Shown: positions 1-64,000, counted from the stretch's first letter. The stretch is 64,000 nt of DNA from Flavobacteriaceae bacterium (GCA_024643425.1 JAHEMY010000002.1:1-64000), one strand, 5' to 3'. Notes: a model not told the origin generated them from the letters alone. Translations and numbers: made by a program.

Positions 1-335
1 CCATCGAGGCATGTTTCACAGGAAGCATAGGTAAAAATGCAATCTAGGAAGTCGGTTGCCATATGAAGCAGGAGGCCAATTCCGATAAGTCGGAAAGGAT
101 GTTTAAAGAACAACAGTAAAATATACACGCCAATGGCATAATAGGAGTGTAGGGGGTGAAAGCCAATACTGCACCGATGTGCCTCAAATATTGGGGTCGC
201 AACAAGGTGATCGAGGTCCACGAGCATGGTAGCGATTAGAATGAGGTAGGTGAGTTTCCAACTATTTTTAAAGAACACGAGGGCGATGCTGAGTGGCAGT
301 CCGAAGTGAAGGAAGTAATGAAGAATGTTTTGCAT
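1..335 (-). CDS. DUF6122 family membrane protein, C-terminus outside the window
   Basis: The complement strand is open from an ATG at 335 to the window edge (111 codons visible). An in-frame stop lies a short way upstream and no other ATG lies between, so this start is secure. The protein is hydrophobic, with about three membrane segments. It has an acidic-His motif VDLDH near residues 39-43, a GFHPLHSYY stretch near 58-66 and LLLHMATDFLDC near 88-99. This pattern is that of DUF6122, a small flavobacterial membrane family whose His/Asp residues recall membrane metal-dependent hydrolases; its role is unknown. Family members are about 110-120 aa, so only a few residues are probably missing. Function is not inferred. 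Confidence 0.82.
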   Translation of the reverse strand, partial: MQNILHYFLHFGLPLSIALVFFKNSWKLTYLILIATMLVDLDHLVATPIFEAHRCSIGFHPLHSYYAIGVYILLLFFKHPFRLIGIGLLLHMATDFLDCIFTYASCETCLD

Positions 336-399
336 GAAGTTGGTGTTCGGGGCAGGTCTTGGTTGGGGGTAAAGAAGCTTGTTTGCTGGATACTATTTT

Positions 400-846
400 T
401 TACTCAGGAAACCAGGTGTCTCTTAAGATTTTCCATTCTCCGTTCTCTTTTTGCCAAACCAATAAATACCTGCCGCGACTCAGCACTGTTCCGTTTATAT
501 GAGACCAAGTTCCGGTGCCGTCTTCTACAAGTAGTTCTTCATTCCCCCATAATTGTGTGGATTGAAAACTTCCTATAATACTATCTCGAATCATACTTCC
601 AAATACTTTGATGATATTTTCTCTTCCTACTGTGGAAGGGATAATTTCGGCATCTTCCATATACATATTCCCTAAAGCGATAGAATCACCATTTTTTAAA
701 TGAGCTTCATATTCACGTAGGCGTAATTCAATTTCGTTTTCGAGCAGAGCTAAGTCAGTTTCACTTTTACTTTCTGTTTCATTTGTAATGTGTCCACAAC
801 CTGAAATAAAAACAGACATAATAAGCATTGGGAAAAATCGCTTCAT
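400..846 (-). CDS. DUF4440 / SnoaL-like (NTF2-fold) lipoprotein
   Basis: A 148-aa protein with a short lipoprotein signal peptide: basic start, hydrophobic core and lipobox ISGC with the acylated Cys at residue 17. The mature part has the NTF2-fold layout of DUF4440 and SnoaL-like proteins: an N-terminal helix (ELRLREYEAHLKNGD), then a sheet region containing YMEDAEIIPSTVGRENI, and a C-terminal VWQKENGEWKILRDTW strand pair. Such proteins bind small ligands or are catalytically silent; the substrate cannot be told from sequence. It should sit on the inner or outer membrane facing the periplasm. It stands alone, 64 bp downstream of the DUF6122 gene on the same strand. Confidence 0.8.
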   Translation of the reverse strand: MKRFFPMLIMSVFISGCGHITNETESKSETDLALLENEIELRLREYEAHLKNGDSIALGNMYMEDAEIIPSTVGRENIIKVFGSMIRDSIIGSFQSTQLWGNEELLVEDGTGTWSHINGTVLSRGRYLLVWQKENGEWKILRDTWFPE

Positions 847-926
847 ACTGAATATTGTTTAATGTTTACTGTCGGTTTATCATAAATGGTCGTATTAATC
901 CCATTTATACATTTTTGGCAGTAGTT

Positions 927-1262
927 TTATTTTAATATTAATTCTTTCTTTAAAGTAAAATGTTGAGCCATATCATCATATCTCGATAAAACACGTTTTG
1001 CATTATCCGGTATATATGCTTTATCATATTTTTCACCAGCGAACATTTTCACAGACTCTAACGAATCAAATTGCAGAATAAGAAAAAACTCAACCTCATT
1101 GTTCTTTTCCATTGTAGAAATACTGACTTTTTCTAAACCTTCAACACCCTTCCTTTTCACTTCAGGAAACACTTCATAGATAAGCATATTTTCATAAATC
1201 GGGGCGTTCTCAAATGAGGTCCATCCTTTCCAGGTTCTGATAATTTTTTCCTTTCTATTCAT
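927..1262 (-). CDS. antibiotic biosynthesis monooxygenase (ABM)-fold protein
   Basis: The open frame extends to an ATG at 1331, but the family-like part begins at the ATG at 1262 (MNRKEKIIRTWKGWTS), so I place the start there (111 aa). The I-I-R-T-W-K-G opening, the strand carrying YEVFPEVKRKGVEGLEKV, the FFLILQFDSLESVKMFAG strand-helix and the AHFTLKKELI end match small dimeric alpha/beta-barrel (ABM) proteins. Members of this fold are heme- or quinone-type monooxygenases or stress proteins of unknown substrate; nothing here fixes the reaction. It is cytoplasmic with no signal peptide. The longer start at 1331 would add 23 residues with no family resemblance. Confidence 0.72.
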   Translation of the reverse strand: MNRKEKIIRTWKGWTSFENAPIYENMLIYEVFPEVKRKGVEGLEKVSISTMEKNNEVEFFLILQFDSLESVKMFAGEKYDKAYIPDNAKRVLSRYDDMAQHFTLKKELILK

Positions 1263-1471
1263 TTGGTTTAATTTTTGCCACCCTCGGGCGGTGACACTAT
1301 TTAAGTAAGAAAGATAAAAAATATTAAACAAATCTTCAGGGTTGTTAATATGCTTTTATTCAAGGGTTTAGGCATTATTAAATATTCATACAAACGTTTA
1401 CAAACAACTATAAACGATAGTAAGTAGGTAGCATTCAACTAATTGTGTTGGGCCGTTCTAAGTTTGTCCTG

Positions 1472-1492
1472 TCGAACTCAACGAAGAGTCGA
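1472..1492. repeat. short imperfect inverted repeat upstream of ssb
   Basis: The arms TCGAACTC and GAGTCGA face each other across a six-base loop (one unpaired A). It lies in the intergenic region 1263-1527, which holds no other recognisable element. It could be a degenerate copy of a dispersed palindrome or chance; a genome-wide search would be needed to tell. Confidence 0.3.
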
Positions 1493-1527
1493 TAGTATTA
1501 ACTGTTTAACATTTAAATTTTATTATT

Positions 1528-1863
1528 ATGAGTACGCTAAGAAACAAAGTACAGTTGATTGGAAACCTAGGGAACGATCCTGAAATTATCGACCTTGAAG
1601 GAGGAAAGAAGTTGGCAAAATTCTCGATTGCGACCAATGAGAGTTACAAGAACAACAAAGGCGAGCGGGTTACCGATACCCAATGGCACAACATCGTGGC
1701 CTGGGGGAAAACCGCCGAGATCGTGGAATCTTACGTTGTGAAAGGGAAGGAAGTAGCCGTCGAGGGCAAACTTACCACCCGCTCCTGGGAAGATAAGGAC
1801 GGACAAAAACGCTACACCACCGAAGTAGTTTGTAACGAACTGCTCCTGCTCGGAAAAGGATAG
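1528..1863 (+). CDS. ssb: single-stranded DNA-binding protein, short form
   Basis: A 111-aa OB-fold protein. It opens with LRNKVQLIGNLGNDPEI, then AKFSIATNES, the TQWHNIVAWGKTAEI aromatic stretch and GKEVAVEGKLTTRSW, the standard SSB order. It coats single-stranded DNA during replication, repair or recombination. The protein ends right after the OB fold (VCNELLLLGKG) and lacks the flexible linker and acidic DDDIPF-type tip used by canonical SSBs to recruit partner proteins. It is therefore probably an accessory SSB, with a full-length one elsewhere. It is a single-gene unit ended by a strong terminator. Confidence 0.93.
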   Translation: MSTLRNKVQLIGNLGNDPEIIDLEGGKKLAKFSIATNESYKNNKGERVTDTQWHNIVAWGKTAEIVESYVVKGKEVAVEGKLTTRSWEDKDGQKRYTTEVVCNELLLLGKG

Positions 1864-1875
1864 TTTTGTGAAAGG

Positions 1876-1904
1876 AAAGGGGCGCATTTAGCGCCCCTTT
1901 TTTT
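1876..1904 (+). terminator. intrinsic terminator of ssb
   Basis: A perfect 10-bp stem (AAAGGGGCGC / GCGCCCCTTT) with a 5-base loop is followed by a T run, 12 bp after the ssb stop codon. The T run reaches the stop of the convergent CoA-transferase gene. Confidence 0.92.
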
Positions 1905-3186
1905 ATTGTTTTGAGAATCGTTCCCAAGCAGCTTTTTCCAAAGCTTCCTGATGGTCGGGATGGGCAATCGAAATAAGTTCCGTTGCTCGTTGTTTCAAAC
2001 TCTTTCCAAAAAGATTCACTACCCCAAATTCAGTCGCCACATAATGCACGTGGGCTCTGGTCGTAGTTACCCCTGCTCCGTATTTTAAATGAGGGACAAT
2101 TTTTGAAAGTCCGTTTTTAGTCATGGCAGGCATCGCAATAATCGGTTTTCCCCCTTCTGAAAGGGATGCCCCGCGTATAAAGTCCATTTGACCACCCACT
2201 CCTGAATATTGATAATCGCCAATGGTGTCGGCACACACTTGCCCGGTGAGATCAATTTCAATGGCACTGTTAATGGCCGTTACTTTTGGGTTCAATTTAA
2301 TAATGGAAGTATCGTTGGTATACCCCGCCTCTTTAAAATGCACCAGCGGATTGTCGTCCACAAAATCGTAGAGCTTCTGCGAACCAATAGCAAAAGTGGT
2401 CACAATTTTACCGGTCTTGATTTCTTTTTCTTCCCCGGTGATGATCCCTTTTTCAACCAAAGGAAGGAGGCCATCCGAGAACATCTCCGTGTGGATTCCC
2501 AATCGTTTGTGATTGCCTAAATTGCTCAGTACTGCATTCGGGATATTCCCAATTCCCATTTGTAAGGTCGCGCCATCTTCAATAAGTCCTGCGACGTTTT
2601 TTCCAATGAGATGCTCGATATCCGATATTTTTCCTGCCGCCGTAGCATGGATGGATTGCACATGATTTATGGCAAAATCGATCTGACTGCTATGAATAAT
2701 ACCATCCCCATGGGTTCGCGGTACCCTCGGGTTGATCATAGCGACTACTTTTTTAGCCTTTAAAATGGCAGGAATGGTAATGTCTACCGAAACACCTAAC
2801 GAACAATATCCGTGCTTGTCGGGAGGAGATACTTGAATAAAAGCTACGTCCAAAGGCAGGATGTCTCTTCGGAACAACCAGTGGATCTCGCTCAGAAATA
2901 TGGGGATATAATCACCACTTGCAGAATTTACTCCTTTACGAACATTTGCGCCCACAAAAAAACTAAACAACTTGAAAGCCTTATTATACGGAGGATTAAT
3001 ATATTTTGCTTCGCCATCGGTATGGATTTGAACTATTTCCACATCGCTCAATTCATTGTAGCGTTCGCACAAATGGTCGATCAAGTAGTTTGGGGTCATG
3101 GCAGCGCCTTGAAAAAATACTCGATCACCGGATTTTACAATACCTACGGCTTCGTCTATGGATACTATTTTTAAAGGAGTTTTCAT
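1903..3186 (-). CDS. acetyl-CoA hydrolase/transferase family protein (4-hydroxybutyrate CoA-transferase-like)
   Basis: A 427-aa protein when started at the ATG at 3186 (MKTPLKIVSIDEAVGIVKSG); the frame is open 18 codons further up but that part looks non-coding. It has the two-half CoA-transferase fold: N-terminal GDRVFFQGAAMTP, central DGATLQMGIGNIPNAVLS, and C-terminal NSAIEIDLTGQVCAD with the likely catalytic Glu, followed by GVGGQMDFIRGA, a CoA-site signature. It should move CoA between acyl-CoAs and short acids such as acetate or 4-hydroxybutyrate in the cytoplasm. It is monocistronic. The exact acid cannot be told. Confidence 0.9.
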   Translation of the reverse strand: MKTPLKIVSIDEAVGIVKSGDRVFFQGAAMTPNYLIDHLCERYNELSDVEIVQIHTDGEAKYINPPYNKAFKLFSFFVGANVRKGVNSASGDYIPIFLSEIHWLFRRDILPLDVAFIQVSPPDKHGYCSLGVSVDITIPAILKAKKVVAMINPRVPRTHGDGIIHSSQIDFAINHVQSIHATAAGKISDIEHLIGKNVAGLIEDGATLQMGIGNIPNAVLSNLGNHKRLGIHTEMFSDGLLPLVEKGIITGEEKEIKTGKIVTTFAIGSQKLYDFVDDNPLVHFKEAGYTNDTSIIKLNPKVTAINSAIEIDLTGQVCADTIGDYQYSGVGGQMDFIRGASLSEGGKPIIAMPAMTKNGLSKIVPHLKYGAGVTTTRAHVHYVATEFGVVNLFGKSLKQRATELISIAHPDHQEALEKAAWERFSKQ

Positions 3187-3317
3187 TGATTTAAATTTGT
3201 TTACAAAGTTCAGGAGCCCGCCAAGAAGGCGATATGACAAATATCATGACTCCGAGATTGGGGCCTGAATTTAGTTAAATTTTATTGAAAGCTTTTCAGT
3301 TGTCTCTTTCAAATATC

Positions 3318-3346
3318 TTGTAATTGCTTTAGTATTATTACCTTTG
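3318..3346 (+). promoter_or_regulatory. flavobacterial promoter of the U32-ferredoxin operon
   Basis: A TTG at 3318-3320 is followed after 18 nt by TACCTTTG at 3339-3346, matching the Bacteroidota -33/-7 consensus TTG / TAnnTTTG. It lies 27 nt before the ATG at 3374. Confidence 0.65.
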
Positions 3347-3373
3347 CCCCCCAGAATCAAGAAGGATAAGTAT

Positions 3374-4642
3374 ATGACAACCAGTGGAAAAATTGAATTA
3401 ATGGCTCCCGCAGGGAATTTTGAATCCCTACAGGCGGCAATTGATAATGGAGCAGATTCGGTATACTTTGGTGTAGACCAGCTTAATATGCGCGCTCGCG
3501 CCAGCATTAATTTTACCCTCAACGATTTGCAAGAGATTGTAAATCGATGTGAGAAAAAGAAGGTGCGTACTTATTTGACCTTGAACACGATTATTTACGA
3601 TCATGATCTTTCCATTATAAAAACTTTGCTCGATGCGGCAAAAAAGGCCAACATCACAGCGGTGATTGCAATGGACCAGGCGGTGATTTCATATGCGCGT
3701 CAGATTGGGATGGAAATTCATATTTCAACCCAAATCAACATCACCAATATCGAAACGGTGAAGTTTTACGCAATGTTTGCCGATACCATGGTGATGAGTC
3801 GTGAGCTGAGCTTACGTCAGGTGAAAAAGATTGTAGAGCAGATCGAAAAGGAACAAATTAAAGGGCCTTCCGGGAATCTGGTTGAAATTGAGATTTTTGG
3901 TCATGGAGCTCTGTGTATGGCAGTTTCAGGAAAGTGTTTCTTGAGTCTGCATTCTCATAATTCCTCGGCGAACCGTGGTGCTTGTAAGCAAAACTGTAGA
4001 AAGAAATATACGGTGATCGACCAAGAAAGTGGTTTTGAGATCGAATTGGACAACGAATACATGATGTCGCCTAAGGACTTATGTACCTTGGATTTTCTTG
4101 ATGAAGTGATCGACACCGGAGTAAAAGTATTAAAGATTGAAGGACGTGGTCGTGCGCCGGAATATGTTGCTAAAGTGATCAAAACCTACCGAAGTGCTAT
4201 TGATTCCCACTACGAAGGAACATTCAACAAGGAAAAAGTTCAGGATTGGATGACGGAATTGGAGAAAGTTTACAACCGCGGATTCTGGAGTGGCTATTAC
4301 CTAGGACAAAAGTTAGGTGAGTGGAGTGAGGCTAATGGTTCTAAGGCGACCCAAAAGAAAGTCTATATTGGAAAAGGGGTACACTTTTTCCCAAAAACTA
4401 ATATCGCTGAATTTAAAATTGAAGCTTACGATCTAAAAATCGGGGATCAGATTCTAATCACCGGACCGACAACAGGTGTTGAGGAGTTTGAGCTTACCGA
4501 AATGATGGTAAACGACTTGAAAGGCGAAAAGGCAACCAAAGGCGATTCTGTTACCATTCCGCTGAAGTTCCGTGTGCGAAATTCCGATAAACTTTATAAG
4601 ATCGTTAAAACCGAATACGCAGTAGCTACAAAAGCATTCTAA
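3374..4642 (+). CDS. peptidase U32 family protein (TrhP/YegQ-like)
   Basis: A 422-aa protein starting at the ATG at 3374 (the frame opens 10 codons earlier). The N-terminal KIELMAPAGNFESLQAAI and ADSVYFGVDQLNMRAR form a TIM-barrel start. The U32 signature EIFGHGALCMAVSGKCFLS, then the ANRGACKQNC cysteines, follow near residues 170-215, and a small beta domain ends the protein. Despite the peptidase name, studied members (TrhP/YegQ, RlhA) hydroxylate RNA bases, and the four Cys in this stretch are suited to binding iron-sulfur. A ferredoxin gene starts 2 nt after its stop, which suggests a redox partner. The target RNA is not known from sequence. Confidence 0.9.
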   Translation: MTTSGKIELMAPAGNFESLQAAIDNGADSVYFGVDQLNMRARASINFTLNDLQEIVNRCEKKKVRTYLTLNTIIYDHDLSIIKTLLDAAKKANITAVIAMDQAVISYARQIGMEIHISTQINITNIETVKFYAMFADTMVMSRELSLRQVKKIVEQIEKEQIKGPSGNLVEIEIFGHGALCMAVSGKCFLSLHSHNSSANRGACKQNCRKKYTVIDQESGFEIELDNEYMMSPKDLCTLDFLDEVIDTGVKVLKIEGRGRAPEYVAKVIKTYRSAIDSHYEGTFNKEKVQDWMTELEKVYNRGFWSGYYLGQKLGEWSEANGSKATQKKVYIGKGVHFFPKTNIAEFKIEAYDLKIGDQILITGPTTGVEEFELTEMMVNDLKGEKATKGDSVTIPLKFRVRNSDKLYKIVKTEYAVATKAF

Positions 4643-4644
4643 AA

Positions 4645-4875
4645 ATGGTAGTTGTAACCTTACAACGCGCCAAATGCATTGGCTGTAATTATTGTGTGGA
4701 GCTTGCGCCTTCGCAATTCCAAATGTCTAAAAAAGATGGGAAGAGTGTGCTTTTACACGCGACCGACAAGAAAGGATTCCACACACTCAAATCACCCGAC
4801 GATACGATTCATGAAGCTTGTGAACAAGCCGCTAAAGCTTGTCCGGTGAATATTATTACGACGAAACAGCTTTAA
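4645..4875 (+). CDS. single-cluster 4Fe-4S ferredoxin
   Basis: A 76-aa protein with the cluster-binding pattern CIGCNYC (C-x2-C-x2-C, residues 11-17) and a distal CP near residue 66. This is one [4Fe-4S] site with the second site lost, as in small bacterial ferredoxins. It carries single electrons in the cytoplasm. It is translationally coupled to the U32 gene (2-nt gap), so it most likely serves that enzyme. Its stop codon overlaps that of the convergent metG by three bases. Confidence 0.9.
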
Positions 4876-6932
4876 TTGATCGTACTTCCGCTCGGCACGG
4901 CGTCATCCGGATTCACGAATACCAATTTCCCATCGGCGTTTTCCGTCATTAGGATCATCCCCTGACTTTCAACCCCACGAAGGGCTCTTGGAGCGAGATT
5001 TACCAGCACTGTCACTTTTTTACCCACAATTTCTTCCGGAGAAAAACTTTCAGCAATCCCTGAGACAATGGTGCGTACATCCAAACCGGTATCCACTTTC
5101 AAGACGAGAAGTTTGTTTGCTTTTGGCATTTTTTCGGCTTCAATAATGGTTCCAACACGCAGATCCAGTTTACTGAAATCGTCAAAGGTGATGGTTTCTT
5201 TCTGAGGGGTAAGGGTGGCATTCATGGCTTCATTTTCTTTTTTGCTGGCAGCTAACTTATCTAATTGCTGCTGAATTTGTTCGTCTTCGATTTTACTGAA
5301 AAGCAATTCGTTTTGTCCGATGCTATGTCCGGGAACCATAAGTTCCTTTCCATCGACCACTTGGCTCCAAGTAAGGTTTTGTGAAGTGTGCCCGAGCATG
5401 GCGTTTAATTTTGCAGCAGTATGTGGAAGGAACGGTTCGCTTAGTACCGCCAAAGCCTGCGCAATTTGCAAGGCAACGTACATAACGGTCTGGGTGCGTT
5501 CTTCATCTGTTTTTATGGTCTTCCATGGCTCTTCATCGGCCAAATATTTGTTTCCTAGTCGCGCCACGTTCATCAATTCTCCCTGTGCTTCGCGGAAGCG
5601 GTATTTTTCTATGGAACTGGCAATCACCTCAGGATAAGCGCGTAATTCTTTTAGCGTTTGCTCATCAATCTCCTTAAGTGAACCAGGCTGCGGCACTTTC
5701 CCGTCATAATATTTCTGCGTTAGCACCGTAACACGGTTGATGAAATTTCCAAAAACCGCGACCAATTCGTTGTTGTTCCTGGCTTGAAAATCGGCCCAAG
5801 TGAAATCGTTATCCTTAGTTTCCGGAGCATTCGCGGTAAGCACATAGCGCAATACATCCTGCTGGTTGGGAAATTCATCTAAATATTCGTGCAACCAAAC
5901 CGCCCAGTTCTTACTGGTGGAGATTTTGTTCCCTTCGAGATTTAAAAATTCATTGGCAGGCACGTTGTCGGGAAGGATATAACTTCCTTCTGCTTTGAGC
6001 ATGCTTGGAAAAATAATACAATGAAATACGATGTTGTCCTTTCCAATGAAATGCAACAATTTACTATCCTCGTCCTTCCAATAAGGCTCCCAATCTTTTC
6101 CTTCGCGTTCGCCCCATTCTTTGGTAGCAGAGATGTATCCGATGGGGGCATCAAACCATACATAAAGCACTTTGCCGTCGGCGCCATCTACCGGCACCGG
6201 AATTCCCCAATCGAGGTCGCGCGTAACGGCACGCGGACGTAAACCATCGTCGATCCATGATTTACACTGACCCAAAACATTCGTTTTCCAATCGTTTTTA
6301 TGCCCCACGACGATCCATTCTTTCAACCAAGCTTCGTATTGGTCTAAGGGTAAAAACCAGTGTTTGGTTTCTTTCAACACCGGTTTACTTCCGGAGATTG
6401 CACTTCGGGGGTTGATGAGGTCGGTTGCATTATGAGACGTCCCACATTTTTCACACTGGTCGCCATAACTCTCTTCATTCCCACATTTTGGGCAAGTTCC
6501 CAGCACAAATCGATCGGCTAGAAACTGTTGCGCTTCTTCGTCGAATAATTGCTCGGTAACCTCTTCAATAAATTTACCTTCATCATAGAGTTTTTTGAAA
6601 AAAGCCGATGCCGTTTCGTGATGAACCTTCGCCGAAGTTCTCGAATAATTATCAAACGAAATCCCAAAATCTTCAAAGGATTGTTTGATAATCGCATGGT
6701 ATTTATCGACCACTTGTTGTGGAGTAATGCCTTCTTTTTTTGCCTTCAAAGTGATGGGCACTCCATGTTCATCGCTTCCACAAACAAACACGACGTCCTT
6801 GCCTTGAAGTCGTTGGTAACGGGCATAAATATCGGCGGGAACATAAACCCCTGCCAAATGACCAATATGCACAGGGCCATTGGTGTAGGGAAGGGCAGCG
6901 GTAATGGTATATCTTTTTGGTGTGTGGTTCAT
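4872..6932 (-). CDS. metG: methionine--tRNA ligase
   Basis: A class I aminoacyl-tRNA synthetase (686 aa from the ATG at 6932; the frame opens 6 codons earlier). It has the HIGH motif at residues 22-25 (PVHIGH), a zinc knuckle with two CxxC pairs (CPKCG / CEKCG) near 150-165, the KMSKS counterpart GNKISTSKN near 345, and the helical anticodon-binding domain. From about residue 575 it carries the C-terminal EMAP/Trbp-type tRNA-binding domain ([14 protein letters not shown]) used for dimerisation. It charges tRNA-Met for translation. All key motifs are intact. The stop overlaps that of the convergent ferredoxin gene. Confidence 0.98.
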
Positions 6933-6949
6933 CTTTTTTTCTGAAAGCA

Positions 6950-6957
6950 CAAAAGTA
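6950..6957 (-). promoter_or_regulatory. -7 box of metG
   Basis: The complement reads TACTTTTG, an exact TAnnTTTG, 17 nt upstream of the metG ATG. No TTG stands at the expected distance, so it is only a candidate. Confidence 0.45.
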
Positions 6958-6995
6958 AGGATAAATGTAGTAATTTGGGAGTTTCAAAGTAGTTT

Positions 6996-7904
6996 ATGAA
7001 GATTCCTCCATACCTGCAAAATGGCGATACCGTAGCGATTGTTTCTACCGCTCGAAAAATTACCGAAGCCGAATTACAACCTGCATTAATCTTGTTGAAG
7101 TCTTGGGGGTTACATTACGTGTTAGGCACTACGATTGGCGCGGAAAGCGATCAATTTGCAGGCGACGATGCTTTGCGAGCAAACGATTTTCAGCAGCAAT
7201 TAAACAACCCTGAAGTAAAGGCAATTTGGTGCGCCCGAGGAGGCTATGGGACGGTTCGAATCATCGACAGAATTGATTTTTCGGCATTCATTAAAAACCC
7301 AAAATGGATTGTTGGCTATAGCGATATTACCGTTTTACATAGTCATATTCATAAATTCGAGGTAGCTTCTTTGCACGCACAAATGCCGCTGGAATTGGAT
7401 CAAAAATCGAAAGCCACGGAAACCACTCTTTATCAAGGATTGTTCGGCAAACCGATATCGATTGAGTGCACATCCATTCATCCGTTAAACAGAAATGGAA
7501 ACGCTGTGGGAAAAGTGGTAGGTGGAAACTTGTCGATCTTGTACTCCCTCTGCGGAAGTCAATCCGCTTTGGAGACTAAAGGGAAGATTTTGTTTCTCGA
7601 AGATTTGGATGAATACCTCTATCATATCGACCGGATGATGCAAAACCTGAAACGGAACGGTATGTTGAAAGATTTAGCAGGTCTTGTTGTGGGAGGAATG
7701 AGCGCCATGAGGGACAACACGGTACCGTTTGGCAAAACTGCTGAAGAAATTATCTACGAAACTGTTAGCGAATATGATTACCCTGTTTGCTTTGGGTTCC
7801 CGGCCGGACATATCGAAGACAATCGCGCTCTGTTATTGGGTGCCGAAGGAACCTTAGCCATTGGAACTTCCCGAATAACACTTGATTTTAATGGCAGATC
7901 ATAA
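6996..7904 (+). CDS. LD-carboxypeptidase (muramoyltetrapeptide carboxypeptidase, S66 family)
   Basis: A 302-aa enzyme that removes the terminal D-Ala from tetrapeptide stems during cell-wall recycling. Family marks are DTVAIVSTARKI at the start, WCARGGYGTVRIID, and the nucleophile Ser in GYSDI (Ser109). The Glu-rich FLEDLDEYLYHIDRM stretch and the PAGHIEDNRALLLG His follow, supplying the rest of the Ser-His-Glu triad. No signal peptide is seen, so it acts in the cytoplasm, as LdcA does in E. coli. It overlaps the yraN-type gene by 14 bp, so the two are one operon. Confidence 0.93.
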   Translation: MKIPPYLQNGDTVAIVSTARKITEAELQPALILLKSWGLHYVLGTTIGAESDQFAGDDALRANDFQQQLNNPEVKAIWCARGGYGTVRIIDRIDFSAFIKNPKWIVGYSDITVLHSHIHKFEVASLHAQMPLELDQKSKATETTLYQGLFGKPISIECTSIHPLNRNGNAVGKVVGGNLSILYSLCGSQSALETKGKILFLEDLDEYLYHIDRMMQNLKRNGMLKDLAGLVVGGMSAMRDNTVPFGKTAEEIIYETVSEYDYPVCFGFPAGHIEDNRALLLGAEGTLAIGTSRITLDFNGRS

Positions 7905-8253
7905 CGAACTAGGGGAATTGGGGGAAGAGATTGCCGTGGATTATCTCCTTAAAAAAGGCTATGTCATCTTAGAACGCAATTTTGTTTACGACAAGGCAGA
8001 GATCGACATCATTGCCCAAAAAGAAAAAGAGACCTTGGTGGTGGTTGAGGTCAAAACCAGAAACAGCTCCGTTTTTGGTAATCCTCAGGAGTTTGTCACC
8101 AAAAATAAAATTAAATTGCTCGTCAAGGCTGCCAACGAATATGTGGTTGATCGGGACTTGGAGGTTGAAGTTCGTTTCGATATTATTGCCATCCTCAAGA
8201 ATTCTAAGGAAGAAAATATCGAGCATTTTGAAAATGCTTTTTATCATTTTTAG
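7891..8253 (+). CDS. YraN family endonuclease-like protein (UPF0102)
   Basis: A 120-aa protein starting at the ATG at 7891 inside the end of the LD-carboxypeptidase gene. It has the restriction-endonuclease-like core of UPF0102: LGEEIAVDYLLKKGY, RNF, the acidic AEIDIIAQ and VVVEVKTRNS (E-x-K), which together give the D...ExK metal-binding set. The family's physiological role is unsettled; a nuclease role in DNA processing is inferred from the fold. The length equals the usual 115-125 aa. It is coupled to the upstream gene by overlap. Confidence 0.92.
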   Translation: MADHNELGELGEEIAVDYLLKKGYVILERNFVYDKAEIDIIAQKEKETLVVVEVKTRNSSVFGNPQEFVTKNKIKLLVKAANEYVVDRDLEVEVRFDIIAILKNSKEENIEHFENAFYHF

Positions 8254-8274
8254 GGATGATTGTACCCATACGCA

Positions 8275-8304
8275 CTTGTATGTGTTTTGATAAAACTACC
8301 TTTG
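8275..8304 (+). promoter_or_regulatory. promoter of the AraC-type regulator gene
   Basis: TTG at 8275-8277, 19-nt spacer, TACCTTTG at 8297-8304. This is the best match to the flavobacterial TTG-N19-TAnnTTTG promoter in the window. It lies 22 nt before the ATG at 8327. Confidence 0.7.
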
Positions 8305-8326
8305 TTTAGTGACGTAAATTTGAGGC

Positions 8327-9454
8327 ATGGATATTACTTTTAAGCTTTTAGATGTTATTATCTTTATTGGGATCTGTCAGGGACTCTTCTTGTCGTTGAC
8401 TCTTCAACGCATCTCAAACAATAACCGTCCTGCAAATAGAATACTTTCCTATTTAATTATCATGGCAACAATCATGCTCATTGGAAGGTTTATCTATTTC
8501 AGGTACCTCACCACATGGGTGATTCAATGGAGTTTCGTGGTAGATTCGCTCGTATTTCTATTTGGCCCTTTCATTTTTATATATATAAAACGCCTTTTGT
8601 TTAAAGGCAATGATCGAATTATTCTACCTGTGATAAATTTCGCTCCTTTTATAGGGATGTTATTGTTCGCATTCTGGTTTATCGTTTTATACAATTCGGA
8701 AGAATACTACGCGCTCTTGATAGAAGGAAGCTTGAATACGCTTTTCAGCGTAATTTCGATTATAATGATTGTCTTCAATTTTTATTTTTTATTCAAATCG
8801 TATTTGCTGGTTCAGGAATTTAGAAAAATGGAAAAAGAGGTGTTTTCATTCGATCAGACTCCTGTGAAATACCTCAACATATTTCTTTTATCGGTTTCAT
8901 TTTGTGTCTTTGCTTGGTTCGTTGCTTGGTTGAATTCGAATTTCTTTGAAGGCAATATTACCTATGTTAATTACGACAGTGTTTGGGTAGCCATTCCAGT
9001 ATTTATCTATGTGATCGGTTATTTCAGTTTAAAACAGCCTGAACTATTTAGGATTCCTATAAGCAAACAAAATAGAAGTAATTCTAAGGACCGATTGACC
9101 CCATTTGAAATTGAAATGTTAAAACAAAAGTTGGACAGTTTAATGCTCAATGAAAAAATTTTTCTAGAAAGCAACCTCACCTTAGCTGAAGTAGCCGAAC
9201 TATTAGAAACCTCCACCAACAATTTGTCTTGGCTATTGAATCAAGTCTATAAGACAACTTTTTATGATTTTATAAATCAGTATCGAGTACAGGAATTTGT
9301 CCGTAAAATTGAAGCGCAAGAACATTTGAGGCATACCATTCTGGCCTTATCGATGGACGTCGGGTTCAATTCAAAATCTACCTTCAACAAAGCCTTCAAA
9401 GAAACGATGAAAGATACTCCCAGTAATTTCATTAAAAAACATCGAGCAGCATAA
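8327..9454 (+). CDS. membrane-anchored AraC family transcriptional regulator
   Basis: A 375-aa protein. Residues 1-245 are hydrophobic with about six to seven membrane spans (for example IIFIGICQGLFLSLTL and FGPFIFIYIKRLLF), and residues about 270-372 form an AraC helix-turn-helix domain (LTLAEVAELLETSTNNLSWLL; STFNKAFKETMKDTPSNF). It should sense a signal in or through the inner membrane and bind DNA from there, a layout common in Bacteroidota. It is monogenic with its own promoter. The secreted NHL protein gene 80 bp downstream is the nearest possible target, which is inference only. Confidence 0.9.
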   Translation: MDITFKLLDVIIFIGICQGLFLSLTLQRISNNNRPANRILSYLIIMATIMLIGRFIYFRYLTTWVIQWSFVVDSLVFLFGPFIFIYIKRLLFKGNDRIILPVINFAPFIGMLLFAFWFIVLYNSEEYYALLIEGSLNTLFSVISIIMIVFNFYFLFKSYLLVQEFRKMEKEVFSFDQTPVKYLNIFLLSVSFCVFAWFVAWLNSNFFEGNITYVNYDSVWVAIPVFIYVIGYFSLKQPELFRIPISKQNRSNSKDRLTPFEIEMLKQKLDSLMLNEKIFLESNLTLAEVAELLETSTNNLSWLLNQVYKTTFYDFINQYRVQEFVRKIEAQEHLRHTILALSMDVGFNSKSTFNKAFKETMKDTPSNFIKKHRAA

Positions 9455-9503
9455 AGATTGGTTCGTTTGTATGCAAACGGTCGATAGCCAATTTCTTCTC
9501 AAG

Positions 9504-9511
9504 TAGGTTTG
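9504..9511 (+). promoter_or_regulatory. -7 box of the secreted NHL protein gene
   Basis: TAGGTTTG matches TAnnTTTG, 23 nt before the chosen start at 9535. No well-spaced TTG is present. A small inverted repeat (GTTTG / CAAAC, 9465-9478) lies upstream. Confidence 0.45.
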
Positions 9512-9534
9512 TCCAAACTAAAAACTTGAGACTT

Positions 9535-10647
9535 ATGAAAACAACCATTTTATTAATTGCGATCCTAATCACTGCAAGCTTGTCAGGATATTCGCAAACC
9601 ATTTCCACCTTTGAAGACGGAACTCCGGATGATGCCATTATTTTGGACAATAATGGAAATATCTATTGTTCTAATTATATGGGCGATACGGTATTTAAAT
9701 TCACTCCCTCGGGCGAGGTGAGTTCCTTTATTACCGGTTTAAATACTCCCAATGGACTCGCTTTTAACAGCAATCAAGAATTGTATGTTTGCGACGGACA
9801 AGGGAATACTATATATAAATACGATATTAATGGAGCCCTTTTGGAATCTTATCCTGTATCAGGCCATCCCTCCGGAATTGTAAAGAATTTCGATGATGAG
9901 TCAATGATTTTTACGCTTTACACCGGAAATAAAATTTATCGTTTGGATCCGGATGGGACCATTACATTGCTTTCCGAAGCCGAGGAATTAGATGGCCCTG
10001 TGGGGATTGTTTTTGATGAATTGGGATCACTTTATATCGGGAACTATAACGACCGAAAAATTTATCGACTACTGGGTGATGGTACCCTCGAGTATGTTGC
10101 TGAGGTTCCTACCGATGGTGGTGCCTATCCTAATTTAGGGTTTATCACCTACGGACAAGGAAAGCTGTGGGGAACTTCTATGGGGAGTGATAAGATTTAT
10201 ACCGTAAACCTAAATGCTATCGACGATGTTACACTATTCGCAGGTAGTACTCAGGGGACTGCCGATGGAGATATATCGGAGGCAACTTTTCACACTCCAA
10301 ACGGAATTTATTTTGACTCTAATGAAGATAAATTATATGTGACCGATTTTGGTGCTAAGAACCTTCGAATCATCTCGGGGATTGTCTTGGGAAACGATGA
10401 CTATGGTAAAAAAAATCCGTTTGTCATAGCTCCAAATCCAGTTCAAGATGGATTCATTATTCAGTCTGAAAATGGACTATTCGACGCAATAAATATTGAC
10501 ATTTACAATACTGTCGGGGCTTCGGTGTTTAAGAAAAGCGATTATTTTTCGGGAGAAGTAATTAGTACTGTTGGATGGAGTCAAGGAGTGTACCTTCTTC
10601 AAATTAAAACGAACCATGAAACTTTCATCCAACGAATTTTGAAGTAA
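9535..10647 (+). CDS. secreted NHL/SMP-30-type beta-propeller protein with T9SS type A sorting domain
   Basis: A 370-aa protein from the ATG at 9535 (ATGAAAACAACC), chosen because a clean signal peptide follows (cut near SGYSQ). The middle holds repeated six-bladed-propeller strands (NGLAFNSNQELYVCDGQGNTIYKY, shortened here to show the NG-LAF / ELYVCD type; GPVGIVFDELGSLYIGN; TPNGIYFDSNEDKLYVTD). Residues about 300-370 (FVIAPNPVQDGF, GVYLLQIKTN, QRILK) are a T9SS C-terminal sorting domain. It is thus exported through the inner membrane by Sec and across the outer membrane by the PorSS. Substrate or ligand is unknown. It ends in a terminator shared with convergent mfd. Confidence 0.88.
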   Translation: MKTTILLIAILITASLSGYSQTISTFEDGTPDDAIILDNNGNIYCSNYMGDTVFKFTPSGEVSSFITGLNTPNGLAFNSNQELYVCDGQGNTIYKYDINGALLESYPVSGHPSGIVKNFDDESMIFTLYTGNKIYRLDPDGTITLLSEAEELDGPVGIVFDELGSLYIGNYNDRKIYRLLGDGTLEYVAEVPTDGGAYPNLGFITYGQGKLWGTSMGSDKIYTVNLNAIDDVTLFAGSTQGTADGDISEATFHTPNGIYFDSNEDKLYVTDFGAKNLRIISGIVLGNDDYGKKNPFVIAPNPVQDGFIIQSENGLFDAINIDIYNTVGASVFKKSDYFSGEVISTVGWSQGVYLLQIKTNHETFIQRILK

Positions 10648-10655
10648 TTCAAAAT

Positions 10656-10685
10656 AAAGGCCGGAAGTTTCTTTCGGCCTTTTTT
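10656..10685 (+). terminator. intrinsic terminator of the NHL protein gene
   Basis: AAAGGCCG pairs with CGGCCTTT (8 bp) and is followed by a T run that overlaps the stop codon of the convergent mfd gene. Confidence 0.85.
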
Positions 10686-13600
10686 AATTGAATTGCCTTA
10701 AGGCTTTCAAAGCTTTATCAATGGAAGTAATATGTTCGAAGGTAAGTAAGAGACGCAGTCCGTTGCGGGTTTGTTTTTCTTTCATTTTAACGGTCTGTGA
10801 ATTTTGCTGCACAAACTGTAAGACTTTCCCAAAAGCAGGACTTTGATAGAATCCGCTACTTTGATCACTGATAAAATAACCCACCAATCGTTTTTTCTTC
10901 ATCACCACACGCTCCAAGCCCATTTCAATGGCTTTCCATTTAATACGAACACTGTTTAATAAATCGTCAGCCTGGACAGGAAGTGGTCCAAATCGATCGA
11001 TCAATTCCGATTCGAACTTCAACAATTCTTCTTCGGTTTTTAAACTATTGAGCTGCGTATATAAATTGAGACGTTCGGTGATGTTGTTGATATAATCATC
11101 CGGGAAGCGCAGATCAAAGTCGGTGTCAATTACCGTTTCTTTAAGGAAGTCCTTTTTCTCGTGTTCGGTGCCGGCATACAAGTCTTTGAATTCTTTTTCC
11201 TTGAGTTCTTCTATGGCCTCTGCCAAGATCTTTTGGTAGGTTTCAAAACCAATCTCATTAATGAATCCACTCTGCTCACCGCCCAACAAATCTCCTGCAC
11301 CGCGAATCTCTAAATCCTTCATTGCAATTTGGAATCCACTTCCCAATTCACTGAATTGCTCCAAAGCAGTAATTCGCTTGCGAGCATCGTCGGTCATCGC
11401 CGAGTATGGAGGTGTAATAAAGTAACAAAAGGCCTTTTTATTGCTTCGCCCCACACGACCACGCATTTGGTGGAGGTCGCTGAGTCCAAAGTTATTGGCA
11501 TTATTTATAAAGATGGTGTTGGCGTTTGGAACGTCGAGCCCGCTTTCAATGATGGTGGTTGAAACCAATACATCAAATTCGTTGTTCATAAAAGCCAGCA
11601 TCAAGCTCTCCAATTTTTTACCGTCCAATTGTCCATGTCCGATGCCAATTTTTGCATCCGGCACCAGCCGTTGTATCATCCCTGCAACCTCTTTAATGTT
11701 TTCAATACGGTTATGCACAAAAAATACCTGACCACCTCGTGAGATCTCGTAACGAACCGCATCCCTGATTACTTCTTCAGAAAAACGAATCACCTGGGTT
11801 TCGACCGGATAGCGGTTGGGGGGTGGCGTCGTGATTACCGACAAATCTCGAGCAGCCATCAAACTAAATTGTAGGGTCCTAGGGATGGGCGTAGCAGTAA
11901 GCGTCAAGGTATCGACGTTCTCCTTCAAGGTTTTTAGCTTGTCCTTAACGGCAACGCCAAATTTTTGTTCTTCATCAATAATAAGGAGTCCTAAGTCTTT
12001 AAAGAGGACATTTTTATTCACCAATTGATGGGTTCCAATTACAATGTCGAGTTTTCCGTCGGCAAGTCCATCAAGCACCTCATTGCGTTGTTTGGTGCTG
12101 CGGAAACGATTAAGGTAATCTACTTTTACCGGCATGTCGGCAAGGCGCTCCGTAAAGGTTTTAAAATGTTGAAACGCCAAAATGGTGGTTGGAACGAGTA
12201 CAGCGACTTGCTTTCCATTGTCAACCGCCTTAAAGGCAGCACGTATAGCGACCTCCGTTTTTCCGAAGCCTACATCGCCACAAACCAAACGATCCATAGG
12301 ACGGTCGAGTTCCATGTCGCGTTTTACATCTTCGGTAGCGGTAATTTGATCGGGGGTGTCTTCATAAATAAAGGACGATTCCAATTCGAGCTGTAAATAC
12401 GAATCCGGATGGTAGGCGAAGCCTTTCTGGAGTCGGCGCTTGGCATATAATTCGATAAGGTTGAAGGCAATTTCCTTGACTCGGGTTTTGGTCTTTTGCT
12501 TTAAATTTTTCCAAGCGGCACTACCAAGTTTGTAAATTTTTGGAGCCGAACCATCCTTCCCGTTGAATTTGGAAATCTTATGCAACGAATGAATGCTCAA
12601 ATACAAAATATCGCGATCTCCATAGATCAATTTGATGGCCTCCTGGGGTTTTCCTTCTACCTCAATTTTTTGGAGTCCGCCAAATTTTCCAATCCCATGA
12701 TCGATGTGGGTCACGTAGTCGCCCACTTCAAGATTGGTAAGTTCTTTTAGGGTAATGGCCTGCTTTTTGGCATATCCATTCTTTAATTGAAACTTGTGGT
12801 AGCGTTCAAAGATTTGATGGTCGGTATAGCAGGCAATTTTTTGTGAATCGTCTATAAATCCTTGAAATAACGGAAATACAATCGTTTCAAATTGTTCTAC
12901 GTGCTGCTGCGCATCTTCGAAGATGTCGTGAAATCGTTTTGCCTGTGAATCGCTGCTGCAGAAAATATAATTGGTAATGCCTTTTTCGGTATTCTGGTTT
13001 AAGTGCTCGATGAGCAAGTGAAACTGTTTGTTGAATGAGGGTTGAGGCTGTGTGTAAAACTGAATCGCTTCGGAAGTTGTTTCCGATTTAGTTGAAAACT
13101 GAACGGTGGTAAACTCTTGAAGTTGTTTCTTCAATAAGGCCGAAGTACAAAAAAGTTCCTCGGGTTCACTGAGTTTTACTTCGGTGTCGATTCCTTTAAA
13201 GGCTTCAGTGGCCTTTCGGAATAACTTATCAATGCTACTGCTAAGAAGTTCCTCGTTTTTCAGAAAAACAACCGTCTTTGAGGCGATGTATTTTAAAAAG
13301 CTCTCGCGCTTTTCGTCCATCATCTTATTTTCCACGTTAGGAATGATGGACACTTTTTTGTGTTGCTCCAGGGAAAGTTGGGTTTCGACATCGAAGGTTC
13401 GAATGCTTTCTATTTCATCGCCAAAAAATTCGATGCGGTAGGGTTCATCGTTGCTAAATGAAAATACATCCAGAATTCCACCGCGAACGGAAAACTCTCC
13501 CGGTTCGGTCACAAAATCGGTTCGCTTGAATTTATATTCGAACAAGACTTCATTTACAAAATCAATCGATAAATCGTTCCCAACAATAAGCTTTAAGGTA

Positions 13601-14022
13601 TTGCGCTCCAATTCCTTTCGCGTCACCACTTTTTCGAAGAGTGCTTCCGGGTAGGTGACAATAAGAGCGGGTTTTTTTCGCGAATTAATACGGTTTAAAA
13701 CTTCACTACGAAGAAGTACATTGGCGTTATCGGTTTCTTCAATTTGATAGGGCCTTCGATAACTCCCGGGATAGAAGAGCACATGCTGATCTCCCAACAA
13801 ATTCTCAAGGTCGTTGAGGTGATAGGCGGCCTCTTCTTTATCGTTTAAAATAAGTAGAAAAGGAGCTTCGGTCGATTTAAATAGTTGTGAAATCACCAGC
13901 GATAAAGACGATCCCACCAGGCCGGATACTTCGGTGTGTTTTTGAGAATGGGCAATAGCTTCCTGCAATTTTCGCTGTTGCGAAGACTGAGAAAATAGAG
14001 TGTTCACGAAGGTTTTACTCAT
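10684..14022 (-). CDS. mfd: transcription-repair coupling factor
   Basis: A 1112-aa DNA translocase that frees stalled RNA polymerase and recruits UvrA. Domains in order: the UvrB-homology module at the N-terminus (VLFYPGSYRRPYQIEETDNANV), the RNA-polymerase-interacting CarD/RID domain (LEVGDYVTHIDHGIGKFGG), and the RecG-like SF2 motor with Walker A GDVGFGKTE, DEEQKFG in the Walker B position, TATPIPRTL, and the C-terminal motor half (ESGLDVPNANTIFI, HQMRGRVGRS). The C-terminal TRCF domain (ELYTQL-like region with FGPLPVQ) follows. It is near the usual length of about 1100-1150 aa. All motor motifs are intact. It is a single gene with a TATCTTTG box just before the start. Confidence 0.98.
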   Translation of the reverse strand: MSKTFVNTLFSQSSQQRKLQEAIAHSQKHTEVSGLVGSSLSLVISQLFKSTEAPFLLILNDKEEAAYHLNDLENLLGDQHVLFYPGSYRRPYQIEETDNANVLLRSEVLNRINSRKKPALIVTYPEALFEKVVTRKELERNTLKLIVGNDLSIDFVNEVLFEYKFKRTDFVTEPGEFSVRGGILDVFSFSNDEPYRIEFFGDEIESIRTFDVETQLSLEQHKKVSIIPNVENKMMDEKRESFLKYIASKTVVFLKNEELLSSSIDKLFRKATEAFKGIDTEVKLSEPEELFCTSALLKKQLQEFTTVQFSTKSETTSEAIQFYTQPQPSFNKQFHLLIEHLNQNTEKGITNYIFCSSDSQAKRFHDIFEDAQQHVEQFETIVFPLFQGFIDDSQKIACYTDHQIFERYHKFQLKNGYAKKQAITLKELTNLEVGDYVTHIDHGIGKFGGLQKIEVEGKPQEAIKLIYGDRDILYLSIHSLHKISKFNGKDGSAPKIYKLGSAAWKNLKQKTKTRVKEIAFNLIELYAKRRLQKGFAYHPDSYLQLELESSFIYEDTPDQITATEDVKRDMELDRPMDRLVCGDVGFGKTEVAIRAAFKAVDNGKQVAVLVPTTILAFQHFKTFTERLADMPVKVDYLNRFRSTKQRNEVLDGLADGKLDIVIGTHQLVNKNVLFKDLGLLIIDEEQKFGVAVKDKLKTLKENVDTLTLTATPIPRTLQFSLMAARDLSVITTPPPNRYPVETQVIRFSEEVIRDAVRYEISRGGQVFFVHNRIENIKEVAGMIQRLVPDAKIGIGHGQLDGKKLESLMLAFMNNEFDVLVSTTIIESGLDVPNANTIFINNANNFGLSDLHQMRGRVGRSNKKAFCYFITPPYSAMTDDARKRITALEQFSELGSGFQIAMKDLEIRGAGDLLGGEQSGFINEIGFETYQKILAEAIEELKEKEFKDLYAGTEHEKKDFLKETVIDTDFDLRFPDDYINNITERLNLYTQLNSLKTEEELLKFESELIDRFGPLPVQADDLLNSVRIKWKAIEMGLERVVMKKKRLVGYFISDQSSGFYQSPAFGKVLQFVQQNSQTVKMKEKQTRNGLRLLLTFEHITSIDKALKALRQFN

Positions 14023-14031
14023 GGAAGGTCA

Positions 14032-14039
14032 AAGATAGT
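14032..14039 (-). promoter_or_regulatory. -7 box of mfd
   Basis: The complement reads TATCTTTG (exact TAnnTTTG), ending only 9 nt before the mfd ATG, so the transcript would have little or no leader. Confidence 0.5.
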
Positions 14040-14113
14040 AAACCTTGCAGCTTCGTAAAATAGCTGAACAATATTTTTGCGCTCTTTTTTCTAGTAAAAA
14101 GAATAACAACCTT

Positions 14114-14121
14114 TATCTTTG
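14114..14121 (+). promoter_or_regulatory. -7 box of the TerB-like gene
   Basis: TATCTTTG lies 17 nt before the ATG at 14139, divergent from the mfd box 75 bp away. Confidence 0.5.
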
Positions 14122-14138
14122 TGGAATAAATTTTAGCT

Positions 14139-14564
14139 ATGTCATTTACCGATTTATTTGAAAGCGGAGCCCATCGCAGAAACCTAGCCCATTTTGCCTC
14201 CTTGGTAAATATTGCTTCTATTCATGGAGAAATTCATGAAAATGAGGCGGCTTTACTTAAGCGATTTGCTAGAAAGTTAGACATTACAGAAGCCGAGTTT
14301 GGCGAGGTAATTAAAGACCCTTCTATTTATCCGATACAATCGATTCTCTCCGCCGATGAGCGTTTAGAGCGTATTTTAGAGTTGTTTAAAATGATATTTG
14401 CCGATCATGCCATTGATGATGATGAGCGCGTATTGATTGAAAAATATGCAGTTGGATTAGGCTATCCTCACGATAAGGCAATAAAATTAATCAATCGATC
14501 TATTCAAATATTTAGCGGAGGTCTTGATTTGGACGATTACCGTTACCTGCTGAATCGAAAGTAA
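14139..14564 (+). CDS. TerB-like tellurite-resistance-family protein
   Basis: A 141-aa all-helical protein. The first half (HFASLVNIASIHGEIHENEAALLKRF) and second half (LFKMIFADHAIDDDERVLIEKYA) each show the TerB pattern of a helix, an acidic D/H-x-x-I-x-x-x-E turn and a second helix, which can bind divalent metal. TerB-family proteins are linked to membrane stress and tellurite resistance, but isolated copies like this one have no known role. No ter genes are near, so a real link to tellurite is unlikely. It is cytoplasmic and lies divergent from mfd. Confidence 0.8.
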   Translation: MSFTDLFESGAHRRNLAHFASLVNIASIHGEIHENEAALLKRFARKLDITEAEFGEVIKDPSIYPIQSILSADERLERILELFKMIFADHAIDDDERVLIEKYAVGLGYPHDKAIKLINRSIQIFSGGLDLDDYRYLLNRK

Positions 14565-14587
14565 GAATCAATTAGGTTGAAAAATAA

Positions 14588-15604
14588 TTAGGAGCGTTTG
14601 TGTTTTTGCATGAACGCTTCTGCTTTTTGAACCATATTCAAACTACCGCAAATAAAAGGAGTTCGCTGATGGAGCTCGGTGGGTTGAATATCTAAAATTC
14701 GTTCAAAACCGTTACTCGCTTTTCCTCCTGCTTGCTCGGCAATAAAAGCCATAGGGTTGCATTCGTAAAGCAATCGAAGCTTTCCATTCGGGTCCTTTGC
14801 CGTATTGGGATAGATGTAAATACCTCCTTTAATCATATTTCGATGAAAGTCGGATACCAAAGAACCAATATAACGAGAGGTATACGGACGGTCCTCTTCT
14901 TCGCTTTGGCAATATTTGATATAGTCTTTCACTCCCTGCGGAAAGTGAACGTAATTCCCTTCGTTTACAGAATAGATAGTGCCATTTTCGGGGAAACGCA
15001 TGTTAGGGTGTGACAAATAATAGGTTCCAATCGCAGGATTCAAGGTGAATCCGTTAACGCCATGCCCCGTGGTATACACAATCATGGTTGAGGTTCCGTA
15101 AATAATATATCCGGCCGCCACTTGCTTGTTTCCCGGTTGAAGGAAATCGTCTATAGTAACCGGGGTTCCTTCGGGAGTAACTCTTCTATAGATGGAAAAA
15201 ATAGTACCTACCGAAACATTTACATCGATGTTTGAAGATCCATCAAGCGGATCGATAAGCACCACATATTTATTGTCGTTTTTTTCATTTCGACCTTTAA
15301 TCGTAATAAAATCGTCTTCTTCCTCACTCGCAATTCCGCAAACAATTTCCCGGTTGGTTAGGGTCTTGATGAAGGCGTTATTCGCATACACATCCAATTT
15401 CTGTTGATCTTCTCCTTGCACATTGGTGTCTCCGGCATCTCCCAGAATATCGACCAATCCCGCTTTGTTTACCTCGTGATTCACCACCTTGGCTGCCAGG
15501 CGGATGGAATTAATCAATCGTGAAAGCTCTCCTGAGGAATATCGAAATTCGCTTTGGTTTTCGATAATGAATTCCCCGAGGGTGGTATTCTTTTGAGGCG
15601 TCAT
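14588..15604 (-). CDS. fbp: class I fructose-1,6-bisphosphatase
   Basis: A 338-aa enzyme that hydrolyses fructose-1,6-bisphosphate to fructose-6-phosphate in gluconeogenesis. It carries [10 protein letters not shown], the metal-binding signature [21 protein letters not shown] (described from its core DPLDGSSN near residues 117-124), the [13 protein letters not shown] substrate loop and [21 protein letters not shown] at the end (core YECNP). The length fits the family. It lies convergent to the TerB-like gene and divergent from the GNAT gene, with its own promoter. Confidence 0.97.
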
Positions 15605-15684
15605 AGTGGGTTGTGTTGTGAATTTGGGGCAAATATCGGCATTTTTAAGAAATAGAAACGATATTTGTAGCTCAAAACTGAAAG

Positions 15685-16161
15685 ATGAAAGTGACCATTC
15701 GAAATGCTGTAAGAGAGGACATGCCTGAAGTATTGCAACTAATAAAAGAACTGGCTTTTTTCGAAAAAGAACCGGATGCCGTTGAGGTTACAGTTGCTGA
15801 ATTGGAAGATGCCGGCTTCGGAGCAACACCTCGATTTCAATGTTTTGTGGCAGAAAGTTCAAAGGGTTTGGTTGGAATGGCGCTGGTCTATTTTCGTTAT
15901 TCGACCTGGAAAGGGAGAACCCTTCATTTGGAAGATTTAATCGTGACCGAATCGATGCGAGGAAAAGGGATTGGATCACTTTTGTATAAGCGTGTTCTCG
16001 AACATGCGCAAGAATTAAATGTAAAGCGAGTAAATTGGGAAGTGTTGGACTGGAACGAAGGAGCCATTCAGTTTTATAAACGATCCGGAGCAACCATCAT
16101 GGATGATTGGCGTCCGGTTGCGATGACTAAAGAGGCTTTGAATAAATTTTTAGAAGAATGA
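15685..16161 (+). CDS. GNAT family N-acetyltransferase (diamine acetyltransferase-like)
   Basis: A 158-aa single GNAT domain. The acetyl-CoA binding loop is RGKGIGSLL (residues about 92-100), preceded by the [10 protein letters not shown] strand and followed by [21 protein letters not shown], the last being characteristic of spermidine/spermine-type acetyltransferases. It likely acetylates a small amine or diamine in the cytoplasm; the substrate is not proven. Its stop overlaps the start of the aspartate kinase gene by 4 bp (ATGA), so both are co-translated. Confidence 0.88.
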
Positions 16162-17414
16162 AGGTTTTCAAATTTGGTGGGGCTTCCGTAAAGGATGCCG
16201 AAGGAGTAAAAAATGTAAAACGAGTTTTGGAAATTACCAAGGAAAAGGACTTGGTGGTGGTGATCTCGGCCATGGGGAAAACTACGAACGCCTTGGAAGA
16301 AGTGGTTCAAAATTATTTTTCCAATAAGGAAGCACTTGAGTCTTCTATTTCTGAGGTATATAATTACCATTTGAACATTGTAAAAGACTTATTCCCCGTT
16401 CCTTCACATCCGGTATACACCCAAGTGAACGATTGGTTTAAGGAATTACGCTCGTTCTTGGATTCCAACAAATCGAAGAATCATGCTTTCGTCTACGATC
16501 AGGTGGTGGGCTTTGGTGAGATGGTTTCAACAACCATCGTTTCACAATATCTTAATCAAAACGACTTAAAAAATGAATGGCTTGATGTGCGACAGTGCAT
16601 CCGTACCAATAACTACTATCGCGATGCTCGTTTGGATTGGGAAGCAACGCAATCGCAAATTGTAGCACTTGTTTCGAAAAAGGGAATTACCGTCACCCAA
16701 GGATTTTTAGGAGCAGAGGATACCCACAATTTTACCACTACCTTGGGCCGTGAAGGGAGTGATTATACCGCAGCAATTTTCGGCTATTGCTTAAATGCAG
16801 CCAATGTGACCATTTGGAAGGATGTTCCTGGGGTGCTTAATGCAGACCCTCGCTTTTTTAGCAATACACGTTTGCTCAACCATATTTCCTATCGTGAAGC
16901 CATCGAATTGGCCTTTTATGGAGCCTCGGTAATTCACCCTAAAACCTTGCAACCACTACAGCGAAAAGAAATACCCCTATTCGTGAAGTCGTTTCTAGAG
17001 CCGGAAGCTCCCGGAACCTGTGTTGGAAAAGGAGTTTTGCTCGACCCCATGACGTCCTGTTTCATTTTGAAAAAAAATCAAGTGCTTTTGTCCTTATCGT
17101 CTCTTGACTTTAGTTTTATGATGGAAGATAATATCAGTGAAGTTTTTGAACTGTTGCATCGTTTTCAGATGAAGGTAGAACTCATTCAAAATTCGGCCAT
17201 TAGCTTTTCAGTTTGTATCGATAATAAGTACAATAATCTGGAGCCCTTACTTACCAAATTACGGGAACGATTTAAGGTGGTTTGTTATTATGGCGTAACC
17301 CTTTATACCATACGTCATAGTAAACCGGTTGAGATTCAATCGCTTACTGAAGACAAGGAAATTTTATTGAAGCAAGAAAACAGTGAAACCGTGCAACTTA
17401 TTGTAAATGAGTAA
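16158..17414 (+). CDS. aspartate kinase (monofunctional)
   Basis: A 418-aa enzyme that phosphorylates aspartate, the first step to lysine, threonine, methionine and diaminopimelate. The N-terminal kinase domain begins KFGGASVKDAEGVKN and continues with VVVISAMGKTTNAL, TTLGREGSDYTA and WKDVPGVLNADPRF, the typical amino-acid kinase motifs. It is followed by AIELAFYGASVIHPKT and C-terminal ACT-type regulatory repeats from about residue 300, through which end products would inhibit it. It overlaps the upstream GNAT gene by 4 bp. It could be the lysC-type isozyme; another fused to homoserine dehydrogenase may exist elsewhere. Confidence 0.93.
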   Translation: MKVFKFGGASVKDAEGVKNVKRVLEITKEKDLVVVISAMGKTTNALEEVVQNYFSNKEALESSISEVYNYHLNIVKDLFPVPSHPVYTQVNDWFKELRSFLDSNKSKNHAFVYDQVVGFGEMVSTTIVSQYLNQNDLKNEWLDVRQCIRTNNYYRDARLDWEATQSQIVALVSKKGITVTQGFLGAEDTHNFTTTLGREGSDYTAAIFGYCLNAANVTIWKDVPGVLNADPRFFSNTRLLNHISYREAIELAFYGASVIHPKTLQPLQRKEIPLFVKSFLEPEAPGTCVGKGVLLDPMTSCFILKKNQVLLSLSSLDFSFMMEDNISEVFELLHRFQMKVELIQNSAISFSVCIDNKYNNLEPLLTKLRERFKVVCYYGVTLYTIRHSKPVEIQSLTEDKEILLKQENSETVQLIVNE

Positions 17415-17437
17415 TTAACAAGTTGGTTTGGTTTCGC

Positions 17438-17445
17438 TATATTTG
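17438..17445 (+). promoter_or_regulatory. -7 box of the acyltransferase gene
   Basis: TATATTTG matches TAnnTTTG 42 nt before the ATG at 17488. No TTG stands at the ideal spacing. Confidence 0.4.
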
Positions 17446-17487
17446 TGATTCGCATTTTTTACAAACAGCCTCCTACACGAAACATAT

Positions 17488-19302
17488 ATGGGACTAGTTA
17501 ATGCCAAAGAAGTTGCTAAAGCCATCAAGGTGGATAATCTGGGTTTTCTTGGAACTTCATTGGGTTGGATGTTGATGAAAGTCCTAAAAATTTCGACCAT
17601 GAATAAAATTTATGATCGGAATAAACACCTTAGTGACCTCGAATTTATCAATGCTCTTTTGGATGAATTTGAAATTAATTTTGAGATTCCGGAAGAAGAC
17701 TTAAAACGAATTCCAAAAACAGGCCCTTTTATTACTATTTCCAACCATCCTCTGGGTGGCATTGATGGGATTCTTTTGCTGAAACTTTTGTTAGAGCACA
17801 GACCGAACTTTAAGATCATAGCCAACTTTTTATTGCATCGCATTGAACCGTTAAAGCCCTATGTAATGCCTGTGAATCCTTTTGAAAATCATAAGGATAC
17901 CCGAAGCAGTATCGCCGGGTTCAAAGGTGCGCTTCAGCATTTACAAGGGGGGTATGCTTTGGGAATATTTCCTGCCGGTGAGGTTTCGACCTATCGCGAC
18001 GGACGCTTGGTGGTTGATAAGCCTTGGGAAGTAGCGGCAATGAAGTTGATTAAGAAAGCAGAGGTTCCCGTGGTTCCGATCTACTTTCATGCAAAAAACA
18101 GCAAATTGTTCTATCGTTTGGCAAAACTGAACGATACCTTGAGAACGGCCAAACTCCCTTCAGAGCTTTTGACTCAAAAAGAACGAGTGATTAAGGTGCG
18201 GATTGGGAACGCCATTTCGGTAAGCGATCAAAAGGAACATGAAAGTCTGGAATCGTTCACCGATTTTCTGCGTCATAAGACCTACGTCCTCGCGAACCCT
18301 TTTCAACGGAAAAAGCTTTTAGAGAACATACCAAAGACCTTAAAAATTCCAAAACCTCCTAAAAAGATTGCGGGTCCGATTCCTATAAAATCAATGGAAT
18401 TGGAAGTAGATGCATTGCGAAAGGATGATAAGCGTTTACTCGTTAGTAAGAATTACGAGGTGTTCCTCGCCCAAGCCCACACCATCCCAAACATTTTACA
18501 AGAAATAGGGAGGTTAAGGGAAATTACGTTTCGCGAAGTTGGGGAAGGGACCAATAATGCCACCGACTTGGATAAATTTGATTCGTATTACCACCATATG
18601 TTTTTATGGGATAACGATACGCAAAAGATTGCTGGTGCCTATCGCATGGGATTAGGATCACAAATTTTTGCGCGATTTGGGATCGATGGATTTTATTTAC
18701 AGGACTTGTTTCGATTTGAGCCGGAATTGTACGACATGATGAGCAAGTCCATTGAAATGGGTAGAGCTTTTATCATAAAAGATTACCAGCAGCGTCCAAT
18801 GCCCTTGTTTTTGCTCTGGAAGGGAATTGTTCATACAACCTTAAGGTATCCTGAGCACAAGTTTTTAATTGGGGGTGTGAGTATCTCCAATAAGTTTTCT
18901 GAATTCAGTAAGAGTTTGATGATCGAGTTTATGAAATCAAATTATTACGATCCCTACGTTGCCCAATACATCAATCCCAAGAAAGAGTATAAGGTAAAAT
19001 TGAAGGATGCCGATAAGGATTTTATCTTCGACGAGACAGAGGCCGACCTAAATAAGTTCGATAAGATTATTGATGAAGTAGAACCAGGAAGTTTACGTTT
19101 ACCGGTCCTCATTAAAAAGTACATCAAACAAAACGCAAAAGTAGTGGCCTTTAACGTAGACCCACTTTTCAATAATGCCGTCGATGGCTTGATGTACATT
19201 CGTATTGCCGATCTACCGGAAAGTACGGTAAAACCGGTGATGGAAGAATTCCAAGCCGAATTAGAACAACGCTTCGCCAATAAAAAAGACGAAGAAGAAT
19301 AG
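17488..19302 (+). CDS. bifunctional acyltransferase of the OlsF/GlsF amino-acid-lipid type
   Basis: A 604-aa protein with two catalytic halves. Residues about 60-280 are a PlsC-like O-acyltransferase with ISNHPLGGIDG (His87 and Asp93, an H-x5-D form), FPAGEVSTYRDGR and VPVVPIYFHAKN. Residues about 320-500 are a GNAT/OlsB-like N-acyltransferase (REITFREVGEG, AGAYRMGLG, EMGRAFI). In related fusions the C-terminal half N-acylates ornithine or glycine and the N-terminal half adds the second, ester-linked acyl chain. It therefore likely makes ornithine or glycine lipids at the inner membrane; which amino acid cannot be told. It is monogenic. Confidence 0.85.
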   Translation: MGLVNAKEVAKAIKVDNLGFLGTSLGWMLMKVLKISTMNKIYDRNKHLSDLEFINALLDEFEINFEIPEEDLKRIPKTGPFITISNHPLGGIDGILLLKLLLEHRPNFKIIANFLLHRIEPLKPYVMPVNPFENHKDTRSSIAGFKGALQHLQGGYALGIFPAGEVSTYRDGRLVVDKPWEVAAMKLIKKAEVPVVPIYFHAKNSKLFYRLAKLNDTLRTAKLPSELLTQKERVIKVRIGNAISVSDQKEHESLESFTDFLRHKTYVLANPFQRKKLLENIPKTLKIPKPPKKIAGPIPIKSMELEVDALRKDDKRLLVSKNYEVFLAQAHTIPNILQEIGRLREITFREVGEGTNNATDLDKFDSYYHHMFLWDNDTQKIAGAYRMGLGSQIFARFGIDGFYLQDLFRFEPELYDMMSKSIEMGRAFIIKDYQQRPMPLFLLWKGIVHTTLRYPEHKFLIGGVSISNKFSEFSKSLMIEFMKSNYYDPYVAQYINPKKEYKVKLKDADKDFIFDETEADLNKFDKIIDEVEPGSLRLPVLIKKYIKQNAKVVAFNVDPLFNNAVDGLMYIRIADLPESTVKPVMEEFQAELEQRFANKKDEEE

Positions 19303-19307
19303 GCTAA

Positions 19308-20801
19308 TTAATACTTAGCCGATTTTCCTTTCACTGCCGTTTTAATGATAAATTCTCTTAAGTGATCGTTCGCCGCTTTTAAATCTTCACGTCGTAAATA
19401 CATCATATGTCCGCTGCGATACCCATGAAAACTTAAACGGTCTTTTAATTTACCGCTTGGATCCAACTGCCACATCGTATATTTTGAATTGAAATAGGTG
19501 GTAGCACCATCGTAGTAACCTGCTTGAAACATTACATTTAAGTAAGGATTCTGAGCCATAGCCTTTCGCAAACCATCTCGCACGTTATTATTTTCCGTAT
19601 CCCAGGGATGAACATTCCCAAACATATTGTATTTGGTATCGGTTTTAAAGTTCAAATGCTCCCGCATATAATAGTTGATGGCCGGGGTGAACGAATGCAG
19701 CCATGAAGTGAGCTCTGCACTGTAATCCGGACTAGTTCCTACGGCTCTTTTATCCAATCCCAAATAACGAGAATCCAGCCTTCCAATGGTATATCCGGAT
19801 TGATCCCGCAGTAATTCTTTCCAGAAGAAACCGGTGGGAACATCCAAATTATTCTGAAGGATCGATTTTTGGGATAAGCCCGTATAATAGGCCATCTTTT
19901 CGGCAATTTGGTTTTTTTCAGTCTCACCAATGAATCCACCTTTTGCTAAGGCAGGCATTAAATTATTAATGGCAAAGTTCTCAGCTTCGGGTAATACGTC
20001 AAGTAGGTCTTTTTGCTGAAGGGCTGGAGGCAACATCTTGTGATGCCATGCCGCAGCAGTGTAGTAAGGTAGGTTTAAGGAAGAAGCAATCGCTGGATCA
20101 CTGTTGAAAGCATTATAGTCGGCAGGAGACACCATAATAACTCCGTTAAGGTACATCCATTGCGCTTCTTGCAATTTCAAGGCTAATCCTGCTACGCGAG
20201 TTCCCCCGTAACTTTCTCCGATGATGTATTTTGGTGACCGCCAACGGTTGTGACGAGAAACAAAGGTATTGAGCCATTCGGCCAAATACGTTATGTCGGC
20301 ATTAATTCCAAAGAATTTGTCGCGATCTACCTCTTTGCCGCTTTCAGGAATGGTACGTGAATAGCCTGTATTTACCGGATTCACAAAAACAATATCGGCT
20401 ACATCCAAGACCGAGTAAGGATTTTCACTCACACCATAAGGTTGAACAGGGTAGCCTTCCTCATCGATATTGAGTACCATGGGGCCTGTATAGGCGATAT
20501 GCATCCACACCGAAGCGGAGCCCGGACCACCGTTAAAAGAAATCAGGAGGGGTCTGGTTTCGTTACTTTCGGCATTATTTCGTTTGTAATACGTGTACTG
20601 CAACGTGGCTATGGGCTTGCCAAGTTCATCCCAAAGGGGTTGCATTCCTGCAGTCGCAGTATAAGTAATTTTAGTTCCGTTGATGGTGGTGGAATGTTGG
20701 GTAACCATCATGGTATCAATAGGAATGCTTCGGTTTTGAGAATTACCTGTGTTGATGCTTGCTATAAAGAGAAAAGCGAGGAAAATAGTATTTTTCATCA
20801 A
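19308..20801 (-). CDS. exported S10 family serine carboxypeptidase-like protein
   Basis: A 497-aa alpha/beta-hydrolase with a signal peptide cut near TGNSQ. Motifs: FNGGPGSASVWMH (oxyanion hole), NPVNTGYSRT, the nucleophile in IGESYGG (Ser197), the Asp in GYYDGATTYF and the His in RSGHMMYLR. These give an intact Ser-Asp-His triad of carboxypeptidase Y type. It should trim C-terminal residues from peptides in the periplasm or at the surface; it lacks a T9SS tail. It lies 16 bp downstream of the PqqB-like gene on the same strand, so the two are probably one operon. Confidence 0.93.
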   Translation of the reverse strand: MMKNTIFLAFLFIASINTGNSQNRSIPIDTMMVTQHSTTINGTKITYTATAGMQPLWDELGKPIATLQYTYYKRNNAESNETRPLLISFNGGPGSASVWMHIAYTGPMVLNIDEEGYPVQPYGVSENPYSVLDVADIVFVNPVNTGYSRTIPESGKEVDRDKFFGINADITYLAEWLNTFVSRHNRWRSPKYIIGESYGGTRVAGLALKLQEAQWMYLNGVIMVSPADYNAFNSDPAIASSLNLPYYTAAAWHHKMLPPALQQKDLLDVLPEAENFAINNLMPALAKGGFIGETEKNQIAEKMAYYTGLSQKSILQNNLDVPTGFFWKELLRDQSGYTIGRLDSRYLGLDKRAVGTSPDYSAELTSWLHSFTPAINYYMREHLNFKTDTKYNMFGNVHPWDTENNNVRDGLRKAMAQNPYLNVMFQAGYYDGATTYFNSKYTMWQLDPSGKLKDRLSFHGYRSGHMMYLRREDLKAANDHLREFIIKTAVKGKSAKY

Positions 20802-20816
20802 AGAATGGGGATTAAA

Positions 20817-21764
20817 TTATAACGAAAATAAGTCACCAAAATGTGCCACATGGAAACCTTTGGACAGCACCTCTTTATAGGCGTCGCTGTTTTTGTCGAG
20901 CACAGGATTGGTGTGATTAAAATGAATAAAATAGATTTTGTCTTTTTCAGAAGGGCTTAGGTTTTCAAAAAGCGCCATGCTTTCTGAAATGAAAGGATGC
21001 GGAACTTGTAAAATATCTCTGGTATTTATTTCTGTTCCGCTGAAGAATGTGGCGTCTACAAAAGCGAGATCTACTTTTGCGATTTCTTCAACAATATTTT
21101 TAGTCCATTTAGACCATTTATCAATGTCCGGTATAAAGAGGGCTTTTTTAGAAGTCCCTTCGATGAGGTAGCCTACCGTTTCGGAAAATTCGTCCCTGTG
21201 TGGCACAACAAAGGGAGTTACATTTATCTGATTGGTAAGCCCGAGAGGAACTTCATTTTCTATGGATTGCAACGAAATATTTGACATGGACACCAACTGA
21301 CTCCATGGACCGTTGGTGGTTAAATAGTTTTTCATCCTTGGCATCGCGAACACCGGAATGTTAGAAGTATTCGTAGCTTCTTTTCCTAAATACATCAATC
21401 CGGCGTAATGTCCAATGTGCGCATGGGTTAAGAAAATACCATCAGGAATCTCTTTGGTGCTATTTGCCAATTTTTTTAAGGTCTTGACTTGCGTAGAAAT
21501 ATCCGGGGTGGCTTCAAAAAGATATGTTTTTTGTTCTTTTGAATCAATTAATCCCAGAGCGACAACTTGTCGTGTGGGATCCGGGGTATCGAACAAGCTT
21601 TCACAGCATATTTTTCTACACGCTATGTGAGGTGAACCGGCATCTTGAATGGTTCCAAGAATCACCAATGTTACCGATGAATTAGCCGCTAAATGATCTT
21701 GTGAGTAAACGGTAGTAACTCCTATAGAAGCTAGTAGGGATAGGACGAAAAAAAAGTACTTCAT
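20817..21764 (-). CDS. exported PqqB-like MBL-fold metallo-hydrolase
   Basis: A 315-aa protein with a signal peptide (cut near TVYSQ). It has a metallo-beta-lactamase fold resembling PqqB: LVILGTIQDAGSPHIAC near residues 33-49, the metal motif THAHIGHY (His114, His116, His119, with Gly in place of the usual Asp), VVPHRDEFSETVGY, FVDATFF and the late FIHFNHTNP His. Similar proteins are annotated as PqqB-like, but the rest of the pqq set is absent here and PqqB is not normally exported, so a role in PQQ synthesis is not supported. The substrate is unknown. It is co-oriented with the S10 peptidase. Confidence 0.85.
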   Translation of the reverse strand: MKYFFFVLSLLASIGVTTVYSQDHLAANSSVTLVILGTIQDAGSPHIACRKICCESLFDTPDPTRQVVALGLIDSKEQKTYLFEATPDISTQVKTLKKLANSTKEIPDGIFLTHAHIGHYAGLMYLGKEATNTSNIPVFAMPRMKNYLTTNGPWSQLVSMSNISLQSIENEVPLGLTNQINVTPFVVPHRDEFSETVGYLIEGTSKKALFIPDIDKWSKWTKNIVEEIAKVDLAFVDATFFSGTEINTRDILQVPHPFISESMALFENLSPSEKDKIYFIHFNHTNPVLDKNSDAYKEVLSKGFHVAHFGDLFSL

Positions 21765-21845
21765 AGCCGGGGAATTATGCTAAGTGTGCCCGAAGTTAAA
21801 AAAAAGTAGGGTAGCTAAACTACTTTTAACAATGAATTAGGATAC

Positions 21846-21986
21846 CTAAGATTGGGGTGGTTTTTTATCCTCTGAAGGCGCCTCATGGTCTTCTTGCTTC
21901 ATTTTTTTGTATTGGGTAAATAGCCGAATTCCAAGTCGTGCACATAAAATAATGGCAAAGGCAGTAATGATGTCAAACCCATTCAT
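21846..21986 (-). CDS. small single-span membrane protein (46 aa)
   Basis: The complement from an ATG at 21986 gives 46 codons: one hydrophobic segment (DIITAFAIILCARLGIRLF) followed by a charged, Pro-rich tail (KQEDHEAPSEDKKPPQS). This is the layout of a real small membrane protein with a cytoplasmic tail. It fills part of the 355-bp space 21765-22119, in which nothing else is recognisable. No family is recognised. Confidence 0.5.
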   Translation of the reverse strand: MNGFDIITAFAIILCARLGIRLFTQYKKMKQEDHEAPSEDKKPPQS

Positions 21987-22119
21987 AAATAAAAAGGAAT
22001 TTTAGGAGTATCGAGGACTGCAAAAATAGGACAATATGCGGAGAGCACTTTCACAAAATATGTTAAATGGGTAAGGATAAGGTTCCTTTTGAACTCTTCA
22101 TTTATATAAAAAGGATTAC

Positions 22120-22500
22120 TTATTTAGGTTCAATTATTAAAAAGACTGCAGTACTATCGCCGATATTTTCCACTTCATGCACAGTAATTTCATTCTTGCG
22201 AAAATGGTATCCCGTTGGGACATTGAGTTCTCGGGTTCCTTGCTCGTCTGTTATTCGAAAAGTGCTTCCCTTTAAAGTGTACCCAAAATGAGGGGCATGC
22301 TCGTGGCGTTCATGACCCACTCCGGGAGGAAAGGTGCACTGCAACACTCGAATCGAGTCGTCCTCTTGTAAGACTTCGCAGGTTTGAACTCCTTCCCACC
22401 CTGCTTCCAAAGGATCGGGTAATTTAGGGGTGTTTTCACAGCTTGTACAGAGGATTGAAACTAGCAAGGTCTGTTTGATTAATATAAAGGGATGCTTCAA
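22120..22500 (-). CDS. cupin-domain lipoprotein
   Basis: A 126-aa protein with a short signal peptide ending in a lipobox-like LCTSC (Cys near residue 21). The rest is one small cupin barrel: CTFPPGVGHERHEHAPHFGYTL supplies motif 1 with several metal-binding His (GHERHEH), and HFRKNEITVHEVENIGD supplies motif 2 with a His. It is likely a periplasmic metal-dependent binding protein or enzyme of unknown substrate. It is separated by 49 bp from the last gene of the DUF6090 array, so it may be read through from it. Confidence 0.82.
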   Translation of the reverse strand: MKHPFILIKQTLLVSILCTSCENTPKLPDPLEAGWEGVQTCEVLQEDDSIRVLQCTFPPGVGHERHEHAPHFGYTLKGSTFRITDEQGTRELNVPTGYHFRKNEITVHEVENIGDSTAVFLIIEPK

Positions 22501-22549
22501 GATTTGTTAGTATTTGTAAATTTCTTTGCTATGAAGGTTGTGTTTTTGA

Positions 22550-23305
22550 TCATTTTTGGATCAAATTTAATTCGTTCTCAAGGAGTTTTATAATCAAGGT
22601 GTTTTGCTCTTTTACAACATTCAATTCATAGATAGCATCTAAAGTATGTGTGTTTCTTTCGGAAATATAATCTTCAAATAAAGGGTCGTTCAGCAGTCCC
22701 TGATAGTCGGACGTAAATTTACTAGCTCCTAATTCTGTATGTTGAATGCTCCGGTAATCTCTACTCCGTATAAAACGACTAAATACCTCATCCGAATTCA
22801 ATCGATGTTCGGTGGCCCTGTCTTCATTTTCTTTAGCATCCGCAACCAGATCCGGCCAAGCAAAGAGCAAGCTCACCAAGGAGTCGTTTTTGATAAGGTG
22901 AATGGTTCCTGAGGATATTCCCGACCGGAGCGCACCATTTAATGGATCGAAGGTCCATAACCAACTCGTGTTTTGAATGATTTGACGCAACGAATCTCTT
23001 TCGATTAACACGGCATCTTCAGGATTAAGATTTAATAATTGAAAGGTGCTCTTCAGTACCTTTTCATCATAAAAAATAACCGTATCTAATTGTTCTAGGT
23101 TCGACGTAAACTCGACTTTGAGTGCTTTCAAGAGCGCCAATTTTTTGCTTTGATCCTTGCGCGAATCGTTCCAACTGTTTACTTGAAAAGCAATCAAAAT
23201 TCCGATGACCACTAAGAAAATTTCACCGAGAGCATATTTAAAATAACGTCTTTTTTTACCTTCCTTTAGAAGTGTTTGTCGCATGCGACGAAAGAAATTT
23301 GTCAT
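22550..23305 (-). CDS. DUF6090 family protein, array copy 1 (type A)
   Basis: A 251-aa protein with the DUF6090 N-terminus: a basic amphipathic start (NFFRRMRQTLL), a K-x-x-R-Y-x-x-Y-A-x-G-E-I signature and one membrane span near residues 28-42 (EIFLVVIGILIAFQVN), then W-N-D. The remaining 200 residues are helical, charged and probably periplasmic. They hold the type A core DPLNGALRSGISSG and HLIKNDSLVSLLFAW (about residues 120-152). The family function is unknown. It is the last gene of the array; nothing downstream is coupled except possibly the cupin gene. Confidence 0.9.
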   Translation of the reverse strand: MTNFFRRMRQTLLKEGKKRRYFKYALGEIFLVVIGILIAFQVNSWNDSRKDQSKKLALLKALKVEFTSNLEQLDTVIFYDEKVLKSTFQLLNLNPEDAVLIERDSLRQIIQNTSWLWTFDPLNGALRSGISSGTIHLIKNDSLVSLLFAWPDLVADAKENEDRATEHRLNSDEVFSRFIRSRDYRSIQHTELGASKFTSDYQGLLNDPLFEDYISERNTHTLDAIYELNVVKEQNTLIIKLLENELNLIQK

Positions 23306-23308
23306 AGG

Positions 23309-24031
23309 CTATTTAATTTCAGCATCAATTAATTTGAGGATCTTATCAATTTCTAAATCAAGGCCTTTATAATTTTCAATAATGTAGCCAATTCCTTTGC
23401 TTCTTCGGGAAACAATATTTTCAAATTGAGGATTTTCAAATAAGGAAAAGACGTTTCTATTAAATCTGGAAGCTTTATTAAAATTGTGAAAATCAATAAT
23501 AAAGGGAGTTAAATACGTGTCTCCAAAGTCCATGATACGAACCTCATCTTCCTTGGTATCTTGAAGTTCACCAAACCATCTCGACAGAAGTAGCCGTAGG
23601 CTATCGTTTTTAATAAGGTTTAATTCACCGGATCCCATAAGATTATTTAAGGCTCCATTAGATGGATCGTATGTGGAATAGGCACCCATGCCGCCTATCA
23701 GGCTTCGAATATTTATGGTCTTAGGGTCCATCTGTTCAATAGGTAATTGAAACAAGGTTAATAAACTATCTTCTCTGTCTTTTAAGCGCGTAGCTTTTTC
23801 AATATTTCGATGGAGTTCGTTTTTGTTATAATTGAATTCCGACTTTAAAACTTTCAAGATTTTTTGCTCTTCCTTATCCTTCTGCCGTTGGGTATTCCAA
23901 TTATTAATTTGAAGGGCGATTAAGATTCCAATAACCACCAAAAAGATTTCACCAAGTGCATATATAGCGTATTTGCTTACCCGATTTTCGGTGAGTAGTT
24001 TACGACGAATATTTCGAAAGAATTTTATCAT
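23309..24031 (-). CDS. DUF6090 family protein, array copy 2 (type A)
   Basis: A 240-aa member with the membrane span in EIFLVVIGILIALQINNWN (about residues 28-46). The C-terminal half holds DPSNGALNNLMGSGELNL and IKNDSLRLLLSRW, very close to copies 1 and 7, so these three form one subgroup. It starts inside the stop of the copy 3 gene (4-bp ATGA overlap) and ends 3 bp before copy 1, so translation is coupled on both sides. The role is unknown; the array context is all that can be added. Confidence 0.92.
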   Translation of the reverse strand: MIKFFRNIRRKLLTENRVSKYAIYALGEIFLVVIGILIALQINNWNTQRQKDKEEQKILKVLKSEFNYNKNELHRNIEKATRLKDREDSLLTLFQLPIEQMDPKTINIRSLIGGMGAYSTYDPSNGALNNLMGSGELNLIKNDSLRLLLSRWFGELQDTKEDEVRIMDFGDTYLTPFIIDFHNFNKASRFNRNVFSLFENPQFENIVSRRSKGIGYIIENYKGLDLEIDKILKLIDAEIK

Positions 24032-24762
24032 GGTTTAGTAGATAATCCATTGGATCGAATCTCAGAGATCAACTGCAAAGCATCGTTTTTATAGGATTGT
24101 AGATGAGGAATATAAATTCTGTAATAAACAGTATAGAATCTAGTTACTTGATTTTTATATTCTGGATCATGGAGCGCATACTCGATAAAATCATCATTTA
24201 GTTTTTTCATTAAATAATCGGAATACCAAGGATGATTTTCGGTCCAAAATTGATCCCTTCGATTGAATATTGCATTAATACTATGTTGATCTACATCAAT
24301 TTCAGTGCTATAAAATGAATAAAATTGATGGATGGATTTTACAAATTCGCGATTATCGGTATTCCGAAATTCAGAGAAATCCGATAAGAGGTTATAGCCT
24401 TTATCGAGCAAAGAGATATCCGGAAACCCGGAAAGGATGAAAGGGTAAAACGTACCCTCCTGATAGTCTTCAAGGGTTATTTCATCGTTGATGACTTTTT
24501 CAAATATCGGTTGTGCCTTCAAACTATTTGTCAATAAGGAATCGATATTGGCTATATCCATTTCTAAATCGGACGCAATTCTTTCATAAATGGCTAATAA
24601 TCGCCCTTCTTTTTTTCGCACTTCATTCCAGTTATTGATCTGTAACGCGATCAATATTCCAATAACCACAAGGAAAATTTCCCCTATAGCATATTTTAAA
24701 TACCTAGAGGTTTTACCTTCGTTTACCAGAGATTGACGGATGCGTCGAAAAAAGGGAGTCAT
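24028..24762 (-). CDS. DUF6090 family protein, array copy 3 (type B)
   Basis: A 244-aa member starting FFRRIRQSLVNEGKTSRYLKY, shown here by its core RQSLVNEGKTSRY, with the span at about residues 28-46. The soluble half differs from type A: AIYERIASDLEMDIANIDSLL, then LSGFPDISLLDKGYNLLSDF and a C-terminal Y-rich helix (FYTVYYRIYIPHL). It pairs with copy 4, which has the same GYNLL and tail pattern. It is coupled to copy 2 by a 4-bp overlap, and the 63-aa coiled-coil gene lies 13 bp upstream. Confidence 0.92.
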   Translation of the reverse strand: MTPFFRRIRQSLVNEGKTSRYLKYAIGEIFLVVIGILIALQINNWNEVRKKEGRLLAIYERIASDLEMDIANIDSLLTNSLKAQPIFEKVINDEITLEDYQEGTFYPFILSGFPDISLLDKGYNLLSDFSEFRNTDNREFVKSIHQFYSFYSTEIDVDQHSINAIFNRRDQFWTENHPWYSDYLMKKLNDDFIEYALHDPEYKNQVTRFYTVYYRIYIPHLQSYKNDALQLISEIRSNGLSTKP

Positions 24763-24775
24763 AGTATATTTTTAA

Positions 24776-24967
24776 TTACCCTAATTTACCATCACCATCA
24801 ATGTCTTTCAGCACATGTTCTTCCAGCGCGATCAATGTTTTTTTAAGTAAACCCCGTGTTTTATCGAGCTCTGTTTCCAGTTGTGTTACTCGATCTTCAA
24901 GGCTTTTAGACTTGTCTTTCTGTGTTTGCAATTCGTCTTGCTGAATAAGGTCCCAAAATATTCCCAT
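24776..24967 (-). CDS. 63-aa coiled-coil protein with Ca-loop-like tail, inside the DUF6090 array
   Basis: A small soluble protein beginning MGIFWDLIQQ, followed by a long heptad-type helix (SLEDRVTQLETELDKTRGLL, about residues 22-41) and ending LKDIDGDGKLG. The tail DIDGDGKLG (55-63) looks like the first two thirds of an EF-hand or dockerin-type calcium loop, but it is cut by the C-terminus. I know no function for it. Its place between two DUF6090 genes suggests it works with them, perhaps pairing through the coiled coil; this is inference. Confidence 0.75.
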   Translation of the reverse strand: MGIFWDLIQQDELQTQKDKSKSLEDRVTQLETELDKTRGLLKKTLIALEEHVLKDIDGDGKLG

Positions 24968-25025
24968 GGTGTATAATGTTAGTTGTTTAAAGTACTAATT
25001 TACTGATTAAATTTCCCTCACGTTA

Positions 25026-25748
25026 TTATGTTTCATTTTTGCTAATCTCCTCAATAAGCAGTTCAGCATCACGTATAAATTCTTCTAAAATAGGAGTGTA
25101 TATAGAAAAATGGAGGATGTAATAGGTCGCGATTCGATTCTTGAAATCTTGGTCGTTTAAGGCGTATTGGATGTACCCTTCAAAATCTCTGCTTGTCATA
25201 AAATCGGCATACCAGGTTGTGTTTTTTTCAAAATAAAAGATATTCTTCTTTAAATTCTCCATACGAAGTATGTCATCTCCTTCAAATTCAACCCTATAGC
25301 GGGTATAGAATTGGGTGATCTTCATTTGCAAATTGCTCTGACTTCCATCGGTCGCAGATACAAAATTGTTCAATAAATTATATCCTCTTGTATCCACGGC
25401 CCAGTCCGGATACCCATTTAGGATGTCCAAACAAGGAGTGCAATCGCGAAATTCGGCTTCGGTCATGTTCCCATCCAAAATCTTGTCGATGGCTATTTGC
25501 TTTGGTTTCGTAGCGTCTAAAATATACTGGATCTCTAGAATGTCACTTTTTAGATCTTCAACAACCGTATTGTAAATGGCAGCTAGGGCTTGCTTTGATT
25601 TTCGATGTTCGTTCCAATTGTTGATCTGAAGGGCAATCAAAATTCCTATTACAACCAATACAACTTCTCCAAGGGCATATTTAAAGTACCTGCGTGATTT
25701 ACCGTCTTCCATGAGACTTTTGCGAATATTTTTAAAAAATGTTAGCAT
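25026..25748 (-). CDS. DUF6090 family protein, array copy 4 (type B)
   Basis: A 240-aa member with the span in EVVLVVIGILIALQINNWNE (about residues 28-47). The soluble half has AIYNTVVEDLKSDILEIQYIL, CTPCLDILNGYPDWAV with a C-x2-C pair (about residues 103-106) and TRGYNLLNNF, which group it with copy 3; the C-x2-C pair is absent there and could form a disulfide in the periplasm. Its start codon directly abuts the stop of copy 5 with no spacer. There are 58 bp without a gene between it and the coiled-coil gene. Confidence 0.92.
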   Translation of the reverse strand: MLTFFKNIRKSLMEDGKSRRYFKYALGEVVLVVIGILIALQINNWNEHRKSKQALAAIYNTVVEDLKSDILEIQYILDATKPKQIAIDKILDGNMTEAEFRDCTPCLDILNGYPDWAVDTRGYNLLNNFVSATDGSQSNLQMKITQFYTRYRVEFEGDDILRMENLKKNIFYFEKNTTWYADFMTSRDFEGYIQYALNDQDFKNRIATYYILHFSIYTPILEEFIRDAELLIEEISKNET

Positions 25749-26573
25749 TTAGGGTGTCGTGTTTTCAATTTGGTACTCCTCTTCAAGCATTTTAATAAGG
25801 GTTTTTGCGTCGTACATAATTTGTGGTAATTCGTTAAATGCCCTTGTTTCTAAATTGTCTTGTATGATGATAAAATAATTGGCTAATTCCTTCAATTGAA
25901 TATTGTCGTAGGTTAACATGGGCACATCATGCTCCTTGGCTTTTGGATAATCCTGAGATAAAAAATGGTTCTCGTTTATTGGGTCATCAGGACTTACATA
26001 AGAGATAAGCTCAGAAAAATAGGGGGCATTAAAATCGATGATTTTCGAGGTGAGTTGCTCGGCGTATTCCACCTTATTTTTATCATATTGAAAATCTTCA
26101 TCCAAATGTTTTGAGAAAGCTTCATAGCGCACCAATTTGTTTTTCAGGCTGTCGTTGGTAATAAATCGTAAACTGCCGGAACCCTTTAATTCTTCAAGGG
26201 TGGAGCGATTCCATTTAAAAGGGCGGTATAGCATATCGTTGGTATATACAAAGAGATCGGTGTTCGATAGTTCTTTAGGAGGCGTTTTTTTTAAATAGGA
26301 TTTTAAACTATCGATTTTGTGAAAGGAAAATTCAGCTTGTCCTTGGCATACTTCTAACATTTCAATATCGTTCGTAAGATCTTGGATTAAGGACCGCGCA
26401 TACTCTGTGATTTTTCGTTGTTCTAGCCGTGTTTCGTTCCAGTTATTTACTTGAAGCGCAATCAGAATTCCGATGACCACAAGAATGATCTCTCCAAGTG
26501 CATATTTAATGTATTTGGCTGTTTTATCGGTTTCAATGAGCGATTTACGGATCTTGCGAAAAAATTTAATCAT
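25749..26573 (-). CDS. DUF6090 family protein, array copy 5 (type C)
   Basis: A 274-aa member. The N-terminus and span (EIILVVIGILIALQVNNWNE, about residues 28-47) are standard. The soluble half belongs with copies 9 and 10: YARSLIQDLTNDIEML, then FKWNRSTLEELKGSG and LRFITNDSLKNKLVRY, keeping the SG-x-L-x-x-I-x-N-D-S-L core of the family, followed by a long tail ending in an acidic helix (KTLIKMLEEEYQ). It abuts copy 4 and is 6 bp from copy 6. Confidence 0.92.
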   Translation of the reverse strand: MIKFFRKIRKSLIETDKTAKYIKYALGEIILVVIGILIALQVNNWNETRLEQRKITEYARSLIQDLTNDIEMLEVCQGQAEFSFHKIDSLKSYLKKTPPKELSNTDLFVYTNDMLYRPFKWNRSTLEELKGSGSLRFITNDSLKNKLVRYEAFSKHLDEDFQYDKNKVEYAEQLTSKIIDFNAPYFSELISYVSPDDPINENHFLSQDYPKAKEHDVPMLTYDNIQLKELANYFIIIQDNLETRAFNELPQIMYDAKTLIKMLEEEYQIENTTP

Positions 26574-26579
26574 GGCATC

Positions 26580-27302
26580 TTAGGGTTTGGTGAGCTCAAT
26601 AATCTGATCCATAGTCTCTTTTACAATTTCCATTTCTTTGGTACTATTCTCTAAGATATCTAAAAGATCTTGTTGCCGTTGTCGAATAATGTTTTCAAAT
26701 TCTAAGGAGGGCAAAATAGTCTGATCAAATCGGGGGTCAAAGATATCTCCATCCCACTGAAAGTTTTTCATGGTATAAGGATCCAGTTTGTTACGCACAA
26801 AATCGGCAGCCAGAGCTTCTTCCCCTTGGTAATCGATTACGATATCGTTCCAACTTATAAGCAATTGTCGCAGGGTATCGTTAGAAATAAGTTCAATGGA
26901 AGATGAATTAATCATGGCATCCACCGTCCCTTGCGTAGGATCGAAGGTATATCGTTTAAAAAGGTTTAAAAATGCAGTTTGAATAGTATCGTTCAAACCC
27001 GGAGTAAGTAGTTGTATCGGAAATTGATTAATTATACTATTACATGCTTTAAGAGCACTTTTATGATTTTTTATGACGGTGTCAAATTGTGCCTTATTGG
27101 AGATAAATTCTTCGTGCAGAGACTTTAAATACACCATTTCGCGATGATGCAATTTTCTGTTTTCGTTCCAATTACTTACCTGAAGCGCGATAAGGATCCC
27201 AATTACCACAAGGAATATTTCTCCTATGGCATATTTCAGATACTTGCGGTTTTTTCCGTCCTTGAGCATACGCTTTCTTAATTTTTTATAAAAACTAATC
27301 AT
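26580..27302 (-). CDS. DUF6090 family protein, array copy 6 (type A)
   Basis: A 240-aa member beginning SFYKKLRKRMLKDGKNRKY, here with span EIFLVVIGILIALQVSNWNE at about residues 28-47. The soluble half has the type A core YTFDPTQGTVDAMINSS and ELISNDTLRQLLISW and a C-terminal RQQDLLDILENSTKE helix. In the array it starts 8 bp inside the end of the copy 7 gene, so the two are translationally coupled. Confidence 0.92.
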   Translation of the reverse strand: MISFYKKLRKRMLKDGKNRKYLKYAIGEIFLVVIGILIALQVSNWNENRKLHHREMVYLKSLHEEFISNKAQFDTVIKNHKSALKACNSIINQFPIQLLTPGLNDTIQTAFLNLFKRYTFDPTQGTVDAMINSSSIELISNDTLRQLLISWNDIVIDYQGEEALAADFVRNKLDPYTMKNFQWDGDIFDPRFDQTILPSLEFENIIRQRQQDLLDILENSTKEMEIVKETMDQIIELTKP

Positions 27303-28380
27303 TTAGCTTTTCAAATGAATAAGTAAGGTTGGTAAGGTTTAAAATGACGTGGTAATTACCTGCTTCGTCAATCGGGATGTCTGCACCACCTTTTATCGCT
27401 TCCGATTTCAAATAATCTTCAACATCATTAAATGCAACCCCCCAGTTAAGGGTCCAACTATCGTTGCATCTAAATTTAACACGTCCTTCTTTTAAAAACA
27501 CCGTGATTTCCCAAATATTGCGGTCTGGATCCGTTTCAATCATAGGAGTAGAATAGCCTCCTACATCATCAAAGCCGTCTAAAGAGGTGCCAATAATCCC
27601 TACATTTTGATATAAAATTTGCACCTCGGGAAAATAATTCTCAATGGACTTAACCAACGATTTTGCCTCAGATTCAAAGGAAAAGATGACACTTCTTTTG
27701 ACTACAACATGACTGCGATACGATTTTAAGGTAGCTTGTAATTTCTCTTGTTTCAACAAGCTGTCGAACCGATTTAGTTGTGCTTCAGAATAATAAGTGG
27801 GGTCGCTAAAATCCAAACCCTCATTTATTTTTTGTTCATTTATTTTTGGAAATGGGATGTTATTTTCCATCACATCAGCAATTTTTGTAGTGTAATTGAA
27901 AAAACTAAATTGGTCCCAAACTACTTCTGAAACTTTAAGATAGCTTAGAATTTGCATGGCAATATTTGATTGCCACTCTTTCTGGAATTGAGCACTAAAA
28001 AAATCACCATAAAACTGAACATCGGTTTCAAAATAGTCGTTGTCAGAATTATAAGTAGCGAAGAACAATTCTAATTTATCTAATTTTGGAAGGGTGTCGA
28101 TGGGATTCAATAACTGGTCGGTAGCTTGAATGCTGTGTTCTATGAATCCTAATACGCTTTTAAGATTGCTCAAATCGTCTTGTAAGGCAGTATATACCTT
28201 ATTCATCATGTCGTTGAATTGTTCATCTTTTTTACGGTTTTCATTCCAATTTTGAAGTTGCAAGGCCATAAAAATACCTGCCATGATCAATACAATTTCT
28301 CCAAATGCATAAAAGAGGTATTTTGAGAATTTATTCTCGGAGAGGATGCGACGTCGGATATTTTTGAAGAAACTAAGCAT
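27295..28380 (-). CDS. DUF6090 protein with an added SusE/SusF-like C-terminal domain, array copy 7
   Basis: At 361 aa it is about 110 residues longer than its neighbours. Residues 1-50 are the DUF6090 membrane module (YAFGEIVLIMAGIFMALQLQ) and 50-250 a helical segment. Residues about 258-358 look like one SusE/SusF-type beta-sandwich: VGIIGTSLDGFDD, TPMIETDPDRNIWEITVFL, GRVKFRCNDSWTLNWG and a closing EAGNYHVILNLTNLTYSFEK. Such domains occur at the C-terminus of surface starch-binding lipoproteins. Here it would sit in the periplasm at the end of a membrane anchor, and might bind a glycan. It overlaps both neighbours by 8 bp. Confidence 0.85.
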   Translation of the reverse strand: MLSFFKNIRRRILSENKFSKYLFYAFGEIVLIMAGIFMALQLQNWNENRKKDEQFNDMMNKVYTALQDDLSNLKSVLGFIEHSIQATDQLLNPIDTLPKLDKLELFFATYNSDNDYFETDVQFYGDFFSAQFQKEWQSNIAMQILSYLKVSEVVWDQFSFFNYTTKIADVMENNIPFPKINEQKINEGLDFSDPTYYSEAQLNRFDSLLKQEKLQATLKSYRSHVVVKRSVIFSFESEAKSLVKSIENYFPEVQILYQNVGIIGTSLDGFDDVGGYSTPMIETDPDRNIWEITVFLKEGRVKFRCNDSWTLNWGVAFNDVEDYLKSEAIKGGADIPIDEAGNYHVILNLTNLTYSFEKLND

Positions 28381-29125
28381 GAGACAGTTCTTCTAGGATG
28401 GAAGCTCGAAGCTTTTTTAAAAGTTCTATAAATTGTGCGTGCTTTCTTTTTTGGAGTTGTTGCAATTCTAGTTTTAACGTAATAATATTCCAGATTTCCA
28501 TGTTTCCGAATAAATCATTAAAGGTTGTTTTAGGACCACCCTCAATTAATAATTTGGAATACATGGGCAATGCAACTTCACTGTAATTCATGTTTTTAAT
28601 GATGAAAGGCTCTATAATATTTTGATACTGATCGGTTAGATAGGTACTGCCGCGCATTATATAGGCTGAGGCCAATTTAAATTGATAAAAATTTTCTTTA
28701 ATCTCGGTGCTATTTATTTTTGAAATATACCCTTCATTGATGAATTCCGTAATTATCGGATAGGACAATTCCAATGACCACGCCGTTCCCAAATACCCAA
28801 TATGATATTTAAGTTCTTCAATTTTGCTTAGATCGTTATTTTTTAAAATTTCTAAGCCAGCCGTTAAATTTGTAATAATTGTATCATTGTGTTTTGTGTG
28901 GGTTTCAATAGAAGTTATGGTTTCGTCGATATCCCCTATAATTCGTTCATAGTAAGATCGAATTTTTTCATCTTCCAAACGTTTGGAATTGCGGTTATTT
29001 ACCTGCAAAGCAATCAATATTCCTATGATGACCAAAAGTATTTCACCAACCGCATACACGAGGTATTTTCCTGTCTTACTGTTTGTGATGAAATTGAAGC
29101 GCATCCTTCTGAGGAAATTGATCAT
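28373..29125 (-). CDS. DUF6090 family protein, array copy 8 (divergent)
   Basis: A 250-aa member with the standard start (NFLRRMRFNFITNSKTGKY) and span EILLVIIGILIALQVNNRN; note N-R-N where others have N-W-N. The soluble half is the most divergent: YYERIIGDIDETITSIE, TNLTAGLEILKNNDLSKIEEL, LSYPIITEFINEGYISKI, without the SG...NDSL core. It ends in a strongly charged helix (LQQLQKRKHAQFIELLKKL). It starts 2 bp after the TPR lipoprotein gene, so it belongs to that transcription unit. Confidence 0.88.
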   Translation of the reverse strand: MINFLRRMRFNFITNSKTGKYLVYAVGEILLVIIGILIALQVNNRNSKRLEDEKIRSYYERIIGDIDETITSIETHTKHNDTIITNLTAGLEILKNNDLSKIEELKYHIGYLGTAWSLELSYPIITEFINEGYISKINSTEIKENFYQFKLASAYIMRGSTYLTDQYQNIIEPFIIKNMNYSEVALPMYSKLLIEGGPKTTFNDLFGNMEIWNIITLKLELQQLQKRKHAQFIELLKKLRASILEELSHA

Positions 29126-29127
29126 AG

Positions 29128-30645
29128 TTACATCGCTTGAATTTGTGCTATGCCTGCCATTGGAAGGCGTCTTTTTGGTGCCGACTTAAGGGTTAATTCA
29201 TATTGCTCGTGGGCCTCTTTCATGCGTTCTTGCCGTAACAGCCAATCGGCATAGAGTTCACGAACCGGCTTCTGAATAAAAGGAGGGCCAAAGCTGTAAC
29301 TGTTGCTTTCCGCCTCTTCAATCGATTTTAAGAGAAATTCCTCGGCTTTTAGAGGGTCGTTCTTGAGCTCGGCCCGCAAGGCTTCCAATTGATATTTTCG
29401 GGCCAACACCCCTGTTAAATCGCTCGGGGTAACATCCCCTCGATCGGCACTTGCACACATTTTGGGACTGTTGTTGGTAACGATAAAGGATGCCTTGTTA
29501 TACGCATTTTCAGTAACAGCAATAATACTGTCCAAGCGTTCCAAATTTCCTTGTGAAAAGGCTTTCATCCCTTCTAAAAAATAATATTGAGTTTGAATGC
29601 TCACGTTGAGGTCGGCAATGTCCACTGGAATATCGGCAATGTCACTATCCCATTCGTTGGTTTCTACCAAATAGGTTCCTTTTAAGAACACCATATGCAC
29701 TCGAGACCGCTTTGAAGGAGTTTCTGAGACGTATTTCTCAAGATCCAATACCATGTTTTTTGCTTCTTCTTTTTGTGCTTTTTGCAGATACCCATACGCC
29801 AACCAATGGTAAGCATGGTAGCCTCGAGCATCATTATCCAAACCTTTTTCTTTCATGCGGGTCAAACTTGCTTGGTACGAATCGATGTTTGAGGCGATTA
29901 CATTGTCCCACATGCCCATAGCAACAAAGATATGGGAAGGCATGTGTAAGGCATGACTCGCATCCGGCGCTACTTTCGCATAGGCATGGGCCGCATCGAG
30001 TGCGAGTTCGGCGTGGTCAGGGTCGTCGTAACTGTGAATTAAATAGTGCAAAGCACCCGGATGATTCGGGTTTTCTTTTAGGATTCCTTGGGCAATCAAG
30101 GCACCTTTCCCATAGATTTCTACATCACGGCCATCTTCCACAGACCCAAGCAGACTTAATGCATAGAAGGCTGCTACTTCGTGGTTTGAAGGATATTTTT
30201 CTTTCAATGTGGCCATATAAGTAGCATAGGCCTTATCGCGTTCATGTTTATCGGTTTTTGGCTGATACAGAATTTGCACGCCGGTAATAAGATCTTGTTC
30301 CAGGGTACTGCATTTTTCTTTAAAGTTGAATTCGTTTAAATGGCTCAGGGCTGCGACACCTTCTTCATAGTCTTGTTCAGACCAAAGGCTGTGGTTGTAA
30401 GTCATGGCTTCTCCCCAATACGCCATTGGCATTTCCGGATCCATTTTTTGGGCCTCTTGAAACGCTTCTCTGGCGTCTTCATATTCAAACGAATGCAATA
30501 AAAGAAGCCCTTTTTCAAAAGAAGGAATGGCTTCTTGTTTACCACTTACATCGATGCTTACGACCCCTAATTTAGAGGGTTTCGTTTCATGATTTTTACA
30601 TGAAATAAGGGAAATCAATACAAGAAGGATGATAATATTTTTCAT
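29128..30645 (-). CDS. TPR-repeat lipoprotein with conserved His cluster
   Basis: A 505-aa lipoprotein (lipobox LISC, Cys16). The protein is built of TPR helices: FEKGLLLLHSFEYEDAREAF, ALSLLGS, then the histidine-rich GALHYLIHSYDDPDHAELAL and HALHMPSHIFVAMGMWD, and C-terminal repeats (LADWLLRQERMKEAHEQYEL). The H-rich pattern is shared by a wide TPR family of unknown role and could bind metal. It probably faces the periplasm or the cell surface and serves as a protein-interaction scaffold. It sits inside the DUF6090 array, 2 bp before copy 8; a 123-bp gap separates it from copy 9. Confidence 0.88.
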   Translation of the reverse strand: MKNIIILLVLISLISCKNHETKPSKLGVVSIDVSGKQEAIPSFEKGLLLLHSFEYEDAREAFQEAQKMDPEMPMAYWGEAMTYNHSLWSEQDYEEGVAALSHLNEFNFKEKCSTLEQDLITGVQILYQPKTDKHERDKAYATYMATLKEKYPSNHEVAAFYALSLLGSVEDGRDVEIYGKGALIAQGILKENPNHPGALHYLIHSYDDPDHAELALDAAHAYAKVAPDASHALHMPSHIFVAMGMWDNVIASNIDSYQASLTRMKEKGLDNDARGYHAYHWLAYGYLQKAQKEEAKNMVLDLEKYVSETPSKRSRVHMVFLKGTYLVETNEWDSDIADIPVDIADLNVSIQTQYYFLEGMKAFSQGNLERLDSIIAVTENAYNKASFIVTNNSPKMCASADRGDVTPSDLTGVLARKYQLEALRAELKNDPLKAEEFLLKSIEEAESNSYSFGPPFIQKPVRELYADWLLRQERMKEAHEQYELTLKSAPKRRLPMAGIAQIQAM

Positions 30646-30768
30646 GGTTGAAAGGGTTTCAAGGAAAATTATGTTTGGTTGTCTTAACTAAAGATAATGC
30701 TTTTACCCTTACCATTGAAGCTACCTATTCCATGATGAGGAACTTAGACAATAATAAAGGATGGCTCC

Positions 30769-31524
30769 TTAATCAAAATCATTAATTTTTTGAAGTAGGT
30801 TTTGAGCAGTCAATTTTACATCGTCATAGAGTATATTTTGCTTCTCAATTTGAAAGTACCTTCCAAAGATCATTGCTTCCAATGTTCCGTCTTTTAAAAA
30901 TTTTTCTTCATTGAAAATCTTGCCTTCCCTGGGGTCATTGGCAAAGTAATTGTTCAAGCCGGTCCATTGTGTATTTTTATTGATTAAATCATGGTAATGT
31001 TCAAAGAAATAGGGTTCGTACCTATTCTTGATGAACGTATTGCTTATTTCTTCACGAACGGCAATATTGTCCAAGCCGTTATAGTATTTAAACAATAAAT
31101 CTTTTATTTCAACTGGGATATCGGCCAAAGATTCCGAACTGTTCAAGGTTTCAAAACCACTTTTGTTGGGATTGGTTTGTTTTTCAATAATAAGTTCGAA
31201 GATGTATGTCGGTGTAAGTCGGCTAACTGGTTCTATGGTTTGAAACTGATGGGCGAGATGTTTGGCAGCTATCATGGAAGTGTCGGTGAAGTGCTTCATA
31301 TACTCAAGCTGATTGATATCTTCTTTTAAATTCTGAGCAATGGTTTTCAAATGCTGAACGGCGGCGACATGTTTTTTCTTGTTTTCGTTCCAGTTATTAA
31401 TTTGCAGAGCGATAAGAATTCCGATAACTACCAATACAATTTCCCCGAAAGCATACCTGGAATATTTCAGGAATTTATTCTCGGCGGCCAAAGTTCGTCT
31501 AAGATTTCGGTAAAAAGTAATCAT
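30769..31524 (-). CDS. DUF6090 family protein, array copy 9 (type C-like)
   Basis: A 251-aa member with span EIVLVVIGILIALQINNWNE (about residues 28-47). The soluble half (HLKTIAQNLKEDINQLEYM, SRLTPTYIFELIIEK, GFETLNSSESLADI) has a relaxed version of the family core: the SG and NDSL residues are replaced, while the surrounding helices align with copies 5 and 10. It overlaps the copy 10 gene by 4 bp and is followed by 123 bp without a gene, where the TPR gene could have its own promoter (a TATCTTTA box lies there on the complement). Confidence 0.9.
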   Translation of the reverse strand: MITFYRNLRRTLAAENKFLKYSRYAFGEIVLVVIGILIALQINNWNENKKKHVAAVQHLKTIAQNLKEDINQLEYMKHFTDTSMIAAKHLAHQFQTIEPVSRLTPTYIFELIIEKQTNPNKSGFETLNSSESLADIPVEIKDLLFKYYNGLDNIAVREEISNTFIKNRYEPYFFEHYHDLINKNTQWTGLNNYFANDPREGKIFNEEKFLKDGTLEAMIFGRYFQIEKQNILYDDVKLTAQNLLQKINDFD

Positions 31525-32291
31525 GGTTTTGCCATTTCACGGTCAATGATTTTAATAAGCTCCCCACAAGTGGTTTTCATTGCCGTTAATTGCTGATTCA
31601 TCACACTAAATTCATATACAGCCATCACAAAGCCATTTTTATGTTTGAGGTCTTTCAAGAGCGCTTCAAAATTAGCACGAGGTGGGTCAATGTTTTCACC
31701 GGCCTGTCCTTGGGACATCTGGTAGGTGTAATTTTTAACGATGGGGTTTAAGTCTAAAATACCATAAGAAGGTTCATACAACAATACTTCCGCATCATAC
31801 CTAAAATGCTCTTCTTCACTCTTCAATTTTTTATACAAGCTTTCAAGATTTAGCAATTGATTTTTTATGGTGTCGTTTGAAATGATGGCCAAATTCCCTG
31901 AATTGATAAGTTCTTGAAAGGTATTATCGATCTGAAAGAACTTCTGCCAAGTATAAACATTTACTGTTAACTTATTGAAATCGCTCAAATCGGTGATGGG
32001 CTTGCCTTCAAAATGTTCGAGAACCTTATTCGCCGATTCAAGGCGCATCGATCTCATTGTAATGTATTGTTCGATTTCAGCACTATTTAATTGAAGATCC
32101 GATTTGAGGTTTTTTAGGTATTGAAGTTCTTTATTTCGAGTCTTATTCGCTTCGTTGTTGTTGTTAATTTGAAGGGCAATTAAGATTCCGATAACCACCA
32201 AGATAATTTCACCCAGGGCATACAATAGGTATTTACGCACCTTATTTTCAGACAACAGATTTTGCCTAATCTTTCGAAATAGTTGAATCAT
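31521..32291 (-). CDS. DUF6090 family protein, array copy 10 (type C)
   Basis: A 256-aa member, first in transcription order. The N-terminus and span (EIILVVIGILIALQINNNNE) are typical, but NN replaces W in the N-W-N-E signature. The soluble half has YLKNLKSDLQLNSAEIEQYI, FQELINSGNLAIISNDTIKN and YKKLKSEEEHFRYDAE, the clearest type C core. The 67-bp gap before it (32292-32358) has AT-rich sequence but no exact TAnnTTTG on the complement, so it may be transcribed with the upstream MBOAT genes. Confidence 0.92.
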   Translation of the reverse strand: MIQLFRKIRQNLLSENKVRKYLLYALGEIILVVIGILIALQINNNNEANKTRNKELQYLKNLKSDLQLNSAEIEQYITMRSMRLESANKVLEHFEGKPITDLSDFNKLTVNVYTWQKFFQIDNTFQELINSGNLAIISNDTIKNQLLNLESLYKKLKSEEEHFRYDAEVLLYEPSYGILDLNPIVKNYTYQMSQGQAGENIDPPRANFEALLKDLKHKNGFVMAVYEFSVMNQQLTAMKTTCGELIKIIDREMAKP

Positions 32292-32358
32292 AAATGGTTA
32301 GTTTCCTCTAAATATATAAAAATATTAGGCTCGAAAATGTAATGTGACTCCCGTTTAT

Positions 32359-33774
32359 TTAAAACTGAAAATAAATAAATTGTTCGCCGCTTCCCTGTGA
32401 AATAATGACACCGAACAGGAGAAGCGCCCAAAATAAGGCAAATGTCCAAGGGTTCGTTTTTTTGGCAACTTCTTTCAAGGAGGTGTTTCGCATCCACCAA
32501 TGACAAAGAAACAAGCCAGTGATCACTACAAATACCTTGATGATGTCTAAGGTGTAAAGTATTTTTTCGCCTTCCTCGTTCAGGAAGAACATGGAGGTCA
32601 TCATATTTTTTGCCGTCGAGAATTCTCTGGCACGGAAGAATACCCAAGTAACATTCACAAGAAAATATGTGAGTAAGGCAAGTAAAATGCCATTCCAGGC
32701 ATTAATTTTTAAAGTAAAATGATTTCTTAGGTACCGCTCTGTTACTAGATAAATTCCATGAAGGGCTCCCCATATTACAAAGGTCCAGGCGGCGCCATGC
32801 CATAAACCTCCCAGCAACATAGTAAGCATAAGGGCCACGTACATGCGCGTAATTCCTTGGCGATTTCCTCCCAACGGAATATAGAGGTAATCTCGCAGCC
32901 AAGTAGATAGGGAAATATGCCAACGTTTCCATAAGTCTGAAAATCCAATCGAAGCATAGGGGTATTTAAAGTTGTCGGGTAAATAAATCCCCAACATGAG
33001 TGCAATGCCAATCGCACAGGTACTATAGCCGGCAAAGTCAAAAAATATCTGTCCTGAAAAAGCGAGCGTTCCTGTCCAAGCATCGAGACTATGTAGGAGG
33101 TCTTTACTTCCAAAGACGCGATCTGCCGTGCCCGATAATAGGGTGTCGGCGAGCACTACTTTTTGAAACAGTCCGATGGTAAGTAAAAACAGACCCCATA
33201 AAAATTGCTGAACCGTGGCCTTTTTTTCCTCATAGAATTGAGAAATCAAATCTTGCGCTCTTACGATAGGTCCGGCAACCAATTGAGGAAAGAAAGTCAC
33301 GTAGAGTGCAAAATCCAAGAATGTTCGAGCCCGTTCAATTTTACGATGGTACATGTCGATGGTGTACGACATGGTTTGAAAGGTATAGAAGGAGATTCCC
33401 ATTGGAAGGATGATGTCCATGGGTTGCGCTTCATAATTTACTCCCATAAGATTCATCAAGGCTGTAAAATTTTCCAAAAGGAAGTCACCGTATTTAAAAA
33501 ATGCCAAAAATCCTAAGTTGACACTCATACTAAGAAGCAGCCAGAGTTTTCGTTTTTTGGAATCTTCTAACAGGGCCAATTTCTTTCCGGCTTGCCAATC
33601 GACGATGGTCGAGATCCAAAGTAAGACGACTAAAGGGGGATTCCATAGTCCATAGAACACATAACTAAAGAAGAGAAGCATTCGTTTTTTCCCGTTCCAA
33701 TTAAAAATATTGGAGTAGTACAACCCGAGGACGAGCACCAAAAAAACAACAAAGCTCAATGAATTAAACAGCAT
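32359..33774 (-). CDS. MBOAT family O-acyltransferase (AlgI-like)
   Basis: A 471-aa polytopic membrane protein of AlgI type. It begins with LFNSLSFVVFLVLVLGLYY and has about ten spans. The internal motif PMGISFYTFQTMSYTID, FFPQLVAGPI, WKRWHISLSTWLRDYLYIP and the catalytic-His region GGLWHGAAWTFVIWGALHG are all present. Such enzymes carry acetyl groups across the membrane to be put on exported polymers such as alginate-like polysaccharides or peptidoglycan. Its natural partner, the SGNH-type protein, is encoded 2 bp upstream. The acceptor polymer is unknown; no polysaccharide synthase is in the window. Confidence 0.95.
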   Translation of the reverse strand: MLFNSLSFVVFLVLVLGLYYSNIFNWNGKKRMLLFFSYVFYGLWNPPLVVLLWISTIVDWQAGKKLALLEDSKKRKLWLLLSMSVNLGFLAFFKYGDFLLENFTALMNLMGVNYEAQPMDIILPMGISFYTFQTMSYTIDMYHRKIERARTFLDFALYVTFFPQLVAGPIVRAQDLISQFYEEKKATVQQFLWGLFLLTIGLFQKVVLADTLLSGTADRVFGSKDLLHSLDAWTGTLAFSGQIFFDFAGYSTCAIGIALMLGIYLPDNFKYPYASIGFSDLWKRWHISLSTWLRDYLYIPLGGNRQGITRMYVALMLTMLLGGLWHGAAWTFVIWGALHGIYLVTERYLRNHFTLKINAWNGILLALLTYFLVNVTWVFFRAREFSTAKNMMTSMFFLNEEGEKILYTLDIIKVFVVITGLFLCHWWMRNTSLKEVAKKTNPWTFALFWALLLFGVIISQGSGEQFIYFQF

Positions 33775-33776
33775 GG

Positions 33777-34847
33777 TTAGTTGGGTTTGGTTAAGATTCC
33801 TTGTTCTTCAAAAATTTTGATCAATTCAAGGGTAAAGTAATCAGCGTCTTCTTTGGAAAGGTGTGATAATTCGGGCAGGTTTAATCCTTGAAGTTGGGGG
33901 TAGTCTTCAAAGTGAATGGCAGGTAATTTTGATTTTATGACCAATGAATCCCAAAATTGTTCTCGAGGGTAATCACGTTGTTCCAATTCCCGATATTTCC
34001 CCATCGATGGACAACGCACCAAAACAATGGTCCCGCCTCGTTGGGTATATTGATCGGCATATGTAAGAAAATAAGTTAGGACATCTTTTCTTTTTAGTTG
34101 AAGGTCCTTCTGCATTTTATCATATTCGGTAGAATCGTTAATCTCCTTTTCCCATTCGTCCAACCCCCATGCTTTAATAACCGAATGCGCCAAAACCGTA
34201 TCGTTGGTTGCCTTCTCGCTCATCGCTACATTGCGATCGACCTCCACATCTTCAAAATTATAAAATGGAGGCTGAATGGGTCCGGGCCGCTCTCCCCAAC
34301 GCGCATTTTTTAGTAAGGTTTTTAGATCAACGTCGTCGCTCCATTCTTCATCGCCATCTCTATAAAAAACAAAGGAACGTTGCAATGGAATTGATAGTTG
34401 TTGATTGATACGCTGAGCATACGTCTGATCGTCAGAATAATCTAAAAGGGTTTTGATGCGCTTCCAAGACCAATCGTCTTCCTTGCTTGCCCAAAAGAAA
34501 ATATCGGGAGCTACTCCAACAACCACCAAGCCTTTATAATTTGTTTCTTCTACCAAGTACCTTAGGGTAGGGAGCGGAGTTGCTCCTTGTGTTCCCAACA
34601 TGATGGGTTCTTTTGTGGAGTGATTTCTCCAAACCTCTTTTTGAATGTCGAATAAGATCCTTGACGAACCTATAAAAACTACTTGGTCTGTTCCAGGAGC
34701 TTTTATTTTATTCATTTGACGGGCCCACAATGCTTTATTGTCGTCAATACCCGTTACTCGACCTTGGGAACGCCAATACCATTCCCAGCCTATAATAAGG
34801 ATTAGCCCAATTCCTAATGCTAAGAAAAAGGTCCTCTTTAAATTCAT
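33777..34847 (-). CDS. SGNH-hydrolase-like partner of the MBOAT acyltransferase
   Basis: A 356-aa protein with one N-terminal membrane anchor (FFLALGIGLILIIGWEW). The first SGNH block is VVFIGSSRILFDI, with the likely nucleophile in GSSR; the residues VVGVAPDIFF and a late LSHLSKEDADYFTLEL supply Asp/His-type positions. AlgJ/AlgX- or DltD-like proteins of this kind take an acetyl group from the MBOAT partner and place it on the polymer in the periplasm. It lies 2 bp upstream of the MBOAT gene, so the pair is a unit. An 82-bp stretch (34848-34929) separates it from the arsenic cluster and holds a TATCTTTA-like box. Confidence 0.82.
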   Translation of the reverse strand: MNLKRTFFLALGIGLILIIGWEWYWRSQGRVTGIDDNKALWARQMNKIKAPGTDQVVFIGSSRILFDIQKEVWRNHSTKEPIMLGTQGATPLPTLRYLVEETNYKGLVVVGVAPDIFFWASKEDDWSWKRIKTLLDYSDDQTYAQRINQQLSIPLQRSFVFYRDGDEEWSDDVDLKTLLKNARWGERPGPIQPPFYNFEDVEVDRNVAMSEKATNDTVLAHSVIKAWGLDEWEKEINDSTEYDKMQKDLQLKRKDVLTYFLTYADQYTQRGGTIVLVRCPSMGKYRELEQRDYPREQFWDSLVIKSKLPAIHFEDYPQLQGLNLPELSHLSKEDADYFTLELIKIFEEQGILTKPN

Positions 34848-34929
34848 GAAAAATTTTTACTGCTACTGAATTTCTTGAATAGAGATAGTGGCATGGTTAG
34901 TTAGTTTATCTAAAGATAAAAAAATTAAC

Positions 34930-35295
34930 TTATCCTTCGTAAAAAATTAATAACAAGGTAATTAGCGCAGGGAGTCCTTGGATAAAAAATATCTTTTTAC
35001 TCACGGTCAAGGCTCCGACGATACCTGCAATTAAAACACAGCATAAAAAGAAAATAGCGACGTAACTGGACCAAAGTTGGTTTTCAATAAAAAAGGTCCA
35101 AAGAAGTCCTGCCGCCAGAAAACCATTATAAAGGCCTTGATTGATCATCATGGATTTGGTTTTTGGAAAAAGCTCTTTTGGAAGACTGCGAAATATTTTA
35201 GGTCCTTTGGTGGTCCAAACAAAAGCTTCTAACCAAAAGAAATAAAGGTGAAGAAAGGCAATGAAACCAATTAGTATTTGAATGAATACTTCCAC
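34930..35295 (-). CDS. DUF1304 family membrane protein
   Basis: A 121-aa protein with four membrane spans (LIGFIAFLHLYFFWLEAFVW, NGFLAAGLLWTF, YVAIFFLCCVLIAGIVGAL, GLPALITLLLIF). The LEAFVW opening and INQGLYNGFLAAGLLW segment are DUF1304 signatures. Function is unknown. It starts 3 bp after the arsenate reductase fusion gene, so it belongs to the arsenic operon, in the place where an arsenite efflux pump is often found; it is too small to be ArsB or Acr3. Confidence 0.9.
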   Translation of the reverse strand: MEVFIQILIGFIAFLHLYFFWLEAFVWTTKGPKIFRSLPKELFPKTKSMMINQGLYNGFLAAGLLWTFFIENQLWSSYVAIFFLCCVLIAGIVGALTVSKKIFFIQGLPALITLLLIFYEG

Positions 35296-35298
35296 ATG

Positions 35299-36204
35299 TT
35301 AAAGTTCTGTTTCTATAAACTTACGACAATATTCCCTTATTTCATTTCGCGCCTTTTCAAAAGCGGCATGCTTTTCTTGATCGCTGCCGGAAACTTTAGA
35401 GGGGTCGAAAAAGTTGTGGTGTAATCGCTTGGCCTTGGGAGCTGGGATAAAAGGGCAATTTTCATTGGCATGATCACAAACGGTAATGATGAAGTCCCAA
35501 TCGATTCCTTGGTACTCATCCACATGATTGGAAGTATGGTTCGATAGGTCGATTCCATCTTCGGCCATGATTGAAACGGCACCAGGATTGAGTCCGTGGG
35601 TTTCAATACCCGCACTAAAGACCTGAATTTTATCGTGGCCAAATCTTTTTAAGTAGCCGTGTGCCATTTGACTCCGGCAGCTGTTTCCTGTACAAAGGAC
35701 TAACACATTTTTCATATAGTGAATGTTTTTACTTCTGCGTTCTAATTCGACGTTATCGTACCAAATTCCATTTCGCTGCGCAATTTTTTCTTTGAGACCT
35801 ACGATTCTAAATCCGCAGGACTCGTGCAAGGCAATACTTTTTGAATTCTGAGGAAAAATACGAGCGACCAAAGTCCAAATCCCCATGCGTTCGCTTTCGT
35901 CAATAAGTTGGGAGAGGAGAACTTTTCCAATTCCTTTGTTCCTAAACTCAGATCCTATGTAGAGCGTGTCTTCCGCTACCCCTTGATAGACCTTCCGACT
36001 AGAAACCGGACTTAAGGCAGCCCAACCGGCAATCTTGCCGGAATAAAGAGCTACCATTCTTCCTTCTTTTAAAAATTTCTGTTCCCATGTTTTTTGATCA
36101 GGGACTTCAGTTTCAAAGGTAGCAATACCGGTGGCAAGACCCTCGGCATAAATTTGAGCGACTTCTTGAAAATATTCAGACCGGTATGGGACTATTTTAA
36201 TCAT
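35299..36204 (-). CDS. fusion of GNAT acetyltransferase (ArsN1-like) and thioredoxin-type arsenate reductase (ArsC)
   Basis: A 301-aa fusion started at the ATG at 36204, which overlaps the upstream stop (TAATG). Residues 1-160 are a GNAT domain of the phosphinothricin/ArsN type: FETEVPDQKTW, VSSRKVYQGVAEDTLYI, RNKGIGKVLL, FPQNSKSIALHESCGFR. Residues 164-301 are a low-molecular-weight phosphatase-like ArsC: CTGNSCR (C171-x5-R177) and the resolving pair CDHANENC (C243, C250). The ArsC half should reduce arsenate to arsenite using thioredoxin. The GNAT half would acetylate an amine, possibly an arsenical such as arsinothricin; that is inferred from family and context. Confidence 0.88.
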   Translation of the reverse strand: MIKIVPYRSEYFQEVAQIYAEGLATGIATFETEVPDQKTWEQKFLKEGRMVALYSGKIAGWAALSPVSSRKVYQGVAEDTLYIGSEFRNKGIGKVLLSQLIDESERMGIWTLVARIFPQNSKSIALHESCGFRIVGLKEKIAQRNGIWYDNVELERRSKNIHYMKNVLVLCTGNSCRSQMAHGYLKRFGHDKIQVFSAGIETHGLNPGAVSIMAEDGIDLSNHTSNHVDEYQGIDWDFIITVCDHANENCPFIPAPKAKRLHHNFFDPSKVSGSDQEKHAAFEKARNEIREYCRKFIETEL

Positions 36205-36689
36205 TAACAGCAACCACCACCCGGGGCGCAGGCTTCAGCAACCGCAGCTGCCGGTTCTGGAATTCCACAGGTTTCTTTTGCTTTACAATCTGTTTTATAG
36301 ACCGAAAGATGAAATTGGAGTTCTTTCTCGGTAACAACCACCTGATCAACAAATAATTGAGCGGTATGGAATTGATCGTTACTATATTCTAGTTTTACTT
36401 CAGCCTCCATATCATAAGGTTTCATTTTACCAACTTTCTTTAAAATCGCATTAGCCTTATAGCAGGACATATAATCTCTTTTCCCAATTTCTGAAGGACT
36501 TTCCCATAATTGAATAATGGTTTCATTCCAAGCATCAGTTCCGCTACCGCAGTCCACAGAATCTATTTTTGTATGTTTTACTTCGGTGATGTGATAATTA
36601 GCGCCGACCCACTTTCCGGGTTGGTATGAAAATAGAAGAGACTTGTCTTTATTGTTGTCGAGGAGTGATAAAAATTCGGATGTTTTCAT
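36204..36689 (-). CDS. DUF6428 family protein of arsenic operons
   Basis: A 161-aa protein whose N-terminal LSLLDNNKDKSLLFSYQ and central DYMSCYKANAILKKVGKMK resemble DUF6428, a family repeatedly found beside arsR in Bacteroidota. The C-terminus is very Cys-rich (KTDCKAKETCGIPEP, then CAPGGGCC), which suggests binding of a thiophilic metalloid. Residues around VDCGSG may add another Cys. It is cytoplasmic with no signal peptide. It starts 10 bp downstream of arsR and its stop overlaps the start of the fusion gene by one base. Confidence 0.85.
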   Translation of the reverse strand: MKTSEFLSLLDNNKDKSLLFSYQPGKWVGANYHITEVKHTKIDSVDCGSGTDAWNETIIQLWESPSEIGKRDYMSCYKANAILKKVGKMKPYDMEAEVKLEYSNDQFHTAQLFVDQVVVTEKELQFHLSVYKTDCKAKETCGIPEPAAAVAEACAPGGGCC

Positions 36690-36699
36690 AATAAATAGC

Positions 36700-37023
36700 T
36701 TAACAGCATTGCGCTGCCGTGGTGTTAAAAAATTGATTTAATAAAGATTGAAATTCGTTGAATCGATCGGCATCTAAACAATAACACAATCGTTTTCCCT
36801 CAAAATTTCCTGTAAGCAATCCGGCATTTCGAATTACTTGAAGGTGTTGTGAGATGGTAGGTTGTGAGAGTCCAATTTCATCCACTAGATCACTGCAGAT
36901 GCAGTCTTGTTGTTTCGCGATGTGTTCCAAGATGGCAACACGTGCAGGGTGAGAAAGCACCTTGGCGATTTCTGCTATTTGCAATTGTGAAGGTGTGTGT
37001 ATCTCTGTTTTAGAGGCTCCCAT
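36700..37023 (-). CDS. arsR: ArsR family metal-responsive repressor
   Basis: A 107-aa winged-helix repressor. It has AKVLSHPARVAILEHIA, the metal-sensing CICSDL (Cys41, Cys43; the ELCVCDL-type site), the recognition helix LSQPTISQHLQVIRNAGLL, then further Cys in RLCYCLD and a terminal CC pair, all suited to As(III) binding. It should repress its own operon and let go on arsenite. A perfect 16-bp palindrome 14 bp upstream of its start is its likely operator. It is the first gene of the cluster running down to DUF1304. Confidence 0.93.
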   Translation of the reverse strand: MGASKTEIHTPSQLQIAEIAKVLSHPARVAILEHIAKQQDCICSDLVDEIGLSQPTISQHLQVIRNAGLLTGNFEGKRLCYCLDADRFNEFQSLLNQFFNTTAAQCC

Positions 37024-37036
37024 AATTATTTAATAA

Positions 37037-37052
37037 TAATATTGCAATATTA
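37037..37052 (-). promoter_or_regulatory. candidate ArsR operator
   Basis: TAATATTGCAATATTA is a perfect 16-bp palindrome, 14 bp before the arsR start codon, with a TA-x2-ATTG box overlapping it on the minus strand. The AT-rich palindrome and the position fit an ArsR operator that blocks transcription. Confidence 0.6.
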
Positions 37053-37067
37053 CGATGATACATTGAA

Positions 37068-37102
37068 ATAAAAAAGCTTTCATTCATTTTTTTGAAAGCT
37101 TT
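37068..37102 (-). terminator. intrinsic terminator of the TM2 gene
   Basis: AAAGCTTTC and GAAAGCTTT form a 9-bp stem, and on the minus strand the second arm runs into a T tract. It ends the gene at 37111 before the arsR promoter. Confidence 0.75.
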
Positions 37103-37110
37103 CGATTATT

Positions 37111-37464
37111 TTAAAACCAAGGACGCTTGTTTACTTGATAGGTTTGATAGAACTCCTCATCACTTTTTGTTAGGTAAATAATTCCTTCGACGATGGGAAT
37201 TATACCACCAATTCCACAGCTAATAATGGAAATAATAATTTGAATGATTCCTTCTTTATTATACCCAAGAATAAACTTATGTATCCCAAAACTTCCCAAT
37301 AATATGGCCAGGATTCCGGCCAAAACTTTTTTGTTTTCGCCGCTGTGGGTGGTTTCATTCCAACGTTCTCTGAATTCGTTTGCGGCTTCTTTGGCCCCAT
37401 CGGCGAATTCCTTGGCAGATTCTTTAAATTCGTCCCCAATATTTTCTTTGTGCTCTTCAGACAT
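37111..37464 (-). CDS. TM2 domain-containing membrane protein
   Basis: A 117-aa protein. The N-terminal half is a charged helix (ESAKEFADGAKEAANEFRERW). The C-terminal half is a TM2 domain: KVLAGILAILLGSFGIHKFIL, a GYNKEGI turn and IIISIISCGIGGIIPIVEGIIYL. TM2 domains make two membrane spans with a D-R-F-type loop and occur in many bacterial membrane proteins of unknown role. Nothing else in the window suggests its function. It is monocistronic, between the VOC gene and the arsenic operon, and ends at a clear terminator. Confidence 0.88.
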   Translation of the reverse strand: MSEEHKENIGDEFKESAKEFADGAKEAANEFRERWNETTHSGENKKVLAGILAILLGSFGIHKFILGYNKEGIIQIIISIISCGIGGIIPIVEGIIYLTKSDEEFYQTYQVNKRPWF

Positions 37465-37534
37465 GGTGCGCTAGATTTAGTTTTGTTAAAAATAGAAAAA
37501 ATTAATCACCTAGGGGTTTCGAGAAAATTGATTT

Positions 37535-37927
37535 TCAGTCGTTATTAAATGCGGAGTCTACAGGCTCCCATAATTCGATTTTATTTCCGTCGTTGTCCAA
37601 AATCCATCCAAATTTGCCATAGTCGTAGGTTTCCATTTCCCCAACGATGGTAACCCCTTCTTCTTTTAGAATCTTAAGCAGCGCTTCTAGGTTTTCGACC
37701 CGATAATTAAACATGAATTCTTTTTTGGAAGGCTCATAGTAATTGGTGTCTTTGGGAAAAGGGCTCCATTGTGTTGAACATTTATTTCCATCAGTATCTT
37801 TCCACCAAAAAGTGCACCCCCAATCGTCGGTTGAAAATCCTAAATGTTTTTGATACCAGTCTTTCGTCTCTTTCGGATTGGTCGTTTTAAAGAAAAGTCC
37901 TCCAATTCCGGTTACTCTTTTTTTCAT
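37535..37927 (-). CDS. VOC family (glyoxalase-like) protein
   Basis: A 130-aa protein of the vicinal-oxygen-chelate fold: GIGGLFFKTTNPKETKDWYQ, LGFSTDDWGCTFWWKDTDGN, ENLEALLKILKEEGVTI and FGWILDNDGNKIELWEP with the usual C-terminal metal-ligand Glu. It may be a bleomycin-type binding protein or a small-molecule isomerase/dioxygenase; the substrate is not visible. It lies directly upstream of the TM2 gene and 2 bp downstream of the DUF1801 gene on the same strand. Confidence 0.88.
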   Translation of the reverse strand: MKKRVTGIGGLFFKTTNPKETKDWYQKHLGFSTDDWGCTFWWKDTDGNKCSTQWSPFPKDTNYYEPSKKEFMFNYRVENLEALLKILKEEGVTIVGEMETYDYGKFGWILDNDGNKIELWEPVDSAFNND

Positions 37928-37929
37928 CG

Positions 37930-38388
37930 TTACTTTTTTTTAAGGTTGTTTTCGTATACTTGGATCCATGCCTTTGGGGTTACTTTTGAAACTAATTGCC
38001 CAATAAGTTCATAGGGGATATCGTCCATTTTTTTAAAACGAACACAACTTTTTCCCATATCCAATTTGGTCTTACAGAATTTTGGATATTCCCCAACGAA
38101 CCAATCTAACAGCTCTTTTTGGGCATACATTCCCATATGGTACAAGGCAATAAAATTCTTTTGAGAAGCAATATTGATAAAAGGTAACGGGAGCTTCGAA
38201 TCACAGTGATAGCCATCCGGATAGATCGAATGAGGGACTACATAGGCAATCATTCCATACCCCATTGTTTCTTGAAATCCTGCAGGGATATTTTGTTTTA
38301 TCGCCTTCCTTATTCTCGAAATGGGTTCTTTTCGCTCTTCGGGAAGCTGATTTATATATTCTTCCGGTGAATTAGCTTCATATTGCAT
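37930..38388 (-). CDS. DUF1801 domain-containing protein
   Basis: A 152-aa protein with the YdhG/DUF1801 layout: NSPEEYINQLPEERKEPI, RKAIKQNIPAGFQETMGYGMIAY (the central M-G-Y-G-M segment is typical), INIASQKNFIALYHMGMY, and KLDMGKSCVRFKKMDDIPYEL near the end. The fold is known from structures but the role is not. It is cytoplasmic. It follows the dehydrogenase gene by 12 bp and precedes the VOC gene by 2 bp, so it belongs to a small operon of minor metabolic genes. Confidence 0.88.
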   Translation of the reverse strand: MQYEANSPEEYINQLPEERKEPISRIRKAIKQNIPAGFQETMGYGMIAYVVPHSIYPDGYHCDSKLPLPFINIASQKNFIALYHMGMYAQKELLDWFVGEYPKFCKTKLDMGKSCVRFKKMDDIPYELIGQLVSKVTPKAWIQVYENNLKKK

Positions 38389-38400
38389 AAGGTTTCTGTG

Positions 38401-39345
38401 TTAAGCCGTGGGATTGAACCGATCCAAAATCTTCTCGACTATCGTCTGGGCCAACTTTTCTTTACTCTCTTTGGTCCATCCGGCGATATGCGGCGTTAAT
38501 AAAACATGATCCATTGCGATAAGTTCTTTCATAGCCTCTGGCATTTCTGCGGTAAAAAGGGTCTCAAAGGACAATTTCTCATACTCAAGCGTATCTAATC
38601 CTGCGCCTAAAATTTTTCCACTTTTCAATGCAGCAACCAAATCGGTGGTCACAACACTTCTCCCTCTCGCGGTGTTTAAAAACCAAAAAGATTTTTTAAA
38701 CTTCTCGATAAATGCTGCATTAATCATTTTATCGGTTAGCGGAGTCCAGGGAGTATGAAGGCTCACCACATCGGCCATGTCAAACAAGGTTTGTAACGAT
38801 ACTTGGGTAGCATCGTTATTCCCCACATCATCGAGGATATCATAGCAAAGGGTCGTACAATCAAAACCGCGCAATTTTCGAGCAAAGGCTTTCCCCATAT
38901 TCCCGTAGCCAATAAGGCCGACAATCTTACCATCTAATTCAACCCCTCGATTCTTTTCTCGATTCCAATGACCGGACTTCACCTCTCGGTCGGCTCGATT
39001 TAAATTATTGAAGAGGGACAACAACATCCCTAAAGTGTGTTCTCCCACCGCATTTCGATTTCCTTCAGGCGCCGCAATAAGGTGTATCCCTTTTTTTTCG
39101 GCATAGGCTTCATCGATGCTTTCCAAGCCTGCACCCACCCGGGCAATAAATTTCAATTGGGTTGCAGCGTCCAAAAATGTTTTGTCGATTTTGAATCGAC
39201 TTCGAATAACAATGCCGTCATATTGGGGGATTATTTTCTCCACGTCTTCTTTGGAAGCAGCATATTCTTGATCGTTGGTAAAACCTGCTTCCTCCAATTG
39301 TTGCAAGAGGAGTGGATGATTCGTATCCAGATGAAGGACTTTCAT
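38401..39345 (-). CDS. D-2-hydroxyacid dehydrogenase (SerA-like)
   Basis: A 314-aa NAD-dependent oxidoreductase. The Rossmann core reads GLIGYGNMGKAFARKLRGF with the later acidic residue YDIL, followed by LHTPWTP, LNTARGRSVV with the catalytic Arg, GLDTLEYE with the Glu, and LLTPHIAGWT with the catalytic His. It interconverts 2-keto and 2-hydroxy acids; phosphoglycerate is a likely substrate by overall resemblance to SerA, but the regulatory ACT domain is missing. It is next to the thioesterase gene (8 bp). Confidence 0.92.
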   Translation of the reverse strand: MKVLHLDTNHPLLLQQLEEAGFTNDQEYAASKEDVEKIIPQYDGIVIRSRFKIDKTFLDAATQLKFIARVGAGLESIDEAYAEKKGIHLIAAPEGNRNAVGEHTLGMLLSLFNNLNRADREVKSGHWNREKNRGVELDGKIVGLIGYGNMGKAFARKLRGFDCTTLCYDILDDVGNNDATQVSLQTLFDMADVVSLHTPWTPLTDKMINAAFIEKFKKSFWFLNTARGRSVVTTDLVAALKSGKILGAGLDTLEYEKLSFETLFTAEMPEAMKELIAMDHVLLTPHIAGWTKESKEKLAQTIVEKILDRFNPTA

Positions 39346-39353
39346 ATGCGGAA

Positions 39354-39746
39354 TTATTGAAACAAAGTACGAATTTCTTCAGGAATTAACGCTGGCTTTT
39401 GTGTTTCAGCATCAATAAAACACCAGGTGGTTTTGGCTTCAATTATTTTTTTGCCGTCGGAGGGGCGTACGATTACATAATGACGCTCACTCTTTACCCG
39501 AGAAGTAGATTCAACCCAGGTTTTTATGTTCAACACATCGCCCAAAAAAGCGGCATTTCGATAATCAATCGTATGTCGTAAAACATACCAGTGGTGCTTT
39601 TGAAGGGATTCACTTGATGCTTTTGTTGTCCAATGTTCTTCTGCAATCTTCAAGCACCAGTCCAAGTACACCAAATTATTTACATGATTCCGACTGTCGA
39701 TGGCATCGGAGGAAACAGTAATGGTTTTTTCAAAAACAGGAGTCAT
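39354..39746 (-). CDS. hotdog-fold acyl-CoA thioesterase (4HBT type)
   Basis: A 130-aa hotdog protein: ITVSSDAIDSRNHVNNLVYLDW, where N-H-V-N-N with Tyr/Asp nearby is the 4HBT catalytic segment, then LRHTIDYRNAAFLGDVLNIKTW and ERHYVIVRPSDGKKIIEA. It probably cleaves acyl-CoA or acyl-ACP thioesters; the chain length is not visible. Its ATG overlaps the stop of the mgtE gene (TAATG), so it is co-translated with it. Confidence 0.88.
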   Translation of the reverse strand: MTPVFEKTITVSSDAIDSRNHVNNLVYLDWCLKIAEEHWTTKASSESLQKHHWYVLRHTIDYRNAAFLGDVLNIKTWVESTSRVKSERHYVIVRPSDGKKIIEAKTTWCFIDAETQKPALIPEEIRTLFQ

Positions 39747-41098
39747 TAAAAACCAAGAATTAATTTGGCGATTAAAAAGTAGATCAGGATACCAAAAACA
39801 TCATTGCTCGTAGTAATGAAAGGACCGGTGGCAACAGCAGGATCGATACCTCTTTTATCCAAAAAGATTGGAATAAAAGTTCCAATTAAAGCTGCCATAA
39901 TAATGACAGAGATAAGTGCAATTCCTATTGTAATTGAGAGAATATATTGAGTCTGAAACAAAAAGTGAGTAACTAAAAAAGCGATAAATGCGATGGCGAT
40001 TCCATTAATGAGTCCCAATAAAAATTCTTTAAAAAGGCGTTGTAAAATATTACCGTCTATCGAATCATTGGCGATACCTTGCACTACAATGGCACTCGAT
40101 TGAACGCCTACATTTCCCGCAGTTGCTTGAATTAAGGGCACAAAACTTAGGAGAATGATGAAATCACCCATAGCGCCATTAAATTGTTCAATGATACTTG
40201 CTGCGCCTAGTCCTCCAAACATACCAATAATTAACCAAGGAAGTCTCGCCTTAGTTAGTTTAAATATACTATCGTCGGCTTCGACATCACTCGAGATACC
40301 GGCCGCCATTTGGTAATCCTTTTCGGCTTCTTCTCTAATAAAATCAACAATATCGTCAATGGTTACTCTACCCACCAGGATTCCTCGATCATCAACCACA
40401 GGAATGGCTTCTAGGTCGTAACGTTGCATTATTCGTGCTACTTCTTCTCCTTCGGTATGAACGTCAACAAAATCTACTTTAGGAATATAAATATCACTTA
40501 TCCGAGCTTTTTCCGGCGCTGTAAGAAGATCTTTTAAAGACAAGCGCCCTTTAAGTTTTCCTTCTTTATCAACCACATAAATCGAATGCACGCGTGTTAC
40601 ATTTTTCGCCTGTCGGCGCATTTCACGCACACATCCTGCCGTGGTCCAAGTTTCTTTTACTTTCACCAATTCCTTCGCCATAAGTCCCCCTGCAGTATCT
40701 TCGTCGTACTTTAAGAGCTCGACAATATCGGCTGCGTGTTCTTCATCCTCGATACGATCGATTACCTTTTTCTGAATGTCGGCATCCAATTCAGAAACCA
40801 CATCGGCAGCATCATCGGTATCCATTTCAGCAAGCTCGCGTGCAATTTCTTTCGGGGAAAGGCGCTCTAGAATTTTTTCTCGAACATCGTCATCGACCTC
40901 CATTAACGCTTCGGAAGTGATGACGCTTTCTAAGGACTTTATTAAATAGGTAGCCTCTTCAGAGTCAAGTTCTTCAAGAATTTCGGCGACATCGGCGAAG
41001 TGAAAATCTTCGAAACTTTTGCGTATAGCATTCCGATCCTTTCGAGCAATGAGTTGCTCAATATGTTCAAGAAATTCAGAAGTTAGTTGAAATGCCAT
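39746..41098 (-). CDS. mgtE: magnesium transporter MgtE
   Basis: A 450-aa protein with the MgtE order: an acidic N-terminal superhelix ([20 protein letters not shown]), paired CBS domains (residues about 135-255; [20 protein letters not shown] and [21 protein letters not shown]), and a five-span pore domain from about 285 with the signature [17 protein letters not shown]. It imports Mg2+ and closes when cytoplasmic Mg2+ binds the CBS part. The start lies 23 bp inside the rsmA gene. Confidence 0.96.
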
Positions 41099-41867
41099 CG
41101 CTTTCCAGTTTTTGGGTGAGCGTTATGAAGTCTGAAACAGAAAGTTGTTCCGGACGTAGGGCAAATATAGCATCTTCTTTGAGTTTTTCAGAAATGAGGA
41201 AGGTTTTTAAACTATTGCGCAGGGTTTTACGTCTCTGTTGAAAAGCAGTCTTCACTACTTTATACAACCATTTTTCGTCGCAAGGCAAGGTGTAATCCTT
41301 TTTGCGAGTAAGTCGAAGTACACCACTATCGACTTTTGGCGGAGGATTAAAAACTCCGGGACCTACCGTGAATAAATATTCTGCATCGTAAAAGGCCTGC
41401 GTCAATACCGATAAAATTCCGTAGGCCTTACTTCCGTGCTTTTCACAGATGCGCTGGGCTACCTCTTTTTGAAACATTCCAGTAAATTCAGGAATACGTT
41501 CTTTGTGTTCCAGCATTTTAAATACAATCTGCGTCGAAATATTGTAGGGAAAATTTCCAGTGATAGCAAAGGCCTGATTGGGGAAAACAGTGGTGAGATC
41601 CATCTTTAAAAAGTCTCCTTCAACAATGGATAAATTGCTCTGCAGGAAATGTGATTGCAGGTATTCGATGGATTCGGTGTCCAAATCCAGCGCCATTAAT
41701 TGTATGGGCTTTTTCACTAAATATTTGGTAAGGACTCCCATTCCGGGCCCGATTTCCAGGACATTCTGGTAGCCTTCCAGGGTAAGGGTGTTCCCAATCT
41801 TTTCAGCGATGGTTTCGTCGTGAAGGAAATGTTGCCCGAGGTGTTTTTTTGCTCTAACCGATCCCAT
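41076..41867 (-). CDS. rsmA: 16S rRNA dimethyladenosine transferase
   Basis: A 263-aa methyltransferase (KsgA) that dimethylates two adjacent adenines in helix 45 of 16S rRNA. Motifs: [18 protein letters not shown], the SAM loop [15 protein letters not shown], and the catalytic NFPYNIS (motif IV). The C-terminal helical domain holds [13 protein letters not shown]. Its ATG overlaps the stop of the DUF4286 gene (TGATG) and its end overlaps mgtE by 23 bp, so all three are translated together. Confidence 0.97.
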
Positions 41868-42175
41868 CAGTGCTCGCTTATCACTTCAAGTTCGGTTCGA
41901 AAGGCAATCATTTTTCCCTCGAAGGGTTTGCTTTGCGCTCTCAGGGAGGGTGCATCCTCTATGTAATACTTTTGAAGGGTTTCCTTGTTTTGTGTTCTGT
42001 ATTGAATGGAGTATGTAATTCCGCCCATCTCTTCTTCTACCTGAACGCGGGTCATTAACGCTTTATAGAATTTTCCCGTAGCCAACATAGCCGGGATGTG
42101 TTCCTTTTTCATCCAATCCAGCCATTGGTCGTGCACACTTTCATCGATATTGATGGTAACGTTATAGATATACAT
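41867..42175 (-). CDS. DUF4286 family protein
   Basis: A 102-aa ferredoxin-like-fold protein: [27 protein letters not shown], described by its core [18 protein letters not shown], with [19 protein letters not shown] in the middle and [22 protein letters not shown] at the end. DUF4286 is often encoded next to rsmA in Bacteroidota, as here (one-base overlap), but its role is unknown. It is cytoplasmic. It follows the TPR gene by 3 bp. Confidence 0.9.
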
Positions 42176-42178
42176 GCT

Positions 42179-43960
42179 TTAATTTATTTCGTCGCCTCGA
42201 AGCATTCGGAATCGTTTCCGCGCATCGATAAAGTAGATGCTGTCTTCAAAATTGAAGAGGATATTTTCGTATTCCTGTTTTGCTTTTAGGGGTTCATTTA
42301 AAAATAACTCATACAAATTACCTAAACGATAATGTGCATCGTCTGCTAAAATATCGTCATTATAGAACTCGATCAACTTTTGGTATTGCTCCGCTGCCTT
42401 TTCGTACTGCTTTTGTTTTTCATAGATTCCACCCATTTTCAAAAGGGCTTCATCTTCAATACTTTCTCCCTTGTGTTCGGTAAGAATCCCCTCTAACAGC
42501 GACAATGCTTCTTCGTTTTTCCCCTGAAGTTCCTTTAGATCGGCCCTCGCATATGTTTTCAGTGCCGTTTGAGTGGTGTCTTCAAGAGAATTGTCTCTAA
42601 TCATTAAACTAAGTTGCATCGCGTCGTTCGCAATAAGCTGCGAAGCCGAGGCCTTGAGTACGTCCAATTGGGTTTGGGCCCATTCAAAATCTCCCTTAAA
42701 ATAACTGGTTCTCGCAACTTTAAAACGAGCCTGTTGCGCTAAAACATCGTTCTTTACTTTACTCTGTACTTGGGAATAATAAATCAATGCTTCATTAAAC
42801 CGTTCGCTGGAAACTAAAATATCCCCAAGGCTAAGTTTTACACGCGCCTCTTGGTATGGGTTTAAATCCTGCTTTGCCAGTTTCTTCAAGTTCTCAATGG
42901 CGCCTTCTTTTTTATCGTAGTAATTTGCCAAAAATTCGTTGTAATCAATTTGCAGCAAATAGGTTTCGCGCCCTTCTCCGTATTGCTTGAACAGCTCTTG
43001 AAACTCACGGTCGATTTGCGCATAATTTTTAGATTCGGCTAGCTGAATCTTAATGAACATCAACTTTTGATAACCCTCAAGTTTTGTCAGGGGACTAGCC
43101 GCATTAGCAATGATAAAGTTGACAACTTCTTCTGCAATGGCATAGCTTTTATCGTCTATGGTGATTTGCGCCAGATCGGCAAGACCTACAAGACTTTCAT
43201 TTCTACGTGCGAAAATGGCCTTTTCCTGTATAAAAGCTTTTTTGTAATCTTTTTGTTGAATGAATAGCCAACTTAGCAATTCGTTATAGAGTACATCTGG
43301 GTCTTCCTGAAGCTTTTTCAGCAAAGTTTTACGCAAAAGTTCGTTGGCTTCGTTGTTCGGATCTTCCGAAATGTAGGTGCTGAAATTTTTCTTTATGGCA
43401 CCATTGTAGGTAGGGTTTATTTTTATGAGATTCACATAAGTTCCAAACATTTTCTCCAACTTCCCCTGTTCCCCATAGATGCGTGCCAACTGAAGTGAAA
43501 AGTCTCTTTTTGGGTCCAATTCCATCCCTAATTCATAGACCCGCACGGCTTCATCAAGCAGCGAATATTGGGAAAATACTTGGCCCAAGCTATAGGCGTA
43601 AATAGGTTTTTCACGCACGTAATTAATGGCCTTTTCGTAGGCAATTTGAGCGAGACTGTCTTTTTTCTGCAAGGTGTAATTATACCCCAACTCAATGTAA
43701 TATTGTGGATACACCGATCGGTTTTTAAGTCGTTGCTGAAGCAATTGTTCCGCAGCACCAAACTGCTCCAATTGCTGATAGGTTTTTAGTAAACTTAAGG
43801 TGAGTCTTGAATCGTTGGGATTCTTTTCAACCAATTTTTCATAAATAAGCATTGCTTTTTGATATTCGCCCTGGTCGAAATAATTTTTCGCCAGAAGGTC
43901 ACTTTGGGCATGACTCAAGCTTCCAAGAAGAATAAAAAATAATACAAGGAAAATGCGCAT
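42179..43960 (-). CDS. exported TPR-repeat protein
   Basis: I start at the ATG at 43960, which gives a clear signal peptide (RIFLVLFFILLGSLSHAQS); the frame is open to 44104 and an ATG at 43987 is an alternative. The mature 570 or so residues are TPR repeats (DQGEYQKAMLIYEKLVEKNP, FGAAEQLLQQRL, ALIYYSQVQSKVKNDVLA, YEKAAEQYQKLIEFYNDDIL). It should be a periplasmic scaffold, possibly for outer-membrane assembly. It lies between serS and DUF4286 on the same strand. Confidence 0.88.
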   Translation of the reverse strand: MRIFLVLFFILLGSLSHAQSDLLAKNYFDQGEYQKAMLIYEKLVEKNPNDSRLTLSLLKTYQQLEQFGAAEQLLQQRLKNRSVYPQYYIELGYNYTLQKKDSLAQIAYEKAINYVREKPIYAYSLGQVFSQYSLLDEAVRVYELGMELDPKRDFSLQLARIYGEQGKLEKMFGTYVNLIKINPTYNGAIKKNFSTYISEDPNNEANELLRKTLLKKLQEDPDVLYNELLSWLFIQQKDYKKAFIQEKAIFARRNESLVGLADLAQITIDDKSYAIAEEVVNFIIANAASPLTKLEGYQKLMFIKIQLAESKNYAQIDREFQELFKQYGEGRETYLLQIDYNEFLANYYDKKEGAIENLKKLAKQDLNPYQEARVKLSLGDILVSSERFNEALIYYSQVQSKVKNDVLAQQARFKVARTSYFKGDFEWAQTQLDVLKASASQLIANDAMQLSLMIRDNSLEDTTQTALKTYARADLKELQGKNEEALSLLEGILTEHKGESIEDEALLKMGGIYEKQKQYEKAAEQYQKLIEFYNDDILADDAHYRLGNLYELFLNEPLKAKQEYENILFNFEDSIYFIDARKRFRMLRGDEIN

Positions 43961-44132
43961 GTGGTAAAGATAACGATTTGCTTTCATCTTAAATTCATAT
44001 TTGAAAAATCTGATGATGGAATGCCCATCAAATCCTCCTTCAAATTTGAAAATTATAATTGAGCATTTCTTAATAAAATCGCAAGTTTTCGATACCGAAA
44101 ACACTCAGATTTTAAAATAGGTTCGTTGAACC

Positions 44133-45404
44133 TTAGTTGATAAGGTCAAACCCACAATAAGGCACAAGTACTTCAGGAACTCTTATTCCCTCAGGAGTTT
44201 GATAGTTTTCAAGGATTCCGGCTAGCACGCGAGGTAACGCTAAAGAACTTCCGTTGAGTGTATGCACGAGTTTGTTTTTGCCATCGGTATCCTTAAAGCG
44301 CAATTTCAAACGGTTTGCTTGAAAGGTTTCGAAGTTAGAAACAGAAGAAATTTCCAACCATCGGTCTTGAGCGGTTGAAAATACTTCAAAATCGTAGGTG
44401 AGGGCAGAGGTAAAGCCTAGATCACCACCGCACAACCGTAGGATGCGGTAAGGCAATTTCAATTCACGTAAGATTTCTTTAACATGCTCGACCATGCCAT
44501 CAAGGGCTTCATAGCTTTTGTCAGGATGCTCAATACGAACAATTTCTACCTTATCAAATTGATGCAAGCGGTTCAGTCCGCGAACATGAGCTCCGTAGCT
44601 TCCAGCTTCACGCCGAAAACAGGGGGTATACCCTGTACAAGTAATTGGTAATTGCGTATGAGGAAGTAGATCGTCTCTAAATAAATTGGTTACGGGAACT
44701 TCTGCCGTTGGAATCAAATATAAATTATCTTCTCCCACATGATACATCTGTCCTTCTTTGTCTGGCAATTGTCCGGTTCCAAACCCGGAGGCTTCATTTA
44801 CCATAAGAGGAACTTGATATTCAGTATATCCGGCAGCAGTATTCTTATCCAAGAAATAGGTAATCAACGCACGTTGTAATTTTGCGCCTTTTCCTTTGTA
44901 GACAGGGAAACCTGCTCCGGTTATTTTTACACCGAGCTCAAAATCGATAAGATCATATTTTTTCGCTAATTCCCAGTGGGGAAGCGCATCTTCGGATAAA
45001 GTAGGAATGGCTCCTTCTTTAAATACTTCTTCATTGTCGTTTTCATCACTTCCTGCAGGAACTAATTCATTGGGGATGTTTGGAAGGGTATATAACAATT
45101 GTTGCAGCCCATTCTCGGCATCGTTTAGCTGTTCTTGCAATTCTTTTGATTGTTCCTTCAGCTGACCGGTTTTTTCCTTCAGCAAATTCGCCTTTTGTAC
45201 TTCACCATTTTTGAATAGCAAGCCAATTTCTTTTGAAAAAGTATTTGACTGGGCCAAGGTTTCATCCAATTTGGCCTGGGTAGCGCGTCGTGTTTCGTCC
45301 AAAGACAAAACCTCATCAAAAATAGATTGTACGTCTAAGCCTCTCTTGCTTAGGGCTTTAATATAAGCGTCTTTATGATCGCGAATGTTGCTTACTTGTA
45401 ACAT
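44133..45404 (-). CDS. serS: serine--tRNA ligase
   Basis: A 423-aa class II aminoacyl-tRNA synthetase. The N-terminal coiled coil (about residues 20-110) is followed by the catalytic domain: motif 2 in TGYTPCFRREAGSYG and motif 3 in NGSSLALPRVLAGILENYQ, with IPTAEVPVTN and FEVFSTAQDRWLEISSVSN between. It charges tRNA-Ser. The full length and all motifs are present. A TAACTTTG box lies 22 nt before the start. It is the first gene of the rsmA-mgtE run. Confidence 0.98.
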   Translation of the reverse strand: MLQVSNIRDHKDAYIKALSKRGLDVQSIFDEVLSLDETRRATQAKLDETLAQSNTFSKEIGLLFKNGEVQKANLLKEKTGQLKEQSKELQEQLNDAENGLQQLLYTLPNIPNELVPAGSDENDNEEVFKEGAIPTLSEDALPHWELAKKYDLIDFELGVKITGAGFPVYKGKGAKLQRALITYFLDKNTAAGYTEYQVPLMVNEASGFGTGQLPDKEGQMYHVGEDNLYLIPTAEVPVTNLFRDDLLPHTQLPITCTGYTPCFRREAGSYGAHVRGLNRLHQFDKVEIVRIEHPDKSYEALDGMVEHVKEILRELKLPYRILRLCGGDLGFTSALTYDFEVFSTAQDRWLEISSVSNFETFQANRLKLRFKDTDGKNKLVHTLNGSSLALPRVLAGILENYQTPEGIRVPEVLVPYCGFDLIN

Positions 45405-45426
45405 TTTCGGTAGAATTTTGAAGGGT

Positions 45427-45434
45427 CAAAGTTA
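45427..45434 (-). promoter_or_regulatory. -7 box of serS
   Basis: The complement reads TAACTTTG, an exact TAnnTTTG, 22 nt before the serS start. Confidence 0.45.
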
Positions 45435-45479
45435 GGGAAAAATCAGCGCTTACAATAAGGGATACGCTCCAATTGCCAA

Positions 45480-46802
45480 TTATTTTTTTGAATAAGATTC
45501 CGGGGAAGGTAGAATCCAATCGTGGTGTGCGAAGTGTTCCCAGGGAACTGAAGCTAAGTCGACCACAGGATTAATAAAGTCGTGGTAGACCCCGTTGTTG
45601 ATTTTCACCTTGGAAGTCACATAAACCGCCACATCTTTTCCTTTTTCGGCTTCCATTTTTTTTATGCGCTGAGCCATTTGCCAAATAAAGTCAGGCCGAG
45701 ATTTTACGCTGCGCGCCTGTTTTTTTGAAAGTAACGGGGCATAAGGATAATTGTTTCGTTCACCTGTTGCCTTGTCTTCCGCCCAAAAAACAAGCTGTCC
45801 CGAACGTGAACGAAGCATCATGCGCCAGCTCAAACGGTGGCCTTCTTCCGTCCAGAGCACATCGTCTTGAAAGAACCAATGTCTCAAAGGCAGTGCTAGT
45901 TGAACGATTAAATAGGCCCCAAAAAGTAGTATTCCAATATTTTTGAATTGAGGGACAATTACTTCGGAATTGGTGTATACAGAGCGCTTTAATTTGAATG
46001 TTTTGATTAGGGTTTCCGGCGTGAAAAAGAAAAATGCAAAAGCAATACTCATGTAAGGAAAAATGCCAATTTGAAAGACTCCCGAATTAAAAAGGTGAAA
46101 AAATAACGAGCAACAGAAACCGAAAACACGGGTGCGCTTGTAAAGCAATAAAGGAATAATTAACAAGTCGAATAAAATTCCGAAATAGGCAATGCTATAA
46201 TGCACCCAAGGTTGTTGTAAGAACTCCCCTATGAGCCAATAATGGCTTTTACCGCTCATGAACATGGCGGCGACGGAGCCATCGAGCCACTGGGGGTAAA
46301 TTTTAGCAATGGCCGCGTACGTAAACACGATCCAAACTTGGGCAACGAAAACAATTTTCACCCAGCGTGGCATATGGTATTTGCGATAACCGGGCTTTCT
46401 GGCATCGATGGATGCATAGCGATTGGCCGGTAAAAAAATCATGATCCAGCACAAGAGCATCATGAGGTAGTAATGGTTGTTGTAGGATGTTTTCTGCATT
46501 AAATACACCGAAGTCCACATCAAGGCATAGGCCGCCATGGCCCATCGGTATTTATACCCCAACATCACGCAAACGCCAAATGTTCCCATCAAGAGGAAGT
46601 AGTAATACATACCATCGCCCGGGAGTGGTTGCAAGAATTCGAAGCCAATAAAATTGAACGTAAATTCGGGATCGACCAAGACTTCCTTTACCCATCCCGT
46701 CAAGATCGCCCCAAAGGCTTCAATGGTGATTAATAGACCAAAGACGATTCTCCAGAGCGCTAACCCTGTATTATCAATTCTTTGGAATAGTATTTTATCC
46801 AT
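45480..46802 (-). CDS. HTTM (vitamin K-dependent gamma-carboxylase-like) membrane protein
   Basis: A 440-aa protein from the ATG at 46802; its start overlaps the end of ribF. Residues 1-290 are about eight membrane spans with the HTTM pattern: ALWRIVFGLLITIEAFG, YYYFLLMGTFGVCVMLGY, YNNHYYLMMLLCWIMIFLP, WIVFTYAAIAKIYPQWLDG and LFFHLFNSGVFQIGIFPYM. The C-terminal 150 residues are a soluble part. In animals this domain carries gamma-carboxylase; bacterial copies are poorly known. It could modify an exported protein or act as an oxidoreductase; function is open. Confidence 0.85.
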   Translation of the reverse strand: MDKILFQRIDNTGLALWRIVFGLLITIEAFGAILTGWVKEVLVDPEFTFNFIGFEFLQPLPGDGMYYYFLLMGTFGVCVMLGYKYRWAMAAYALMWTSVYLMQKTSYNNHYYLMMLLCWIMIFLPANRYASIDARKPGYRKYHMPRWVKIVFVAQVWIVFTYAAIAKIYPQWLDGSVAAMFMSGKSHYWLIGEFLQQPWVHYSIAYFGILFDLLIIPLLLYKRTRVFGFCCSLFFHLFNSGVFQIGIFPYMSIAFAFFFFTPETLIKTFKLKRSVYTNSEVIVPQFKNIGILLFGAYLIVQLALPLRHWFFQDDVLWTEEGHRLSWRMMLRSRSGQLVFWAEDKATGERNNYPYAPLLSKKQARSVKSRPDFIWQMAQRIKKMEAEKGKDVAVYVTSKVKINNGVYHDFINPVVDLASVPWEHFAHHDWILPSPESYSKK

Positions 46803-47727
46803 GATTGGAAATATAAGTTCGTGCAAATAGTTCGTCTTGTTGAATGGCAGCTTTTAAGGCCTCAACGGAATCAAAATGTTCTTCGTCACGGATCCAGGTC
46901 ACAAATACCAACTGAATGGGTTTTTCATATAAATCGAAAGTAGCATCTAGAATGAATGTTTCAATGGTTCGATGCGTACCCCCAACGGTTGGATTGGTCC
47001 CAATGTTGGTAAGTCCAAAGTAATGGGTGTTATCAACTGCTATTTTTGAGAGGTACACGCCATTTTTTGGAATAAGCTTGTACGATTGATCGACACGTAA
47101 ATTGGCGGTAGGGAACCCTAAGGATTTTCCTATTCCTTTGCCTTTAACTACAGTGCCTTGCAACGAATAAGGGTACCCCAGAAAGCTGTTTGCCGTAAGG
47201 ATATCGCCCTCTTGTAGGGCATTTCTAATTTTTGTTGAACTAACCGCTACATCATCCAATTCTTTCGCCGTAATTTCTTCCACTTCAAAATGATAGGTCG
47301 TGCCAAATTCTTTCAGGTCCTCGATGTTCGCGGTTCTATTGCGACCAAAACGATGGTCGTACCCTATGATGATTTTCTTCGCATGAAGCTGGTTCACCAG
47401 GATATCTCGAACGTATTCAACAGCGGTAAGTCGGGAGAATTCTTTGGTGAAGGGGTGCACTACCAGATGATCAACTCCGAGTGCTGCCAACAGCGCTTTT
47501 TTTTCATCGAGCGTATTTAAAAGTTTAAGGTCGGTATCCTTCTGAAGCACCATCCGAGGATGAGGAAAAAAAGTAAGAAGCACCGACTCCAGGCCCATCT
47601 TGTGAGCACTTTCGACGAGACGTTTTAATATGGCCTTGTGGCCTAAATGAACGCCATCAAAGGTTCCGATGGTAACCACCGAACCTTTTGTATTTTTAAA
47701 ATCTGAAGTAGTATGGTGTTCTTTCAA
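46795..47727 (-). CDS. ribF: bifunctional riboflavin kinase/FAD synthetase
   Basis: A 310-aa enzyme that makes FMN from riboflavin and then FAD. The N-terminal half is the adenylyltransferase (VTIGTFDGVHLGHKAIL near residues 18-34, IIGYDHRFG, SSTKIRNAL). The C-terminal half is the kinase (GYPYSLQGTVVKGKGIGKSLGFPTANL, given by its core GIGKSLGFPTANL; NIGTNPTVGG; ETFILDATFDLY). It starts 1 bp after the pth stop and overlaps the HTTM gene by 8 bp. Confidence 0.97.
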   Translation of the reverse strand: MKEHHTTSDFKNTKGSVVTIGTFDGVHLGHKAILKRLVESAHKMGLESVLLTFFPHPRMVLQKDTDLKLLNTLDEKKALLAALGVDHLVVHPFTKEFSRLTAVEYVRDILVNQLHAKKIIIGYDHRFGRNRTANIEDLKEFGTTYHFEVEEITAKELDDVAVSSTKIRNALQEGDILTANSFLGYPYSLQGTVVKGKGIGKSLGFPTANLRVDQSYKLIPKNGVYLSKIAVDNTHYFGLTNIGTNPTVGGTHRTIETFILDATFDLYEKPIQLVFVTWIRDEEHFDSVEALKAAIQQDELFARTYISNHG

Positions 47728-47728
47728 G

Positions 47729-48361
47729 TTATTTTCCGTTAAAAGTATTCATGGTTTGGGTTATTCCTGCCAAGCCAAAAGATTCGACAATTTGCATGGC
47801 AACTTCCAAGCGTTCGGGAAGTTTCTTATTTTCCTCGTCACCCCATTCGCCAAGCACATAATCCACTTGCCTACCTTTTGAAAAAGCATCACTAATTCCA
47901 AAGCGAAAGCGGTTGTATTGCGTAGTTTGAAGCACTTCTTGAATGTCCTTTAGTCCGTTGTGGCCGCCATCGCTCCCTTTGGTCTTCACTCGAAGTGTTC
48001 CGAAGGGTAAATTAAGGTCGTCTGTAATGACGAGCAAATTTTCTAATGGAATTTTTTCTTTATCCAACCAATACTTCACAGCTTTTCCACTCAGATTCAT
48101 AAAGGTGCTTGGTTTGAGTAAATAGAAGGAACGTCCTTTCTTTTTGTGGACGGTAATATCGCCTAGTTTGGCTGTTTCCCATGGAAGCTCGTTCTGAGCA
48201 GCAATGAAATCAACTACTTTAAAACCAATATTGTGTCGGGTATGCTCATATTTAGGGCCAATGTTTCCAAGCCCGACGATTAAGAACTTTTTCATGGGAT
48301 CTCCTTCGGTAGTGGTTTTAGTTTTTTTTGAAGCAAATAGTTTTCTAAAAAAAGAGAACAT
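47729..48361 (-). CDS. pth: peptidyl-tRNA hydrolase
   Basis: A 210-aa protein from the ATG at 48361 ([11 protein letters not shown]). The conserved part begins at a second ATG at 48295 ([25 protein letters not shown], core [15 protein letters not shown]) and could be the real start; other flavobacterial versions carry the extra N-terminus. Catalytic His in [27 protein letters not shown] and the GHNGLKDI stretch are intact. It frees tRNA from stalled peptidyl-tRNA. A terminator lies between it and rplY. Confidence 0.95.
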
Positions 48362-48383
48362 GCATCGATTGTTTGGGTAAAAA

Positions 48384-48416
48384 TAAAAAAAGCATCCCAT
48401 TTGAGGGATGCTTTTT
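48384..48416 (-). terminator. intrinsic terminator of rplY
   Basis: AAAAAGCATCCC pairs with GGGATGCTTTTT (12 bp, 6-base loop) and on the minus strand the second arm leads into a T tract. It sits between rplY and pth, so pth must use read-through or its own promoter. Confidence 0.92.
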
Positions 48417-48437
48417 AATATATCTCTAGGGAAGAAT

Positions 48438-49085
48438 TTATTCTTCAGCAGGAGCTTCTGCTGTTTCAGCTTCTGCTGCAGCTTCTGTTCCTTCTTCTCC
48501 TTCAGTTTCTTCCTCTTCTTCTTCAAGATCTGCAATGGCAGTACGAGAAGTTCTCACCTGACAAATTACGGTGTTCTCACCGTGCATGATTTTGAATTTT
48601 TCTTGAGCGATCGCACCGATGTACATTTTGTTTCCGATTTTCATTTCGGTGATGTCGGCTTCAATAAAATCTGGAAGATCTTTTGGAAGCGCTTTCACAC
48701 GAAGCTTACGGTTTACAATTCGAAGTACCCCACCGTTTCTAACTCCACGAGAGTTACCAACGATACGTACAGGAATTTCCATCATAACCGGCTTGTCGTC
48801 GTAAATTTGATAGAAGTCGATGTGAAGAATTCGGTCGGTTACCGGGTGAAATTGGATATCCTGAAGGATACATTCCACTTTTGAACCATCTTCCAATGCA
48901 ACCACAACCGTGTGCACGTCTGGAGTATACACTAAGTTTTTGAATGCAATTTCGTCTGCTGCAAAGTGTATAGGTGTCTCTCCTCCGTAAACCACGCAGG
49001 GAACCTGTCCAGCATTACGTAAGGCTTTGGTAGCTACCTTGCCCACGCTTTCTCTTTTAAGTCCGTTAATTGTAATTGATTTCAT
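48438..49085 (-). CDS. rplY: 50S ribosomal protein L25, long (Ctc) form
   Basis: A 215-aa protein from the ATG at 49085 ([16 protein letters not shown]); the frame opens 15 codons earlier. The N-terminal L25 domain ([14 protein letters not shown]) binds 5S rRNA, and the TL5/Ctc C-terminal domain ([32 protein letters not shown]) follows. It ends in an acidic, Glu/Ala-rich tail from residue about 185. Such tails are usual in Bacteroidota. It is a ribosomal/general stress protein. It follows prs by 114 bp with its own TACCTTTG box. Confidence 0.95.
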
Positions 49086-49138
49086 TTTTGTTTTATAAAA
49101 TTTTAAATAATACCCTCTGCCTCCTGGCAAAGCGGGTG

Positions 49139-49146
49139 CAAAGGTA
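49139..49146 (-). promoter_or_regulatory. -7 box of rplY
   Basis: The complement reads TACCTTTG, 53 nt upstream of the rplY ATG. Confidence 0.5.
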
Positions 49147-49199
49147 ATTTTTTATTCTGAAATATACTAGGGTAATTTTTCCTTTTTTCCCTTCGGAAG

Positions 49200-50141
49200 T
49201 TACATCAAGAACTTGGAACTGATGGACTTGTTCTCGTTTACTCGAAGCATCACATCGGCAAAAAGGTTGGCACAAGTAATCACGTGAATCTTTTTACTTT
49301 CTTGGCGCAGCGGAATCGAGTCGGTAACAATAAGTTCCTCCAGCTTCGATTTTTCCAAACGGTCGTATGCACTTCCCGAAAGAATGGGGTGCGTACAAAT
49401 GGCTCGAACACTAAGGGCTCCTCGCTCGATCATTAAATCGGCAGCCTTGGTCAAAGTTCCTGCGGTATCCACCATATCATCTACCAAAACCACATTTTTC
49501 CCGGTTACATCACCAATTAATTCCATGTGAGAAATCACGTTGGCTTTAGCACGTTGTTTGTAGCAAATCACCACGTCACTTTCCAATGCTTTTGAATAAG
49601 CATACGCTCTTTTTGAACCTCCCATGTCCGGTGATGCGATGGTTAAATTGTCAAGATTAAGACTTTTGAGGTAAGGCAGAAACACCGTGGAGGCAAATAA
49701 GTGGTCGACCGGTTTTTCAAAGAACCCTTGAATTTGGTCGGCATGTAAGTCCATGGTGATAATTCGAGTCGCTCCAGCTGTTTCTAACATTTTGGCCACA
49801 AGTTTTGCCGCGATAGGAACACGAGGTTTGTCTTTTCGGTCCTGTCGCGCCCAACCAAAATAAGGGAGTACGGCAGTAATATGACGAGCCGAAGCACGCT
49901 TCGCAGCGTCCAACATCAACAACATTTCCATGAGGTGGTCACTGTTTGGATGTGTCGATCCAATAATAAAAACCCGACTTCCTCGCACAGATTCTTCGAA
50001 AGAAGGTTGAAATTCACCGTCACTATAGGTAGAGGTGATTACATTTCCTAGAGGAATTCCGAAGGCTTCCGCGATATCTTTTGCGAGTACTTGACTCTGT
50101 TTACAGGCAAAAATTTTAGGCTCGGGAATAAATGAAGTCAT
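49200..50141 (-). CDS. prs: ribose-phosphate pyrophosphokinase
   Basis: A 313-aa enzyme making PRPP from ribose-5-phosphate and ATP for nucleotides, His and Trp. It has KIFACKQSQVLAKDIAEAFG, TYSDGEFQPSFEESVRGSRVF, YFGWARQDRKDKPR, the MDLHADQIQGFF metal motif and the PRPP loop VVLVDDMVDTAGTLTKAA. It is full length with all motifs. It shares a short divergent intergenic region with the tRNA-Leu gene. Confidence 0.98.
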   Translation of the reverse strand: MTSFIPEPKIFACKQSQVLAKDIAEAFGIPLGNVITSTYSDGEFQPSFEESVRGSRVFIIGSTHPNSDHLMEMLLMLDAAKRASARHITAVLPYFGWARQDRKDKPRVPIAAKLVAKMLETAGATRIITMDLHADQIQGFFEKPVDHLFASTVFLPYLKSLNLDNLTIASPDMGGSKRAYAYSKALESDVVICYKQRAKANVISHMELIGDVTGKNVVLVDDMVDTAGTLTKAADLMIERGALSVRAICTHPILSGSAYDRLEKSKLEELIVTDSIPLRQESKKIHVITCANLFADVMLRVNENKSISSKFLM

Positions 50142-50164
50142 GTGGATAGTTATTTAGTTGACTG

Positions 50165-50196
50165 CAAAAGTACATCGAAGCAGTACTTTTTTGCAA
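50165..50196 (-). promoter_or_regulatory. promoter of prs
   Basis: On the minus strand TACTTTTG (50165-50172) lies 23 nt before the prs ATG with a TTG 21 nt upstream (50194-50196), a near-ideal flavobacterial promoter. Confidence 0.6.
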
Positions 50197-50237
50197 AAAT
50201 GAAGGGAAGAATTACTAACATTTTACAATAATTTCTT

Positions 50238-50245
50238 TATTTTTG
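50238..50245 (+). promoter_or_regulatory. -7 box of tRNA-Leu
   Basis: TATTTTTG matches TAnnTTTG 12 nt before the tRNA; no TTG is well placed. Confidence 0.45.
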
Positions 50246-50257
50246 CCGTCCGTTTAT

Positions 50258-50337
50258 GCCTTGGTGGCGGAATTGGTAGACGCGCACGACTCAAACTCGT
50301 GTTCTTCGGAGTGTGGGTTCGATTCCCACCCAAGGTA
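50258..50337 (+). tRNA. tRNA-Leu (CAA)
   Basis: The acceptor stem GCCTTGG pairs with CCAAGGT (one G-U), the D-arm, the anticodon stem CACGA/TCGTG with loop CTCAAAC (anticodon CAA), a long variable arm and the T-arm GTGGGTTCGATTCCCAC are all present. The class II variable arm and CAA anticodon identify tRNA-Leu reading UUG. The CCA end is not encoded. It is followed by a terminator and a repeat region. Confidence 0.96.
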
Positions 50338-50365
50338 CAACAAACCACAAAAAAAGTGGAATTTC

Positions 50366-50403
50366 AAGCGAGCTTCAAAAAAAGGAGCTCGCTTCTTTTT
50401 TTT
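50366..50403 (+). terminator. intrinsic terminator of tRNA-Leu
   Basis: AAGCGAGCTT pairs with GAGCTCGCTT (one G-T pair) and is followed by an eight-T run, 28 bp after the tRNA. The T run leads straight into the first hairpin repeat. Confidence 0.75.
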
Positions 50404-50482
50404 GGTGAGCGCAGGAATTCTTTTTTGTGGTTTTCAAGCGCATCTTGAAGGGAACATTTTCCGAAAGGAAAATGAATCCCAC
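50403..50482. repeat. post-tRNA hairpin repeat, unit A
   Basis: An 80-bp unit repeated exactly 108 bp further on (unit B) with about ten differences. It contains an 8-bp stem CATTTTCC-GAAA-GGAAAATG (50455-50474) flanked by GGGA/TCCC that can extend the stem. A perfect CCCAAATTTGGG palindrome (50484-50495) follows it. The gene-free stretch 50338-50643 holds only the terminator and the two units. Confidence 0.75.
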
Positions 50483-50510
50483 GCCCAAATTTGGGGATCA
50501 ACTTTTTTTT

Positions 50511-50590
50511 TGGTGAGCACAGGAATTCTTTTTTGTGGTTTTCAAGCGCAACTTAAGGGGAACATTTGTCGTTTGGCAAATGAATCCCAT
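50511..50590. repeat. post-tRNA hairpin repeat, unit B
   Basis: The second copy of the unit. Its stem CATTTGTC-GTTT-GGCAAATG (50563-50582) has a T-A pair of unit A replaced by G-C, and a C-G by T-G, so pairing is kept although both arms changed. The loop differs fully (GAAA to GTTT). The end of the region (TTCGCTTC plus T run) repeats part of the tRNA terminator. Confidence 0.75.
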
Positions 50591-50643
50591 CTCGAGAAGT
50601 TCGCTTCTTTTTTGGGAGTCCGAGAATTTATCTAAACCAAAGG

Positions 50644-51207
50644 TTACCAGCCCTCTTCTTCCTCAGTAGATCCCTTCATCAATAACCCTTTTTTAACCTC
50701 TGCGTTGAGATTGTTAAACAGACCGGCAATGTCTCCGGGACTGGAAACATATTCCTTTTTTAATTCCCCACTTCGGGTGTACCAAGCATCCGGAGCTTTG
50801 TCTAGAAGTACAGGGTACCAACCTTTTTTCCCGGTGTCGTTAATCGGGCCATATTGCTCTAAGGCAATCACCTCAAATTTGTACTTATTATCCTTGAACG
50901 CAACTTCCACAGAATACCGTAGGTCATTACAAGAAGTTTTACCCATTACTGTAAAACACAATGCATTTTTTCGTTCCCCTTTAAAAACAAGCTTGTTTGA
51001 TTCTTCTGAAGAAGTAAGTTCGCGATTCCCTGTTTTGGCCCAAGGCACTAATTTTTTGTAAAGGACATTCTGACTCATGCCTTCCATATCGGTTACAATA
51101 AAAGCAGGGTGAAGGCCCTTAATGTCATAACTAAAGGAATCTGTTTGACCCCAAAGCATAGGGGTAATTAAACATAAAATAAGTAGGGAAAAAACTGATT
51201 TCAACAT
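50644..51207 (-). CDS. exported DUF4468-type protein
   Basis: A 187-aa protein with a signal peptide (FSLLILCLITPMLWGQ). The mature part has KGERKNALCFTVMGKTSCNDLRYSVEVAFKDNKYKFEV (seen through its cores CFTVMG, SCNDLRYSVEV and YKFEV), which resembles the TBP-like DUF4468 domain common in Bacteroidota secreted proteins. Two Cys could form a disulfide. The C-terminal stretch is charged and ends EEEEGW. Role unknown. It is monocistronic, reading towards the tRNA repeats. Confidence 0.72.
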   Translation of the reverse strand: MLKSVFSLLILCLITPMLWGQTDSFSYDIKGLHPAFIVTDMEGMSQNVLYKKLVPWAKTGNRELTSSEESNKLVFKGERKNALCFTVMGKTSCNDLRYSVEVAFKDNKYKFEVIALEQYGPINDTGKKGWYPVLLDKAPDAWYTRSGELKKEYVSSPGDIAGLFNNLNAEVKKGLLMKGSTEEEEGW

Positions 51208-51362
51208 GGCGCAATCAAATAATGGTTTGGTGTTACAAGATAAAAATTAATTTAAAGTTTCAATTAATTTTATCCGTGATAAGCGCTATTTGGGGGATAA
51301 TTGATTTTAAGAGGGTACAATAAAATCTTTATTTTTACATTTATTGTTCAAAGTGTATCACC

Positions 51363-51938
51363 ATGTCCGATTTCTGGCTCTATTTTACCTTAGGTTTAAA
51401 TCATGTCCTTGACTGGCAAGCATATGATCATGTGCTTTTTATCATCGCATTATGCGCCGCCTATTCTTTAGAATCCTGGAAGCGCTTATTAGGGTTGGTA
51501 TCCATGTTTACACTAGGGCATACGATTTCCCTTTTCCTGTCGCATTTTATGGCCGTTAGCGTTTCTGCGGTTTGGATCGAATTTCTAATTCCGGTCACCA
51601 TCATTAGTGCGGGAATCTACAACCTTGTCAAAGCAGGCGAGCATGCTATAAAAGGGAAAGTTTGGGTGCTGCTATTAACTGCGCTTTTCTTTGGACTTAT
51701 TCACGGTTTTGGCTTTGGGCGCTATTACAACCAAATAAACGACGATAAAGAAATTCTACCGTTATTAGAATTTGCATTGGGCATCGAACTCTCGCAAGTA
51801 ATCATCGTCCTTGGGGTAATGATTCTTGGATTTGTGATGAAAAACATTTTACGTGTTGCAAAACGAGATTGGATCCTGGTGGCATCGGCTATCGTGATAG
51901 GAATGACCATACCAATGCTCATTGAAAATTGGCCTTAA
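51363..51938 (+). CDS. HupE/UreJ family metal permease-like protein
   Basis: A 191-aa polytopic protein with about six spans. Signature residues: NHVLDWQAYDHVLFIIAL (HVLDxxAxDHxLF), MFTLGHTISLFLSHF and FFGLIHGFGFG, all with His typical of nickel/cobalt-type transport proteins such as HupE and UreJ. The metal is not known; no hydrogenase or urease gene is near. It has 86 bp between it and the deaminase gene and is likely its own unit. Confidence 0.88.
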   Translation: MSDFWLYFTLGLNHVLDWQAYDHVLFIIALCAAYSLESWKRLLGLVSMFTLGHTISLFLSHFMAVSVSAVWIEFLIPVTIISAGIYNLVKAGEHAIKGKVWVLLLTALFFGLIHGFGFGRYYNQINDDKEILPLLEFALGIELSQVIIVLGVMILGFVMKNILRVAKRDWILVASAIVIGMTIPMLIENWP

Positions 51939-52024
51939 ATTTGCAAGGGTAATTTTCGGAAACATTTAACACCCTAATCTTTTGTGGGAGCGTAACTTCC
52001 CTTTAAATTCGCTACTAATATCTT

Positions 52025-52453
52025 ATGAAGAAAGACAAGCAATTACAATACGATACGGCCTATTTGAAAATGGCTTCAGAGTGGAGTAAATTATCGTACT
52101 GTAAACGGCGACAAGTGGGAGCGCTTATTGTAAAGGATAAAATGATTATAAGCGACGGATACAATGGGACACCCACGGGATTTGAAAACATATGTGAGGA
52201 CGATGAAGGCTATACCAAATGGTATGTTTTGCATGCCGAAGCAAATGCCATTTCCAAGGTGGCTTCTTCAACGCAATCCTGCCGAGGGGCAACTTTATAC
52301 ATTACAATGTCTCCTTGTCAGCAATGCAGCAAATTGATCCACCAAGCGGGAATTTCCCGACTGGTATATCACGAATCGTATAAGGACGATTCCGGAATAA
52401 AATTTCTACGCAAAGCAGGCGTAGAAATAGCACACATTGAACGTTTAACCTAA
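52025..52453 (+). CDS. dCMP/cytidine deaminase family protein
   Basis: A 142-aa zinc deaminase. It has RRQVGALIVKDKMIISDGYNG, the catalytic HAEANAI (His/Glu) and the zinc pair SPCQQCSKLI, with GFENICEDDEGY typical of dCMP deaminases. It likely converts dCMP to dUMP for dTTP synthesis, though a wider substrate range cannot be excluded. It ends 3 bp before the S41 protease gene, so the two are an operon. Confidence 0.92.
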   Translation: MKKDKQLQYDTAYLKMASEWSKLSYCKRRQVGALIVKDKMIISDGYNGTPTGFENICEDDEGYTKWYVLHAEANAISKVASSTQSCRGATLYITMSPCQQCSKLIHQAGISRLVYHESYKDDSGIKFLRKAGVEIAHIERLT

Positions 52454-52456
52454 TAC

Positions 52457-54052
52457 ATGGAAAACATAAAAAAATACTTGCCTATTTTACTGGGGGTGAC
52501 TTTGGTAATAGGGGTATTTGTGGGGTCTAAGCTCAACTTTCAGGATTCCAACAAGAAGATTTTCGCGACCAATTCAAAAAAAGACAAGCTTAATCGGTTG
52601 ATCGATTATATCGATTATGAATATGTAGATCAAGTAAATACAGATAGCATTGTGGATGTCACGGTAAACGGAATCCTCGAGAACTTAGATCCGCATTCTG
52701 TTTATATTCCTACCGCTCAATATGAAGACAATGCCGACGATATGCGCGGTAACTTTGTGGGCATCGGAGTGAGTTTTTATGTCTATAACGATTCCATCGC
52801 AGTGATTAGAGCCATTGAAGGGGGAAGTGCCGAAAAAGTGGGCATCAAAGGTGGGGATCGAATTTTATTCGCCGACGGGAAAAAGCTTTTTGGCGAGAAC
52901 TTAAACCGAGATAGCATTTCTGCCTTCCTCAAAGGCGAAATCAATTCAAAGGTAGCCTTAAAAGTACACCGGAAAGGACAATCAAAGCTGCTCGATTTCA
53001 CGGTAAAAAGAAAACGCATCCCCTTAATTAGTGTCGATGCATCCTATCGATTATCCCAGAACCTGGGGTATATAAAAGTCAATCGTTTTTCAGAAAGCAC
53101 CTACAGTGAATTTAAAGAAGCCTTGGACGATTTAATAGATCAAGGAATTACCGGGCTGGTGTTAGATTTACGAGACAATCCCGGAGGCTATATTTCGACT
53201 GCAGAGGCAATTTTGGACGAATTTCTAGAAAACGATAAGCTTTTGTTAGTAACTCGAAACAAAGCAGGCGAAGAGTTTAAAACCTATGCAACACGACAAG
53301 GTGATTTTGAAGATGGTAAGCTCTATGTGCTTATTAATGAGAATTCAGCTTCTGCCAGTGAGATTGTTGCTGGGGCTCTTCAAGACAATGATAAAGGGAT
53401 CATAATAGGGAGACGTTCTTTCGGAAAAGGCTTGGTGCAGCGAGAAATGGCATTGGGCGATGGCAGCGCCGTTCGACTTACCATTGCCAGGTATTATACC
53501 CCTACCGGAAGATCCATTCAGAAACCCTATGGATCGGGGAACGACGATTATTACAGCGATTATGAAGAACGCTATATGAATGGGGAATTAATCCATGCCG
53601 ATAGCATTAAGGTGGCCGATTCATTGCGTTATGTTACTCCTAAAGGAAAAGTGGTGTACGGTGGTGGTGGAATTATTCCCGATGTGTTCGTTCCAAAGGA
53701 TACAAGCATCGAAAATGAAACCTTGAACTATGTCGATCAAAATGGCCTAATGAGCTACTTTATTTTTGAATACCTGGAAAAGAATCGAGGGACTTTTGAT
53801 GCCATGACATTCGAAACCTTTCGCCAAGACTATAGCGTGGACGATTCACTTGCGCAAGAATTTATTGACTATTCCAGACTTCAAGAGGCGAATATTGATA
53901 TGAGCGATTACAACGCTGAATTAAAGCTTGCGCTAAAAGCAAATTTAGCCCAACAGTTGTACGGTCCAAATGCCTATGAGCTTCTGTGGAATGCCGATGA
54001 TAAAATGCTTCAAAAAGTAATGGAGCTGGAAGAAAAAGGGGCAAAGAACTAA
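52457..54052 (+). CDS. S41 family C-terminal processing protease
   Basis: A 531-aa periplasmic protease with an N-terminal anchor (LPILLGVTLVIGVFVGSKL). Order: N-terminal cap, PDZ domain (GIGVSFYVYNDSIAVIRAIEG, AEKVGIKGGDRILFADG), the protease core with NENSASASEIVAGALQD (nucleophile Ser) and RRSFGKGLVQ (general-base Lys), then a C-terminal domain ending in a Gln/Lys-rich tail. It cuts the ends of exported proteins, as CtpA/Prc do. All catalytic residues are intact. It is coupled to the deaminase gene. Confidence 0.95.
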   Translation: MENIKKYLPILLGVTLVIGVFVGSKLNFQDSNKKIFATNSKKDKLNRLIDYIDYEYVDQVNTDSIVDVTVNGILENLDPHSVYIPTAQYEDNADDMRGNFVGIGVSFYVYNDSIAVIRAIEGGSAEKVGIKGGDRILFADGKKLFGENLNRDSISAFLKGEINSKVALKVHRKGQSKLLDFTVKRKRIPLISVDASYRLSQNLGYIKVNRFSESTYSEFKEALDDLIDQGITGLVLDLRDNPGGYISTAEAILDEFLENDKLLLVTRNKAGEEFKTYATRQGDFEDGKLYVLINENSASASEIVAGALQDNDKGIIIGRRSFGKGLVQREMALGDGSAVRLTIARYYTPTGRSIQKPYGSGNDDYYSDYEERYMNGELIHADSIKVADSLRYVTPKGKVVYGGGGIIPDVFVPKDTSIENETLNYVDQNGLMSYFIFEYLEKNRGTFDAMTFETFRQDYSVDDSLAQEFIDYSRLQEANIDMSDYNAELKLALKANLAQQLYGPNAYELLWNADDKMLQKVMELEEKGAKN

Positions 54053-54053
54053 C

Positions 54054-54248
54054 TTACTTCCGCTTTTTCTTAATGGAGTAAGCGGTGTTGAGAATAATCA
54101 TTAATGTAACAGCACAAGCTGCCGCCGCGATTCCAATAAGGGCTACTTGACTTTCGCCTTCCAAAAGCGCATCAAAATTTAGTTTCGTTGCATTGAAAAC
54201 AATGAGAGCAAGTCCCAAAAGAATAATGATGTATCGAAAAACTTTCAT
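54054..54248 (-). CDS. small two-span membrane protein (64 aa)
   Basis: Short protein with two hydrophobic helices (YIIILLGLALIVFNAT; VALIGIAAAACAVTLMIIL) joined by a loop with DALLEGES and ending in KKKRK, which predicts cytoplasmic ends. No family is recognised. It is convergent to the S41 protease (2 bp apart) and 9 bp from the marC-type gene, so it may be the last gene of that unit. Confidence 0.72.
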   Translation of the reverse strand: MKVFRYIIILLGLALIVFNATKLNFDALLEGESQVALIGIAAAACAVTLMIILNTAYSIKKKRK

Positions 54249-54257
54249 GCCTGTAAA

Positions 54258-54839
54258 TTAATGAAATAATTCTTGAATGTTTGAGGTAAAAAGTTTCACA
54301 GCGATGGCAAGGAGGATTACGCCAAACACTTTTTGTATGATGCCAATTCCGCTTTTACCCAAAATACGTTGCAATTTCGCTGAAGTTTTTAGCACCGCGT
54401 AAATCACCACCACGTTAATTACCACTGCAACAATTACATTTTCTAGGGCGAATTCAGCGCGTAAAGATAATAGTGTGGTCAAGGTTCCCGGCCCAGCGAG
54501 CATAGGAAAGGCGAGTGGGAAAATGGAGGCCATATCGGGGCTACTTCCATCATCTTTGAACAGGGTGATGCCTAAAATCATTTCCAGGGCAATAAAGAAT
54601 AAAATAAAGGCACCTGCAACCGCAAATTCGTTGACATTGATGCCAATAAGTTTTAAAATTTCTTCTCCTAGAAATAAAAAGAAAACCATTACAACGGCTG
54701 CGATAATGGATGCTTTTTCACTGTGAATATGTCCCACACGCTTCCTAAGTGAGATCACAATAGGAATGTTCCCGATAATGTCGATTACCGCGAATAGAAC
54801 CATGCTGGCTGTTATTATTTCTTTAAAATTGAAATTCAT
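54258..54839 (-). CDS. MarC family integral membrane protein
   Basis: A 193-aa protein with six spans: VLFAVIDIIGNIPIVISLRK (the DxxGNxPI signature), VVMVFFLFLGEEILKLIGI, FILFFIALEMILGITLF, FPMLAGPGTLTTLLSL and GVILLAIAVKLF. MarC proteins are wide-spread and were once linked to antibiotic resistance, but their role is unknown. It heads a two-gene minus-strand unit with the 64-aa protein. Confidence 0.93.
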   Translation of the reverse strand: MNFNFKEIITASMVLFAVIDIIGNIPIVISLRKRVGHIHSEKASIIAAVVMVFFLFLGEEILKLIGINVNEFAVAGAFILFFIALEMILGITLFKDDGSSPDMASIFPLAFPMLAGPGTLTTLLSLRAEFALENVIVAVVINVVVIYAVLKTSAKLQRILGKSGIGIIQKVFGVILLAIAVKLFTSNIQELFH

Positions 54840-54912
54840 AGGAGCGTTTAAAACAGGGCAAAATTACACAAACAATTCAGGACAGAGATGATTCAAACCA
54901 AGAAATACCAAT

Positions 54913-54920
54913 TATCTTTG
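54913..54920 (+). promoter_or_regulatory. -7 box of the DUF3109 gene
   Basis: TATCTTTG (exact TAnnTTTG) ends four bases before the ATG at 54925. A transcript started at the usual distance would begin at or next to the start codon and be leaderless. Confidence 0.55.
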
Positions 54921-54924
54921 CGCC

Positions 54925-55491
54925 ATGTTTCAGTTAGGAAAAACCATTGTTTCAGAAGAGCTCCTCGAAAAGGAGTTTGTTTGCAATTTGAGTGCCTGCA
55001 AGGGGGCTTGCTGTATTGAAGGGGAAGCGGGAGCGCCTGTTACTGAAACGGAAGTTGAGATTCTGAAGGAAATTTACCCCAAAGTAAAACCTTTTCTGAG
55101 GCAGGAAGGAATCGCCGCCATTGAAGCCCAAGGGACGCACATCGTGAGTGATTTGGATGAGCTTGAGACCCCTTTAGTCAATGGAAAAGAGTGTGCCTAT
55201 GTAACCTTCAACAAACAAGGCTATGCCAGTTGCGGAATCGAGGATGCGTACAACGCCGGGGAAGTAACTTTTAGAAAACCAATCTCCTGCCATTTGTATC
55301 CAGTTCGTATTCAAGAGTACAGCGAATTTGCCGCGGTGAATTACCACAAATGGCCCATTTGTGACGATGCCTGTTCCTTAGGGCGGGAACTGAAAGTTCC
55401 GGTTTATAAATTTGTGAAGGATGCCTTGATTCGACGATTTGGAGAACATTGGTATGCCGAATTGGAAAAAGTCGCTTCCGAGTTCAATTAG
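54925..55491 (+). CDS. DUF3109 family cysteine-rich protein
   Basis: A 188-aa protein with a metal-cluster-like Cys pattern: CNLSACKGACCIEG (four Cys in 10 residues), then a SCGIED Cys, SCHLYPVR and a final CDDACSLG pair. DUF3109 proteins are thought to bind iron-sulfur or zinc; no reaction is known. It has no signal peptide. Its TAnnTTTG box abuts the start codon. It is monogenic and is followed by a weak terminator. Confidence 0.92.
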   Translation: MFQLGKTIVSEELLEKEFVCNLSACKGACCIEGEAGAPVTETEVEILKEIYPKVKPFLRQEGIAAIEAQGTHIVSDLDELETPLVNGKECAYVTFNKQGYASCGIEDAYNAGEVTFRKPISCHLYPVRIQEYSEFAAVNYHKWPICDDACSLGRELKVPVYKFVKDALIRRFGEHWYAELEKVASEFN

Positions 55492-55520
55492 GATTCAAAA
55501 AATCATTGAATCGCATTTTT
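55492..55520 (+). terminator. weak AT-rich terminator of the DUF3109 gene
   Basis: GATTCAA pairs with TTGAATC (7 bp) one base after the stop codon, followed by a short T run. Confidence 0.45.
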
Positions 55521-55864
55521 CGAGACGTTAACTGTTAAATTTTGCCTTCTTTTTTTGTTAAAAAATTAGGTCGCGAAAACGTTATCAAATTGTTTCTTAG
55601 CTGCGATAAAATAGGACTTTCAAAGGGTTTTCAACGGCATAAAACAGGAATGTTCATAACCTGAATGAAATAATTGTATATATCTAATAATCAAATAGAT
55701 AATACTATTTTTTAACATAAAGATAGTAACAAGCAATTCTAGGGAGTGTTGAAAACTTTGTTAAAAACCCAACACTGATTTTTAGTCAATTAGTTCTAAA
55801 TTTTTTCATATTTGTTAGTCCCTAGTAACCTCAATAATACATTAATAAAAAAAGCAAAGGACAC
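55521..55864 (+). promoter_or_regulatory. long AT-rich leader region of nrdB
   Basis: A 373-bp gene-free stretch follows the DUF3109 gene, unusually long for this window. Within it AGTGTTG (55745-55751) and CAACACT (55770-55776) form a 7-bp inverted repeat around a purine-rich loop, and a CATATTTG -7-like box lies about 50 bp before the nrdB ATG. No known ribonucleotide reductase operator is recognised. It may carry the control of the nrd genes. Confidence 0.4.
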
Positions 55865-56842
55865 ATGAGTGCAGAAGAACCAATTTTAGCAGAAAATAAG
55901 AACAGATTTGTAATTTTCCCGATACAACATCATGATATTTGGGAATGGTACAAGAAGAGTGAAGCGAGTTTTTGGACTGCGGAAGAAATTGATTTGCACC
56001 AAGATTTAACCGATTGGACCAGCAAGTTGAACGACGACGAGCGTTATTTTATTAAGCATATTCTTGCCTTTTTTGCCGCCAGTGATGGAATCGTGAATGA
56101 AAACCTAGCTGAAAACTTCGTAAATGAAGTACAATACAGCGAGGCGAAATTCTTTTATGGATTCCAAATTATGATGGAGAACATCCACAGTGAAACCTAC
56201 TCCCTTTTGATCGATACCTACGTAAAAGATGAAAAGGAAAAAAATAAATTATTTCAGGCCATTGAGAATTTCCCGGCCATTAAGAAAAAAGCCGACTGGG
56301 CTTTAAAATGGATTGATAGCCCAAGTTTTGCAGAGCGATTAATTGCTTTCGCAGCGGTAGAAGGAATTTTCTTTTCGGGAGCTTTCTGTTCTATTTTTTG
56401 GTTGAAAAAACGAGGCCTCATGCCCGGACTAACCTTCTCGAACGAGTTAATCTCAAGAGATGAAGGGGTACATTGCGATTTTGCGGTACACTTGCACAAC
56501 CACCATTTGGTGAATAAAGTGTCAAAAGAACGTATCCGTGAAATTATTATCGATGCATTAAACATCGAACGTGAATTTATCACCGAATCACTTCCTGCCA
56601 GTTTGATAGGAATGAATGCAAAACTCATGACTCAATACCTAGAATTCGTTACCGACCGCTTGTTGGTGGAACTAGGTTGTGAGAAAGAATACAACTCCGG
56701 AAATCCATTCGACTTTATGGATATGATCTCTTTGCAAGGGAAAACGAATTTCTTCGAGAAACGCGTTTCCGAATATCAAAAAGCCGGAGTAACCAACAAA
56801 GACAAAGAGTCGAACAAAATCAGTTTCGACGCAGATTTTTAA
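55865..56842 (+). CDS. nrdB: class Ia ribonucleoside-diphosphate reductase, beta subunit
   Basis: A 325-aa di-iron radical protein that supplies the radical for deoxynucleotide synthesis. Metal ligands: Asp in LHQDLTDW, Glu in [20 protein letters not shown] (E-x2-H-x3-Y, with the radical Tyr), Glu in [10 protein letters not shown] and RDEGVHCDF (E-x2-H). The Tyr is kept, so it is the classic Tyr-radical form. It is the first gene of the nrd pair, 113 bp before nrdA. Confidence 0.97.
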
Positions 56843-56848
56843 ATTACT

Positions 56849-56879
56849 TCCGCTTGTTCCCCAAAGGGCGGATTTTTTT
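56849..56879 (+). terminator. weak terminator or attenuator between nrdB and nrdA
   Basis: TCCGC pairs with GCGGA over a 14-base loop and is followed by seven T. The short stem is more like a partial stop that lowers nrdA level than a full terminator. Confidence 0.35.
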
Positions 56880-56955
56880 AAAGCATTGATAACGTGCGAC
56901 GTAAAAGTCGCGCACAGAGCATATTTTTTCAATAAACTAAATAACATCTAGCAAC

Positions 56956-59382
56956 ATGAATGTAATTAAAAGAGACGGTCGCAAAGAACCGATCATGTTC
57001 GACAAAATCACGGCAAGAGTTCGAAAACTCTGTTATGGTTTAAACGAACTTGTAGATCCTGTAAAAGTGGCAATGCGTGTAATCGAAGGATTATACGATG
57101 GGGTAACCACCAGTGAATTAGATAATCTGGCTGCTGAAATTGCCGCCACCATGACGGTGTCGCATCCGGATTATGCAAAGTTAGCCGCCAGGATCTCGGT
57201 ATCGAATTTGCACAAGAATACCAAGAAGACCTTCTCCGAGGTAATGAACGACCTTTATACCTATGTGAATCCAAGAACCGGAAAAGATGCACCTTTATTA
57301 AGCGATGAGGTGTATGAAGTAATTAAAAATAATGCAGAGGAGCTAGATTCTGCCATTATTTATAACCGTGATTTTGGCTACGATTATTTCGGGTTTAAAA
57401 CCTTAGAACGTTCTTATTTGCTGAAATTAAATGGGCAAATCGTTGAGCGTCCGCAACATATGCTCATGCGGGTTTCTATCGGAATTCATTTGAACGATTT
57501 GGCAGCCGTGAAAGAAACCTACGAATTAATGTCGAAGAAGTTTTTCACGCACGCTACGCCAACTTTATTCAACAGTGGAACGCCAAAACCTCAAATGTCG
57601 TCATGTTTCCTATTGACCATGAAGGACGATAGTATCGACGGCATTTACGATACCCTGAAACAAACAGCAAAAATTTCTCAATCAGCCGGTGGAATAGGAT
57701 TATCCATTCACAACATCCGCGCTACAGGATCGTATATCTCTGGAACCAACGGAACCTCTAACGGAATTGTTCCAATGCTACGCGTATTTAACGATACGGC
57801 ACGATACGTAGATCAAGGAGGAGGAAAACGTAAGGGAAGCTTTGCGATTTATGTAGAACCTTGGCATGCCGATATTTTTGATTTCCTAGATCTTAAAAAG
57901 AACCACGGAAAAGAAGAAATGCGTGCACGCGATTTATTCTATGCGATGTGGATTCCGGACTTGTTCATGAAACGTGTGCAAGAAGATAGCACTTGGACCC
58001 TCATGTGTCCAAACGAATGCCCGGACCTTTACAACATTCACGGGGATGAATTTGAAGCCTTGTACGAAAAGTACGAAGCCGAAAATAAAGGAAGAAAAAC
58101 CATCAAGGCTCGCGAGCTTTGGGAAAAAATATTAGAATCACAAATTGAAACAGGAACTCCTTATATGTTGTATAAGGATGCGGCCAATCGCAAGAGCAAC
58201 CAAAAGAACCTTGGAACCATTCGTTCTTCGAACTTATGTACCGAAATCATGGAGTATACCTCTCCGGATGAGGTAGCGGTATGTAACCTTGCTTCTATCG
58301 CACTTCCAATGTTTGTGAAAAATGGTGCGTTCGATCATAAGGAATTGTTCCGTGTTACAAAACGAGTGACCAAGAACTTGAACCGTGTAATCGACCGTAA
58401 TTATTATCCGGTAGTCGAAGCCCAGAACTCGAACTTCCGTCACCGTCCTGTAGGATTAGGAGTGCAAGGATTGGCAGATACCTTTATTATGTTGCGTTTG
58501 CCATTTACGTCGGACGAAGCTAAACAATTGAACCAAGACATTTTTGAAACCTTGTATTTTGCGGCGGTAAGTGCTTCTGTGGAAGAAGCAAAAGCCGACG
58601 GACCTTACGAGTCGTATAAGGGATCTCCAATTTCTCAAGGCTTGTTCCAACACAACCTTTGGAATATTGAAGACACTGAATTAAGCGGACGATGGGATTG
58701 GGGGAAATTACGTAAAGACGTGAAGAAGCACGGAGTTCGAAACTCTTTGCTGGTAGCGCCAATGCCAACCGCTTCCACCTCACAAATTTTAGGAAATAAC
58801 GAAGCTTTCGAACCTTATACCTCCAACATTTATACCCGACGGGTGCTTTCAGGAGAGTTTATTGTTGTGAACAAACACCTTCTGGAAGATTTAGTAAATC
58901 TTGGAATGTGGAACGACGATTTAAAAGAGGCCATTATGCGTGCCAATGGTTCTATCCAGGACATCGATGGAATTCCACAAGAGTTAAAAGAATTGTACAA
59001 GACGGTTTGGGAATTGAGCATGAAGGATATTATCGATATGTCACGACATAGAGGATACTTTATTGATCAGTCTCAGTCCTTGAACCTTTTCATGGAAAAT
59101 GCCAACATGGCAAAACTTACTTCGATGCACTTCTATGCATGGAAGAGTGGTTTAAAAACAGGAATGTACTATTTAAGAACGAAGAGTGCTGTAGATGCTA
59201 TTAAGTTTACCTTGAAAAATGAAACGAAGAAAGAACCTGTTGCCCAAGCGGTGGAGTCGAAGGTAGAAGCTGTTTCAGCGGCCTCCGACAAGCCCTTAAC
59301 GGCTAAGGAGCTGCGAGATCTGCTAGCACAATCAAAAAATGCCGCCGATAATGACGAGGATTGTTTGATGTGTGGATCTTAA
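56956..59382 (+). CDS. nrdA: class Ia ribonucleoside-diphosphate reductase, alpha subunit
   Basis: An 808-aa catalytic subunit. An N-terminal ATP-cone ([18 protein letters not shown]) gives allosteric control of activity. The 10-stranded barrel has [16 protein letters not shown] (first redox Cys), [22 protein letters not shown] (thiyl Cys and Glu), and [13 protein letters not shown] (second redox Cys). The flexible tail ends with DCLMCGS, whose Cys pair regenerates the active site. All key residues are present. It ends at a strong terminator shared with chrA. Confidence 0.98.
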
Positions 59383-59399
59383 TTTTAAGTGTTAGTGTT

Positions 59400-59430
59400 A
59401 AAAAAGCAGGGTTTTTGCCCTGCTTTTTTT
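59400..59430. terminator. bidirectional terminator between nrdA and chrA
   Basis: AAAAAAGCAGGG pairs with CCCTGCTTTTTT (12 bp, 6-base loop). T tracts on both strands fit termination of nrdA (plus) and the chromate transporter gene (minus). Confidence 0.92.
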
Positions 59431-59435
59431 ATGGC

Positions 59436-60569
59436 TTAAATTAGGCTAAATACATAGCCCAGAATGGACCCTAGCAATATTACCCAAAGGACACTCACTT
59501 TTTTAAATCTAAATACAATCACCGCACTTAGCAGTGCAATAAGGATAGAGGATCCATCAATAAGGGTATCATGGCTCATTTTTATTAAAACGGCAAGCAT
59601 GACTGCAACCGCTGCTACATTCACACTATCCAAAAAATATTGAAGGATTTTTGAGGACCGCATTTTTGGGATAAGAGGATTCAAGATCCAGACAAACAAA
59701 AAAGAAGGAAGGAAGATTCCTGCCGTAGCTGCAATGGCCCCGGAAACCCCGTTCATTTGATAGCCAATGAAGGTGGCCGTTGAAAGGATTGGTCCTGGTG
59801 TAAGTTGTCCCATGCCAATGGCATCAATTAATTCGGAACGAAGCAACAAGCCTTTAGCTACTAGTTCAGCATCGAGATAGGCAAAGAGAACATAGCCACT
59901 TCCGTAGAGAATACTTCCTACTTTAAGAAAAATCCAAAAAATCTTCATGGAACTTGCCTTTATGGTAACTTGGGAAGAAAGCCATAAAATTCCAAAGGGA
60001 ACGATAACCGATCTAGCTGTTCCTGTGGTTTTTGCTTTTAAATAAAAATAACAGGCGCCCAGAATTCCACCTAACAACAAAGCCAATACTTCATTAACAC
60101 CAAAATACGTGGCAATTAAAAGTAAGCCCCCTAAAACTCCAAGCACCCAGCTCTTTACAGCCTTCATTCCAAGCTTTAAAATGGCAGAAGCAATAATTGC
60201 TAATACGGCAGGTTGAATTCCTTTAACAAAGGGTTGAATTTGAGGAAGACTACCATAGGTCACAAATAAATAAGCTAGAATACCGGTGATAATAGTAGCG
60301 GGTAGAATAAACGAAATACCTGCAACAAAAAGACCTTTTGCACCAGCACGCTCATGACCGCAATGCATGGTCATTTCTGTGCTATTTGGGCCAGGAATCA
60401 AATTGGTGGCACCTATCAAATCAAGAAAGTGTTCTCGAGTCATCCATTTACGACGCGTCACAATTTCATCTTCCATTAAAGCAATATGAACCGCAGGACC
60501 GCCAAAGGCGAAGCATCCTAATTTTAAAAAGACATAAGCAATTTCCTTAAGTTTTGCAGTATGCGTCAT
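59436..60569 (-). CDS. chrA: chromate transporter-type permease ChrA, two-domain form
   Basis: A 377-aa membrane protein of two homologous halves, each with a signature: FGGPAVHIALMEDEIV and ATNLIPGPNSTEMTMHCG in the first, and LFAYLDAELVAKG with GMGQLTPGPILSTATFIGY in the second. CHR proteins export chromate or import anions; the substrate here is not shown and many members have nothing to do with chromate. It is monogenic. Confidence 0.93.
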   Translation of the reverse strand: MTHTAKLKEIAYVFLKLGCFAFGGPAVHIALMEDEIVTRRKWMTREHFLDLIGATNLIPGPNSTEMTMHCGHERAGAKGLFVAGISFILPATIITGILAYLFVTYGSLPQIQPFVKGIQPAVLAIIASAILKLGMKAVKSWVLGVLGGLLLIATYFGVNEVLALLLGGILGACYFYLKAKTTGTARSVIVPFGILWLSSQVTIKASSMKIFWIFLKVGSILYGSGYVLFAYLDAELVAKGLLLRSELIDAIGMGQLTPGPILSTATFIGYQMNGVSGAIAATAGIFLPSFLFVWILNPLIPKMRSSKILQYFLDSVNVAAVAVMLAVLIKMSHDTLIDGSSILIALLSAVIVFRFKKVSVLWVILLGSILGYVFSLI

Positions 60570-60620
60570 AGTACCGAAAATTTTGACCTTAAATTAAGGT
60601 ATAACAAGGTATTTATTTAA

Positions 60621-60655
60621 TAAAAAACCCCGAACTAAGCGATTAATTCGGGGTT
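60621..60655 (-). terminator. intrinsic terminator of the PiT-DUF47 gene
   Basis: AACCCCGAA pairs with TTCGGGGTT (9 bp). On the minus strand the second arm leads into a T tract, 22 bp after the transporter stop. Confidence 0.85.
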
Positions 60656-60676
60656 CTTAATGATTAAATGAAATAA

Positions 60677-62920
60677 TTACTTTTTCTTGTAACTAGAATA
60701 ATATTCATCCATTAAATTCATAATGGCGTTTACCAAGTCTTTGGTCTCCATTAGAATATTGAAATAGAGGGTTGTATTTTTCGGACTTGATTCTTCCGTT
60801 CTTGTTCTGCCAATTTGTTTTTCTATTTTTTCTGCTAGGGCACCAAGAATTTCAGGTTTCCTTTGCAACACCATATCAATACGATCAAATTTACGTTCAA
60901 TGAAAATAGTTTCAATTTCGGTCAATAAGCTCGCTAATTGATCGTCAATCTCCTGTAAATCTTTAATTTGATTGAATCGAAGTGCCTTGTGATTGTTGTG
61001 AATATGTTTGTGGCTCTTCTTGGTGATGTATTCTAACGATTGGGCGATGTCTGTTAAATAGGCCAAGATGGTGATGTAGAAATTACTTCCACGAACACTT
61101 GTCTCATCAAGGTTTTTAATGAAATAGAAAATGCTGTTTCTCAGTTCTTCAATTTCAGCATCTAACTTTTCCACCCCTTTTTTACTTTTCTTGAGGCGAT
61201 TGATGTCCTGCTTTCCAAGACCTTTTAATACGTCGGTATAGATTTTATTGGTGCGAGAAACAACGTTTGAAATATTGTCGGCACTTTCAGTAATGATTCC
61301 TTGAACCGTTTTACTCTCGGATTTCTTTAAGCCGGATTTGTTCAATTTTGCAACACCTTTTCTTTTATGAGAAAGGTAATTTCTAATTAATAAACCGATG
61401 GCCAAAAGAAGCAAGATAGCAATTGCCGGTCCTCTTCCTAAGAAAATAATATAGGTCAATGTTCCTGCAGCAACAAAGGCACTAAATGCAGTAAAGAACC
61501 ATCCACCAATAACGTTAAGCACTCCGGCTACTCTGTAGACGGCACTTTCTCGACCCCAGGCTCTATCTGCCAAAGAGGTACCCATGGCCACCATAAAGGT
61601 TACATAAGTTGTAGAAAGCGGTAATTTCATAGAGGTAGCGATGGCAATTAGTATTCCTGCTACGGTTAGATTGATCGATGCCCGAATCATATCGAAGGCA
61701 GGAACTTCGTGAGACTTGCTCGCCGCTACGTGTACTTCAGGCTTCTCAAAACTATTGGAAATTTTTTCCTGAGTAGCATCAGGGATTACAACTCCCAAGA
61801 CAGAAACCAGTTTAGTGCTTCCTTTTACCACGGCACGAGACAGCATATTTGGCTTAAATTTTTCTGAACCTTCTCCTTGTCGTGAAAGACCAATTTCGGT
61901 TTCAGTCACCGTACGGGCTTTTTTGGAAAACCATAGTGTGAGTACCATTACAGCTCCTGCGATAAAAAGTAATAAGGGTTCGGCAGGAACTTTTTTATCC
62001 AAAACATTCATTGAAAATGTAGTAGCTGCTTCACCCGACATGGACCAGGCTTCGTATGAATGGTAGGCAGCCATAGGAACACCAATAAAATTCACTAGGT
62101 CGTTTCCGGAGAATGCCAAAGCCAAACCAAATGTTCCTATTGCAATGACTATAATAAGAATGCTTTTCTTGAATATTTTGGTGAATAAAAAGGAAAATAA
62201 GGTCCAAAATACAAATCCAACTCCCAGGAGTAGGAAAATATTTAAATCGAATAGTGCTTTAAAGCTGTCGTAGCTAGGGGCTCCTTTTAATCCTTTAAAA
62301 AAGATGAAATAGGTAATTGCCGTTAGGGTAATTCCTCCAAAGATAGCCCCGAAATTCTTCATCTTTCGTTCATATTGAAAGGTAAAAATTAATCGAGACA
62401 ACCACATAACAAAGGCTCCCACGGTAAAAGCAATTACTACCGAAAGCAAAATTCCTGAAATAATTTCGGTTGCCTTATCGGTGTTGATGTACTTGGCAAG
62501 GTTGGCAATAGTCTCAGTATCTGATGCACTTATCTTTATTAAGGCCATTACAACGGCTGCTCCCAGTAATTCAAATACAATTGAAACTGTAGTTGAAGTA
62601 GGCATTCCAAGCGTATTGAAAAAATCCAATAGCAGAATATCTGTAATCATGACCGCCATGAAAATGATCATGATTTCATCAAAATAGAATTCGCCAGGAA
62701 TAAAAATTCCTTTTCGAGCCACCTCCATCATTCCACTCGAATAAACTGCACCGATGAAAATACCAATACTGGCAACAATCATGATTGTTTTAAAGGGAAG
62801 TGCTTTGGAACCTATCGCTGAATTTAAGAAATTAACGGCGTCATTGCTAACACCAACTACCAAGTCGGCAATCGCAAGAACCGCTAAGGCAACAAGCATT
62901 AAAATATAAATATTATCCAT
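60677..62920 (-). CDS. PiT family inorganic phosphate permease fused to a PhoU-like/DUF47 domain
   Basis: A 747-aa fusion. Residues about 1-510 are the PiT permease with the repeated signatures VGVSNDAVNFLNSAIGSKAL and GNDLVNFIGVPMA-type pairs (in the second half ...SGNDLVNFIG and LSTTYVTFMVAMGTSLADR). Residues about 540-747 are a cytoplasmic all-helical PhoU-like/DUF47 domain (KKGVEKLDAEIEELRNSIFYF; SLEYITKKSHKHIHNNHKAL). In many bacteria these are two genes (pit plus its DUF47 regulator); here the control domain is tethered. It imports phosphate. An outer-membrane phosphate-type porin gene is next to it. Confidence 0.93.
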   Translation of the reverse strand: MDNIYILMLVALAVLAIADLVVGVSNDAVNFLNSAIGSKALPFKTIMIVASIGIFIGAVYSSGMMEVARKGIFIPGEFYFDEIMIIFMAVMITDILLLDFFNTLGMPTSTTVSIVFELLGAAVVMALIKISASDTETIANLAKYINTDKATEIISGILLSVVIAFTVGAFVMWLSRLIFTFQYERKMKNFGAIFGGITLTAITYFIFFKGLKGAPSYDSFKALFDLNIFLLLGVGFVFWTLFSFLFTKIFKKSILIIVIAIGTFGLALAFSGNDLVNFIGVPMAAYHSYEAWSMSGEAATTFSMNVLDKKVPAEPLLLFIAGAVMVLTLWFSKKARTVTETEIGLSRQGEGSEKFKPNMLSRAVVKGSTKLVSVLGVVIPDATQEKISNSFEKPEVHVAASKSHEVPAFDMIRASINLTVAGILIAIATSMKLPLSTTYVTFMVAMGTSLADRAWGRESAVYRVAGVLNVIGGWFFTAFSAFVAAGTLTYIIFLGRGPAIAILLLLAIGLLIRNYLSHKRKGVAKLNKSGLKKSESKTVQGIITESADNISNVVSRTNKIYTDVLKGLGKQDINRLKKSKKGVEKLDAEIEELRNSIFYFIKNLDETSVRGSNFYITILAYLTDIAQSLEYITKKSHKHIHNNHKALRFNQIKDLQEIDDQLASLLTEIETIFIERKFDRIDMVLQRKPEILGALAEKIEKQIGRTRTEESSPKNTTLYFNILMETKDLVNAIMNLMDEYYSSYKKK

Positions 62921-62996
62921 GTTATCAGATATTAAAGTGGTGCAAATTTCTAAATTAAAAAGGTATTGATTGTTATCAAATAGTTATGTTAATTTC

Positions 62997-64000
62997 TTAA
63001 AAGTGCAAATCAAAACCAAGCCTCCAAGCTATAAAATCTTTTTTAGTTTCGCGCTCTCCGTAAGTAAAATCCGTTTGAACTTTTAAATTGTGTCCTGCAA
63101 AATACTTTGAAAAGCCAAGAGTATATTGATCTTCATCGGGAGTTTCATTAATTGCGTAGTAATTAATGGTAGTATATCGAAGCGTTGCTTCATAGTTGCT
63201 TTCTAGCAAATAACTTGCCTGCAAATTGTAGGAATCTCCTTCGAGGACAATGGCACCGGTTGGTGTTCCGTCTTCTTCAACAGCCACAGGTGCCGCGGCT
63301 TCTCTATTGGCATATTCTCCCATAAATGCGAAACCTCTGTATTTGAACATCCCATCAACGAAAATCGTGGTAATATCGGTTTCGTAAAAACCTGTTTCCG
63401 TGGTCATATAGCTACCCATATTACTTCGGGTTCGAACGGCGTCATTATTTAAATCGTAGGTAACAGCCATCATTAATTTTGGGGTGGGTTCACGTACAAG
63501 ATCCGATTGGGAGTAATCCCCTTTCGATTTGAAATTCCCAAAAGGAAGTACTTCTAGTCGTCCGGTATATTGATGACCTCCTAAGTTTCCAACAGTAACG
63601 TTTCGCCCCTCTCCTTGAGAATAGGCTAACTTTTCTTTGATCAGAAAGTTATCAGTAATATTTATTTGGTGTCGCAATTGAAAACCAATATCTCGGTCGA
63701 TATTGAAACGACTGTTTAAAATAGAACGATCAATAAGTTGCAAATTTGCTGAAGATATAACCCGCTCAATATTTCCCGGTAATTTTGTCTGACCTACCCA
63801 AAGCACAAAGTTTTCATAGAAATTCCACATAATTACAGCATCCATAACGTACCGCGGAGTGTTGTTGTTGAATTCGTTTAATCCTGAGACATCTCGATTG
63901 GAAAGTCCTAACTCAATTTTGTATTTAAGCTTAGGAGTAAGGGCGTATCCATCAAATTTTAAACGCGCTCTTCGAATAATAAAATTTTGTAGCGGCGATT
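62997..64000 (-). CDS. phosphate-selective porin O/P-type outer-membrane protein, N-terminus outside the window
   Basis: The frame is open from the stop at 62997 through the internal ATG at 63845 to the right edge (at least 334 codons), so the ATG at 63845 is not the start. The upstream part reads IRRARLKFDGYALTPKLKY and GLSNRDVSGLNEFNNNTPRYV, a typical porin barrel start after a coiled-coil. Alternating strands follow (VLWVGQTKLPGNIER, DIGFQLRHQINITDNFL, RLEVLPFGNFKSKGDYS, YTLGFSKYFAGHNLKV), ending in an aromatic FDLHF, the usual outer-membrane targeting residue. It would carry phosphate or other anions to the PiT permease encoded 76 bp downstream. Confidence 0.9.
   Translation of the reverse strand, partial: SPLQNFIIRRARLKFDGYALTPKLKYKIELGLSNRDVSGLNEFNNNTPRYVMDAVIMWNFYENFVLWVGQTKLPGNIERVISSANLQLIDRSILNSRFNIDRDIGFQLRHQINITDNFLIKEKLAYSQGEGRNVTVGNLGGHQYTGRLEVLPFGNFKSKGDYSQSDLVREPTPKLMMAVTYDLNNDAVRTRSNMGSYMTTETGFYETDITTIFVDGMFKYRGFAFMGEYANREAAAPVAVEEDGTPTGAIVLEGDSYNLQASYLLESNYEATLRYTTINYYAINETPDEDQYTLGFSKYFAGHNLKVQTDFTYGERETKKDFIAWRLGFDLHF

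Follow-up and report, generated by a model that had tools for sequence, protein, structure and literature searches.

The window, a stretch of 64,000 nucleotides from a Flavobacteriaceae bacterium, carries ten open reading frames of the DUF6090 family (240-361 aa) on the minus strand between positions 22550 and 32291, and the comparisons presented here suggest that they form one array of a large, horizontally shared repertoire of cassettes. Every DUF6090 gene begins with a constant module, about 150 nt long, and continues into a variable tail. The arrays are placed at fixed chromosomal hotspots and would change mainly by gene-by-gene exchange between species, local duplication having a lesser part; a crossover within the conserved module would set a new tail in frame behind the resident anchor. 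We consider it very probable that the arrays change by exchange through the module. At the level of sequence, the data demonstrate the architecture, the hotspots, the mosaic contents, the horizontal transfer of tails and the breakpoints in the module.

The sequence-only reading of this DNA had described ten tandem paralogs on one strand, with all ends touching and co-translated. The ten genes are real. Family members meet at nine junctions, seven of which fall within -8 to +6 bp; the co-translation claim is only partly right because the other two junctions are interruptions that split the array. One consists of a 505-aa TPR protein (29128-30645) and a gap of 123 bp, the other of a 263-bp gap containing a 63-aa ORF (24776-24967). 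Nine of the ten proteins scored above the 23.5-bit cut-off of the Pfam DUF6090 model (PF19578), which is recorded as of unknown function and begins at the membrane span; the tenth, W8 (28373-29125), scored 16.3 bits, below the cut-off, yet a profile search with the N-terminal module (N-module) detected the module in it. Promoter predictions over the array were no better than those over shuffled sequences. The features of the array and its flanks are:

22120-22500, minus strand: cupin protein, a recurrent hotspot cargo
22550-23305, minus strand: DUF6090 gene W1, 251 aa, PF19578 match
23309-24031, minus strand: DUF6090 gene W2, 240 aa, PF19578 match
24028-24762, minus strand: DUF6090 gene W3, 244 aa, PF19578 match
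24776-24967, minus strand: 63-aa ORF, a coiled coil ending in DIDGDGKLG (EF-hand-like)
25026-25748, minus strand: DUF6090 gene W4, 240 aa, PF19578 match
25749-26573, minus strand: DUF6090 gene W5, 274 aa, PF19578 match
26580-27302, minus strand: DUF6090 gene W6, 240 aa, structure modelled
27295-28380, minus strand: DUF6090 gene W7, 361 aa, extra C-terminal domain
27298-27633, minus strand: C-terminal SusF/SusE-type (starch-binding type) domain of W7, identified via relatives
28373-29125, minus strand: DUF6090 gene W8, 250 aa, divergent tail
29128-30645, minus strand: TPR protein outside the DUF6090 family, 505 aa, lipoprotein-like start, splitting the array
30769-31524, minus strand: DUF6090 gene W9, 251 aa, PF19578 match
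31521-32291, minus strand: DUF6090 gene W10, 256 aa, first after the MBOAT gene, PF19578 match
32142-32291, minus strand: example of the N-module, about the first 150 nt of every family gene, anchor and exchange-breakpoint zone
32359-33774, minus strand: MBOAT O-acyltransferase, conserved hotspot flank
33777-34847, minus strand: 356-aa partner of the MBOAT gene, conserved flank; it matches no Pfam model and resembles AlgJ/SGNH proteins only by eye

Elsewhere in the window (45480-46826, minus strand) lies a gene for a protein with HTTM and vitamin-K-dependent gamma-carboxylase lumenal domains.

The N-module encodes a basic amphipathic helix and one highly conserved membrane span. The first 50 residues of the ten window proteins are on average 59.5% identical, and the remainder 23%; a DNA repeat search of the window that used no protein input recovered the module as nine 131-nt copies of 60-75% identity. 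Across 383 modules, Y21, Y24, G27, E28, L31, G35, I36 and A39 were conserved at about 100%, N43 at 98% and N46 at 91%. Synonymous codon matches among the window modules (0.44) were close to those expected at random (0.41), indicating that the likeness of the modules reflects old purifying selection and not recent gene conversion, and module identity was the same within and between genomes (0.694 in both cases, 480 proteins). Recent conversion of the modules inside the window was rejected on these two grounds. In L078, L081, L184 and contig C99 of G000 (L061), short in-frame insertions (e.g., GSPAETSVKAG, KPAWPVGR) were observed in the N-module, all at one point between the basic helix and the span, and they look like small mobile repeats.

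The family extends far beyond the window. The genome of the window, a draft of 201 contigs, contains 42 DUF6090 matches including the ten described here. Its methionyl-tRNA synthetase shares 73-81% identity with the enzymes of 15 listed genomes, mostly Flavobacteriaceae, and 55% with a Rhodothermia one, which agrees with a place in the Flavobacteriaceae. In a set made up of this genome and 39 relatives, 15 of the 40 had matches (1-42 copies), as did 38 of 198 genomes drawn from the phylum. The complete 4.1-Mb genome of another member of the same bacterial family, G318, has 84 matches, so a single protein family of unknown role can account for roughly 2% of a marine bacterium's genes. Thirty-six of its DUF6090 genes follow one another on one strand over about 32 kb, interrupted at three points (C1:2823628-2855095; L223, L224). 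Many other Bacteroidota loci carry arrays of up to 13 genes, with genes in related loci called with a simple ORF picker and not a trained gene finder; the median spacing at array junctions is 1 bp, 76% of them fall between -20 and +30, and broken DUF6090 copies occur. Copy number ranges from 0 to 22 in the genus of Winogradskyella eximia (G044).

In ten species of the W. eximia genus group, the arrays occupy a common site between two flanking genes, an aldehyde-dehydrogenase-like gene (f0) and a gene for a 1410-aa lipoprotein that is alpha-2-macroglobulin-like by eye (f1). The DNA identity of f0 was 84-90% in most pairs of species and 74-76% for two more distant ones. Between the flanks lie 1-12 DUF6090 genes, mostly unique, and the tail types that are shared recur in differing orders and combinations between species. 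The window array lies at a second hotspot, downstream of the MBOAT gene, which is conserved together with its 356-aa partner in other genera. Among 17 informative relatives (one further contig ends at the site), nine carry 1-4 DUF6090 genes there and eight carry none, compared with ten in the window; the comparison with related genomes proposed in the earlier reading thus found copies recurring at a shared site, and not one or two at unrelated sites. The cupin gene (L208, L210, L215) and the 63-aa ORF of the window recur as cargo at the MBOAT site, where L215, devoid of DUF6090 genes, holds a copy of the 63-aa ORF that is 73% identical. As for the gene on the other side of the window array (MBL), G158 shows no linkage between it and the MBOAT gene, and in G186 and G180 about 30 kb separate the two.

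The best match of each tail was sought for 300 array genes: it was located in the same array for 11, elsewhere in the genome for 3 and in another genome for 275, and 11 had none. In the window, the nearest relative of the W10 tail was gene 3 of L105 (65% identity) and that of the W1 tail was gene 4 of L129 (53%). Of 67 tails from G318, 49 were nearest to a tail of a different genome, and the tails examined in G318 itself were at most 59% identical to each other. Among 480 proteins, an identity of at least 60% was reached by 2 of the 4777 tail pairs within genomes and by 95 of the 110183 pairs between genomes; like tails are therefore not enriched within genomes, a result that falls short of showing real avoidance of duplicates. 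None of the arrays compared first shared three or more ortholog-like tails with another. Local tandem duplication as the source of the arrays was rejected on the nearest-tail statistics, and the expansion by duplication inside a lineage that had been proposed from the window gives way to arrays that are mosaics, assembled from old tail types that species have exchanged.

A birth-and-death expansion, in which genes duplicate in tandem, diverge and are inherited vertically while the N-module is merely under strong constraint, would account for the tandem layout, for the broken copies and for the two clear tandem duplicates that were found (genes 14 and 15 of L175, and genes 11 and 12 of L180), but it fits poorly with nearest tails residing in other genomes and with array contents being scrambled between species at one site. 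It also has to contend with the relation between tails and modules in close pairs. Tails that were 90-99% identical sat behind modules only 87% identical, and tails that were 60-79% identical behind modules of 74-78%, random pairs of modules being 64% identical (409 proteins); since the module is the slowly evolving part family-wide, this inversion points to recombination. The same inversion was detected in pairs from different genera (L078/L105, L079/L092 and L078/L121).

The inversion could be followed along the genes. Just upstream of the gene, the median DNA identity of 47 close pairs was 56%. It reached 77% in the first half of the module, 85% in the second and 88% in the tail, then dropped to 70% over the next 150 nt past the gene and to 57% farther on. 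Where upstream sequences are unlike (35 pairs), identity jumps at the start codon from a level of about 0.3, and it is back down within about 15-30 nt of the stop codon in the 14 pairs with unlike downstream sequence; gene 14 of L126 and gene 21 of L180, for example, match nearly without a break from about nt 30 and have no upstream homology. For 30 of 34 pairs, a two-segment likelihood fit that allowed for the background similarity of modules put a breakpoint within the module, more than half of these at nt 107-145, the module end; this fine evidence comes mainly from one genus and the same genes recur among the pairs, so that the separate events are well below 34. With its breakpoints, this constant segment is the site of tail exchange as well as the membrane anchor; a crossover there would leave the new tail in frame and the operon intact. 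A new tail may arrive by one crossover on each side, in two modules.

Synonymous divergence indicates horizontal transfer of tails. The median dS was 0.31 for close tails, 0.88 for their modules and 0.82 for the f0 flank, with pairs mostly from one genus group and the module estimate resting on 30 codons. For the seven closest tail pairs at the f0/f1 site, tail dS was 0.08-0.31 compared with 0.77-0.88 for f0, and the dS of their N-modules was often around 1; two of these tails, with dS of 0.08 and 0.09, came from a species pair with an f0 dS of 0.82. Tails less diverged than the flanks of their own arrays, and modules less alike than the tails behind them, are not what vertical inheritance would leave, and the birth-and-death expansion, already disfavoured, is in our judgement highly improbable. 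Positive selection in the soluble halves, raised in the sequence-only reading, was not seen in gene-wide dN/dS of the close tails (median 0.20, maximum 0.47); the medians for f0 (0.04) and f1 (0.07) indicate that the tails are less constrained than the flanks.

The structure of W6, modelled with AlphaFold2 from an alignment with 90 relatives (pLDDT 90.9, pTM 0.83), comprises a helix at residues 2-14, a helix at residues 18-92 that forms the span and a stalk, and then a helical bundle; tails in the family would thus be a stalk plus a helical bundle, with an occasional added domain (SusF/SusE, CBM-like, DUF3471 or TPR). The part ahead of the span has a net charge of +5.9 and the part behind it one of -0.2; by the positive-inside rule the N-terminus is predicted to be inside and the tail periplasmic. 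None of 409 tails contains a second span. Together with the charge asymmetry and with fused domains that include glycan-binding types, this supports the earlier description, in which an invariant membrane anchor carries varied heads outside the cytoplasm. A sequence search for solved structures gave no meaningful relative, and a fold search returned only generic helical bundles, none at E below 0.001, the PcaY_PP receptor domain recurring with weak scores among the natural single-domain matches and the second-ranked entry of the viral set being annotated 4HB_MCP. These weak matches are compatible with a repertoire of sensors or receptors, along the lines of the sequence-only reading, in which ligand-binding tails of four-helix type would signal by way of the shared span to one partner used by all members. 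The helical bundle with its membrane stalk is similar in overall outline to 4HB ligand-binding domains, and the conserved span suggests such a partner. Chemoreceptor and histidine-kinase sensors have two spans and a cytoplasmic signalling domain, whereas the DUF6090 proteins have a single span, only about 25 cytoplasmic residues and no cytoplasmic output domain, and no signalling-type kinase, cyclase or transporter recurs beside the arrays; we regard the sensor explanation as unlikely.

Only 31 of 409 members are long enough for an added domain (at least 320 aa). Among these, the C-terminal additions were SusF/SusE, CBM-like, DUF3471 and TPR domains and one amidohydrolase, indicating that the anchor can be joined to quite different tails. 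The amidohydrolase is fused in frame to the N-module in a 545-aa protein (L158:9543-11177, plus strand). The C-terminal domain of W7 recurs in proteins of relatives, most of which are SusE/SusF proteins (PF14292, PF16411); scanned alone against Pfam it had no match, PF16411 was detected in one array member at E = 0.0082, and the W7 model was of low confidence (pLDDT 37.6, alignment of three sequences). When neighbours were clustered across arrays, no recurrent toxin, phage or signalling gene adjoined them; the recurrent neighbours were assorted hydrolases, permeases and metabolic genes, with secreted peptidases and hydrolases among those nearby. A 111-aa protein family (TerB-like by eye) was observed beside or between DUF6090 genes in L070, L078, L175, L179, L180 and L189.

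Glycan binding would fit the SusF/SusE and CBM-like fusions just as well. The DUF6090 proteins could accordingly be envelope or glycan accessories tied to neighbouring secreted hydrolases and acyltransferases, free of any arms race, with swaps following diet or surface-polysaccharide variation, and the DUF3471 fusions, the position of the window array after an O-acyltransferase gene and the recurrence of secreted peptidases and hydrolases agree with this. The small share of members with room for an added domain does not, and neither do neighbours that vary by hotspot or an MBOAT pair that stands without DUF6090 genes in eight of 17 relatives, which leaves such a role quite improbable.

We favour instead a repertoire of periplasmic heads for recognition or protection. 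The constant span may bring all members into one inner-membrane assembly or to one partner, while phage injection proteins, toxins or similar agents that cross the envelope may each be recognised or blocked by different tails; with a shared anchor partner and differing tail targets, an array would be an acquired repertoire of recognition or protection. This reading draws on the hotspot location, the horizontal exchange of single heads, the many heads per genome and the strongly constrained anchor, and we give the function taken by itself somewhat less than an even chance; the whole explanation, exchange mechanism and function jointly, is in our estimate slightly better than an even bet. None of the ten window proteins matched a PADLOC model. 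No DUF6090 relative was found among viral contigs, phage records and plasmid records, and PHROGs matches appeared only at E = 0.006-0.008; a phage or plasmid origin, including superinfection exclusion encoded by a prophage, was rejected for want of any phage, viral-contig or plasmid copy. The pattern of exchange makes the function of a DUF a testable question, that is, what bacteria gain by trading heads.

Some features of the arrays are shared with described systems. In CdiA, Rhs and other polymorphic toxins, a constant N-terminal part is followed by a variable C-terminal part that is swapped by recombination, as in DUF6090 genes; the latter encode small single-span proteins in many tandem copies, however, with no visible toxin domain or immunity pair. 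Integron cassettes are likewise co-oriented, interchangeable single-gene units at a fixed site, but they depend on an integrase and attC sites, whereas the DUF6090 arrays have no integrase, their exchange zone is coding sequence, and genes that abut or overlap leave no room for attC sites. The 4HB_MCP-type domains (PcaY_PP) have in common with the tails a helical bundle outside the membrane, a weak similarity of fold only.

The nearest described analogue appears to be the recombinase-associated acquired interbacterial defence (rAID) arrays of Bacteroidales, characterized by a tyrosine recombinase, conserved intergenic motifs, GC below 41% and homology to immunity proteins beside secreted effectors (PMC12247911). 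Like these, and in the same phylum, the DUF6090 arrays consist of co-oriented, short, low-GC genes that are diverse between genomes. GC of the ten window genes, 0.335-0.382, falls below the 41% limit of rAID arrays; the trait is weak in the window because the remainder of it is itself only 0.407. The conserved sequence of the DUF6090 arrays is, in contrast, the in-frame code of the anchor: the window array has no conserved intergenic motif, its genes abut, and the sole repeat lies inside coding sequence. No tyrosine recombinase was detected at the arrays of G044 and G060 or the main arrays of G024, and the two in the genome of the window (contigs C199 and C22) are on contigs without DUF6090 genes. 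No cognate effector is known for the DUF6090 arrays, and the clustering of array neighbours found no recurrent effector-like one.

None of the papers in the collection searched contains the word DUF6090, and wider searches gave nothing relevant, so the arrays, the hotspots and the tail exchange appear to be undescribed. The arrays may represent an undescribed kind of acquired repertoire in Bacteroidota, in which the coding sequence of the anchor serves as homology handle, with no dedicated recombinase, for up to 84 anchored proteins per genome whose heads are traded between species, a proposal that we hold to be possible and rather doubtful. Recombinase-free shuffling of cassettes through a conserved anchor module could be sought in other tandem families. 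Two single genes, L077:7531-8190 (minus strand) and L095:4575-5231 (plus strand), carry a diverged module (GEILIVIIGISIAFGIN; LEFIVVIIGILLAFQLN), which suggests a wider superfamily of one-span proteins.
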